NCBI GenBank assembly: GCA_007135935.1
Contig: SLIA01000182.1
Coordinates: 1 to 38,195, forward strand
Source: Wenzhouxiangella sp.
GTDB lineage: Bacteria > Pseudomonadota > Gammaproteobacteria > Xanthomonadales > Wenzhouxiangellaceae
DNA: 38,195 nt
Direction of reading: 5' to 3'
Positions within the stretch are counted from its first letter, which is position 1; the number at the start of each line of letters is the position of its first letter. The notes under the pieces were generated by a model. The model was not told where the DNA came from. It was given only the letters and a program-made list of their open reading frames with translations, and made no database searches. Shown here one piece after another: positions 1-38,195 of the stretch. A program made the translations under genes and the position numbers.

Positions 1-1
1 C

Positions 2-57
2 CTTTCACCTTTCACCTTTCACCTTTCACCTTTCACCTTTCACCTTTCACCTTTCAC
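2..57. repeat. Heptamer tandem repeat (CTTTCAC)x8
   Basis: Eight exact head-to-tail copies of the 7-mer CTTTCAC, followed by a degenerate tail (CTTTTCCCTTCC) that ends just before the 3' end of the SDR gene. The array starts at the window edge, so it may extend further left. Other arrays of 7- or 8-mers occur in this window. No coding potential is evident. Copy number in such arrays can vary by replication slippage. Confidence 0.95.
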
Positions 58-81
58 CTTTTCCCTTCCACCGCCTTTACC

Positions 82-750
82 TCACCAAGGCAATTCCTCG
101 CCATTGGCATGACGAAAGCTGCCGCTGAGCTCCATGTCGAGCTCTCCAATCCGCTCGACCAGCATGCCCGCCGCCTCATGGGCCTCGACATGCCCGGTGT
201 TGCCGGTCATGCCGGTTTTCACGTACCCCGGGTGCAGCAATCCGACAGCGATCCCCCGGTCCCTGAACTCGTGGGCCAGGGAGACACCGGCAGCATTCAC
301 CGCGGCCTTGGACATGCGATACGCGTAAGCGCCGCCGGAGGTGTTGTCGGCAATCGACCCCATCCGCGAAGTGATGATGACGACCTTGCCACCATCGTTG
401 AGATGATTCCGCAGGGCACTGGTCACCCGAACCGGGCCTAGCGAGTTGACCTCGAACTGAGCGCGCCAGTCCGCCAGCTCCGACTCGATCCCATCCAGGC
501 TGGACGGTCGCAGCAGTCCGGCATTGTTGACCAGCAAATCGATGCGGTTGCCGCGCAGGCGCTCGGCCAGATCCACCAGCCCCTCGGCGCGAGTAACGTC
601 CACGCCCGCTTCGACGTCGACCCCGAGGGCATTGAGCTCCGGCGACGATTGCCGGCACACGCCGATCACTCGGTAGCCGCGCTCGTCGAGCAGGCGGGCC
701 AGTTCCAGTCCGATTCCGCGGTTGGCCCCGGTAATCACGACCGTTCTCAT
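82..750 (-). CDS. SDR-family NAD(P)-dependent oxidoreductase
   Basis: A 222-residue classical short-chain dehydrogenase/reductase, probably a cytoplasmic NAD(P)H-dependent carbonyl/alcohol oxidoreductase of unknown substrate. Visible motifs: cofactor glycine motif TGANRGIG at residues 7-14, NNAG at 75-78, probable catalytic Ser128 in ITSRMGS, and Tyr144-x3-Lys148 (YRMSK). The start is set at the ATG at 748-750 because GGAGGAG lies 9 nt upstream; the slightly longer reading frame from a TTG at 757-759 would leave no room for that ribosome binding site. The gene is monocistronic here and divergent from the gene at 870. The fold resembles small single-domain SDRs related to sepiapterin reductase or CsgA-type proteins; the exact substrate cannot be read from sequence. 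Confidence 0.9.
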   Translation of the reverse strand: MRTVVITGANRGIGLELARLLDERGYRVIGVCRQSSPELNALGVDVEAGVDVTRAEGLVDLAERLRGNRIDLLVNNAGLLRPSSLDGIESELADWRAQFEVNSLGPVRVTSALRNHLNDGGKVVIITSRMGSIADNTSGGAYAYRMSKAAVNAAGVSLAHEFRDRGIAVGLLHPGYVKTGMTGNTGHVEAHEAAGMLVERIGELDMELSGSFRHANGEELPW

Positions 751-869
751 GCTTTGCAACTCCTCCTGCCTGATGCAGATTGCGAGTGAGTGCCTTATGC
801 TACTATTTTTACATCAGTGAACCATCAAACCGCTCGCAAGCGCCGGGCGCTACAAACCAAGGATGAACC

Positions 870-1190
870 ATGATCGGAACGACTAAGGGCAAACTGGTTT
901 GGGGGGTCGTTTTTCTGGGACTGATCGGTACTGCAGCCGCCGACGTCCTGTTGATCGAGAAAGTTCGTGAGCGCCTGGCGCGTAACCTGCCGGACAACGG
1001 CCTCACCATGGAGCAGGTCGAGCAGCGCTATGGTGAACCGCTCGAACGGCGGGCCGCGGTCGGCGATCCGCCGATCACTCGCTGGGTCTACGATGATTAC
1101 AGCGTGTTCTTCGAGCACCGCCTCGTGATCGAGAGCGTGGTCCACCACGAGGCTGTGGTGCGCGAAGTCGAAGAACAGCGGTCGCAGTAA
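870..1190 (+). CDS. Small exported protein with SmpA/OmlA-like pattern
   Basis: A 106-residue protein with an N-terminal hydrophobic segment at about residues 8-25 (signal peptide or membrane anchor; no lipobox cysteine). The rest is a compact domain with the pattern ..VEQRYGEPLERR..VGDPPITRWVYDDYSVFFE..., i.e. helix, Gly-Glu-Pro turn, then a W-x-Y strand and a hydrophobic strand. This resembles the SmpA/OmlA (BamE-like) beta-alpha arrangement seen in small gammaproteobacterial envelope proteins. AAGGA lies 6 nt before the ATG at 870. It precedes aguA by 19 nt and is probably co-transcribed. I do not recognise a specific function; the family resemblance is inference from pattern only. Confidence 0.75.
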   Translation: MIGTTKGKLVWGVVFLGLIGTAAADVLLIEKVRERLARNLPDNGLTMEQVEQRYGEPLERRAAVGDPPITRWVYDDYSVFFEHRLVIESVVHHEAVVREVEEQRSQ

Positions 1191-1209
1191 CTTTTCCGGT
1201 TGAAGCGCC

Positions 1210-2190
1210 ATGTCGCACACCGAATATCGACTGCCTGCCGAATGGGAGCACCAGAGCGCCACGCTGCTGGCATGGCCCCATGAAAAGACCGACTGGATCG
1301 AGCGCCTGGCCGAAATCCGCCGCGAGTATGTGGGGCTGATCGACGCCATCCTGCCGCACCAGAAGGTCGTGATGCTGACCAGCCCTGGCGATGCCAGCGC
1401 TCGAAGCGCGTTGGCCGACAGGCCGGGGTTGCACCTGATCGATGCACCGTTCAACGATACCTGGTGCCGCGATTACGGCCCCATCACGCTGCTCGGAAAT
1501 GGCTCCCGGCTTGCGCTCGATTTCCACTTCAATGGCTGGGGCGGCAAGTATCCGGCGAGGATGGACAACCGGGTCAACACGCTGCTGGCCCGCCACCCGC
1601 TGTTCGACCGCCTGAGTTTTCGACAATACCTTTTTGAGCTCGAAGGCGGCGCCATCGAGGCCGACGGCCGTGGCACCCTCCTGGTCAACTGGCACTGCCT
1701 GCACGCGCGCCATCCCCACCTGACTCGCGGCGAGATCGAGCACGAACTGCACAACCTGCTCAATATCGATCACGTGGTCGGCATCGACCTGGAGCCGATG
1801 TGCGGCGACGACACCGACGGCCACATCGACACACTGGCACGCTTCATTTCACCCGACATCATCGTTTTCCAGCACCAGGGAGACAGCTCGCGCACCGACC
1901 GCTTGCGCGGCCAGCTGGAGTCCCTGCGCGGTGGCGACGGGCAGCCTTTCGAGCTGTTCGTGCTACCCCACGCCGACGACATCGACCCCACGCTGCCGGC
2001 AAGCTATGCCAACTTCATGTTCGTCAACGGCGCGTGTCTCGTGCCGGCCTACGGCAGCGACAGCGACGAGGTGGCGCGCGGCGTCATGGCCGACCTGCTG
2101 CCCGAGCGCGATGTCAGATCCGTTTCGGCCAATGTCATGATCAGCCAGTTCGGCGGTCCGCACTGTGCCTCCATGCATATCCCCGGCTGA
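1210..2190 (+). CDS. aguA: Agmatine deiminase
   Basis: A 326-residue member of the agmatine deiminase / bacterial peptidylarginine-deiminase family. It hydrolyses agmatine to N-carbamoylputrescine and ammonia, the first step of the arginine-decarboxylase route to putrescine. Visible: WCRDYGP at residues 85-91, FNGW at 107-110, ELEGGAIE at 143-150, the catalytic-acid/His region GDDTDGHIDTLARF (199-212), SYANF at 265-269, and the nucleophilic cysteine (Cys319) in FGGPHCASMHIPG at the C-terminus. It is a little shorter than the roughly 365-residue enzymes of Pseudomonas or Enterococcus, but the core motifs are present. The amidase for its product lies 7 nt downstream, which supports the substrate assignment. 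The ribosome binding site is weak (GAAG). Confidence 0.93.
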   Translation: MSHTEYRLPAEWEHQSATLLAWPHEKTDWIERLAEIRREYVGLIDAILPHQKVVMLTSPGDASARSALADRPGLHLIDAPFNDTWCRDYGPITLLGNGSRLALDFHFNGWGGKYPARMDNRVNTLLARHPLFDRLSFRQYLFELEGGAIEADGRGTLLVNWHCLHARHPHLTRGEIEHELHNLLNIDHVVGIDLEPMCGDDTDGHIDTLARFISPDIIVFQHQGDSSRTDRLRGQLESLRGGDGQPFELFVLPHADDIDPTLPASYANFMFVNGACLVPAYGSDSDEVARGVMADLLPERDVRSVSANVMISQFGGPHCASMHIPG

Positions 2191-2197
2191 GATTCCC

Positions 2198-3082
2198 ATG
2201 ACCCGAATGATCAGGCTGGCTCTGGTTCAGCACGCCATGGGGCCGGATGCCGACGCCAACCGTCGCGCATCCGCCGAGGGTATTGCACAGGCTGCCCGGG
2301 CCGGTGCCGACCTGGTACTGTTGCCGGAACTTCATGCCGGAGAGTACTTCTGCAAGTATCAGGATCCGGCCCTGTTCGAACTGGCCGAGCCGCTCGACGG
2401 CCCGACCGCCGAAATGCTGGCGGTGGCCGCCGAAGCGAACGAAGTGGTCGTGGTCGGCTCGATCTTCGAGCATCGCGCACCCGGCCTGGCGCACAACACC
2501 GCGCTGGTGTTCGAGCGCGACGGCAGCCGCGCCGGCATCTATCGCAAAATGCATATCCCGGATGATCCCGGATACAACGAGAAATTCTATTTCACCCCCG
2601 GTGATCTGGGTTTCGAGCCAATCGACACCTCCGTCGGCCGACTGGGTGTGCTGGTGTGCTGGGACCAGTGGTACCCGGAAGCCGCCCGCCTGATGGCACT
2701 GGCTGGCGCCGAGATCCTGCTCTACCCCACCGCCATCGGTCTCGACCCCAGCGACGACGAGGACGAACAGCTACGCCAGCTCGACGCCTGGCGCACCATT
2801 CAGCGCGGCCATGCCGTGGCCAATGGCCTGCCGGTCGCCGGCTGTAACCGGGTCGGTTTCGAACCCGACCGCTCCGGACGCGAGCTCGATGCCGAATTCT
2901 GGGGCCACAGCCTGATCGTCGGCCCGCAGGGCGAGATCATCGACGAAGCCGGCAGCGAAGCCGAGGTGCTGATCGCCGACATCGACCTGGAGCGCAGCGA
3001 GCAGGTCAGAAGAATCTGGCCGTTTCTGCGGGATCGGCGGATTGACGCTTACGGGGATCTCCTCAAACGGTGGCGCTCGTGA
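2198..3082 (+). CDS. aguB: N-carbamoylputrescine amidase
   Basis: A 294-residue nitrilase-superfamily amidase. It converts N-carbamoylputrescine to putrescine, CO2 and ammonia, completing the AguA/AguB pathway. The Glu-Lys-Cys triad is visible as Glu44 (LLPELHAGEYF), Lys117 (YRKMHIPDDPGYNEKFYF) and Cys154 (VLVCWDQWYPEAARL). The PDDPGYNEKFYFTPGD segment is typical of AguB rather than of other nitrilases. The start is placed at the ATG at 2198, 7 nt after the aguA stop; an upstream in-frame ATG at 2165 lies inside aguA and would add residues unlike the family N-terminus. Length agrees with the roughly 290-residue family norm. Confidence 0.94.
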   Translation: MTRMIRLALVQHAMGPDADANRRASAEGIAQAARAGADLVLLPELHAGEYFCKYQDPALFELAEPLDGPTAEMLAVAAEANEVVVVGSIFEHRAPGLAHNTALVFERDGSRAGIYRKMHIPDDPGYNEKFYFTPGDLGFEPIDTSVGRLGVLVCWDQWYPEAARLMALAGAEILLYPTAIGLDPSDDEDEQLRQLDAWRTIQRGHAVANGLPVAGCNRVGFEPDRSGRELDAEFWGHSLIVGPQGEIIDEAGSEAEVLIADIDLERSEQVRRIWPFLRDRRIDAYGDLLKRWRS

Positions 3083-3095
3083 CGGGGTGGCGGTA

Positions 3096-3306
3096 GCGGG
3101 TGGCATCCGGTCGAGCACGGCCCGGTCGGGTGATCGGCTGTTTCGGCTCGTATGGGTTTGGTGGCCCTTGCGTCGGTACGATTGGCGCGTTGCCGCTGAT
3201 GGATTGATCCCCTTCGACAACACCATTGGTGCGAAGGATGGACCGGGATGAGCTTGACGACATTTCCGTCACCCGCCCAGACCGTGCTCGACCGAATACC
3301 ACCCGC
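3096..3306. repeat. 211-bp element with 38-bp terminal inverted repeats (MITE-like or giant hairpin)
   Basis: Arms at 3096-3133 and 3269-3306 are inverted copies matching at 33 of 38 positions. Four of the five mismatches are C/T-type changes that would become G-U pairs in an RNA read from the minus strand. The 135 nt between the arms carry no convincing ORF. The element lies between aguB and the 3' end of the minus-strand five-gene operon, so minus-strand read-through RNA could fold into a very long hairpin. I see no target-site duplication. It could be a MITE-like non-autonomous element, a repetitive extragenic element or an RNA-stability structure. Confidence 0.75.
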
Positions 3307-3599
3307 CATGAAAGGTGAGAGAAGGTTGAAAGGCAGGCGGTGCCCTGATCCTGGCACTGTTATCAATCTATTCCCACACGTCAGGTGGTGAGTGGTCTTG
3401 CCCGGGGCCGGGTTCGAGGTGATGGAAGCTGGCACGGTCTAACCGTACCCAATGCGCCCCAATGGTGACATCCACGGCAGGGATTATCCCTCGGCACGGC
3501 GAAATTCACCGGCACCAGAACGCCACCCAGCCCGAAGCGCCAACGAGGTGGTTCACCTCGGTTCCGGCCACGGGCAAGACCGCTCGCCACCCTGCCCCC
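3307..3599. other. Non-coding remainder of the aguB / oxidoreductase intergenic region
   Basis: No gene can be supported here: reading frames on both strands are short, low in hydrophobic periodicity and lack ribosome binding sites. One small perfect hairpin is present, CGAGGTG (3544-3550), loop GTT, CACCTCG (3554-3560), without a T-run on either side. No tRNA-like or promoter-like pattern was recognised. Confidence 0.6.
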
Positions 3600-4187
3600 T
3601 TAAACTCCCCGGGAACCAAGCGACTCGATTCGTTCCAGCCAGCGCTGCCGCCCTTCCGGCCGCTTGGCATTGGCCAGGCCGACAAAACAGTGCTTCACCG
3701 GCTTGATCCCGCAAAATTTAAGAATGTTGCGCTTCAAATTGCGATAGCCATGGGCACCGAAATACCAGCGGTAGAACAGCCCGGGCATGCCCATGGTGAT
3801 GATCACGCGTGCCGACTTGCCCTTGAGCAATCCGCCTCCCGGACCTTCGCGAGCCTGCTCGTCGAAAGCGAATCCGGGTCGCAGGACCTGCTCCAGGAAT
3901 GCCTTGACCGCGGCCGGCATGGTGCCCATCCATAACGGAAAAATCAGCACCAGGTGGTCGGCCCGGCGAATCGCCTCCTGGGCGGCAACCACGTCCGGCG
4001 CGGCATTGTCGGCCTGCCAGTCCGCTTCGCTGCTCAGCAGGGGAATGTCCATCTGCGCGATGGCCAGTGCTTCGACCGCCAGGCCGGCGCCCTCGGCACC
4101 CTTGCGGTAGGCGACCGCCAGCCCGTGGCAGAAATGCGAAACCTCCCGGTCGGGATGTCCCTGGATGATAAGTATGCGTCTGCTCAT
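3600..4187 (-). CDS. Flavodoxin-fold NAD(P)H-dependent oxidoreductase
   Basis: A 195-residue protein of the Flavodoxin_2 / NAD(P)H quinone oxidoreductase type (KefF/MdaB-like fold), expected to bind FMN or FAD and transfer two electrons from NAD(P)H to a quinone-like or electrophilic acceptor. Visible: N-terminal strand and phosphate loop RILIIQGHPDREVSHF (residues 4-19), the helix-strand FPLWMGTMPAAVKAFLEQVLRPGFAF characteristic of the family, and the ITMGMPGLFYRWYFGAHG segment. It is the last gene of the five-gene minus-strand operon; its ATG overlaps the stop of the preceding gene by 4 nt (ATGA), implying translational coupling. The substrate is unknown; it may reduce a product of the operon or may only share its transcript. 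Confidence 0.88.
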   Translation of the reverse strand: MSRRILIIQGHPDREVSHFCHGLAVAYRKGAEGAGLAVEALAIAQMDIPLLSSEADWQADNAAPDVVAAQEAIRRADHLVLIFPLWMGTMPAAVKAFLEQVLRPGFAFDEQAREGPGGGLLKGKSARVIITMGMPGLFYRWYFGAHGYRNLKRNILKFCGIKPVKHCFVGLANAKRPEGRQRWLERIESLGSRGV

Positions 4188-4897
4188 GAACTCGATTCCC
4201 TATGCAAACTCCATTCGATCGTGTCAGTCAGCAAGTGGACCACACCTGTCCAGTCCTCACGGTCGCACAAGGCCTGGTTGACTTCCAGTTCCACGGTAAT
4301 CAGGCACTCATCCCCGAACCACTGCCGGTGCTGCTGCCCCATGCCATTACTGGTGCCGCGGTAGGGATAATTCATGCGCACCCGCAAGTCCGGAGAGACC
4401 GACCGGATTCGATCCGCCAGCAACCGGCACCAGGCACGTTCGCCCGCTCTCGCCGGATCGTAGAGCAGCGCCACATCGACCTCGCGTTCCCGGCCATGCA
4501 AAACGGGTGCGAAGCTGTGACAGGCCACGTGCACCACCCGCCCGGGGAGTCCATGCAGCAGTTGTCCGTAGCGCGCCCAGTGCGGCCGCCAGTATTCGTC
4601 ATCCAGCATTTGCCGTTCGCCCGCCGGCAGAACGCGCGTGAACTTCGAGAAGTGTCGCGGGTGATCCGCCGAACGATTGAGATCCACCAATAGACGGGTG
4701 TATCGGCCGAACAACAACGGCGCGCGCAGCTTGCGAGCCAGTGCCCTGGCCACATCCAGCGATCCCCGATCAAAACCGAGATGGCTATCGAGCAACGATT
4801 CATGTTCCCTGAACAGATATCGCCACCGCTCGGGCACCGCATTGCCGCCATGTTCGCAAGTGATCAGGGGCGATACAGCTTGTTGTCCTGCAGACAT
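4184..4897 (-). CDS. N-formylglutamate amidohydrolase family protein
   Basis: A 237-residue protein of the HutG-like N-formylglutamate amidohydrolase family, zinc-dependent enzymes cleaving an N-acyl group from glutamate-like substrates. Visible: LITCEHGGN at residues 11-19, VDLNRS at 71-76, a VACHSFAP motif at 124-131, and a C-terminal segment containing ITVELEVNQALC. No histidine-utilisation genes are nearby, so the usual role in histidine degradation is unlikely. It overlaps the upstream ligase gene by 34 nt and the downstream oxidoreductase by 4 nt. In this operon it may hydrolyse an amide made by the neighbouring ligases or deprotect a glutamyl intermediate; that is inference from context. 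Confidence 0.9.
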   Translation of the reverse strand: MSAGQQAVSPLITCEHGGNAVPERWRYLFREHESLLDSHLGFDRGSLDVARALARKLRAPLLFGRYTRLLVDLNRSADHPRHFSKFTRVLPAGERQMLDDEYWRPHWARYGQLLHGLPGRVVHVACHSFAPVLHGREREVDVALLYDPARAGERAWCRLLADRIRSVSPDLRVRMNYPYRGTSNGMGQQHRQWFGDECLITVELEVNQALCDREDWTGVVHLLTDTIEWSLHRESSS

Positions 4898-6111
4898 TCA
4901 GCCAACTCCCGATAGCCATCACGGATGGCCGACATTTCCGGTGCCGGACCCAACTGATCAACCAATGCCTCGGCCAGGGTGCCCCGCTCGACCATGCCCT
5001 CGAGGGTTCGGGCAAAAGGACTGCCTTCCATCAGTCCGTCGGTCAGCAGCTGCCGCCAGCAGGCGTTGCCCGTCAGCGGCTTGCTCAACCCCATGAGTTC
5101 GAGATAATCACCTTCGTCGATAATGCCCCGACCGCCACGCTCGGCCAGCTGGAACAGAATGGCCGACAACTTGCCATGATCCAGAGCCTGCTGCTTTTCG
5201 AATTGCCGCTCGTCGGAGTGGTATAGACGACGTACCAGTCGCGCCAAGGCATCGGCCACGGCCAGGTCGGCCGCCGGGCACTCCTGCAGGTCGACAAGTC
5301 GAACTTCGATGGTCTGGCGCTCGAAGCGTGCGATGGCGCCGCGCGAATTGAGCCAGTCATCGGCCAGGATGCCCGCAGGGTCATGGGGCGCGATGGCACG
5401 GTACATCGGCGCAAGAATCCGGGCTTTGTAATCCTCGATACCGGTGACCGCATCGGGCACACCCAGGCCGGCGATCTGGGGAATGCGGGCCTGGTTGTTG
5501 CGGTAGTGGAACAGGCGGCGGTCGCACCAGCCGGTCAGCCTCCCCTGCTCGAATGGCGAGGAAGCCGCCAGGGCCGGAATCAGTGGCAATGCAATGCGAA
5601 TGGCCGCATGCAGGCGCCGAAATTCTGCGTCGGTTGCGAAGGGCAGGTTGATGTGCATGGATTGCAGGTTGGACCAGCCATGCCCCCGGCACCCGAAGAT
5701 TCGGTCATAGGCCGCATAGATCTCGTTCTGCCCATGTGGCCAGAGCACGGTCTCGGTAGCTGGATCCAAGAACGGATGCATGGCGGTGGACAGCAGCATG
5801 GCGCCATGGGCGGCCAGCCTGTGATTGATCCGCGTGACCGAGTCGGCAAACTTTTCATCCAGCCTGTCAAGCGTGGAGGCCGGGCCATTGGTCTTGAGCT
5901 CGACGACGTGGGCAACCAGCTCATTGGACCAGGCGATGGAGCCGTCCGCAATCTCATTGACGATCGCACCCGACTCATCGATCAGCAAATGCTCGGCCAG
6001 CGGCTTCACAGACAGTGTCTGCCGATCGACGATCATGTATTCCAGCTCGATGCCGTAGCCCTCGAATGCATGAAGGTGTGGCTGCGGGGTCACCGGATCC
6101 AGGGTCGGCAT
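4864..6111 (-). CDS. Glutamate-cysteine ligase family 2 (GCS2/YbdK-like) protein
   Basis: A 415-residue member of the carboxylate-amine ligase family GCS2, related to glutamine synthetase and to E. coli YbdK; it is expected to form an amide on the gamma-carboxyl of glutamate or a similar acid using ATP. Visible: the N-terminal metal/ATP strand FEGYGIELEYMIVD (residues 16-29), SNELVAHVVELKT (62-74), the HINLPF strand, and RNNQARIPQ and EVRLVDLQECP farther on. A GGGGAG sequence lies 10 nt before the ATG, within the end of the ATP-grasp gene (6 nt between genes). True glutathione synthesis by this protein is doubtful: the family often shows weak or different substrate use, and the adjacent ligase is not GshB. 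Confidence 0.9.
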   Translation of the reverse strand: MPTLDPVTPQPHLHAFEGYGIELEYMIVDRQTLSVKPLAEHLLIDESGAIVNEIADGSIAWSNELVAHVVELKTNGPASTLDRLDEKFADSVTRINHRLAAHGAMLLSTAMHPFLDPATETVLWPHGQNEIYAAYDRIFGCRGHGWSNLQSMHINLPFATDAEFRRLHAAIRIALPLIPALAASSPFEQGRLTGWCDRRLFHYRNNQARIPQIAGLGVPDAVTGIEDYKARILAPMYRAIAPHDPAGILADDWLNSRGAIARFERQTIEVRLVDLQECPAADLAVADALARLVRRLYHSDERQFEKQQALDHGKLSAILFQLAERGGRGIIDEGDYLELMGLSKPLTGNACWRQLLTDGLMEGSPFARTLEGMVERGTLAEALVDQLGPAPEMSAIRDGYRELAECLQDNKLYRP

Positions 6112-6117
6112 GTTGGT

Positions 6118-7584
6118 TCAGCTCCCCAACTTGCGAGCGGTCACGCGTTCGAGAAACACAGCCATGATCTGCTCATAAAGCGCTTTGCCGAGCACGGCAT
6201 CCTCGCAGCCGGCATCGATGGAGGGATTGTCATTGACCTCGATCACCATCACCCGGCCGTCGACTTCCTTGAGATCGACGCCATAGAGCCCGTTCCCGAT
6301 CAGCCCGGCCGCCTTGAGCGCGATCCTGACGACCTTTGGCGGTGCTTCATCAACGGTCAGCGTATCGGCCATGCCTTCCAGAGTCCGCCGCCCCTGGCGA
6401 TGAATGATCTGCCAGTGCCCCCGGGCCATGTGGTAGCGGCACACGTAAAGGACACGTCCGTCGATGATCCCTACCCGCCAGTCAAACGGAGTCGGCAGAT
6501 ATTCCTGTGCCACCACCATGTCAGATCTGGACAGCAGTTCGCCAACCGAGCGCGCCAGTGATGCGCTGTCGTCGACGCGTTGCACGCCCATGGAGAATGC
6601 GCTGTCGGGTTGCTTGAGTACCACCGGCACGCCAAGCCGCTTTTCGATCTCGCCAATGTTGTCGCGATGCACCAGCAGGGTTCTGGGAACCGGCACGCCA
6701 TGTCGTTGCAGCAGTTCGGCAAGATAGACCTTGTTGGTGCATCTGAGGATGGATTCGGGGTCGTCGATGGCCACCAGGCCTTCGGCCACGGCCTGTCGGG
6801 CGAACCGGTAGGTGTGATGGTTCACCGCCGTGGTCTCGCGGATGAACAGGGCGTCGAACTCGGCCAGGCGACCGATGTCCTCCGGCCCAATGAATTCGAC
6901 ACCGAAACCGCTGGCTTCACCCGCCCGCCTGAACCGGGCCAGGGCCCGCGCATCCGATGGCGGACTGACCTCTTCGGGATTGACCAGTACGGCCAGGTCG
7001 AATCGATTCTGGTTGCCCCGACGCGCCGCGCGTCTCGGACCTTGCCCGGAAAAGTACCGATGGGCGGCTTCGGTCACGAATTCCAAGTGGCTGGACGGGA
7101 CATCGCTGAAGGCAACGGGTGCCACCCGCCGCAGTACCCAGCCGTCCCGCCCGCGCTGGAAGCGGGCCTGCAGCAGGGGAGCCGGAAACAGGTTGAACAG
7201 CGCATGTGCCAGCCGGTCGTAGCGGCGCGCGAGATTGCGACCGAAATAAATGCTCAGCACGAACTGGTCCGACTGCAACGGCTTGAGGCTGTGATCGATC
7301 AGCCGCCCCAGTTCCTGCGGAGTCAGGCGAACGAGGCTCGCTGCCCGGAAATCCAGCAGTGTGGACACCGACGGCAATGGCTTGTGTCCGCGCGCGGCGG
7401 CGAGCAGCGAAACATAGTAACCATTGGACTGGTAGCCATAGCTGCGACACAGGTTGAACACGCGTGTGGCACGACGTTCCAGCCAGGCCGGGTCGGTCAG
7501 ATACTCCCGGGCGCTGACCCGCTCGACCCCGTCCAGCCGCAGGGGCCAATCGTCCGGTCGCGACACCACGATCAACTGGCGCAC
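6118..7584 (-). CDS. RimK-like ATP-grasp ligase with N-terminal RLAN-type domain
   Basis: A 488-residue two-part protein. Residues 1 to about 270 resemble the RimK-like ATP-grasp N-terminal (RLAN) region (RVFNLCRSYGYQSNGYYVSL at 41-60; LSIYFGRN at 110-117). Residues about 280-480 form an ATP-grasp ligase: Lys284 in CTNKVYLAELL, Lys323 in VVLKQPDSAFSMGVQ, VAQEYLPTPFDWRVGII (358-374), and the metal-binding EVNDNPSID at 449-457. Such enzymes couple ATP hydrolysis to peptide or amide bond formation, often adding glutamate. The start is a GTG at 7582-7584 that overlaps the end of the peptidase gene by 13 nt, so translation is probably coupled. The substrate is unknown. It is not ribosomal S6 modification protein proper, which lacks this N-terminal region. 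Confidence 0.9.
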   Translation of the reverse strand: MRQLIVVSRPDDWPLRLDGVERVSAREYLTDPAWLERRATRVFNLCRSYGYQSNGYYVSLLAAARGHKPLPSVSTLLDFRAASLVRLTPQELGRLIDHSLKPLQSDQFVLSIYFGRNLARRYDRLAHALFNLFPAPLLQARFQRGRDGWVLRRVAPVAFSDVPSSHLEFVTEAAHRYFSGQGPRRAARRGNQNRFDLAVLVNPEEVSPPSDARALARFRRAGEASGFGVEFIGPEDIGRLAEFDALFIRETTAVNHHTYRFARQAVAEGLVAIDDPESILRCTNKVYLAELLQRHGVPVPRTLLVHRDNIGEIEKRLGVPVVLKQPDSAFSMGVQRVDDSASLARSVGELLSRSDMVVAQEYLPTPFDWRVGIIDGRVLYVCRYHMARGHWQIIHRQGRRTLEGMADTLTVDEAPPKVVRIALKAAGLIGNGLYGVDLKEVDGRVMVIEVNDNPSIDAGCEDAVLGKALYEQIMAVFLERVTARKLGS

Positions 7585-8282
7585 GGGCGAATCACCAGGA
7601 GATTGGCGTCGTAAGTCAGGGCACCGAGCAGGATGGCGGAAATGACGCGATCGATATGAACCGCGTAAATCTGGCCACCTCTGGGATTAGGGTGCATGGG
7701 ATCGGCCACCATGACCATGCGGCTGTTCCGGTCATAACCGCTCAGCACCACGAAGTGGCCGACCGGCTCGCCGCGAATATCGTCATCCCGGTCTTCCGGG
7801 CCCCACTCCCGCATGCTGCGGTAGAGATATGTGGCGCTCAGCCCCGTCAGCACCGGCAAGCCGCGGGCCAGCAACCGGCGCAGCAGTCCGCGGTTGAGGT
7901 CGTCAAAGCGCACCCGGCCACCGGCAGACAGGAAAGCCAGGTAGCCGGCCGTTGCGATTGACAGCTTGACGCGGCGCTTGGAGCTTTCCTGGGCTTCGAG
8001 TTTGGCAGCCAGATCCGTGCCCGGGGTATCGAACCAGGTCGGGTCGAATACTTCCAGGTTCCAACTGTGGATGGTCGCCCGGTACCCCCGGGCCAGTGCA
8101 TGATTGGCCAGGAAGACATCGAGCGTTCCTCCGTCATCGAGTCGCTGAATCTCGTCGACAACAGTGCCCAGTTCAATGGCATCCCCGAAATGACGGTACA
8201 CCGCATGCAGGCAGGTCGGGCCACAGGTCGAGCTGTCCGGCTGTGCCTCGATGGCCAGGGCGATGGGCGGCGGGCCGTTCAT
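7572..8282 (-). CDS. C39-like cysteine peptidase
   Basis: A 236-residue papain-fold peptidase of the C39/C39-like type and the first gene of the five-gene operon. Predicted active site: oxyanion Gln14, nucleophile Cys20 (QPDSSTCGPTC), His176 (GEPVGHFVVLSGYD) and Asp194 (MVMVADPMHPN), in family order and spacing. No signal peptide or membrane segment is seen, so it is probably cytoplasmic and not an ABC-exporter-linked bacteriocin protease. The ATG at 8280-8282 is chosen because GAGGTG lies 9 nt upstream and the family-like sequence begins here; the frame stays open further upstream but without homology-like content. It may process or transfer the peptide made by the adjacent ligases (inference). 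Confidence 0.87.
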   Translation of the reverse strand: MNGPPPIALAIEAQPDSSTCGPTCLHAVYRHFGDAIELGTVVDEIQRLDDGGTLDVFLANHALARGYRATIHSWNLEVFDPTWFDTPGTDLAAKLEAQESSKRRVKLSIATAGYLAFLSAGGRVRFDDLNRGLLRRLLARGLPVLTGLSATYLYRSMREWGPEDRDDDIRGEPVGHFVVLSGYDRNSRMVMVADPMHPNPRGGQIYAVHIDRVISAILLGALTYDANLLVIRPCAS

Positions 8283-8381
8283 GACGTGCAGCACCTCGTG
8301 TGCCACTGTTATACCCGGGATTATGCATCCGGGCGAGCGATTCGGCCAGCACGAAAGATCTCCAGGGGCCCCGGTATTTCG

Positions 8382-8408
8382 TTGCCCCGCCGGCAAATCC
8401 GCTACACT
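8382..8408 (+). promoter_or_regulatory. Possible sigma-70 promoter for the TraB-family gene
   Basis: TTGCCC at 8382-8387 and TACACT at 8403-8408 with a 15-bp spacer, about 30 nt before the ATG at 8438. The -10 match is reasonable but the spacer is short, so this is tentative. The same 155-bp divergent region must also hold the promoter of the C39/ATP-grasp operon on the other strand; TATAAC and CATAAT-like boxes are present there, but no good -35 was found. Confidence 0.35.
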
Positions 8409-8437
8409 GCCCCACTGTTTCAATTCTGACCATCCCG

Positions 8438-9643
8438 ATGACCCCGGAACACAAGGAACTGTTTGCCGGCGAGCCGGTCGAGCACATCCAGCGCGACGGC
8501 GTGGACTACGCCCTGCTCGGCACCGCCCACGTCTCGCGCACCAGTGCCGAGGCCGTCCAGAGACTGCTCGAAAGCGGTCACTACGATGCCGTGGCCATCG
8601 AGCTGTGCGCCTCGCGCTACCAGAGCCTGACCGAGCGCGATGCCTGGCGCGACATGAACCTGTTTTCCATCATCCGGGAGGGCAAGGCCGGCATGATGAT
8701 GGCCTCGCTGGCACTGTCGGCCTACCAGAAGCGGATCGCCGAGCAGTTCGGCATCGAGCCGGGTGCGGAAATGAAGGCCGCGATCGAGGCCGCACGCAAG
8801 GCCGGTCTGCCGGTGCAGCTCATCGATCGCGAGATCGGCATCACCCTGCGGCGCGCCTCCCGGCGCCTGTCGCTGTGGAAACGCTGGCTGATGGTCAACG
8901 GTCTGATCGTGTCGATGTTCACCCGCCAGGAAATTCCCGAGGAAGATATCGAGCGGCTCAAGCAGGGCGACCTGCTGACCGAGACGTTCAGCGAGTTTTC
9001 CGATACCTCGCCCGAACTCTACGAATCACTGATCGCCGAGCGCGACGAGTTCATGGCCGCACGCCTGCGCCAGGAAAATGCCGATCATTCCGGTCGCAAG
9101 GTGCTGGCCGTGCTCGGCGCCGGTCACCTGGCCGGCACGGCAAAGGCGCTGGAAACCGATGCCGATCCGGCCGACACCGTCGAGAGACTCAACGTGATGC
9201 CGCCGCCATCGAAGTTTCTCAAGGCCCTGCCCTGGTTCATCCTGGTCGCCGTCCTGACCGGCTTCGGGATCGGCTTCCATCGCTCGCCGGAACTGGGCTG
9301 GGCGCTGGTGGCGACCTGGGTGGTGATCAATGGCACGCTTTCGGCGCTCGGTGCGCTGATCGCACGTGGTCATCCCCTGACCGTGCTCAGCGCCCTGGTC
9401 GCCGCACCACTGACTTCTCTCAACCCCACCATTGGCGCGGGCATGGTCACCGGCGCGGTCGAAGCCACCCTGCGCAAACCCAAGATGGCCGATTTCGAGG
9501 CCCTGCGCGATGACGTGGTCCGTGTATCGGGCTGGTGGAAGAACCGGGTCTCGCGCGTGCTGCTGGTGTTCTTCCTGTCCAACCTGGGTTCGGCGGCCGG
9601 CACCTGGATTGCCGGGTTCCGCATGGTTCAGCAGTTGATGTAG
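8438..9643 (+). CDS. TraB/PrgY-family membrane protein
   Basis: A 401-residue TraB-domain protein. The N-terminal domain (about residues 1-260) has the family strand YALLGTAHVSRTSAEAV followed by the conserved region with AIELCASRYQSL, and later VLAVLGAGHLAGTAKAL. The C-terminal 140 residues contain about four hydrophobic segments (ALPWFILVAVLTGFGIGF, LGWALVATWVVINGTLSALG, HPLTVLSALVAAPLTSL, RVLLVFFLSNLGSAAGTW) anchoring it in the inner membrane. TraB-domain proteins are thought to be related to metal-dependent peptidases of the Tiki/GumN group; the bacterial role outside enterococcal pheromone shutdown is not established. The ATG at 8438 is used because it begins family-like sequence; the frame is open further upstream but lacks a ribosome binding site. 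Confidence 0.9.
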   Translation: MTPEHKELFAGEPVEHIQRDGVDYALLGTAHVSRTSAEAVQRLLESGHYDAVAIELCASRYQSLTERDAWRDMNLFSIIREGKAGMMMASLALSAYQKRIAEQFGIEPGAEMKAAIEAARKAGLPVQLIDREIGITLRRASRRLSLWKRWLMVNGLIVSMFTRQEIPEEDIERLKQGDLLTETFSEFSDTSPELYESLIAERDEFMAARLRQENADHSGRKVLAVLGAGHLAGTAKALETDADPADTVERLNVMPPPSKFLKALPWFILVAVLTGFGIGFHRSPELGWALVATWVVINGTLSALGALIARGHPLTVLSALVAAPLTSLNPTIGAGMVTGAVEATLRKPKMADFEALRDDVVRVSGWWKNRVSRVLLVFFLSNLGSAAGTWIAGFRMVQQLM

Positions 9644-9644
9644 C

Positions 9645-9681
9645 AAGCCGGCACGAATGTGATCTGCATCCGTGCCGGATT
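9645..9681. terminator. Hairpin between convergent traB-like and nhaC-like genes
   Basis: CCGGCACG at 9648-9655 pairs perfectly with CGTGCCGG at 9671-9678, extended by AA/TT at 9645-9646 and 9680-9681. It starts 2 nt after the TraB-family stop and lies just beyond the stop of the opposing antiporter gene, the expected place for a shared terminator. The T-run is weak in both directions. Confidence 0.55.
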
Positions 9682-9690
9682 GCCCATACA

Positions 9691-11163
9691 TCAGGCCGTG
9701 CCGGGCGCCCCCGCGGGCCGGCCCGCATCCGCCTCGTCGATGCGCAGGATCTTGAAGTCGAACACCGCGTAGGCAATGCTGATCACGGGAACCAGCAACA
9801 GGAAGAACGCGAACGGGGCATAGGCCAGCGGACTGACCCCCAGCACGCCGAACATGAACACCCCGCAGGTGTTCCAGGGAACCAGCGGCGAGGTAATGGT
9901 CGCCCCACCCTCCAGGCTGCGCGACAGCACCCTCGGATCGAGCTTGCGCTCCCTGAATTCGGCCCGGAACATGCGCCCGGGCAAAACGATGGCCATGTAC
10001 TGATCGGCGGTCAGCACGTTGGTGCTGAAACAGGTGACGATCGTTGTAGCCACCAGGGAGGCGGTCGACCGCACCATGCGGATGACGCCGCTGAGAATCT
10101 TCTCCAGCAGGCCGGCGGTCTCCATGACCGCGCCGAACGTCATCGCGCAGATGACCAGCCAGACGGTGTTGAGCATGCTCGACATGCCGCCGCCGCTGAG
10201 CAGGCTGTCGAGGGCATCGTCGCCGGAGCTGATCACGATGCCGTCGGCCAGTGCCAGCCAGGCCAGTTCGATACCGGCAATCACCCCCTCGCCGTCGGCC
10301 ATGGCCGCGACTCGTTCGGGCTGGAACAGGATTGCCCAGACCGCGCCAAGCATTGCACCGATGAAGATGCTCGGCAAGGCCGGCTGACGCGCCACCGCCA
10401 GGCCGAACAGCACCGCCAGCGGGATGAGCATGAAGACATTGATGTTATAGAGCTCGCGGAGCTGATCCTGCATGGCCGTCAGGCCGCCGTCATCGGCGCT
10501 GCCGCCGCCCCCCAGCCCGATGAGGGTATAGGCGATCACGGCAATCACCAAGGCCGGAATGGCGACCCAGGTCATGTAACGGATATGGGCAAACAGCTCC
10601 GTGCCGCTGACCGCCGGTGCCAGGTTGGTGGTATCGGACAGCGGCGACATCTTGTCGCCGAAGTAGGCACCCGAGATCACCGCACCGGCGGTAATGGCCA
10701 GCGACAGATCCAGGCCCGCAGCAACACCGATCAATGCAACACCGATGGTCGCGGCGGTGGTCCAGGACGAGCCGATCGACAGGGCGACGATGGCACAGAT
10801 CAGGCAGGCGGCCACGTAGAACCACTGCGGGCTGAGCAGCTCGAGACCGAAGTAGATCAGGGTTGGAACGATGCCGGCCAACAACCAGGTCCCGATCAGC
10901 GCACCCACCATCAGGATGATCAGAATGGCGCCCAGCGCCAGTGAAATGCCACCGACGATGCCATCGAGCATCCGGTTCCAGGTCAAGCCGTTGCGAAACC
11001 CCACCAGGCAGCCGATGGCCGCGGCAATAAGCAGGGCAATCTGGTTGGGACCATAGGAAGAATCGTCCCCGAACAGCCAGACCGACGCGACCAGCATGGC
11101 AATCAATGCAACGAGGGGCAGCAGCGCCTGCAGCCAGGAGGGGTGCCGGGTATTTTCGGACAT
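9691..11163 (-). CDS. NhaC-family Na+/H+ antiporter
   Basis: A 490-residue polytopic inner-membrane protein with about a dozen hydrophobic segments. The strongly conserved NhaC motif YFGDKMSPLSDTTNLAP is present near the middle, with GSSWTTAATIG before it and FSTNVLTADQYMAIVLPGRMF and PLVPWNTCGVFM near the C-terminus, all typical of NhaC. It is expected to exchange cytoplasmic Na+ (or a related cation or amino acid pair) for protons in salt and alkaline-pH homeostasis. NhaC relatives also include malate/lactate and arginine exchangers, so the substrate is not certain. It converges with the TraB-family gene and diverges from the DUF349 gene. A weak AGGA is 13 nt upstream of the ATG. Confidence 0.93.
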   Translation of the reverse strand: MSENTRHPSWLQALLPLVALIAMLVASVWLFGDDSSYGPNQIALLIAAAIGCLVGFRNGLTWNRMLDGIVGGISLALGAILIILMVGALIGTWLLAGIVPTLIYFGLELLSPQWFYVAACLICAIVALSIGSSWTTAATIGVALIGVAAGLDLSLAITAGAVISGAYFGDKMSPLSDTTNLAPAVSGTELFAHIRYMTWVAIPALVIAVIAYTLIGLGGGGSADDGGLTAMQDQLRELYNINVFMLIPLAVLFGLAVARQPALPSIFIGAMLGAVWAILFQPERVAAMADGEGVIAGIELAWLALADGIVISSGDDALDSLLSGGGMSSMLNTVWLVICAMTFGAVMETAGLLEKILSGVIRMVRSTASLVATTIVTCFSTNVLTADQYMAIVLPGRMFRAEFRERKLDPRVLSRSLEGGATITSPLVPWNTCGVFMFGVLGVSPLAYAPFAFFLLLVPVISIAYAVFDFKILRIDEADAGRPAGAPGTA

Positions 11164-11201
11164 GAGCGATGAGATTCCTGTATTGTTATCGTTTGCGTGT
11201 T

Positions 11202-11265
11202 GCCGGGTGAAACGCCCGTCTTGACACTCTATGGTACCCCCGCCCCCCGAACCCGGTCACCCGGC
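11202..11265. promoter_or_regulatory. 9-bp inverted repeat around a TTGACA in the nhaC/DUF349 divergent region
   Basis: GCCGGGTGA (11202-11210) and TCACCCGGC (11257-11265) are exact inverted copies separated by 46 bp. A consensus -35-like TTGACA lies between them at 11221-11226, although no good -10 follows at the right distance. The 172-bp region must hold promoters for both divergent genes. The pair could be an operator for looping repression or chance in GC-rich DNA. Confidence 0.35.
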
Positions 11266-11335
11266 AAAATCCGGTCAGTTCGGATGCGCAGTGGGGTAAT
11301 CTATCGCACTGAAAGCCCGGAAAACAACAACGGAC

Positions 11336-14038
11336 ATGGCCATGAAGCTCACATCGCGACTGTTCGGAAGGCCCGCCTGGCAAGACCGTGATCCCGCCCT
11401 GCGTGCTCAGGCAGTAGCCCAATCGCGGGACGCCGACCTGATCAAGAAGCTGCCTGAACTGGCCCAGCACGATGAGTCGCCGGCCGTTCGTCTGGCCGCT
11501 CTGGACCGAATCGACACTGAAGCCTTCTGGCTTGACGCGCGCCTGCGCGAATCGGATGAAGCCATCCTCGAATCGGCCGACGAGTTCCTGGCGCGCGCGG
11601 TCATGCGCAAGGCCAACCCCGACATGGTCAAGGAGCGACTGGAGTGGTTTGCCCGCATCGAACGGCCGGGCCTGGTGCGCGAAGCGGCCCGAAAAGCACC
11701 CGACGAAAGCCTGAGAGCCGCGGCTCTGGAGCGCATCCAGTCCCCGGGATTCCTGGGCGATTGCTACATGGCCGAGCACAGCGACAAGCTGGCCGCGCGC
11801 ATTCTCGAGCGCATCGAGCAGGAGTCGACCCTGCAACGGGTCGTCGACCGGCTGCGCAAGACCAACAAGAAGCGGGCCCGGGCGGCAGAACAGCGCCTGG
11901 CCGCCATTGCCGCTGCCTCCGGCCATGACGAAACCGTCGCGCAGATTGCCGGCCGTCTCGTCGAGCAGGCCGAAGTCCTTTCCCGGGGTAACGCCGAAGG
12001 TGACAGGAAAGAACTGCTGGAGCGGCTGGAATCGCAGTGGCGAGAGCTGCAATCCGTGCCTGAAGCACTCGAACGCCGCTTCCAGGGGGCGGCTCGCATC
12101 GTTCGCAACTCTCTGAACCGCCCCGCCACTGCCCCGCCACAACGCGATCCGGCTGAAGATCGGACCGAGCCGCAAGCCGCTGAACGGGCGCAGATCGATG
12201 TCAACCTCTCGCGGCTGGCCGAGCGCATCAGGCAGCAGGCAGAAGCATCCGGAGACGATGCCACCGACAGCGAGCTGTTGTCGCAATGGGACCGTGCCTG
12301 GAACGCCCTCGAACAACCAGGCACGACCGAGCAGGCCTTGCGCGAGGAAATGCTGCCGCTCCTGCGCCGGATCCAGAAGCGTCATGAAACCGCATCGAAG
12401 CCCTCGGCGCCGACCCGGCCCGCCGCGCCCTCCGCCGATACCGCAGCCCTTGATCGCCGGCTCGACGAGGTCGGTGAAATGCTGGAGGCGGGAGACCTGG
12501 TAGCCGCCCACGGCGCCCTGCGTGACATGCAGAGCACACTCGGCAAGCTCCCGGCTCGCCAACGCCCCGGCAAGATCGTCGGCCGTCACCAGCGCATGGA
12601 GGGGCGACTCAAGGAGATGCGCAACTGGCAGCACTGGTCCAACAACCAGGTGCGCGACGAGCTGATCGCAAAGGTCGAGCAGCTGGCCGAGTCCGACCAG
12701 CATCCCGATGCCATCACCTCCGCGCTCAAGGCAGCCCGGGCGGAGTGGCAGCGACTGGAGTCGCTGGAACTGTTTCCCGGCGAGAAGCGTCGCTTCGCCG
12801 CCCCACACGGTCAGTGGCGCCGGTTCCAGGCGGCCTGCAAGCAGGCCTTCGAACAGGCCAGGCCTTTCTTCGAAAAGCGCAGCGAGGTCAAGGAACAGAA
12901 CCTGGAAACACTCGACGCCTTCATCGAGAAGGGCATGCAAACGGCCGATGCCGAATCGCCCGACCGGGATGAACTGCTGGGTTTCATGCGCAAGGCACGC
13001 CAAGCCATTCGCCGACTCGACGACCTGCCACCGAAAGCACGCGGCCCATCGGCCGGTCGCCTCAAGGAACTGATGAATCGCCTGTCCGATCGACTCGACG
13101 AAGCCTACGAACAGGTCGAGCTGGCCAAGCGAAGGCTGGTGGCCGAGGCACGCGAATTGGCCCACGAGAAGGACCTGTCGGCGGCCATCGAACAGGCCAA
13201 GGCACTGCAAGCGCGCTGGCAGAAGGCCGGCAGCGGTCGTCGCCGCATCGAACAGCAATTGTGGAAGGAGTTTCGCGAACCGATCGACCCGCTGTTCAAG
13301 CAACTCGACCATCAGCGCGAGGAGAAGAAACAGGAACAGCAGGAGGCAGTCGCTGAACTCGAAGCCCTATGCCGCCAGGCCGAGGAACTGGCCGATCTCG
13401 ACGATGAGCAGCTGCCCGAAGCCGAAGGGCGTTTCCGCGGCCTGAGCGAGGATTGGCATGGCCGTGGTCGTCGGCCGCAGGGATTGGACAAGCGATTTAG
13501 CGCCGCCGAGAACAAGTTCAGCCAGCGCTTGAACGAACTGCACGACCGGGCCCGCAATCAGGCGATCGAGGCCCTGCAAGTGCTCGCGGATGCAGTCCAG
13601 TCGGCCTGGCAGCAGCGCACCGAATCCAGCGATACGCCTCCGCCTCGCCCGGACGATCTGCCGACAATCGATGGCGATCCCGTGGCCGCAGGTCTTTCCA
13701 GGCAACTGACGCGCGTGACCGAACCGGATTCCGACACCGACGAGTTGGCCCAGTGGGTGGCGCACAATGGCGAGGAAGCACGGCAGGTGGCGGTGGAAAT
13801 GGAGTTCCTTGCCGGCGTGGACACGCCGGCAGTCGACCGTGACCGACGCATGGACTACCAGGTCAAGCGCCTGGCGCGCCAGCTCGGCGACCGCAGCAGC
13901 CAGCCCGACCTGGCCAGCGAGTTCTCCGACCTGCAGCAGCGCTGGTACGCCACCTTCCCCCACCCGACGGAGGTGCATGGCGAACTGGCCGATCGTGTCG
14001 GCAAGTGCAGCAAAGTGCTTCGCTCGATGATGGGTTGA
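11336..14038 (+). CDS. Large HEAT-like / DUF349 repeat protein
   Basis: A 900-residue hydrophilic, strongly charged, mostly helical cytoplasmic protein. Residues 1 to about 170 look like short HEAT-type helical repeats (DPALRAQAVAQSRDADLIKKL; SPAVRLAALDRI; SLRAAALERI). The remainder has several DUF349-like units with the signature W-x(n)-F/R plus long helices: WRELQSVPEALERRFQGA, EWQRLESLELFPGEKRRF, ARWQKAGSGRRRIEQQLWKEF, DWHGRGRRPQGLDKRFSAAE. Coiled-coil stretches are evident (HQREEKKQEQQEAVAELE). Proteins of this type occur widely in gammaproteobacteria; I know no firmly established function. dnaE starts 14 nt after its stop, so the two are probably co-transcribed. The start could be the ATG at 11336 or the one at 11342; no strong ribosome binding site distinguishes them. 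Confidence 0.88.
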   Translation: MAMKLTSRLFGRPAWQDRDPALRAQAVAQSRDADLIKKLPELAQHDESPAVRLAALDRIDTEAFWLDARLRESDEAILESADEFLARAVMRKANPDMVKERLEWFARIERPGLVREAARKAPDESLRAAALERIQSPGFLGDCYMAEHSDKLAARILERIEQESTLQRVVDRLRKTNKKRARAAEQRLAAIAAASGHDETVAQIAGRLVEQAEVLSRGNAEGDRKELLERLESQWRELQSVPEALERRFQGAARIVRNSLNRPATAPPQRDPAEDRTEPQAAERAQIDVNLSRLAERIRQQAEASGDDATDSELLSQWDRAWNALEQPGTTEQALREEMLPLLRRIQKRHETASKPSAPTRPAAPSADTAALDRRLDEVGEMLEAGDLVAAHGALRDMQSTLGKLPARQRPGKIVGRHQRMEGRLKEMRNWQHWSNNQVRDELIAKVEQLAESDQHPDAITSALKAARAEWQRLESLELFPGEKRRFAAPHGQWRRFQAACKQAFEQARPFFEKRSEVKEQNLETLDAFIEKGMQTADAESPDRDELLGFMRKARQAIRRLDDLPPKARGPSAGRLKELMNRLSDRLDEAYEQVELAKRRLVAEARELAHEKDLSAAIEQAKALQARWQKAGSGRRRIEQQLWKEFREPIDPLFKQLDHQREEKKQEQQEAVAELEALCRQAEELADLDDEQLPEAEGRFRGLSEDWHGRGRRPQGLDKRFSAAENKFSQRLNELHDRARNQAIEALQVLADAVQSAWQQRTESSDTPPPRPDDLPTIDGDPVAAGLSRQLTRVTEPDSDTDELAQWVAHNGEEARQVAVEMEFLAGVDTPAVDRDRRMDYQVKRLARQLGDRSSQPDLASEFSDLQQRWYATFPHPTEVHGELADRVGKCSKVLRSMMG

Positions 14039-14052
14039 CCTAGAATAGCGGC

Positions 14053-17000
14053 ATGCCGGAGACCGATCCCCAGTCACTCCCCTTTGTCCACCTGCGCCTG
14101 CATACCGAGTACTCGCTGGAAGACGGCATGGTCCGTATTGGCGAGCTGGTCGATCGGGCCGCCGAGCTGGGCATGCCGGCCATTGCCGTCACCGACTGGC
14201 ACAACCTGTTCGGGCTGGTCAAGTTCTACCGGGCAGCGATCAGTCGCGGCATCAAGCCCATTGCAGGGGCCGATGTCCGCATCCAGGACCCCGCGCAACC
14301 CGAAGAAACGAGCGCGATCACGCTGCTGGTCCAGGATCGCACCGGTTACCTGAACCTTTGTCGTCTGCTCTCGCGCAGCTTTCTTGAAGGTCGTTATCGT
14401 GGCCAGCCACGCATTCACCCGGCCTGGCTCAAGGGCAACACCGACGGACTGATTGCCCTGGCCGGCCGAACTTCCAGCATCGGCGAAGCCATCGGTCGCG
14501 GTCGCAACGCACTGGCAGCCCAGCACCTCGACGAGTGGCAGACGCTGTTCCCGGGTCGCCTGTACCTCACACTGGAGCGCATGGGGCGCGAAGGTGAGCG
14601 CAAACTCGAGCACGGCCTTCTTCTGCTGGCCACCGAACACGGCATTCCGGTCGTGGCAAGCAACGATGTGCGCTTTCTGGAGCAGAAAGAGTTCTTCGCT
14701 CACGAAGCCAGGGTCTGCATCCACCAGTCGCGCCTGCTCGACGACAAGCGCCGTGCGCGCGAGTACGTGGACCAGCAATACCTCAAGAGCAGCGCGGAAA
14801 TGCACCAGGCCTTTGCCGACCTGCCGGTCGCGCTGGAGAACACCTGGCACCTGGCGCAACGCTGCAACCTCGAACTGACCCTGGGCGAGTACGCCCTGCC
14901 CGCCTTCCCGGTGCCGGAAGGGGAAACCGAGGCCGACTATCTGCGGCGCAAGGCTGCCGAAGGCCTCGACGAGCGACTCGAGCGCCATGGTCTGGCGCCG
15001 GACACAACCCGCGAGGAATACGATCAGCGACTGGAACGCGAACTGGAAGTCATCAACACCATGGGCTTTCCGGGCTACTTCCTCATCGTCGCCGACTTCA
15101 TTACCTGGGCGCACAACAACGGCGTTCCGGTCGGCCCCGGGCGTGGTTCCGGCGCCGGCTCCCTGGTCGCCTGGACCATGGGAATTACCGGCCTGGATCC
15201 AATACGTTACGAGCTTCTATTCGAGCGATTTCTCAATCCGGAGCGCGTCTCCATGCCCGACTTCGATATCGACTTCTGTGTCGAGGGGCGCGACCGGGTC
15301 ATCGAGTACGTCGCCCAACGCTACGGGCGCAACCAGGTCTCGCAGATCATTACCTACGGCACCATGGCGGCCAAGGCCGTGGTGCGCGACTGCGGGCGAG
15401 TACTCGGCTTCAACTACGGCTTCGTCGACTCCATCGCCAAGCTGATTCCGAACAAGCTCGAGATGACGCTGGACAAGGCGCTGGAAGAAGAGCCCGAGCT
15501 GAAGGCGCGCTACGACAACGAGGATGACACCCGGGGTGTGCTGGACCTGGCCCGCTCACTGGAAGGGCTGGCCCGCAATGCCGGCAAGCACGCCGGTGGG
15601 CTGGTCATCGCCCCCAGCGACCTGACCGACTTCACCCCGCTCTACACCGAACCCGACGGGCAATCGGTGCTGACCCAGTACGACAAGAACGACGTAGAGT
15701 CCGTCGGGCTGGTGAAGTTCGACTTTCTCGGGCTCAGGAACCTCACCATCATCGACTGGACGCTCAAGGCGGTCAACGAGACCCGCGGCCGGCAGGGCAA
15801 GGATCCCCTGAACCTGGATGACCTGCCGCTCGACGATGCCAAGGCCCTCAGGCTGCTGCAGGCGGCTCACACCACCGCCGTTTTCCAGCTCGAGTCGCCG
15901 GGCATGAAGGAGCTGCTGAGAAAACTCAAGCCCGACGGCTTCGACGACATCGTGGCCGCCGTTGCCCTCTACCGACCCGGGCCGCTCGATGCCGGCATGG
16001 TCGACGAGTACATCAACCGCAAGCACGGCAAGGCGCAGGTCAAGTACCCGCACCCCAAGACCGAACCCATCCTCAAGCCGACCTACGGCGTGATCCTGTA
16101 CCAGGAGCAGGTCATGCAGATCGCCCAGGAACTGGCCGGCTACAGCCTGGGCGGCGCCGACCTGCTGCGCCGCGCCATGGGCAAGAAGAAAGCGGAGGAA
16201 ATGCAGCGCCAGCGCGAGATCTTCGTCACCGGCGCGGCCGAAAACGGCATTCCCAAGGAACAGGCCGAGCCCATCTTCGACCTGATGGAGACCTTTGCCC
16301 GCTACGGCTTCAACAAGTCCCACTCGGTTGCCTATGCCCTGGTGGCCTACCAGACCGCGTGGCTCAAGGCCCACTACCCGGCCGAGTTCATGGCCGCGGT
16401 ACTGTCGGCCGACATCGACAAGACCGACAAGATTGCCAACCTGATCGAGGATTGTCGCCTGATGGGGCTGGAGATTCTGCCACCCGACGTCAACCATTCC
16501 CACTATCGTTTCCGGGTCGAAGACGGAGCCATCCGCTACGGACTGGGCGCGCTCAAGGGCGTGGGCCGGGGCGCCGTCGAGAACCTGATCGAGGTTCGGG
16601 AGCGCGTTGGCGGCTTTTCCTCGCTGGCCGGAATGTGCCGCGAAATCGATCTGTCCCGGCTCAATCGCCGGACCCTGGAAACGCTGATACGCGCCGGAGC
16701 GGGAGACTCCCTGCATAGCAACCGCGCCGCCCTCATGCAGGCACTGCCCGACGTACTCAATGAGGCCGAACGATTCCAGGCCGACAGGGAAGCCGGTCAA
16801 AGCAGCCTTTTCGGCGGCGTGCAACCGGCAACCGCTGACAAGGCCGGCGCCGATGACACCGCCCCCCTGCCGCGCGTTCCTGACTGGACCACGCGACAGA
16901 GGCTGCGTGCCGAACGCGAAACACTCGGGCTGTACCTGTCCGGCCATCCCATGGACGAGTTGCGCGACGAACTGGCCGAGGTCACCACGACGACCCTGGA

Positions 17001-17556
17001 CAACATCGGTGACCGCCTGGGCAATGGCAACGGCAATGGAAATGGCTACAAGGGGCGCGGACGAGGCGTGGAAATGACGCTGGCCGGGCTGGTCATGGCA
17101 GTGCGGAAACGACCGGGCAAGGGGGCATTCGTGGCGATCGACGACGGCACTGCCCGACTGGAGGTCGCCATTTTCGACTCGCTCTACAACCAGATTGCCG
17201 ACCGACTGGTGGCCGATGAAATCCTGGTGGTACGCGGCCGTGTCGAGGTCGATGACTTTCGTGGCGGGTTTCGCATGGTGGCCGAGGAAGTCCTCGATGT
17301 CGACCAGGCCAGGGAACGTTTCGCCCGCGGCCTGGAAATCGAAACCCTCAAGCCTCCGGTGGAGTTCGACCGCGACCTCGCCGCGGCCATGCAGCCCTAC
17401 CGCAGCGGCCGCACACCGGTACTCATCCGCTTTCGCAATGAATCGGCGCAGGCCTTGCTGAAACTGGGCTCGGACTGGCAGGTCGCACCGTCGTCGGAAT
17501 TGCTGGCCGCAGTATCCGGTCTCGATGGCGTCTCAAGCGCCCGCTTGCGTTACTGA
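14053..17556 (+). CDS. dnaE: DNA polymerase III subunit alpha
   Basis: The 1167-residue replicative polymerase (C-family), close to the usual 1160. Order: PHP domain (1 to about 280), polymerase palm/fingers with catalytic aspartates 403 and 405 (PDFDIDF) and 557 (VKFDFLGL), helix-hairpin-helix region, a clamp-binding pentapeptide QSSLF at 916-920, then an OB fold. The PHP domain has HLRLHTEYS and TDWHN where metal-binding versions have HLHNH and TDHGN, the same kind of degeneration as in E. coli DnaE, so proofreading probably relies on a separate DnaQ. A Gly-Asn repeat (GNGNGNGNG, about residues 989-998) is inserted just before the OB fold. It follows the DUF349 gene by 14 nt and converges on the next gene with 7 nt between stops. 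Confidence 0.97.
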   Translation: MPETDPQSLPFVHLRLHTEYSLEDGMVRIGELVDRAAELGMPAIAVTDWHNLFGLVKFYRAAISRGIKPIAGADVRIQDPAQPEETSAITLLVQDRTGYLNLCRLLSRSFLEGRYRGQPRIHPAWLKGNTDGLIALAGRTSSIGEAIGRGRNALAAQHLDEWQTLFPGRLYLTLERMGREGERKLEHGLLLLATEHGIPVVASNDVRFLEQKEFFAHEARVCIHQSRLLDDKRRAREYVDQQYLKSSAEMHQAFADLPVALENTWHLAQRCNLELTLGEYALPAFPVPEGETEADYLRRKAAEGLDERLERHGLAPDTTREEYDQRLERELEVINTMGFPGYFLIVADFITWAHNNGVPVGPGRGSGAGSLVAWTMGITGLDPIRYELLFERFLNPERVSMPDFDIDFCVEGRDRVIEYVAQRYGRNQVSQIITYGTMAAKAVVRDCGRVLGFNYGFVDSIAKLIPNKLEMTLDKALEEEPELKARYDNEDDTRGVLDLARSLEGLARNAGKHAGGLVIAPSDLTDFTPLYTEPDGQSVLTQYDKNDVESVGLVKFDFLGLRNLTIIDWTLKAVNETRGRQGKDPLNLDDLPLDDAKALRLLQAAHTTAVFQLESPGMKELLRKLKPDGFDDIVAAVALYRPGPLDAGMVDEYINRKHGKAQVKYPHPKTEPILKPTYGVILYQEQVMQIAQELAGYSLGGADLLRRAMGKKKAEEMQRQREIFVTGAAENGIPKEQAEPIFDLMETFARYGFNKSHSVAYALVAYQTAWLKAHYPAEFMAAVLSADIDKTDKIANLIEDCRLMGLEILPPDVNHSHYRFRVEDGAIRYGLGALKGVGRGAVENLIEVRERVGGFSSLAGMCREIDLSRLNRRTLETLIRAGAGDSLHSNRAALMQALPDVLNEAERFQADREAGQSSLFGGVQPATADKAGADDTAPLPRVPDWTTRQRLRAERETLGLYLSGHPMDELRDELAEVTTTTLDNIGDRLGNGNGNGNGYKGRGRGVEMTLAGLVMAVRKRPGKGAFVAIDDGTARLEVAIFDSLYNQIADRLVADEILVVRGRVEVDDFRGGFRMVAEEVLDVDQARERFARGLEIETLKPPVEFDRDLAAAMQPYRSGRTPVLIRFRNESAQALLKLGSDWQVAPSSELLAAVSGLDGVSSARLRY

Positions 17557-17563
17557 CGCCCGG

Positions 17564-18454
17564 TCAGAAACTGGCCGCACGCGCCGACTGGTTGATCAGC
17601 AAACGACTGGTGGTGTAACAGGCGTTGAGAAAAGCGGCCACGGTTTCCACCGCCTCGCCGGATTGCCGGTGCAGATCGTCCAGCGTGACCGGCGCCCGGA
17701 TCAAGGCCTGCGCCAGCGCCTGGAAGCGTGGGTTGTCCCTGGCCTGGGGCGGAATCTGCGTGAGCATGAACTCGAAGCCGCCGAGCAGATCGGGGTGCAG
17801 CTTGCCGCGCGATTGCGCCAGCCCGGCGAACCACTTCAGCTCCGCCAGCGAACGTTGGTGCATGCCGGCGGTCCGCTCGACCAGCTCCTCGCTGTCAAGG
17901 GGAACACCGGCAGCCTCGGTCAGAGGCTGAGCAAACATGACCGGGGTAACATCGGTGATTGCGCCGTCGTAGAACCAGGTGCCCGAACCCGGATCGAGGA
18001 TCAGCTCGGGCCAGCCGTGCTCGGTGAGCAGCACGGGAGTGGTCCACGTTCCCCGTCGCAGATGTTCGGCCAGGGTGCAGCGATCTTCGCTGACCTCCCA
18101 GCCCTCCCACAGCGGCTCATCCGCTGTCGAGTCGCTTTCCTCCGAAACGACGGTTTCGCCCCGGGCGAGCCTGCCCAGTAACTGGAGGAACTCTCGGGAA
18201 CGCAACGGCTTGCGAAGCTTGAGCCTGGCCGGATGATCATGCTGCCGGGTCAGTGCAATCACGTCGTCGCCACCGGCCTCGTCCCACATCTCGGCGCCGG
18301 CAGGGGAATCAATATCGATGACGGTGAATTGCCCACCGATCCGGTCGGTCACCTGCCAGGTCGGCTCACTGCCCGCGAGATTGAGCAGGGAGCGCATCAC
18401 GGTCAGTTCCTTCTGGCTGGCGTGCAGGACCGAAAGGGTCAGCGTCTTGGGCAT
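17564..18454 (-). CDS. Pseudo-receiver domain protein of unknown function
   Basis: A 296-residue soluble protein that I do not recognise. Residues 1 to about 105 look like a degenerate response-regulator receiver: alternating strands (TLTLSVLHA, FTVIDID, DDVIALTR) ending in KLRKPLRSREFLQLLGRLA, which matches the conserved Lys-Pro and final helix of receivers. The acidic phosphorylation pocket is not evident. The C-terminal half contains WTTPVLLTEHGWPELILDPGSGTWFYDG and a helical tail with LHPDLLGGFEFMLTQIPP and TLDDLHRQSGEAVETVAAFLNACYTTSRLL, which may be a winged-helix-like unit. The start at the ATG at 18454 is supported by a promoter-like pair about 35 nt upstream. It converges with dnaE (7-nt gap) and is separate from the MTI-phosphorylase operon. 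Confidence 0.75.
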   Translation of the reverse strand: MPKTLTLSVLHASQKELTVMRSLLNLAGSEPTWQVTDRIGGQFTVIDIDSPAGAEMWDEAGGDDVIALTRQHDHPARLKLRKPLRSREFLQLLGRLARGETVVSEESDSTADEPLWEGWEVSEDRCTLAEHLRRGTWTTPVLLTEHGWPELILDPGSGTWFYDGAITDVTPVMFAQPLTEAAGVPLDSEELVERTAGMHQRSLAELKWFAGLAQSRGKLHPDLLGGFEFMLTQIPPQARDNPRFQALAQALIRAPVTLDDLHRQSGEAVETVAAFLNACYTTSRLLINQSARAASF

Positions 18455-18488
18455 ATCGGACGGTTCAAGCAGCTTCGTACCTGCTACC

Positions 18489-18517
18489 AGAATAGCTCCG
18501 GGACCCGAAAAACCCAA
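18489..18517 (-). promoter_or_regulatory. Probable sigma-70 promoter of the pseudo-receiver gene
   Basis: Read on the minus strand: TTGGGT (18517-18512), 17-bp spacer, TATTCT (18494-18489). The predicted start of transcription near 18482 leaves a leader of about 28 nt before the ATG at 18454. This argues against the longer reading frame that begins at 18517. Confidence 0.45.
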
Positions 18518-18569
18518 GGAAAATCAGCGAGAAGAAGGTCACACTTTCAGCCCGGACAGTTCCGGAACG

Positions 18570-19298
18570 TCAGACAGCCAACTTGCCGAACAGGCGTCGC
18601 ACATCCAGCATGGCGGTGGCCAGGACGCGCTCGATCTCCTCGAGCGAGATCGGCTCGCGCTCCAGCCCGGCCGCCGGATTGGCCACCACGCACAAACTGG
18701 CGTAATCCAGCCCGGCCTCGCGCGCCAGGACGGCTTCGGGCATGCCCGTCATGCCCACGACCGAACAGCCATCGCGTGCAAGCCGTGCGATCTCGGCGGC
18801 GGTTTCCAGGCGCGGCCCCTGGGTGACAGCCATGCAACCGCCATCTTTCAGCCCGATCCCCGCCGATCTGCCGGCATCGAGCAAGCCGGCCCGGAGTCTG
18901 TCCGCAAAAGGATGTGCGAACTCGACATGCAACAACGGCGATTCCTCATCGTCGCCGAAGGTGTGGGACCGCCCCCAGGTGTAATCGATCAACTGGTCAG
19001 GAACGACCAGACTGCCCGGCTCCAGCGCCGCATCGATGCCGCCAACGGCATTGATCGCGATGACCCGCTTCACTCCCAGGCGCTTGAGACCATCAATATT
19101 GGCGCGGTAGTTGATTCGATGAGGTGGAATGCGATGCGGACGGCCATGCCGGGCCAGAAACCAGGCCTCCGCGCGACCGAACCCAACACGGACCGCGGGG
19201 GCCGAGGGTACGCCCCAGGGCGTATCCATGCCCCGCTCTTCGCTTGATTCGAAAAGATCCAGTGCACCCGTTCCGCCGATGATCGCCAGTTCACTCAT
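18570..19298 (-). CDS. S-methyl-5'-thioinosine phosphorylase (MTAP/PNP family)
   Basis: A 242-residue trimeric purine-nucleoside-phosphorylase-type enzyme. Visible: phosphate loop GGTG (residues 8-11), RHG at 50-52, NYRANIDGLKRLGV (63-76), AINAVGGID (81-89), TQGPRLETAAEI (159-170), GMTGMPEAVLAREAGL (182-197) and VANPAAG (205-211). The purine-recognising position is Asn207, as in 6-oxopurine-specific PNPs, where adenosine-specific MTA phosphorylases carry Asp. Together with hpt 17 nt upstream this points to methylthioinosine as substrate, giving hypoxanthine and methylthioribose-1-phosphate, as known for the related Pseudomonas aeruginosa enzyme. The start at 19298 has GGAGG 6 nt upstream; a longer frame to 19373 would overlap hpt. 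It is the last gene of the rlmD-led operon. Confidence 0.88.
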   Translation of the reverse strand: MSELAIIGGTGALDLFESSEERGMDTPWGVPSAPAVRVGFGRAEAWFLARHGRPHRIPPHRINYRANIDGLKRLGVKRVIAINAVGGIDAALEPGSLVVPDQLIDYTWGRSHTFGDDEESPLLHVEFAHPFADRLRAGLLDAGRSAGIGLKDGGCMAVTQGPRLETAAEIARLARDGCSVVGMTGMPEAVLAREAGLDYASLCVVANPAAGLEREPISLEEIERVLATAMLDVRRLFGKLAV

Positions 19299-19315
19299 TG
19301 CTGCCTGCCCTCCCC

Positions 19316-19861
19316 CTACACCGCCCAGATCTCGTCGAGCTGACGCCAGTAGCCATGCAGATCCATGCCGCAACCGAACACGTAGCGGTCGGGCACCTCG
19401 AGGGCAAAATCATCGACGCGGTCGCGCGCCAGCCCGCGATCATGTCGCTTGAGCGCCAGAACCACGGTCGTCAGGCTGGCGGCACCCTCGGCCAGCAGAC
19501 GCCGGCCAACCGCGTCCATGGTGTAACCCTCGTCGAAGATATCGTCGATCAGCAGCACGTGCCGACCGCCAAGCCGATCGCTTCCCGGCACATGCACCCA
19601 GTCGATTTCGCTACCGGTCTTGCGTTCCCGGTAGCGGGTGGCATGCACGTACTCAAACAGCATGGGCCGGCGGATGCGGCGGGTCAGTTCGATGGCCGGG
19701 TACATGCCACCGTTCATCAACGCCACCGCCATGACCGGCTGATCGGCCGGCAGCAGGGCTTCGATGCGCCGTGCCTGACGGTCCAGGGCCTCGGCCACCT
19801 CGCCGGCCGCAACAATCCGCTCGGCGCTCTCCGGCCAGTTCCCGGCCACCTCATCCTTCAT
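19316..19861 (-). CDS. hpt: Hypoxanthine(-guanine) phosphoribosyltransferase
   Basis: A 181-residue type I phosphoribosyltransferase that joins hypoxanthine (or guanine) to PRPP, giving IMP or GMP. The PRPP-binding signature VLLIDDIFDEGYT is at residues 102-114; upstream are the substrate strand VAVALMNGGMYPAIEL and the flexible-loop region VHATRYRERKTGSEIDW, and downstream ALKRHDRG with the VPDRYVFGCGMD hood residues typical of Hpt. The ATG overlaps the 3' end of mscS by 11 nt and has AGGAG 10 nt upstream. Position directly before the thioinosine phosphorylase suggests that hypoxanthine released from polyamine-derived methylthioadenosine is recycled here. Confidence 0.93.
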   Translation of the reverse strand: MKDEVAGNWPESAERIVAAGEVAEALDRQARRIEALLPADQPVMAVALMNGGMYPAIELTRRIRRPMLFEYVHATRYRERKTGSEIDWVHVPGSDRLGGRHVLLIDDIFDEGYTMDAVGRRLLAEGAASLTTVVLALKRHDRGLARDRVDDFALEVPDRYVFGCGMDLHGYWRQLDEIWAV

Positions 19862-20987
19862 TCTTGAAGGACTCCTGCATCTGCCGGCGCGCCATCTCTT
19901 CGGCCATCTCCAGCTTCAACGTGCGTGTCGGGAAGGCGATCTCGGCACCGTTGCGCTCGATGATTTCACCGATGCTGATCAGCACTTCTTCCCTGACCTG
20001 GTGATACTCCGTCCAGACCACGGTCTTGGTGAAGCAGTAGATCATGATGTCGAGAGAATGCGGCCCGAACACATTGAAATGCACCATCGTCGTCTGGGTG
20101 GTGTCGAGGTCCGGGTTGTCGTGAATGTAGTCGCGGATCTCGTCGACGGTCTGACGCATCTTCGAGAAATCGTCGTAACGGATGCCGATGTGTTCGAAGA
20201 TCTGACGATGGGTCATGCGTGACGGGTTCTCCACCGTGATGGTGGTGAACGTCGCGTTGGGTACGTACATTGGCCGCTTGTCGAACTTGCGAATGGTGGT
20301 CATGCGCCAGCCGATCTTCTCGACCACGCCCTCGATTTCCTGATCGGGCGAACGCACCCAGTCGCCGACCGAGAACGGCCGGTCGAGAAACACCATGAAG
20401 CCGCCGAAGAAGTTGGCCAGCAGATCGCGGGCGGCCAGACCGACCGCGATGCCACCGACGCCGCCCGCGGCAAGGAAACCGGAGATGGGAATGTCGAGAA
20501 TGCTGAGTACGGTCAGCGCACCGGTGAGCAACACGGCAATGCGCACGATCCGCCCGAGTACGCTGACAGTGGTGATATCAACCGATTCGTTGCGCTTGCG
20601 CCTCTCGGCGACAAAGGCCTTTTCGAACCCGGTCGCCAGGCGGAAGAAGAACCAGGTCGCGGCCACGACCAGACCCAGCTGCTGCAGCACGCCCAGGAAA
20701 TCGGGATCGAAACCGATCGCATCGGTATGCGGCGCGGCCACGCGCGCGGCCATGACGATGCCCTGCCACCAGATCAACAGTGACACGGGGCGCTTGCCGG
20801 CGTACACCACCGCGTCATCCCACATGTGGCTGGTCTTTTCCGCCAGCACGCCAAGACGATTGATGAACAGGCGGTAGACGAACTCCAGCAACAGCGCCAC
20901 CAGGATGATGACGAAAGCTTGCAGGATCCAGCCGGGCATGCCAACCAGGTCACTGACATTTTCGACGATATCGACGACTTCTTCCAT
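19851..20987 (-). CDS. MscS-family mechanosensitive ion channel
   Basis: A 378-residue inner-membrane channel of the small-conductance mechanosensitive family. Several N-terminal transmembrane segments (ILQAFVIILVALLLEFVYRLFI, VSLLIWWQGIVMAARVAA, LGLVVAATWFFFRLATGF, IVRIAVLLTGALTVLSI) precede the pore helix FLAAGGVGGIAVGLAARDLLANFFGGFMVFLDRPFSVGDWV, which is diagnostic for MscS. The cytoplasmic beta domain follows (GVVEKIGWRMTTIRKFDKRPMYVPNATF). It is expected to release solutes on hypo-osmotic shock. The layout resembles YnaI/YbdG-like members with extra N-terminal helices. It starts immediately after the nagZ stop with no gap, and its end overlaps hpt by 11 nt. Confidence 0.95.
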   Translation of the reverse strand: MEEVVDIVENVSDLVGMPGWILQAFVIILVALLLEFVYRLFINRLGVLAEKTSHMWDDAVVYAGKRPVSLLIWWQGIVMAARVAAPHTDAIGFDPDFLGVLQQLGLVVAATWFFFRLATGFEKAFVAERRKRNESVDITTVSVLGRIVRIAVLLTGALTVLSILDIPISGFLAAGGVGGIAVGLAARDLLANFFGGFMVFLDRPFSVGDWVRSPDQEIEGVVEKIGWRMTTIRKFDKRPMYVPNATFTTITVENPSRMTHRQIFEHIGIRYDDFSKMRQTVDEIRDYIHDNPDLDTTQTTMVHFNVFGPHSLDIMIYCFTKTVVWTEYHQVREEVLISIGEIIERNGAEIAFPTRTLKLEMAEEMARRQMQESFKNEG

Positions 20988-22013
20988 TTAGCGCTCGCAA
21001 AGTTTCTCGAGTGAATCGCGCCAGGCCCGAAACTCGGGCACGGTCAGTTGTTCCTCCAGCGACGCCAGCGGCCGGCCATACAAACCTTCCATCCGGCCGG
21101 CAGCCGGAGCGGCCAGGTCAAGCCTCCCTGCCAGCAATCCGGCAACCGATGCGGGATGGCAGACCAGCACCGCCTCGCAGCCGGCCGCCAACGCCAGGCT
21201 CAGGCGAGAGACGAGATCGCCTCCCGGCGTGGCACCGAGCATGTCCAGGTCGTCGGAGACGACCACCCCGGCAAAATCGAGCTCCGTGCGCAGACATTGC
21301 CCGATCCAACGGGCGGAAAAACCGGCCGGTCGCTCATCACGCGCCGGGTAGCAAACGTGGGCCATCATAACGCTATCGAGCTGCCCCGCGAGCTCGGCAA
21401 ACGGCTGCATGTCCGATGCCAGGTCGGACAGTGAACGCCGATCAACCACGACTTCATGGTGTGAATCGGCGCTTATCGACCCATGGCCCGGAAAATGCTT
21501 GCCGCAGGATTTCATTCCGGCATCACGCATGCCCGCGAGGTAGTACCCCCCCAGATCACAGACCACTTGCGGATCCTCGCCGAGGGCGCGATCACCGATC
21601 ACTTTGCTGCCGCGATCGAGATCGAGCACCGGCGCCCAGCTCAGGTCCACGCCATGCCCGAGCACTTCGGCAGCCATGACCCGCCCGTGGCGATAGGCCA
21701 GGTCACGGGCACGGTCGGGATGATTGCGGTAGAAGCGTCCGAGCCGGCCCAGCGGAGGCAGCGGGGTAAAACCCTCCCGAAAACGCTGGACGCGTCCACC
21801 CTCCTGGTCGACGGTGATCAACAGTCGTGGCGAGCGCAACTCCGCAATGGCAGCACACAGCTCGCTCAATTGCGCGGGAGATCGGTAATTGCGGCTGAAG
21901 AGGATGACGCCCCCGACGGCCGGGTGGCAGAGTTGTTCCCGGGTGACATCATCGAGCTCGAACCCGTCGATACCGACGATCAGCGGGCCCAGCGGCAGGT
22001 CAACGACGCTCAT
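20988..22013 (-). CDS. nagZ: Beta-N-acetylhexosaminidase
   Basis: A 341-residue glycoside hydrolase family 3 enzyme that removes N-acetylglucosamine from muropeptides in the cytoplasm during peptidoglycan recycling. Visible: TVDQEGGRVQRFREGFTPLP (67-86), WAPVLDLDRGSKVIGDRALGEDP (126-148), KHFPGHGSISADSHHEV (172-188, with the His of the His-Asp dyad), MMAHVCYPA (216-224) and the nucleophile motif VVSDDLDMLGA (251-261). The length is normal for single-domain gammaproteobacterial NagZ. The start codon overlaps the rlmD stop by 4 nt (ATGA), so translation is coupled. Linkage of nagZ with the thioinosine phosphorylase and hpt is also seen in pseudomonads (from memory). Confidence 0.96.
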   Translation of the reverse strand: MSVVDLPLGPLIVGIDGFELDDVTREQLCHPAVGGVILFSRNYRSPAQLSELCAAIAELRSPRLLITVDQEGGRVQRFREGFTPLPPLGRLGRFYRNHPDRARDLAYRHGRVMAAEVLGHGVDLSWAPVLDLDRGSKVIGDRALGEDPQVVCDLGGYYLAGMRDAGMKSCGKHFPGHGSISADSHHEVVVDRRSLSDLASDMQPFAELAGQLDSVMMAHVCYPARDERPAGFSARWIGQCLRTELDFAGVVVSDDLDMLGATPGGDLVSRLSLALAAGCEAVLVCHPASVAGLLAGRLDLAAPAAGRMEGLYGRPLASLEEQLTVPEFRAWRDSLEKLCER

Positions 22014-23335
22014 GGACGCTCAAACAGCGCGATGGATTCCACGTGTGCCGTATGCGGAAACATGTCGGCAATGCCGGCGCTGACCAGCCGGAAACCGTGT
22101 TCCCGCACCAGTTCGCCCGCATCGCGTGCCAGGGTGGCCGGGTTGCAGGACACGTAAACCACCCGCCGGGCACCACTGCCGGCCACCACCGGCAGAATCT
22201 CCAGCGCACCCGAGCGCGGCGGGTCGATCAGCACCTGGTCGAAGCCGGCGCGGTACCACGCCCTGCCGGAAACGTCCTCGGCCAGGTTGGCAACCTCCCA
22301 GTCGATGTTGCCAAGGTCGTTGCGCCGGGCGTTGTCATGTCCAGCCTCGATCAGCTCTGCGGCACCTTCGACACCGGTAACGTGACCGGCGCGAGTCGCC
22401 AGCGGCAGGGTGAAATTGCCCAGCCCGCAGAACAGATCGAGCACGCGATCGTCCGGACCGGGATCGAGCAGCGCGACCGCTTTCGATACCAATGCCCGGT
22501 TGATCGCGGCATTGACCTGGATGAAGTGCTGCGGGTGAAAGGCCAGTTCCAGATCGAACTCATCGAGACGATAGCTCAGCTGGTGCTCGTCAGGGCACAG
22601 ACGATGTACCGTGTCCGGCCCCTTGGGCTGCAGGTAAACGGCAACGGCGTGCTCGGTCGACCAGGCCCGCAGGGCCTGCTCGTCGTCGGCGGTCAATGGC
22701 CGGAGATGACGGATGACGATGGCCGAGCCGTCGTCGCCGCTCGCGGTTTCGATCTGTGGCACGGCGTCGGCCACCGACAGCGTGCCCAACAGCTGCGACA
22801 GGCTGAGCAGACGGTTGCTGAAATCCGGGTGCAGCACCCGGCAGTTGCCGACATCGGCTACGAAACGTCCCTGCGGTTCGCGGAAGCCGACCAGCACCCT
22901 GCCCTTGCCTTTGACCAGGCGTGCACTGAGCCGGCTGCGTCGCCGGTAGAACCAGGGTTCGGCGGAGATCGGGTCCCACCACTCGTCCGGAGTCACTTCA
23001 CCGATGCGGGTCAGGTTGTCGACCAGGCGCTTGTGCTTCCATGAAAGCTGGGCATCGTGATCAAGATGCTGCAGCGCGCAGCCGCCACAACGATCGAACC
23101 ATGGACATTCCGGCTCGACCCGGTCGGCGGACGGCTCGAGCACATCCTCGCACAGCGCCTCGTCGAAACGGCGGTTGCGGTCGATCAGGCGGGCCGAGAC
23201 CCGCTCACCCGGCAAGGCGCCATGCACGAACACGGCCTTTTCCTGGTGGCGCCCTACCCCGCGCCCGTCGTGCGACAGGTCGGTGATGGCAATCTCGATC
23301 GGTTCTGGCGGGAGTCTGCGGCGGCGTCTTGGCAT
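22010..23335 (-). CDS. rlmD: 23S rRNA (uracil-5-)-methyltransferase RlmD
   Basis: A 441-residue RNA m5U methyltransferase, expected to methylate U1939 (E. coli numbering) of 23S rRNA with SAM. Order: basic tail, TRAM domain (about 10-70), [4Fe-4S] cysteines Cys77, Cys83, Cys86 (ECPWFDRCGGC) and Cys165 (VGNCRVLHP), Rossmann methyltransferase domain with DLFCGLGNFTLPLA, and catalytic Cys397 in VSCNPATLARD. The ATG at 23335 is chosen because family sequence begins here and the length matches the 433-residue E. coli protein; the frame runs open to 23713 but crosses a terminator-like hairpin and the end of another gene. No Shine-Dalgarno is visible; the leader is A/C-rich (GAAACGACCAAACCC). First gene of the rlmD-nagZ-mscS-hpt-phosphorylase operon. 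Confidence 0.93.
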   Translation of the reverse strand: MPRRRRRLPPEPIEIAITDLSHDGRGVGRHQEKAVFVHGALPGERVSARLIDRNRRFDEALCEDVLEPSADRVEPECPWFDRCGGCALQHLDHDAQLSWKHKRLVDNLTRIGEVTPDEWWDPISAEPWFYRRRSRLSARLVKGKGRVLVGFREPQGRFVADVGNCRVLHPDFSNRLLSLSQLLGTLSVADAVPQIETASGDDGSAIVIRHLRPLTADDEQALRAWSTEHAVAVYLQPKGPDTVHRLCPDEHQLSYRLDEFDLELAFHPQHFIQVNAAINRALVSKAVALLDPGPDDRVLDLFCGLGNFTLPLATRAGHVTGVEGAAELIEAGHDNARRNDLGNIDWEVANLAEDVSGRAWYRAGFDQVLIDPPRSGALEILPVVAGSGARRVVYVSCNPATLARDAGELVREHGFRLVSAGIADMFPHTAHVESIALFERP

Positions 23336-23380
23336 GGGTTTGGTCGTTTCGTTTTGCTGGTTGGGGGCTATTAAAGCGAC

Positions 23381-23411
23381 GGGGCTTGCCTTCGCTGGGA
23401 GGGCAAGCCCC
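23381..23411 (-). terminator. Terminator-like hairpin after the YdbL-like gene
   Basis: GGGGCTTGCC (23381-23390) and GGCAAGCCCC (23402-23411) form a perfect 10-bp stem with an 11-nt loop, between the stop of the lipoprotein gene and the start of rlmD on the same strand. On the minus strand it is followed by GTCGCTTTAATAG, so the T-tract is imperfect. A second hairpin, GGTCGAA/TTCGACC, lies at 23428-23450, nearer the lipoprotein gene. Together they suggest that rlmD begins a new transcript. Confidence 0.6.
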
Positions 23412-23474
23412 GGTTGATACTGTCTGCGGTCGAAGTCCGATGGTTCGACCCGGCAAGGACTCACGGACTCATGA

Positions 23475-24053
23475 TCACTTCCGGGTCCAGTCGCCGCCGG
23501 AATCCTGGTAGTACCAGCCCTCACGTGCATTGGCGACCCATTGGCGAGCGAAGGTCTGGCGGATCTCGTCTTCCCATTCTGGATGACCGTTGGCAACGGC
23601 GATCTCGCGGTAGACCGCATTGCGGTCGGAGTTCTCTTCGCCCACCACCCTTTCGAGGTTCCGGCGCTCGGCCAGGCCGACGGCGGATCGGTCGCGTATT
23701 TCCACCAGGCCATTGCGGGTCAGGCCGATGGCGCCGGCATCGTACCACTCGGCCAGGTGCTCTCGATGGCGCTGGGCCATACGCTGCTTGATGGCCTGGA
23801 CCTGCGGCGTGTCGATATTGATGTTCGGCTGCTGGGCGTAGGCCGAACTGATCAGACCGAAGGACAGAAAGCCCCCACCACCGGCATTCGGCTCGGTGGC
23901 CGACGGCCTTTCGGCAGCCTCGCCGATGACATCCTGGATGAAACGATCGGCAGCACGTTCCGCAGCCGCTTCCGGAAAATAGACATTGATGGTCACGCAG
24001 GCGGCCAGCACCAGCGTGAGCGCGATGACAGAAAGTGATACCAGTCGGTTCAT
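23475..24053 (-). CDS. YdbL/DUF1318-family lipoprotein
   Basis: A 192-residue envelope protein. The N-terminus is a lipoprotein signal with lipobox LAAC and acylated Cys19, followed by VTINVYFPEAAAERAADRFIQDVIG, typical of DUF1318 lipoproteins. A glycine-rich stretch and a second hydrophobic segment ending GLISSAYAQ (about residues 58-74) resemble a signal peptide end; the C-terminal domain from about residue 80 (TPQVQAIKQRMAQRH ... RREIAVANGH-like helix ... GWYYQDSGGDWTRK) resembles E. coli YdbL. The start at 24053 has AAGGAG 8 nt upstream. In E. coli YdbL works with YnbE and YdbH, which are linked to lipid transport across the periplasm; no YdbH or YnbE gene is adjacent here. The protein looks like a fusion of a YnbE-like anchor and YdbL (inference). 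Confidence 0.85.
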   Translation of the reverse strand: MNRLVSLSVIALTLVLAACVTINVYFPEAAAERAADRFIQDVIGEAAERPSATEPNAGGGGFLSFGLISSAYAQQPNINIDTPQVQAIKQRMAQRHREHLAEWYDAGAIGLTRNGLVEIRDRSAVGLAERRNLERVVGEENSDRNAVYREIAVANGHPEWEDEIRQTFARQWVANAREGWYYQDSGGDWTRK

Positions 24054-24153
24054 GACCAGAGCTCCTTGAGACCTCAACAGCCCCACAATCGGTGGCCTCA
24101 CACAGTGTTGGCCGACGCCGCTGAATTGATGCTGAATAGTTTAGTTGGAAACT

Positions 24154-24204
24154 GGGGAAGAGGGGAAGAGGGGAAGAGGAGGAGAGGGAAAGAGGAAAGA
24201 GGGA
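24154..24204. repeat. Purine-rich repeat (GGGGAAGA)x3 plus degenerate copies
   Basis: Three exact copies of GGGGAAGA (24154-24177), then degenerate GAGGAGAGGGAAAGAGGAAAGAGGGA up to the radA stop codon. It is the purine-strand counterpart of the pyrimidine array at 25626-25689 on the other side of radA, so radA is bracketed by related repeats in inverted orientation. Confidence 0.85.
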
Positions 24205-25581
24205 TCAGCCGACCTCGCGGGCCATGGCCAGGGCATCGGTCAGGCGGCGGCAGCCGCGCAGGGTCATGCGTGTGCGCACGCCCTTGAGATTGCCCTCGGG
24301 CACCAGCGCGGTCTCGAAGCCCTGACCGGCGGCCTCGCGCAGGCGCTCCTCGCCGTTGTAGACCGGCCGCAGCTCTCCGGCCAACCCGACTTCGCCGAAA
24401 GCCACCAGCTTCTGCGGCAACGACTTTTCCCGCAACGATGACTGCAGGGCCAGTGCAATGGCCAGATCGCTGGCCGTCTCGGTGACGCGGATACCACCGG
24501 CAACATTGATGAACACATCCTGGTCGGCAATGGCAATGCCGGCGTGGCGATTCATGACCGCAAGCAACATGGCCAGCCGGTTGGGGTCGATACCCACGGC
24601 CACACGCCGGGGATTGGACAGACTGGATGGAGCGACCAGGGCCTGAACCTCGACCATCATCGGGCGCGTCCCCTCGCGCGTGACCAAAACGCAACTGCCC
24701 GGCGCCGGCTCGGACTGCCCGGACAGAAATATGGCCGAGGGATTACCCACCGCCTTCAGTCCCTTGTCGGTCATGGCGAATACGCCCAACTCGTTGGCCG
24801 CGCCAAAGCGATTCTTCACCGCACGAATCAGCCGGTAGCGACTGCCCGAGTCCGACTCGAAATACAGCACGGCGTCGACCATATGTTCGAGCACGCGCGG
24901 GCCGGCCAGCGCGCCTTCCTTGGTGACATGGCCGACCAGCACCACCGCGCAGCCGGTCTGCTTGGCGAACTGAACCAGCCGGGCGGCACACTCACGCACT
25001 TGGGCCACGGCACCCGGTGCCGACTGCAAGGCCTCGGTCCACAGGGTCTGAATGGAGTCCACGACCATGAAGGCCGGCTTGCGTTCGGCAGCCGTGGCCA
25101 GCACCGTCTCCAGGCTGGTCTCGGTCAGGCAATCAAGGCGCCCCGGCTCCAGTCCCAGACGCCGGGCACGCATTGCCACCTGGGCCGCCGATTCCTCGCC
25201 GGTTACGTACAGGCTGCCGTTCCCGGCGGCCAGGGCGTCCTGCACCTGCAACAACAAGGTCGACTTGCCGATACCGGGATCGCCGCCCAGCAGCACGACC
25301 GAGCCCGGAACCAGCCCGCCCCCGAGCACGCGGTCAAGCTCGCTGAGGCCCGAGGGCATGCGCGCGGTTGCTTCATCGGCCTGCACCTCGGCCAGGCTCA
25401 AGACCTTCGCCGATGCCACCCCGGTCCAGTTGCCGCGGCCTTTCGGCCCCTTGGCCACGCTGGCTTCGGCGACCCCCTCTTCAAGCGAGTTCCACGCCTG
25501 ACAATCCGGACACTGCCCGGACCACTTGGGAAACGAGGCACCGCACTCACGGCAGCTATAGACAGACTTGGGTTTCGCCAT
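24205..25581 (-). CDS. radA: DNA repair protein RadA (branch-migration helicase)
   Basis: A 458-residue RecA-like ATPase that processes recombination intermediates. Order: zinc finger Cys10-x2-Cys13...Cys24-x2-Cys27 (SCRECGASFPKWSGQCPDC), Walker A GGDPGIGKST (99-108), Walker B FMVVDSIQT, the RadA-specific KNRFG motif, and the C-terminal Lon-protease-like domain ending with LRGCRRLTDALAMAREVG. The length equals E. coli RadA (460). The frame stays open upstream to 26295 only because the 8-bp repeat and the antisense of the pspF-like gene lack stops; the conserved MAKPKSVYSCRECG start at 25581 is the real one. Its promoter must lie in the 124-bp divergent region that contains the (CCTCTTTC)8 array. 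Confidence 0.96.
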   Translation of the reverse strand: MAKPKSVYSCRECGASFPKWSGQCPDCQAWNSLEEGVAEASVAKGPKGRGNWTGVASAKVLSLAEVQADEATARMPSGLSELDRVLGGGLVPGSVVLLGGDPGIGKSTLLLQVQDALAAGNGSLYVTGEESAAQVAMRARRLGLEPGRLDCLTETSLETVLATAAERKPAFMVVDSIQTLWTEALQSAPGAVAQVRECAARLVQFAKQTGCAVVLVGHVTKEGALAGPRVLEHMVDAVLYFESDSGSRYRLIRAVKNRFGAANELGVFAMTDKGLKAVGNPSAIFLSGQSEPAPGSCVLVTREGTRPMMVEVQALVAPSSLSNPRRVAVGIDPNRLAMLLAVMNRHAGIAIADQDVFINVAGGIRVTETASDLAIALALQSSLREKSLPQKLVAFGEVGLAGELRPVYNGEERLREAAGQGFETALVPEGNLKGVRTRMTLRGCRRLTDALAMAREVG

Positions 25582-25625
25582 GCTTCCATTGTAAGTCCCC
25601 CCGCAAAAAGCCAACCAGCTTTTCT

Positions 25626-25689
25626 CCTCTTTCCCTCTTTCCCTCTTTCCCTCTTTCCCTCTTTCCCTCTTTCCCTCTTTCCCTCTTTC
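25626..25689. repeat. Octamer tandem repeat (CCTCTTTC)x8
   Basis: Eight exact contiguous copies of CCTCTTTC (64 bp) occupy half of the 124-bp region between divergent radA and the pspF-like gene, ending 16 nt before the GTG start. The strand bias is complete (pyrimidines on the plus strand), which favours triplex or slipped structures. Copy-number change would alter promoter geometry for both genes without shifting any reading frame. A related purine array follows radA. Confidence 0.95.
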
Positions 25690-25705
25690 CCGTACCTTTA
25701 CCCCC

Positions 25706-26725
25706 GTGAACCAGAAGGAACAACCCATCATCGGCGAATCGCCCGCCTTCCTCACCGTGCTCGAGGAGGTCTCACGGGCTGCCGCGCTGCATCGCCCGGT
25801 GTTGATCGTTGGCGAGCGCGGCACCGGCAAGGAAGTCGTGGCCGAACGATTGCATTTCCTGTCGCAACGCTGGGATGGTCCGCTGGTCCGCGTCAACTGC
25901 GCGGCCATCAGTGAATCCCTGCTCGAATCGGAGCTTTTCGGACACGAGGCCGGCGCCTTCACCGATGCCGCCAGAATGCGCAAGGGGCGTTTCGAGCAGG
26001 CCGACGGCGGCAGTCTGTTTCTCGATGAACTGGCCAGCACCTCGATGGCGGTGCAGGAGAAAATTCTGCGGGTCATCGAGTACGGCCAGTTCGAACGACT
26101 CGGGGCGTCGCGGGCGGTCGAGGTCGATGTGCGACTCATCGGTGCCAGCAATGTGGATCTGCCTGCCCTCGTCGAGAAGGGGGAGTTTCGCGCCGACCTG
26201 CTCGACCGGCTGGCTTTCGATGTGATCACCCTGCCACCGTTGCGGCACAGGCACGAAGACATCCTGCCACTGGCCGAACACTTTGCCATGCGCATGAGTC
26301 GTGAACTCGGACGCGAGCTGTTTGCCGGGTTCGCCGGGGAGGCTGTCGACGCACTTCACCAGCATGCCTGGCCGGGCAACGTGCGTGAGCTGAAAAATAC
26401 CGTCGAGCGTGCAGTCTATCGCCTGGAGAGTGGCGACGAGCCGGTTGCGGAACTGCAGTTCGACCCCTTCGAATCGCCATTTCGCCCCGGTCGCGACTCT
26501 CAGCCCGGGCTACGCCCGGAATCGAATCATCCCCCCTTCGCAGAACCCTCCTTCAGCCTGCGCCGTCACCTCGATCAGCAAGAGCGGCGCCTGACTGTTG
26601 CCGCACTCGAACAATGCGGCGGCCACCAGGGCAAGGCGGCGCGCCTGCTGGGACTGACCTACGACCAGTTTCGCGGCATCCTGCGCAAACACGACCTGCC
26701 CGGCAAACCCTCCAATCAGGACTGA
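25706..26725 (+). CDS. pspF: PspF-type sigma-54 activator
   Basis: A 339-residue bacterial enhancer-binding protein lacking a receiver or sensor domain, laid out like PspF, the activator of the phage-shock-protein operon. Visible: IIGESPAFLTVLEEVSRAA, Walker A GERGTGKE (36-43), ESELFGHEAGAFTDA (75-88), Walker B GGSLFLDELA (101-110), RADLLDRLAF and WPGNVRELKNTVERAVYR. A C-terminal Fis-type HTH reads GGHQGKAARLLGLTYDQFRGILRKHDL. The sigma-54 contact loop reads GAFTDA instead of GAFTGA. The start is a GTG at 25706 with no clear ribosome binding site, but it aligns with the PspF N-terminus. No pspA/B/C genes are present in the window. Its last 10 bp overlap the end of the opposing cyclase gene. 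Confidence 0.85.
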   Translation: MNQKEQPIIGESPAFLTVLEEVSRAAALHRPVLIVGERGTGKEVVAERLHFLSQRWDGPLVRVNCAAISESLLESELFGHEAGAFTDAARMRKGRFEQADGGSLFLDELASTSMAVQEKILRVIEYGQFERLGASRAVEVDVRLIGASNVDLPALVEKGEFRADLLDRLAFDVITLPPLRHRHEDILPLAEHFAMRMSRELGRELFAGFAGEAVDALHQHAWPGNVRELKNTVERAVYRLESGDEPVAELQFDPFESPFRPGRDSQPGLRPESNHPPFAEPSFSLRRHLDQQERRLTVAALEQCGGHQGKAARLLGLTYDQFRGILRKHDLPGKPSNQD

Positions 26726-28296
26726 TCGGCCGATTCCACCCGGTTGCGCCCGCTCTTCTTGGCCGCATACAGTGCATCGTCTGCACGCTTGAGCAGACTG
26801 CCGAATCCCTGGTCCTCGAAGTTTCTGACTGCGACCCCGATGCTGACCGACAGCGGCACTTCGACCGCTCCGATCTGCAGCGGAGTCGCCGAGACATTGC
26901 AGCGCAGTTTTTCTGCCAGTTCGATCGCCCGCCCATGTTCCGCCCCACGCAACACGACCGCGAATTCCTCGCCGCCAGTACGCCCGACAAGATCATCCGA
27001 TCGAAGCGACCGGCGACAAACCCGGGCAAAGGCCCTCAGCGCTTCATCGCCGACCGGATGCCCATGACTGTCATTGACTGACTTGAAGTGGTCGAGATCG
27101 AGCAACAACAGCGCCAGACTTTCGTCACGGGCCCTCGCATCCTCGAACAATACTCCGGCCTGCTCGAGAAAAGCCCTGCGACTTCGCACACCTGTCAGCG
27201 AGTCGGTGCTGACCAGGCGTCTGAGCTCTTCCTCGACACGAATGCTTTTGATGGCACCACCGATGACGCCGGCTGCGATCTGCAGGGCATCGATCTCGGG
27301 CTGACTCCACTGACGTTGCCGGGAACAGTCATCAAAGCCAATCTGTCCCCAGAACTTGCCATCCAGAAATATGGGCACGATGACGATGGACTGGATGGAC
27401 TGAGGCTCGAGCAAGTCGCGCTCCGGCAACGGCATGTCCGCGACCAGACCCTGCACGACCTCGCCCGACTCAAGCATCCGCCGCCAGTTCGGAATGACAT
27501 TGTCATAAGACATGTCCTGCATGGCCGGATTGTCCAGTTCCGGTTGAACGCCCGGCCCGCACCATTCGAAGCGCTGGCTGGCCAGCAGCCGATCCCCCTC
27601 GGGCGCCCGATGATTCTCGAACACGTAAACACGATCGGCGCCGACCGCGCGAGCCAGTGCAGCCAGCGCCGGCTCCATGACCTCTTCCTTGTCCGAAGCA
27701 CTGAACAACATCCGGGCCGCCTGCGCCAGAGCCTGCAGAATCGCCTCGCGTCCCTTGCGCTCCCTTTCCGCGCTCACTCTTTCGCTGACATCGCGAGAGC
27801 TGCCCTGGATACCGATGACCCGGTCTTTCTCATCCACCACCAGCGAGGCAATGATCTCGACCACCTTCTCCTCGCCGTCGACACACTGCTGACGGACCTC
27901 GGCGCGCTGTGCCTCGGACTGTTCGAAACGGCCCGCATGGTAGGCACGCACCCGCTTGTCGATCAGGCGACGAATACTGTCTCGCTGTTCGGGAACGACC
28001 GAGTCCAGGAAATTCTCGGCCATCGCCTCTTCGACGGAAACACCTCGCAAGCGTGTCACCGAGGGGCTGATGTAGGTGTATTCGAGAGCGGGCCAGTTCA
28101 CGCTCCAGATGACGTCCGAGGCGTTCTCGGCCAGCAGGCGATACCGTGCCTCGGATTCGCGCAAGGCAGGATGGTCTTCGTCATGCCGCCCCCCACGATG
28201 TTCGCCAACAAGGCGTCGTCGCATGAGCGCATGGCAAATGGCGGCCCCGAACACCGCGCTCACCACCACAAGCGCCAACGTGAGCATCCAGTCCAT
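26716..28296 (-). CDS. PAS-GAF-GGDEF diguanylate cyclase
   Basis: A 526-residue membrane-anchored diguanylate cyclase. One N-terminal transmembrane helix (about residues 4-26), PAS domain (about 48-165; YRLLAENASDVIWSVNWPALEYTYISPS), GAF domain (about 185-345, containing the ADRVYVFENH and VIVPIFLDGKFWGQIGFDD strands), and GGDEF domain from about 360. The active-site loop is GGEEF (441-445), a functional variant, and an inhibitory I-site RSDD (432-435) lies five residues before it, so product inhibition by c-di-GMP is likely. The start at 28296 places the membrane helix at the N-terminus; a weak promoter-like pair, TTGCCG and TATCCT with a 19-bp spacer (28360-28330, minus strand), lies just upstream. 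Divergent from the EAL protein. Confidence 0.92.
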   Translation of the reverse strand: MDWMLTLALVVVSAVFGAAICHALMRRRLVGEHRGGRHDEDHPALRESEARYRLLAENASDVIWSVNWPALEYTYISPSVTRLRGVSVEEAMAENFLDSVVPEQRDSIRRLIDKRVRAYHAGRFEQSEAQRAEVRQQCVDGEEKVVEIIASLVVDEKDRVIGIQGSSRDVSERVSAERERKGREAILQALAQAARMLFSASDKEEVMEPALAALARAVGADRVYVFENHRAPEGDRLLASQRFEWCGPGVQPELDNPAMQDMSYDNVIPNWRRMLESGEVVQGLVADMPLPERDLLEPQSIQSIVIVPIFLDGKFWGQIGFDDCSRQRQWSQPEIDALQIAAGVIGGAIKSIRVEEELRRLVSTDSLTGVRSRRAFLEQAGVLFEDARARDESLALLLLDLDHFKSVNDSHGHPVGDEALRAFARVCRRSLRSDDLVGRTGGEEFAVVLRGAEHGRAIELAEKLRCNVSATPLQIGAVEVPLSVSIGVAVRNFEDQGFGSLLKRADDALYAAKKSGRNRVESADQS

Positions 28297-28417
28297 CAGC
28301 CGAGCGGGGTTTCTGATTGCATTTCCGGCAGGATACACCGAATTGGCCGCCTCCCGGCAACGCCCCCTGCCGCCGGTGACACAAGGCCGCATCCATGCGT
28401 TGGACAAGTTCAGAAGT

Positions 28418-28423
28418 TATACT
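28418..28423 (+). promoter_or_regulatory. Possible -10 box upstream of the GGDEF-EAL gene
   Basis: TATACT at 28418-28423 is a near-consensus -10, but the best -35-like hexamer (TTGGAC, 28400-28405) is only 12 bp away, so the promoter is uncertain. If used, transcription would start near 28430. That would exclude an ATG at 28395 and favour the starts at 28437, 28458 or TTG 28464. Confidence 0.3.
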
Positions 28424-28457
28424 CGTCGACAACGGTATGCACGGCATTGGGGAGGAC

Positions 28458-31073
28458 ATGAGCTTGGTCGCAACACCGCCGGTCGGCACATCACGATCAT
28501 CCCGCGGCATCGATCCTCTCCAGCGGCCGGCCTGGCTGCCGATCCTTGCCTTGATCGGACTGCTCGCAATTCCCGCTACCTCGGTCGCCGACGACATCCG
28601 AACGTTACAGGTCGGGCTTTATCAGAACGAGCCCAAGGTCTACGTCCATGATGACGGTACTCCGGCCGGATTGTTCATCGAACTGCTCTCTGAAATCGCC
28701 CGGCACGAGGGCTGGCAACTCGAGTTCAGGCAATGTCCCTGGTCGGAATGTCTGCAAATGCTCGAGGGCGGACAACTCGACCTGATGCCGGATGTCGCAC
28801 CCTCGCCCTCGCGCCGGGCCATCTTCAGTTTCAACAGCGTGCCGGTCGCCCTGGCCTGGAGTCAGCTCTACGGCCCGGCTGAACTCAACATCATGGAAAT
28901 CGTGGAACTGGAGGGACATCGCATAGCCGTCCTCGACCAGTCCGCACAACAACACTATCTGCAGGAACTTCTGACAGACCGGCAACTGGATATCGAAATT
29001 CACTCCGTCGACAGCATGATCGGCGCCCTCGAGGCTGTCAGCAACGGTGACGCCGATATTGCCGCGACCAACAATTTCTTCGGGGGACGCATGGCCGGAC
29101 ACTTCGGGCTACTGGAAACCCCGATCACCTTCGATCACACCAGCCTGCATTTCGCCGCACCCGCCGGCAGCCATGCCGATGTACTGGCGGCAATCGATAC
29201 CTATATCGACGAGTGGAAGAAGGATCCGGATTCCCCCTACTTTTCGGCCATACTCAGCGCCATCACCTTGCCGGAACAGCCCGGAGCACCGACCTGGCTC
29301 TATCCGGCAGCCACTGCTTCCATTGCCGTTGCCACGGTGTCCGTCTTGCTGCTCTACCTCATGCGTGGCCGCCTGCGCTCACAGTCAATGCGCCTGATCC
29401 GCTCCGGGCAGCGGCTGGAACACCTGCTGGCCAGCAGTCCGGTCATTCTCTACTCGCTTCGGGGACAGGACATGCGTATCGATTGGGTCAGCGCCAACGT
29501 CGAGCGCATTCTGGGGTTCCCCCAAGCCAGCGTGCTGGATCCCGCCTGGTGGGAGCGCCAGATTCATCCCGACGACAGGCTTTCCGCCCTCCGTCAGTCT
29601 TCCCGGGTATTCCGCGATCGGCACAACACGCGCGAATACCGCGTCCACGATGCCGACGGCAAGATCAGACACATCCGGGATGAAATGCGCCTGCTCGATC
29701 CCGACTCCGGAAACGGGGACCCCATCATCATCGGCAGCTGGACGGACATGTCCGAAGAACATGATCGCCAGCAGCAGCTCGACTACCTTTCCCAACACGA
29801 CCTCAAGACCGGGTTCCCGAACCGCAATCTGCTCAGCGATCGGCTCGATCAAGCCCTTGCCCGAGCCGACCGGAAGAACGCCACCGTGATCGTCGTGCTC
29901 ATCGACCTCGACCGCTTCCGCCATATCAACGACACGCTCGGAACCGCTGTTGGCGACCAGGTACTACTGGAGATCGCCAGCCGGCTTCGGCTGTGGAATG
30001 AAGATGCCACCATCGCCCGGGTCGGCAGCGACGAGTTCTGTATCGTGCTGGAGTCCGACGGAGTCGATACCGACATCAAGGAATTGCTTTCCCCCCTGCG
30101 CTCGGAGCTCTCGCGCCCGGTGCTGGACAACGAACACGCCCTGGTTGTCAGTGCCAGCATCGGAACCTCGGTCTACCCGCACGATGGCCAAAGCCGCGAG
30201 AGCCTGCTGGCTGCCGCCGAACTGGCGCTGGAGGCGGCCCGCCGTACTGGCGGCGATTGTGTCCGCTCCTACGAGGCCACGATGGGCGAGCAAAGCAGTC
30301 GCAGACTGCTGCTCGAAAACGAGTTGCGCCACGCGGTGAGCAGAAACGAGCTGGAGCTTCATTACCAGCCGCAGATTCGCCTGTCCGATGACACGATTCA
30401 GGGCATGGAAGCACTGGTTCGCTGGCGCCATCCCCAGCGCGGTCTGATCTCACCGGGGGAGTTCATCCCGCTGGCCGAAGAAACCGGACTGATCGAGAAG
30501 ATCGATCACTGGGTACTCAGCGAAGCCTGCCGGCAAATGGCCGATTGGGATTCCAGTGGCTTCCGCGTGCCAAGAATCGCGGTCAACCTGTCACCGAGGG
30601 AGTTTCACGACGACTCCCTGGTCGACCGGGTGAGCGAGGCGTTATCGGCCAACGGACTGAGCGGCGAACGCCTCGAGATCGAGATCACCGAAACCATGCT
30701 GATGGAGTTTCCGGAACGTGCCATGAAAGTCCTGCGCCGGCTGGAGTCACTTGGCGTCAACCTGTGCATGGACGATTTCGGAAGCGGTTACTCCAACCTG
30801 GCCTTCATTCGTCGCCTGCCGCTGCACCAACTCAAGATCGATCGATCGCTGACGCGCGAAATCGAGCAGTCACGACACAACCGTCTCATCATCCAGGCGA
30901 TTGTTGCCATGGCCCAGGCGCTCGAACTCGAACTCGTTGCCGAAGGCATCGAAACACGTCAACAGCTCGATTTTCTGGTCCAGGCCGGATGCTCGATCGG
31001 GCAAGGCTTCCTGCTCGGCCGCCCCCGGCCCGCCGACGGCATCAACGACACGCCGGCGGCGAGTACCAGTTGA
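28458..31073 (+). CDS. Periplasmic-sensor PAS-GGDEF-EAL protein (probable c-di-GMP phosphodiesterase)
   Basis: About 871 residues. N-terminal signal (WLPILALIGLLAIPATSVA), periplasmic solute-binding-protein-3-like sensor (about 35-265; LQVGLYQNEPKVYVHDDGTPAGLFIELLSEIARHEG split over two strands), transmembrane helix at about 281-302, PAS domain, GGDEF domain with altered motif GSDEF (523-527), and EAL domain with MEALVRW (EAL 651-653), ITETMLM, DDFGSGYSNLAF and EGIET. The intact EAL residues predict c-di-GMP hydrolysis; the GSDEF site is probably weak or regulatory. The start is uncertain: the ATG at 28458 has GGAGG only 2 nt away, whereas the TTG at 28464 has it at 8 nt. The sensor domain suggests a small extracytoplasmic ligand such as an amino acid. 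Followed after 11 nt by a sirtuin gene. Confidence 0.9.
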   Translation: MSLVATPPVGTSRSSRGIDPLQRPAWLPILALIGLLAIPATSVADDIRTLQVGLYQNEPKVYVHDDGTPAGLFIELLSEIARHEGWQLEFRQCPWSECLQMLEGGQLDLMPDVAPSPSRRAIFSFNSVPVALAWSQLYGPAELNIMEIVELEGHRIAVLDQSAQQHYLQELLTDRQLDIEIHSVDSMIGALEAVSNGDADIAATNNFFGGRMAGHFGLLETPITFDHTSLHFAAPAGSHADVLAAIDTYIDEWKKDPDSPYFSAILSAITLPEQPGAPTWLYPAATASIAVATVSVLLLYLMRGRLRSQSMRLIRSGQRLEHLLASSPVILYSLRGQDMRIDWVSANVERILGFPQASVLDPAWWERQIHPDDRLSALRQSSRVFRDRHNTREYRVHDADGKIRHIRDEMRLLDPDSGNGDPIIIGSWTDMSEEHDRQQQLDYLSQHDLKTGFPNRNLLSDRLDQALARADRKNATVIVVLIDLDRFRHINDTLGTAVGDQVLLEIASRLRLWNEDATIARVGSDEFCIVLESDGVDTDIKELLSPLRSELSRPVLDNEHALVVSASIGTSVYPHDGQSRESLLAAAELALEAARRTGGDCVRSYEATMGEQSSRRLLLENELRHAVSRNELELHYQPQIRLSDDTIQGMEALVRWRHPQRGLISPGEFIPLAEETGLIEKIDHWVLSEACRQMADWDSSGFRVPRIAVNLSPREFHDDSLVDRVSEALSANGLSGERLEIEITETMLMEFPERAMKVLRRLESLGVNLCMDDFGSGYSNLAFIRRLPLHQLKIDRSLTREIEQSRHNRLIIQAIVAMAQALELELVAEGIETRQQLDFLVQAGCSIGQGFLLGRPRPADGINDTPAASTS

Positions 31074-31084
31074 GGGGATCTGTC

Positions 31085-31870
31085 ATGCCGCCATGCACCC
31101 TGACGCTCGAGGAGACGCCCGAATGGCCCGATGCGCTGATCCGGGCACTCGGACTTGCTCGCCATATTGCCGTGCTGACCGGCGCCGGGGTCAGCGCGGA
31201 GTCCGGCATCCCGACCTTTCGCGATGCTCACACGGGCATGTGGGCACGCCACGATCCAATGAAACTGGCCTCGCCGGAGGGGTTCGAAAACGACCCTGAA
31301 ACCGTATGGCAGTGGTATCAGTGGCGGCGGCGCCTGATCGCGGAGAACCGTCCCAATGCCGGTCATCGTGCGCTGGCAAGACTGCAACAGCTCGTACCCG
31401 AGCTGACCCTGGTCACTCAGAACGTGGACGGCTTCCACCAGCTTGCCGGATCCGGCCCGGTACTGGAACTGCACGGCAACATCCACCGCAACATCTGCTC
31501 GATAACCGGCAGGACCATCGAGGCCGACTGGATCGAACGACACGGCCATCATCGACCGCCGCCTTCTCCACACCATCCGCGCGGCCAGGCTCGTCCCGAT
31601 GTCGTCTGGTTCGGAGAAGCACTGGATGCGAGCATTCTGGATGCAGCGTTCAGGGCCGCAGCGGACTGCGACCTCATGCTCATCGTTGGCACGGCCGGTG
31701 CCGTGCAGCCGGCCGCCAGCCTCCCGGTCATAGCAAGAGAACACGGCGCCAGGCTCATCGAGATCAACCCCGAGCGCAGCGAACTGACCACACTGGCCGA
31801 CTGGCACCTGGCCGGGCCGGGCACGGGGTGGCTGCCGGCACTCGTCGACAAGCTGGCGGCGACACGTTGA
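31085..31870 (+). CDS. cobB: Sir2-family NAD+-dependent protein deacylase
   Basis: A 261-residue sirtuin. Conserved: GAGVSAESGIPTFRD (33-47), TQNVDGFHQLAG (111-122), catalytic His130 in LELHGNIH, PDVVWFGEAL (171-180) and VGTAGAVQPAAS. Tyr78 and Arg81 (WYQWRR) match the Tyr-x2-Arg pair of class III sirtuins, which prefer acidic acyl groups such as succinyl. The structural zinc site is not conserved: only Cys138 is present where two Cys-x2-Cys pairs are usual, and the region before PDVVWFGE is a His/Pro-rich loop (about 153-168). GAGGGG lies 8 nt before the ATG. It follows the EAL gene by 11 nt, suggesting a shared transcript; the tdh promoter overlaps its stop. Confidence 0.88.
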   Translation: MPPCTLTLEETPEWPDALIRALGLARHIAVLTGAGVSAESGIPTFRDAHTGMWARHDPMKLASPEGFENDPETVWQWYQWRRRLIAENRPNAGHRALARLQQLVPELTLVTQNVDGFHQLAGSGPVLELHGNIHRNICSITGRTIEADWIERHGHHRPPPSPHHPRGQARPDVVWFGEALDASILDAAFRAAADCDLMLIVGTAGAVQPAASLPVIAREHGARLIEINPERSELTTLADWHLAGPGTGWLPALVDKLAATR

Positions 31871-31876
31871 TATAAT
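31871..31876 (+). promoter_or_regulatory. Promoter -10 box for tdh
   Basis: A perfect TATAAT immediately follows the cobB stop codon and lies 30 nt before the tdh ATG, giving a predicted transcript start near 31883. The -35 is poor: TCGACA at 31845-31850 would need a 20-bp spacer, and GACAAG at 31847-31852 an 18-bp spacer. tdh therefore probably has its own transcript start despite lying just after cobB. Confidence 0.5.
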
Positions 31877-31905
31877 GGTCGTTTTACCGTTTCCGGAGTG
31901 ATCCC

Positions 31906-32961
31906 ATGACCCAGACGATGCGCGCGCTGGTCAAGCCCACGGCCGCACCAGGCCTGGAAATCCGCGAAGTTCCGGTCCCCTCCGCCGGGGCCGGCGAAGT
32001 GCTCATCAAGCTGGAAAAAACCGCCATTTGCGGTACAGATCTGCACATTTATCAGTGGGATGAATGGTCTCAGCGAACCATCGAGCCGCCACTGATCCTC
32101 GGTCACGAGTTCGTCGGTCGCATCGTCGACATCGGCGACGGCGTGCGCGGCTACGAGGAAGGCCAGCGCGTCAGCGCCGAGGGACACGTGGTCTGCGGCG
32201 TGTGCCGCAACTGCCGTGCCGGCAAGCCGCACCTGTGCCCGCACACCGAGGGCATCGGCGTCAATCGCGACGGCGGCTTCGCCGAATACGTGGTCGTGCC
32301 GGCGACCAATCTCTGGCCCATCCCCGACGAGATTCCTTCCGAACTCGCTGCCTTCTTCGATCCCTTCGGCAACGCCGCGCACTGTGCACTGCAGTTCGAT
32401 CTGGTCGGCGAAGACGTGCTCATCACCGGCGCCGGCCCCATCGGCATCATAGCCGCCGGCATCGCGAAACATGTCGGTGCACGTCATGTGGTAGTCAGCG
32501 ACATCAACGATTATCGCCTGGAACTGGCCAGGGACATGGGCGCGACGCGTACCATCAACGTCCAGCGCGAAAAGCTCACCGACATACTCGAAGAGCTCGA
32601 CATCGACGGATTCGACATCGGCATGGAAATGTCTGGCAATGCGCATGCCTTCCGCGACATGCTGACCTGCATGTACCACGGTGGCAAAGTCGCCCTGCTC
32701 GGCCTGCTGCCCAAGGATGCCGGCATCAACTGGGACCAGGTCATCTTCAAGGGCCTGGAAGTCCACGGCATCTACGGCCGGCGCATGTATGAAACCTGGT
32801 ACAAGATGACCCAGATGGTCCTGACCGGCTTCCCGCTGGAAAAGGCCCTGACCCACCAGATCCCGATCGACGACTTCGAGACCGGCTTCGAGCTGATGGC
32901 CTCGGGCCAGTGCGGCAAGGTCGTCTGCGACTGGACCGGAGAGATCAAACCCGCGGCGTGA
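31906..32961 (+). CDS. tdh: L-threonine 3-dehydrogenase
   Basis: A 351-residue zinc-dependent medium-chain dehydrogenase oxidising L-threonine to 2-amino-3-ketobutyrate with NAD+. Catalytic zinc ligands: Cys42 (ICGTDLHIY) and His67/Glu68 (GHEFVG). Structural zinc cysteines: 97, 100, 103 and 111 (CGVCRNCRAGKPHLC). The NAD-binding GAGPIG is at 175-180, and EGIGVNRDGGFAEYVVVPA and GLEVHGIYGRRMYETWY are Tdh-typical. GGAG lies 8 nt before the ATG. Its product is unstable and is used by Kbl, encoded next, although the pair is separated here by 175 bp containing a large hairpin. Confidence 0.96.
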   Translation: MTQTMRALVKPTAAPGLEIREVPVPSAGAGEVLIKLEKTAICGTDLHIYQWDEWSQRTIEPPLILGHEFVGRIVDIGDGVRGYEEGQRVSAEGHVVCGVCRNCRAGKPHLCPHTEGIGVNRDGGFAEYVVVPATNLWPIPDEIPSELAAFFDPFGNAAHCALQFDLVGEDVLITGAGPIGIIAAGIAKHVGARHVVVSDINDYRLELARDMGATRTINVQREKLTDILEELDIDGFDIGMEMSGNAHAFRDMLTCMYHGGKVALLGLLPKDAGINWDQVIFKGLEVHGIYGRRMYETWYKMTQMVLTGFPLEKALTHQIPIDDFETGFELMASGQCGKVVCDWTGEIKPAA

Positions 32962-33010
32962 TTGGCTTGACATCGATTAAGCCTGCAGACAACCGTATTA
33001 CAACCACGTG

Positions 33011-33105
33011 TAACACGAAGACCACGAAGGAGAGCACGACGCACACGAAGACAATATCCATTTTTCTTCGTGATCCTTCGTGCCTTCTTCGTGTCCTTCG
33101 TGTTA
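33011..33105. repeat. Imperfect 41-bp inverted repeat of CACGAAG-type units
   Basis: Left arm 33011-33051 (TAACACGAAG...CACGAAGA) and right arm 33065-33105 (TCTTCGTG...CTTCGTGTTA) are gapped inverted copies around a 13-nt loop; the outer 10 bp are exact. Each arm is itself built of 8- to 10-nt units containing CACGAAG. It fills most of the gap between tdh and kbl. Similar CTTCGTGTCCTTCGTG strings are, from memory, common intergenic repeats in proteobacteria. As RNA it would fold into a long hairpin and may lower or decouple kbl expression. Confidence 0.85.
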
Positions 33106-33136
33106 CCAAGCTCAAATTACATGGGGCAGCAAACGC

Positions 33137-34330
33137 ATGAGTGATGAGGCGACATTGGAGAGGCTGAAGGCGGAATTGGCGCAGATCGAGGCCGATGGGC
33201 TTTACAAGCGCGAGCGTTCGATCACCACGCCGCAGCGTGTCGAAATCGACACCATCGAGGGCGGCAAGGTGCTGAACTTCTGTGCCAACAACTATCTCGG
33301 ACTGGCCGACCATCCCGACATCATCGCCGCAGCCAAGAAAGCGCTCGACGACTACGGTTTCGGGCTGGCCTCGGTGCGCTTCATCTGCGGCACCCAGGAT
33401 CTGCACAAGAAACTCGAGGCGACCATCGCCGACTTTTTCGGCAAGGATGACGCCATTCTCTACGCGGCCTGCTTCGATGCCAACGGCGGCCTGTTCGAAC
33501 CGTTGCTGGGCCCGGAAGATGCAATCATTTCCGACCAGCTCAACCATGCCTCCATCATCGATGGCATTCGCCTGTGCAAGGCCGAGCGCCACCGCTACCC
33601 GAACTCGGACATGAATGCGCTGGAAGATATCCTGAAAAAGACCCAGGACAAGCGCACCCGGCTGATCGCCACCGACGGCGTGTTTTCCATGGACGGCTAC
33701 GTGGCCAGGCTGGACGAAATCACCGCCCTGGCCGAAAAGTACAACGCGCTGGTGATGGTCGACGACTGCCACGCCACCGGCTTTTTCGGCCCTACCGGCA
33801 GAGGTTCGGCCGAATACCACGGCGTCATGGACAAGGTCGACATCTTCACTTCCACCCTGGGCAAGGCCCTGGGCGGCGGCATGGGCGGCTTCACGGTCGC
33901 CAGCCAGCCGGTCATCGACATGCTCAGGCAGCGTTCACGCCCCTACCTGTTCTCCAACTCGCTGGCTCCGCACCTGGTCGCCGCCAGCCTGCGGGTATTC
34001 GAGATGCTCGATGAGTCCACCGAGCTGCGCGATCGGGTCGAGGAAAACACCCGTTTTTTCCGCCAGGCCATGACCGAGGCCGGCTTCGAACTCCTGCCCG
34101 GCGAGCACCCCATCGTGCCGGTGATGCTGCACGACGCCCCGCTGGCGCAGAAGATGGCCGACGAGTTGCTGGCCGAAGGCATCTACGTCATCGGTTTCTT
34201 CTACCCGGTGGTGCCGAAGGGCCAGGCTCGGATCCGCACGCAGATCTCGGCGGCGCACACCCGCGAACACCTCGAACATGCCGTCGAGGCCTTCACTCGT
34301 GTGGGCAGAAAGCTGGGTGTGATCGGCTGA
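33137..34330 (+). CDS. kbl: Glycine C-acetyltransferase (2-amino-3-ketobutyrate CoA ligase)
   Basis: A 397-residue PLP-dependent alpha-oxoamine synthase, cleaving 2-amino-3-ketobutyrate with CoA to glycine and acetyl-CoA. Schiff-base Lys243 in [19 protein letters not shown]-binding [16 protein letters not shown] (208-223), [14 protein letters not shown] (47-60) and [16 protein letters not shown] (79-94) are all diagnostic. Length matches E. coli Kbl (398). The ATG at 33137 is chosen since family sequence begins there; the upstream ATG at 33080 lies inside the hairpin repeat. The ribosome binding site is weak. It is followed by a strong hairpin terminator. Confidence 0.96.
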
Positions 34331-34333
34331 TCC

Positions 34334-34372
34334 AAAAAAAGGTCGGCACTCCCTTAAAGAAGCGCCGACCTT
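34334..34372. terminator. Intrinsic terminator after kbl, strongest on the minus strand
   Basis: AAGGTCGGC (34339-34347) and GCCGACCTT (34364-34372) form a perfect 9-bp stem. The A-run 34334-34340 becomes a seven-T tail on the minus strand, making a classical rho-independent terminator for transcription coming from the right. It sits 4 nt after the kbl stop, so it may act in both directions. The minus-strand transcript it would end is about 230 nt beyond the nearest minus-strand stop codon (34609). Confidence 0.75.
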
Positions 34373-34537
34373 CAGTCCCCTTCCCGACCATGGAGAGCAG
34401 CGGAGGACAGACTTCCGCTCAGCTCCCCCCTGGCTACTGCCAGGCGATACTCAACGCCAGAACTGTAGTATCCAACCGGACGGAAGCGAATGGCTCCCGT
34501 TACCACAATGGTAGGAGAAACCCCGAGCTGGGGCTTT

Positions 34538-34572
34538 CACTCATGCGACATTCGTTTGCACTCAGGCGACAT
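34538..34572 (-). mobile_element. Possible terminal-repeat remnant of an IS21-like element
   Basis: Two 14-nt direct repeats, CACTCATGCGACAT (34538-34551) and CACTCAGGCGACAT (34559-34572), differ at one base and are 21 nt apart. Read on the minus strand they begin with ATGTCGC and resemble the repeated TGTCGC...GAGTG ends that I associate with IS21-family elements. No IstA/IstB coding sequence and no partner end are present in the window, so at most this is a solo end. The neighbouring 34373-34537 contains small hairpins (AGCGGA/TCCGCT, CCTGG/CCAGG, TACCA/TGGTA, CCCC/GGGG) and no gene. Confidence 0.35.
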
Positions 34573-34608
34573 AATCATCGGAAGCCCGACTGACCTGCCA
34601 ACCCGACT

Positions 34609-35667
34609 TCAGTCCTCGCGGAAACTCACGCTGGTTTTTCCGAGCTCGAGAACGAAGTCGGCGCCCAGAAACAGCGATGGCGTGAAAAAGCCCGATGTCC
34701 GATCGTCCAGGACCAGCACGCGCGCCGATATGCTGACGGCCGCATCCACGGTCAGGTCATAGCCATTGGGGGTGTGCAACTCGCCACTGACCGATTGCCC
34801 GGCTGCATTGGAGACCTCGCCCCAGATTTTCGAGTGCGTGTCGGCTCGTCGACTCTCGTCCGGCCCGGGCGTCTGACGCTCGATCCGGCGCATGATCAGA
34901 CGCTTGAGCGGGCCGAGAGACAACAACCAGCGCCAGCGATTCATCCGGGCAACCCGTGCCGACACCTTGGGTGGCACGGCCAGATAGACCTCGATATCGG
35001 GAATTCCGGTGCTGATATAGGCCGTGTAGACGTCGCCCCAGGGAATGGTCATGCCGTGTCGCGCACCCTCGGCAAAAGGGATCTCGCGCGTGCGCCAGGC
35101 CAGCGGCACCTCCAGCAACTCGCCGCCGCGACGCACCCGGCCACCCTGGGTCAGAGCTTCGAAGGTGGTCTTGGCCGTTCCCGGACTGGGACCACCGCCG
35201 GCCTCGAAGGCCAGGGTCAGCGACGTGGCATCGGGCAGCTTTTCCTTGAGCATGGCGGCCAGGCAATCAGTGGGCACGATGTCGAACCCGACCCCCGGCA
35301 TCAGCATGACCCCGGCCTTGCGGGCTTCCTCGTCGCGTTCATGGCAGGCCTGGTAGACACTGATCTCGCCGGTAATGTCGAGGTAGTGGGTGCCGGTGGC
35401 CAGGCAGCCATCCACCATCGGCTTCGATGTAGCCGAGAACGGCCCGGCGCAGTGCAGCACCAGCTTCATGCCGTCCAGCCCCTGGCGCACCGCCTCCGGG
35501 TCGTCGAGCGAGAAAACGCGGTAGTCCAGATCCAGCGCTTCGGCCAGCCCGGCCACGGCTTCCTGCCGCCGCCCGGCCAGCACCGGCTTCAGCCCCCGCG
35601 CCACCGCCTCGCGCGCACACAGCTCGCCGGTATACCCGTTGGCCCCGTAAATCATCCACTCACTCAT
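34609..35667 (-). CDS. Saccharopine-dehydrogenase-like / trans-acting enoyl reductase family protein
   Basis: A 352-residue NAD(P)-binding protein. The N-terminal Rossmann fold starts with WMIYGANGYTGELCAREAVARG (GANGYTG at 8-14), followed by VLAGRR and VLHCAGPFSATSKPMVDGCLATGTHYLDITGE, typical of the saccharopine-dehydrogenase-like family that includes mycobacterial trans-acting enoyl reductase. The C-terminal part contains GVGFDIVPTDCLAAML and a GGPSPGTAKTTFEAL segment. A true lysine-pathway role is unlikely given the size and motif set; a lipid- or polyketide-related reductase is possible. TGGAG lies about 8 nt before the ATG. It is separated from the next minus-strand gene by the heptamer inverted repeat. 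Confidence 0.85.
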   Translation of the reverse strand: MSEWMIYGANGYTGELCAREAVARGLKPVLAGRRQEAVAGLAEALDLDYRVFSLDDPEAVRQGLDGMKLVLHCAGPFSATSKPMVDGCLATGTHYLDITGEISVYQACHERDEEARKAGVMLMPGVGFDIVPTDCLAAMLKEKLPDATSLTLAFEAGGGPSPGTAKTTFEALTQGGRVRRGGELLEVPLAWRTREIPFAEGARHGMTIPWGDVYTAYISTGIPDIEVYLAVPPKVSARVARMNRWRWLLSLGPLKRLIMRRIERQTPGPDESRRADTHSKIWGEVSNAAGQSVSGELHTPNGYDLTVDAAVSISARVLVLDDRTSGFFTPSLFLGADFVLELGKTSVSFRED

Positions 35668-35697
35668 CGACCACTCCAGAACTTGGAAAAGGTTAGG

Positions 35698-35819
35698 CTG
35701 TTAGCTGTTATCTGTTACCTGTTAGCTGTTACCTGTTAGCTGTTATCCGTTACCGGTTGCCTGATAACCGATAACGGATAACCGATAACCGATAACCGAT
35801 AACCGATCACAGATAACCG
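35698..35819. repeat. Heptamer arrays (CTGTTAN)x9 and (ATAACCG)x8 forming a large inverted repeat
   Basis: Left arm 35698-35760: seven CTGTTA(G/T/C) units and two degenerate ones. Right arm 35764-35819: eight units, six exact ATAACCG. The right unit reversed (CGGTTAT) differs from the left unit by one base, so the arms pair with about one mismatch per heptamer; the centre (35747-35777, CCGTTAcCGGTT ... AACCGaTAACGG) pairs almost perfectly with a 7-nt loop. It lies in the 164-bp gap between two minus-strand genes and would form a long hairpin in read-through RNA or a cruciform in DNA. Confidence 0.92.
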
Positions 35820-35831
35820 ACAACCACCCCG

Positions 35832-36647
35832 TCACCCATCACGCTTCTTCATCATCCCCCTCACCTGCCGCATCATGCTGCGGAAATACATCTCCGGCGC
35901 CCAGCGCTTGAATCGCCACAGCCAGCGCGTATCACGGTGGGTGAGCAGCAGGAAACGCGGGCGGTCAATGGCCCGGCGCACGACCTCGGCCACGTCTTCG
36001 GCGCTGACGCCGGATTTTTCCATCCAGCGCTTGACGCGCTTTTGATAGCCCTCGTCGGGCGCGCGCATGGTTTCGGTCAGGCGGGTGGTGACGAATGCCG
36101 GACACAGGGCCGACACGTTCACTCCTGCCTCGTGCAGTTCGGCGCGCAGCATTTCCGACAGTGCGATCACCCCGGCCTTGGCGGTGCCGTAGGCATTGAT
36201 GTTCGGCGCGGCGGCAAAGCCGGCATAGGAAGCCACGTTGACGATATGCCCTTGGCCACGCTCGCGCATCAGCGGCGCGAACGCCTTGCAGCCCATGACC
36301 ACACCCATGAGATCGATTTCCAGCACCCAGCGCCAGTCTTCCAGCGAGGTCTCTTCGAGGGTGCCGCCGACAGCCACTCCGGCGTTGTTGATCAGCACGT
36401 CGAGGTGGCCGAAGCGCTCCACGACGACATCATGAGCGCGTTGCCAATCCTGCTGGCGCGTGACATCCATGGCCAGCGCCATGGACGGCTCGCCGAGATC
36501 GGCCGCCACCGCCTCGGCGCGCGCCGGGTCGATATCGGCCACGACCACCGCCCAGCCATCGCGGGCAAATCGACGCGCCATGGCCTCGCCCAGCCCGGAG
36601 GCACCGCCGGTGATCAGAATACTGCGAACCCTGTTGTCGTCGCTCAT
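35832..36647 (-). CDS. SDR-family oxidoreductase
   Basis: A 271-residue classical short-chain dehydrogenase. Cofactor motif TGGASGLG at 13-20, Asp-containing VVVADIDPA (34-42) suggesting NAD preference, NNAG at 87-90, Ser140 (VASYAG), and Tyr153-x3-Lys157 (YGTAK). The C-terminal 50 residues are basic and carry FLLLTHRDTRWLWRFKRWAPEMY-type sequence with a possible membrane-associating helix, as in SDRs acting on hydrophobic substrates. It starts 10 nt after the transporter gene and is probably co-transcribed with it. Substrate unknown. Confidence 0.9.
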   Translation of the reverse strand: MSDDNRVRSILITGGASGLGEAMARRFARDGWAVVVADIDPARAEAVAADLGEPSMALAMDVTRQQDWQRAHDVVVERFGHLDVLINNAGVAVGGTLEETSLEDWRWVLEIDLMGVVMGCKAFAPLMRERGQGHIVNVASYAGFAAAPNINAYGTAKAGVIALSEMLRAELHEAGVNVSALCPAFVTTRLTETMRAPDEGYQKRVKRWMEKSGVSAEDVAEVVRRAIDRPRFLLLTHRDTRWLWRFKRWAPEMYFRSMMRQVRGMMKKRDG

Positions 36648-36657
36648 GCGTTCATGC

Positions 36658-38022
36658 TCATGAAAAGCCCAGCCAGACCATGGCCATCAGGGTCACGGCC
36701 CCGGCCGCATAGAGTTTGAGAATCAGCGGCAGGCAGAAGCGGAACCACTTGGCATACGAAATTCCGGCCATGCCCAGGATGCCCATCAGGATGGCGTTGG
36801 TCGGGATGATCATGTTGGTGAAGCCGTCACCCATCTGGTAGGCCATCACCGCAACCTGGCGCGACACGCCGACCAGGTCGCCCAGCGGCGCCATCAGCGG
36901 CATGGTCACGAAGGCCTGGCCCGAGCCCGACGGAATGAACAGGTTGAGCACGGCCTGGATGATCATCATGCCGACGGCCGAGAACTCCGCCCCGACCAGC
37001 GACAGTGGCAATGACAGGTAATGCACGATGGTGTGCAGGATCTGACCGTCCTCCATGATCAGCGCAATGCCGCGTGCAATGCCGACCAGGATGGCGGTCT
37101 CGGTGAGCTGCCGCGCCCCCTCAATGAATTTCTCCGAGGCCATGCTTGGCCCCAGCTTGCCGATGGCGGCAGCGAACAATCCGAGAATGAAGAAGGCTGC
37201 ACCCAGCTCATTGAGATACCAGCCACGCGTGGCGATCCCCCACACGGCAATGCCCAGGGCGGCGAAAAAACCGATCACGATGGCGACATGACCGCCCCGC
37301 ATGGTCGGATACTCACTGGGCGGCTCACCGCCCTCCGGCGGTGGGTCGCCGTAGACCATGCTGGCCTCCGGGTTCTCGCGCACGCGACTGGCATACGACC
37401 AGACATGATGCACGGCAATCAGCACGAATGGCACCAGCAGGGCCAGGCGCACCGACCAACCCGAGTAGGTCGGCAGATCGGCAATGCCCTGGGCCACCAC
37501 GACGGTATAGGGATTGAAGGCAGCCAGGCCGTACCCCACCCCATAGCCGGCCACCACCATACCCACGGCGGTCATCGGATCCATGCGCATGGCGCGGCAT
37601 AAAGCCACCAGTATCAGCACGAAGGGGATGTACTCCCCCGACGACCCCACCGCGCTGGAAGCAAGCGCAAACACGAACACCACTGCAAAGATCAGCATCG
37701 AGGGCTTGTTGCCGAAGCGCTCGAGCAAGCGCCCGAGCAGTGCGTCAATGGTGCCGGTGGCCCGGACGATGGCGAGCACGCCACCGATGATGAACAGGAA
37801 AAATATGATGTCGGAGGCCGCTGCGAATGCCCGCGGAATGGCGGTAAACAGCTCCAGCGGAGTCATCAGGTGGCGCTCGTCGACGACCTCGTAGGAGCCG
37901 GGAATGACCCGGTTGGCCTCGTCGGTCTGGAAGTGACCCTGCGGTATCAGCCAGGTCGCCACCAAGGCGGCGATCATCAAAAGGAACAGCAGGGCGAGGG
38001 TATGGGGGACGCGGAAGTTCAT
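36658..38022 (-). CDS. YfcC-family membrane transporter
   Basis: A 454-residue polytopic inner-membrane protein with about 11-12 hydrophobic segments. The opening (FRVPHTLALLFLLMIAALVATWLIPQGHF), the SSAVGSSGEYIPFVLILVALCRAMRMD motif, the GYGVGYGLAAFNPYTVVVAQ segment and the late FIPSGSGQAFVTMPLMAPLGDLVGVSRQ and MGDGFTNMIIPTNAILMGILG motifs are those of the YfcC / C4-dicarboxylate anaerobic carrier-like family. The substrate may be a carboxylate, amino acid or peptide. The leader is A/C-rich (CAACCAACAAAACCAACCC) with no Shine-Dalgarno. It is followed by an SDR gene in the same direction, 10 nt away. Confidence 0.9.
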   Translation of the reverse strand: MNFRVPHTLALLFLLMIAALVATWLIPQGHFQTDEANRVIPGSYEVVDERHLMTPLELFTAIPRAFAAASDIIFFLFIIGGVLAIVRATGTIDALLGRLLERFGNKPSMLIFAVVFVFALASSAVGSSGEYIPFVLILVALCRAMRMDPMTAVGMVVAGYGVGYGLAAFNPYTVVVAQGIADLPTYSGWSVRLALLVPFVLIAVHHVWSYASRVRENPEASMVYGDPPPEGGEPPSEYPTMRGGHVAIVIGFFAALGIAVWGIATRGWYLNELGAAFFILGLFAAAIGKLGPSMASEKFIEGARQLTETAILVGIARGIALIMEDGQILHTIVHYLSLPLSLVGAEFSAVGMMIIQAVLNLFIPSGSGQAFVTMPLMAPLGDLVGVSRQVAVMAYQMGDGFTNMIIPTNAILMGILGMAGISYAKWFRFCLPLILKLYAAGAVTLMAMVWLGFS

Positions 38023-38195
38023 GGGGACGGGTTGGTTTTGTTGGTTTGTTGGTTAATTCGTTTGTTCGTTATTTCGTTTCGGCATTCTAACCGTGATTGG
38101 CCTGGACCGCGAAGGGGGTGGTGTGGCGGGTGGTGTGCCGCGAGGCGGGCGCGCCATGGGCGTACGGCCTTTCGGCGCTCATGGGATTGGGGGCG
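38023..38195. other. Leader of the YfcC-family gene and unassigned right edge
   Basis: 38023-38085 is T/G-rich on the plus strand, with repeated TTGGTTTG and TTCGTTTG words, so the transporter mRNA leader is rich in A and C. 38091-38195 is GC-rich; no gene can be supported before the window ends, though a gene may enter from the right. Confidence 0.5.

Follow-up and report, generated by a model that had tools for sequence, protein, structure and literature searches.

The window, a stretch of 38,195 nucleotides from a Wenzhouxiangella sp. contig, carries five open reading frames (ORFs) between positions 3600 and 8282, all of them on the minus strand:

7572-8282, minus strand: C39-like (papain-fold) cysteine peptidase or acyltransferase, 236 aa from an ATG start, PF13529
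6118-7584, minus strand: RLAN + RimK-type ATP-grasp amide ligase, 488 aa from a GTG start, PF14401 + PF08443
4864-6111, minus strand: GCS2-type carboxylate-amine ligase, 415 aa, PF04107
4184-4897, minus strand: N-formylglutamate-amidohydrolase-like (FGase) amidase, 237 aa, PF05013
3600-4187, minus strand: Flavodoxin_2-fold NAD(P)H oxidoreductase, PF02525, overlapping the FGase gene by 4 nt

Coordinates and Pfam scans agreed with the initial annotation on the ORFs, their families and strand, and on the overlaps of 13, 34 and 4 nt with a single 6-nt gap. Other starts exist for the C39-like gene, namely a GTG at 8285, a single codon further upstream, and the TTG at 8423 that was the ORF finder's own choice. 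The neighbours of the operon in the window belong to the TraB and NhaC families, and the adjoining TraB/gumN gene was discarded as a member, being present in just one related locus (L112). No RNA elements or tRNAs were found in the window, and the counts of promoter and terminator predictions did not rise above those of shuffled sequence. A defence system was likewise rejected, as none of the five proteins matched a PADLOC anti-phage model at an E-value of 0.01; a phage search with the GCS2 protein gave no match. The reductase (PF02525 Flavodoxin_2, 3.4e-39) is probably co-transcribed with the operon in this genome. No homologue of it was detected at an E-value of 1e-5 in any of 160 fetched loci (96 of the window's kind), some of which end at contig edges; we therefore rejected it as a pathway member, and the 'five-gene' unit proposed earlier gives way to a conserved module of four genes with a local addition.

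The C39-like protein, scanned from the TTG start, matched PF13529 Peptidase_C39_2 (3.6e-10). The Cys20/His176/Asp194 site that had been proposed for it (numbered from the ATG; Cys21/His177/Asp195 from the GTG) was unchanged in 69/69 aligned relatives, near-copies and all Pontibacter rows except L119 having been left out, and a Gln was equally invariant in these rows. An AlphaFold model of the protein (pLDDT 93.1) had the PCAT1/ComA peptidases as its nearest PDB folds (Z about 18), with 136 of 237 residues aligning to their peptidase domain, and these were tied within 1 Z with the phytochelatin synthase-glutathione acyl-enzyme (Z 17.4, rmsd 3.1, 164 residues). The best matches are leader peptidases and not transferases, and fold likeness alone is no proof of activity. 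No ABC exporter, fused or adjacent, of the kind that marks a bacteriocin-processing C39 peptidase was found, and the protein stands alone. Phytochelatin synthase works on a gamma-glutamyl tripeptide via a cysteine acyl-enzyme. The C39-like enzyme resembles it (Alr0975) in fold and in the Cys-His-Asp site, but the identity is about 12%.

Membership of the second protein in the RLAN-ATP-grasp family was clear from both Pfam domains, PF14401 (3.5e-47, 160.3 bits, cut-off 25) and PF08443 RimK (2.8e-09, 37.3 bits, cut-off 21). Its fold-search matches span residues 192-486 only, the RLAN domain taking up about 1-190, and the nearest folds of the ATP-grasp part (residues 195-482) were ArgX with LysW and Glu (Z 28.6), LysX (28.4) and RimK (27.3). 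It resembles RimK, and LysX/ArgX with their LysW carrier, in how the ATP-grasp half is folded and in invariant residues of the ATP/metal type, K324, R370, D437, E449 and N451 being unchanged in 78/78 aligned rows. The window ligase differs from them in its additional RLAN domain, about 190 residues long, in having no conserved adjacent carrier gene, in its partner genes and in scores below the curated NCBIfam cut-offs (rimK_fam, 68.3 bits against 143.4; S6-glutamate ligase, 35.6 against 331), and its match to the glutathione synthetase model PRK12458 was also below cut-off (34.9 bits against 408).

The GCS2 ligase (PF04107, 1.8e-28) fell below the cut-off of all GCS2 models matched in NCBIfam, and its 64.3 bits against the 176.4 required by TIGR02050 do not make it a YbdK. 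Charged residues such as E22, E24, E64, R257 and E269 were invariant in 15/15 rows. Free amino acids are known substrates of GCS2-family ligases. The FGase-like amidase (PF05013, 3.9e-19) had no NCBIfam match; the profile of its family matched PDB 2odf at 2.9e-37, and the CEH, HxxxH and further motifs were invariant in 14/14 rows.

To gauge how far this arrangement is conserved, we collected 80 named loci using the GCS2 family alignment alone, and these span 14 phyla. All four genes, in the order C39-like, RLAN-ATP-grasp, GCS2 and FGase-like and on one strand, were present in 59/80 of them from 12 phyla, the FGase gene lying about 2-5 kb off in three (L117, L121 and L185); in a class survey, 13 of the 16 loci of the window's kind were complete. 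The arrangement is far beyond chance, and the search for conserved neighbourhoods that had been suggested thus found four of the five families kept together. Both ligases occurred in every one of the 80 named genomes, in 79 within the fetched stretch and in one (L113) on different contigs as revealed by whole-genome search. They were also together in 16/16 genomes of the class set, a weaker result because this kind is partly defined by its partner genes. No genome in the sample had one of the two ligases alone.

The two hydrolase-type genes were less constant. The C39-like gene was missing at 12 named loci, and of the 10 genomes then searched whole, nine were without it and one (L113) had it elsewhere. 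FGase was also missing at 12 loci; among 10 genomes followed, eight were without it and two (L113 and L122) carried it elsewhere. Both enzymes were lost from the genomes of L175, L181 and L064, and the nearest ORFs at loci missing either gene, viewed as possible replacements, were varied as judged by eye. Since either gene is absent genome-wide in most such hosts, the ligase pair forms the core, the absences themselves being provisional because many hosts are MAGs. Separation of the genes in close relatives had been named as evidence against the operon, and it was indeed encountered: in L113, a related Lysobacteraceae MAG, GCS2 lies on a contig apart from C39-RLAN-FGase, and in the more distant G115, C39-RLAN is apart from GCS2-FGase. 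However, all four genes are still in both genomes, which argues for a shared function. A four-enzyme set retained in one order in 12 phyla and surviving operon breakage very likely serves a useful function, one that no annotation names.

The flanks of the related loci were then searched for a fifth gene, an acceptor or a precursor, covering ORFs of at least 60 aa, so that a very short precursor could escape. In the 16 class loci and the window, the flank clusters found in at least three loci were the four genes or ORFs lying over them. Clustering around the named loci returned mainly Pontibacter synteny among the 41 clusters listed, and with the 13 Pontibacter loci out, the widest listed cluster reached 6/67 loci, scattered and on both strands, the next reaching five. 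Most of the other clusters listed came from four near relatives (L116, L128, L138 and L148). With 12 Pontibacter loci out, 97 same-strand flank ORFs lay within 200 bp at 68 loci, and Pfam scans covered 81 and a further 10 of them, six very short ones being left out. No family occurred in more than three of the 81 proteins (aldehyde dehydrogenase, DUF155), and among the best 25 of 107 families by member count, any transporter family appeared once at most; of the further 10, the two long ORFs contained AAA domains plus one PPC domain, and the other eight gave no match. The earlier remark that the operon has no carrier or transporter was extended in this way to the flanks of related loci, where no conserved carrier, transporter or precursor was found.

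Conservation and family assignments together uphold the view of an operon in which two amide ligases are joined by two amide-cleaving or amide-transferring enzymes. On balance, we favour a conserved cytosolic pathway, needing neither ribosome nor NRPS, for the synthesis and turnover of a small peptide-like metabolite. In the order of reactions that we infer, the GCS2 ligase would activate a carboxylate at the expense of ATP and couple it with an amine to a gamma-glutamyl-type dipeptide or amide, precedent in the family pointing to glutamate and its gamma-carboxylate; the RLAN-ATP-grasp ligase would then activate a carboxylate of this intermediate and append another amino acid. The papain-like enzyme may form a cysteine-bound acyl intermediate that is hydrolysed or transferred, as phytochelatin synthase does with glutathione, and the FGase-like enzyme may cleave an acyl or glutamyl group from the terminus and recycle building blocks. 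The product is presumably a small molecule in free form, not a modified protein, and probably a gamma-glutamyl peptide. The third and fourth steps can be lost with the ligases kept, as in the three genomes that lack both hydrolases, and these losses count against a mechanism that depends on one of the two steps. Possible, if not quite probable, is the more specific proposal of an unrecognised peptide metabolite or cofactor made by the two ligases and recycled by the papain-like acyltransferase and the FGase-type amidase, the ligase pair being shared by at least 14 phyla and all four genes by at least 12, with most sampled hosts having no recognisable full-length glutathione synthetase. Two ligases and two hydrolase-type enzymes make a small system for which in vitro reconstitution is possible, and the product can be sought directly.

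The same enzymes could instead serve protein tagging, the RLAN enzyme acting like RimK to attach a GCS2-made peptide to a target protein, from which the C39-like and FGase-like enzymes would remove or trim it. The ATP-grasp half is nearly as near to RimK as to ArgX and LysX, some of the matched structures have a protein partner bound, LysW or RpsF, and a cysteine isopeptidase would suit de-tagging. We nevertheless hold tagging to be unlikely: no acceptor gene is conserved in the flanks (an acceptor encoded elsewhere would not show there), GCS2 ligases are known to work on free amino acids, and in nine named genomes the ligases persist although the cysteine enzyme is gone, which would leave those genomes with no de-tagger. 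An abundant small peptide made against osmotic stress or for storage, and degraded by the hydrolases, would fit the losable hydrolases and several hosts whose record titles we take to mean saline or soda-lake habitats. This reading is improbable, given that the module also occurs in Geobacteraceae, Oligoflexus, Noviherbaspirillum and Nitrosomonas, none of which is to our knowledge halophilic, and that a single Pfam family accounts for at most three of the 81 flank proteins.

In a RiPP or bacteriocin cluster, the C39 protein would be a leader peptidase, as its top fold matches to double-glycine peptidases might suggest, with the ATP-grasp enzyme as a cyclase of graspetide type; the stand-alone C39 protein, its partial alignment with the peptidase domain and the lack of a recurrent transporter family among the best 25 of 107 flank families make this highly improbable, the precursor search having covered ORFs of at least 60 aa. 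The overlap of RimK and GCS2 family names invites the reading that the ligases are ordinary glutathione or S6-modification enzymes under other names, which we find scarcely credible and which the initial annotation had already doubted. The Wenzhouxiangella genome has a separate glutathione synthetase over cut-off (379 bits, G000:C194), a separate RimK-domain protein (230 bits, G000:C120) and another GCS2 protein (312 bits), and none of the NCBIfam models that the window ligases match, those for RimK, glutathione synthetase, EgtA and YbdK included, reaches its curated cut-off; this identity was rejected on these grounds. Among 30 host genomes chosen from the 80, glutathione synthetase passed its curated cut-off in one and gave a weaker, near full-length match (175-250 bits) in eight more, while 21 had a partial match (at most 86 bits) or none, and glutathione is therefore unlikely as the general substrate.

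Returning to the favoured peptide pathway, we compared the operon with other systems. Among the literature titles and abstract openings listed, a coverage that does not extend to the amidoligase survey of Iyer et al. 2009 (PMC3268129), none concerned this operon. As cited in another paper (PMC4431377), the amidoligase operons of Iyer et al. 2009 link ATP-grasp ligases to further ligases, for example COOH-NH2 ligases or GNAT proteins, so that an ATP-grasp ligase is linked to another ligase there as in the window. For closthioamide, a pathway has been proposed in which the ATP-grasp protein CtaD works alongside the peptidyl transferase CtaG (PMC6772006); CtaG has the papain fold and Cys-His-Asp site of the C39-like enzyme, but the carrier proteins and thioamide genes of that pathway were not seen at the window operon, whose second ligase is also a different one. 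Work on Francisella tularensis reports that deletion of a 490-aa 'rimK' caused no attenuation (PMC2675058).

The RLAN ligases themselves fall into two clades with different partner genes. On the other side of the ligase tree from the window (SH-aLRT 100), the same type of RLAN-ATP-grasp ligase also lies near a papain-like C39-type enzyme, but there the cysteine domain carries a fused GNAT acyltransferase (GNAT-DUF3335), which replaces the GCS2 and FGase of the window. The cysteine enzymes of the two sets show a weak profile likeness with Cys/His/Asp aligned (hhalign probability 81.7), and none of 80 class loci combined one set with the other. Two types of RLAN ligase with different second enzymes thus offer a comparative handle on both.

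The contig carries five consecutive minus-strand open reading frames; when their coordinates were checked, they stood as first described. Their Pfam families are given in brackets; the RLAN domain was reportedly named in Iyer et al. 2009.

7572-8282, minus strand, C39-like cysteine enzyme (Peptidase_C39_2)
6118-7584, minus strand, ATP-grasp ligase (RLAN and RimK ATP-grasp)
4864-6111, minus strand, GCS2-type ligase (GCS2)
4184-4897, minus strand, FGase-like amidase (FGase)
3600-4187, minus strand, flavodoxin-fold reductase (Flavodoxin_2)

All NCBIfam matches of the two ligases fell under the curated cut-offs and thus gave no named function, and zero matches were obtained for the FGase and C39-like proteins at E 0.01. 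RLAN occurred once in the window genome, an assembly of 3.2 Mb in 325 contigs with 85% completeness.

Across the class Gammaproteobacteria, RLAN was present in 81 of 369 genomes, the window genome included, and the neighbourhoods of the other 80 were fetched and searched with the window proteins as queries. Sixteen of these loci were of the window's kind (RLAN with GCS2/FGase-type partners) and 64 were of a different kind. The C39, RLAN, GCS2 and FGase genes were all present, in that order, in 13 of the 16. One locus (L081) was truncated by a contig edge, and a second contig of its genome opens with a fragment of RLAN together with GCS2 and FGase; another (L094) was divided between two contigs, one with C39-RLAN and one with an adjacent GCS2-FGase pair; and L064 retained RLAN and GCS2 in a genome of 1.3 Mb, estimated to be 98% complete, in which neither C39 nor FGase was found. 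Both ligases were present in all 16 genomes, a weak test alone since these partners had in part served to define the kind.

A wider search of named genomes, using the GCS2 alignment, yielded at least 559 relatives, and the best 80 served as the sample; GCS2 was present by design, the presence of C39, RLAN and FGase was not. Among these best 80, family profiles revealed the four genes in the same order on one strand in 59 loci (in three of them, L117, L121 and L185, FGase lay some kilobases off), and RLAN stood beside GCS2 in 79. The sole exception was a Lysobacteraceae MAG (L113), where C39, RLAN and FGase were together on another contig. Taxonomy taken from the record titles assigned 78 of these 80 to 14 phyla, with Bacteroidota and Pseudomonadota accounting for 54, and the 59 full sets covered 12 phyla plus one unassigned record. 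The initial annotation had treated the reductase as part of a five-gene unit, which did not hold: no similar protein was detected at E 1e-5 in the 160 fetched loci (80 class and 80 named, 96 of the window's kind), placing it outside the conserved module. Its frame shares 4 nt with that of FGase, and it is probably co-transcribed with the operon in the window genome.

C39 was missing locally from 12 named loci, and 10 of those genomes were searched whole; L146 and L161, at contig edges, were kept outside this count. No ortholog was found in nine of the ten (L116, L141, L169, L175, L181, L182, L184, L186 and L191, with just a 21-bit partial match in L181's genome), and in the tenth, that of L113, C39 was on another contig. 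Similarly, FGase was missing locally from 12 named loci, of which 10 were followed up, the contig-edge loci L112 and L118 being set aside. Seven of these genomes gave no match (L125, L136, L139, L162, L166, L175 and L181), that of L168 gave just a 24-bit partial match, and FGase was elsewhere in the genome for L122 and L113. Among the sampled genomes, neither ligase was found to occur alone. These whole-genome searches thus make the two ligases the invariant core of the module and the two hydrolase-type enzymes its accessory parts, each lost independently of the other; the absences are provisional, as many of the genomes are MAGs, though isolates are, by title, among the flavobacterial cases.

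Most of the 64 class loci of the other kind were marked by a different partner, a GNAT-DUF3335 protein, in which, by Pfam on two examples, an acetyltransferase and a C39-like domain are joined. Within the fetched stretches at E 1e-4, it was matched in 60 of the 64 (all but L067, L075, L105 and L111; some matches were weak or on the opposite strand); the 16 loci of the window's kind gave no match. In a ligase tree, the two kinds fell on either side of one branch with SH-aLRT 100; its 74 sequences comprised 32 from other-kind loci (one without a GNAT match) and 42 of the GCS2 kind. The tree was built by a quick method with no bootstrap, and nine rows, the window among them, were flagged for odd composition, as was one long branch. 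The cysteine domains of the two types aligned weakly, with catalytic residues in register. Taken together, the GNAT-DUF3335 loci, the tree and this alignment indicate that RLAN ligases are commonly accompanied by a papain-like enzyme, and the second partner differs by type, GNAT versus GCS2 plus FGase.

The enzymes retained invariant residues, to which we assign catalytic-type roles from family knowledge: Gln/Cys/His/Asp in 69 of 69 aligned cysteine enzymes; K324, R370, D437, E449 and N451 in 78 of 78 RLAN ligases; E22, E24, E64, E71, R257 and E269, among others, in 15 of 15 GCS2 proteins; and CEH and HxxxH in 14 of 14 FGase proteins. The predicted model of the cysteine enzyme (pLDDT 93.1) had its best match among the PCAT1/ComA leader peptidases (Z 18.3 over 136 residues, rmsd 2.0); phytochelatin synthase with a glutathione acyl-enzyme (2bu3) was tied within 1 Z and spanned more residues (164, at Z 17.4 and rmsd 3.1), and CtaG structures were also among the matches. 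For the ATP-grasp half of the RLAN ligase model (pLDDT 89.7), the best fold match was ArgX in complex with LysW and glutamate (Z 28.6 over 266 residues, rmsd 2.3), followed by LysX (Z 28.4) and RimK (Z 27.3). By sequence in the PDB, GCS2 gave a sole weak match, a plant glutamate-cysteine ligase (0.00064), while FGase matched hypothetical protein Atu2144 (2odf; 2.9e-37) and, weakly, an N-formylglutamate amidohydrolase (2q7s).

Could the operon ligases be ordinary glutathione or S6-modification enzymes? The window genome encodes a separate glutathione synthetase (379 bits, over the cut-off), a separate RimK-domain protein (230 bits) and the following gene on contig C130 of the same genome (G000):

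G000:C130:242-1165, minus strand, second, different GCS2 protein (504-aa frame, 312 bits)

The latter is probably the ordinary glutamate-cysteine ligase. With these separate genes present, the glutathione or S6 assignment was rejected, in agreement with the initial annotation. In 30 of the 80 named host genomes, chosen to span phyla, glutathione synthetase was over the curated cut-off in one and near full-length at 175-250 bits in eight more; matches were partial or weak in 13, and none was found in eight.

The absence of a carrier or transporter was likewise borne out, none being conserved beside the operon in related loci. Two ligases that always co-occurred in the sample, two optional enzymes that cut or transfer amides, and no conserved carrier, transporter or precursor adjacent are together consistent with a soluble route to a small compound of peptide-like nature, with glutamate a likely building block by the precedent of GCS2, LysX/ArgX and RimK; protein tagging is a possible but less probable role of the operon. 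In closthioamide biosynthesis, the peptidyl transferase CtaG has been proposed to work in one pathway with an ATP-grasp protein, there alongside carrier proteins (PMC6772006). The parallel is partial: an ATP-grasp protein goes with a papain-fold enzyme in both cases, whereas no conserved carrier lies beside the operon. By this parallel, transfer rather than cutting is a fair possibility for the C39-like enzyme. Among the publications listed as matches, judged by title or abstract start, no work on the operon was found. Amidoligase operons are already known as predictions, and Iyer et al. 2009 has since been cited for operons linking ATP-grasp ligases to other ligases (PMC4431377); documented here are the conservation of the four-gene set, the division into two clades and the distinction between core and accessory genes.

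No further conserved gene was found beside the operon in the flanks of related loci. Two further features of the window are:

8300-9643, plus strand, TraB/PrgY/gumN family gene (TIGR00261, 307 bits), divergent from the operon
1210-3082, plus strand, adjacent agmatine deiminase-like and N-carbamoylputrescine amidase-like genes, both below NCBIfam equivalog cut-offs

The former was retained in a close relative (L112) and went undetected in the rest of the 160 fetched loci; the latter look like a putrescine-from-agmatine pair. DUF155 (RMND1/Sif2-like) genes adjoined several RLAN loci of both types (L032:8380-9201, L036, L050) and accounted for three flank proteins in loci of the window's kind, a recurring neighbour, too few to be called conserved. 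Members of one family of long proteins (frames of about 460-1060 aa), sensor-like by eye, lay 4 bp to 6 kb off on both strands in six loci (L136, L156, L158, L172, L173 and L181) and probably belong to a common superfamily. We take the isolate names of L112, L114, L116, L128, L138, L167, L176 and L181, all among the best GCS2 loci, to denote metagenomes from soda lakes or saline sites; these names hint at a possible connection with salt or alkaline stress. Finally, the Legionella adelaidensis 'plasmid 27' record (L194; NZ_LR134436.1, 9073 bp) carried RLAN-GCS2-FGase alongside fur, bamE and dapF, and looks like a chromosomal contig, not a plasmid.
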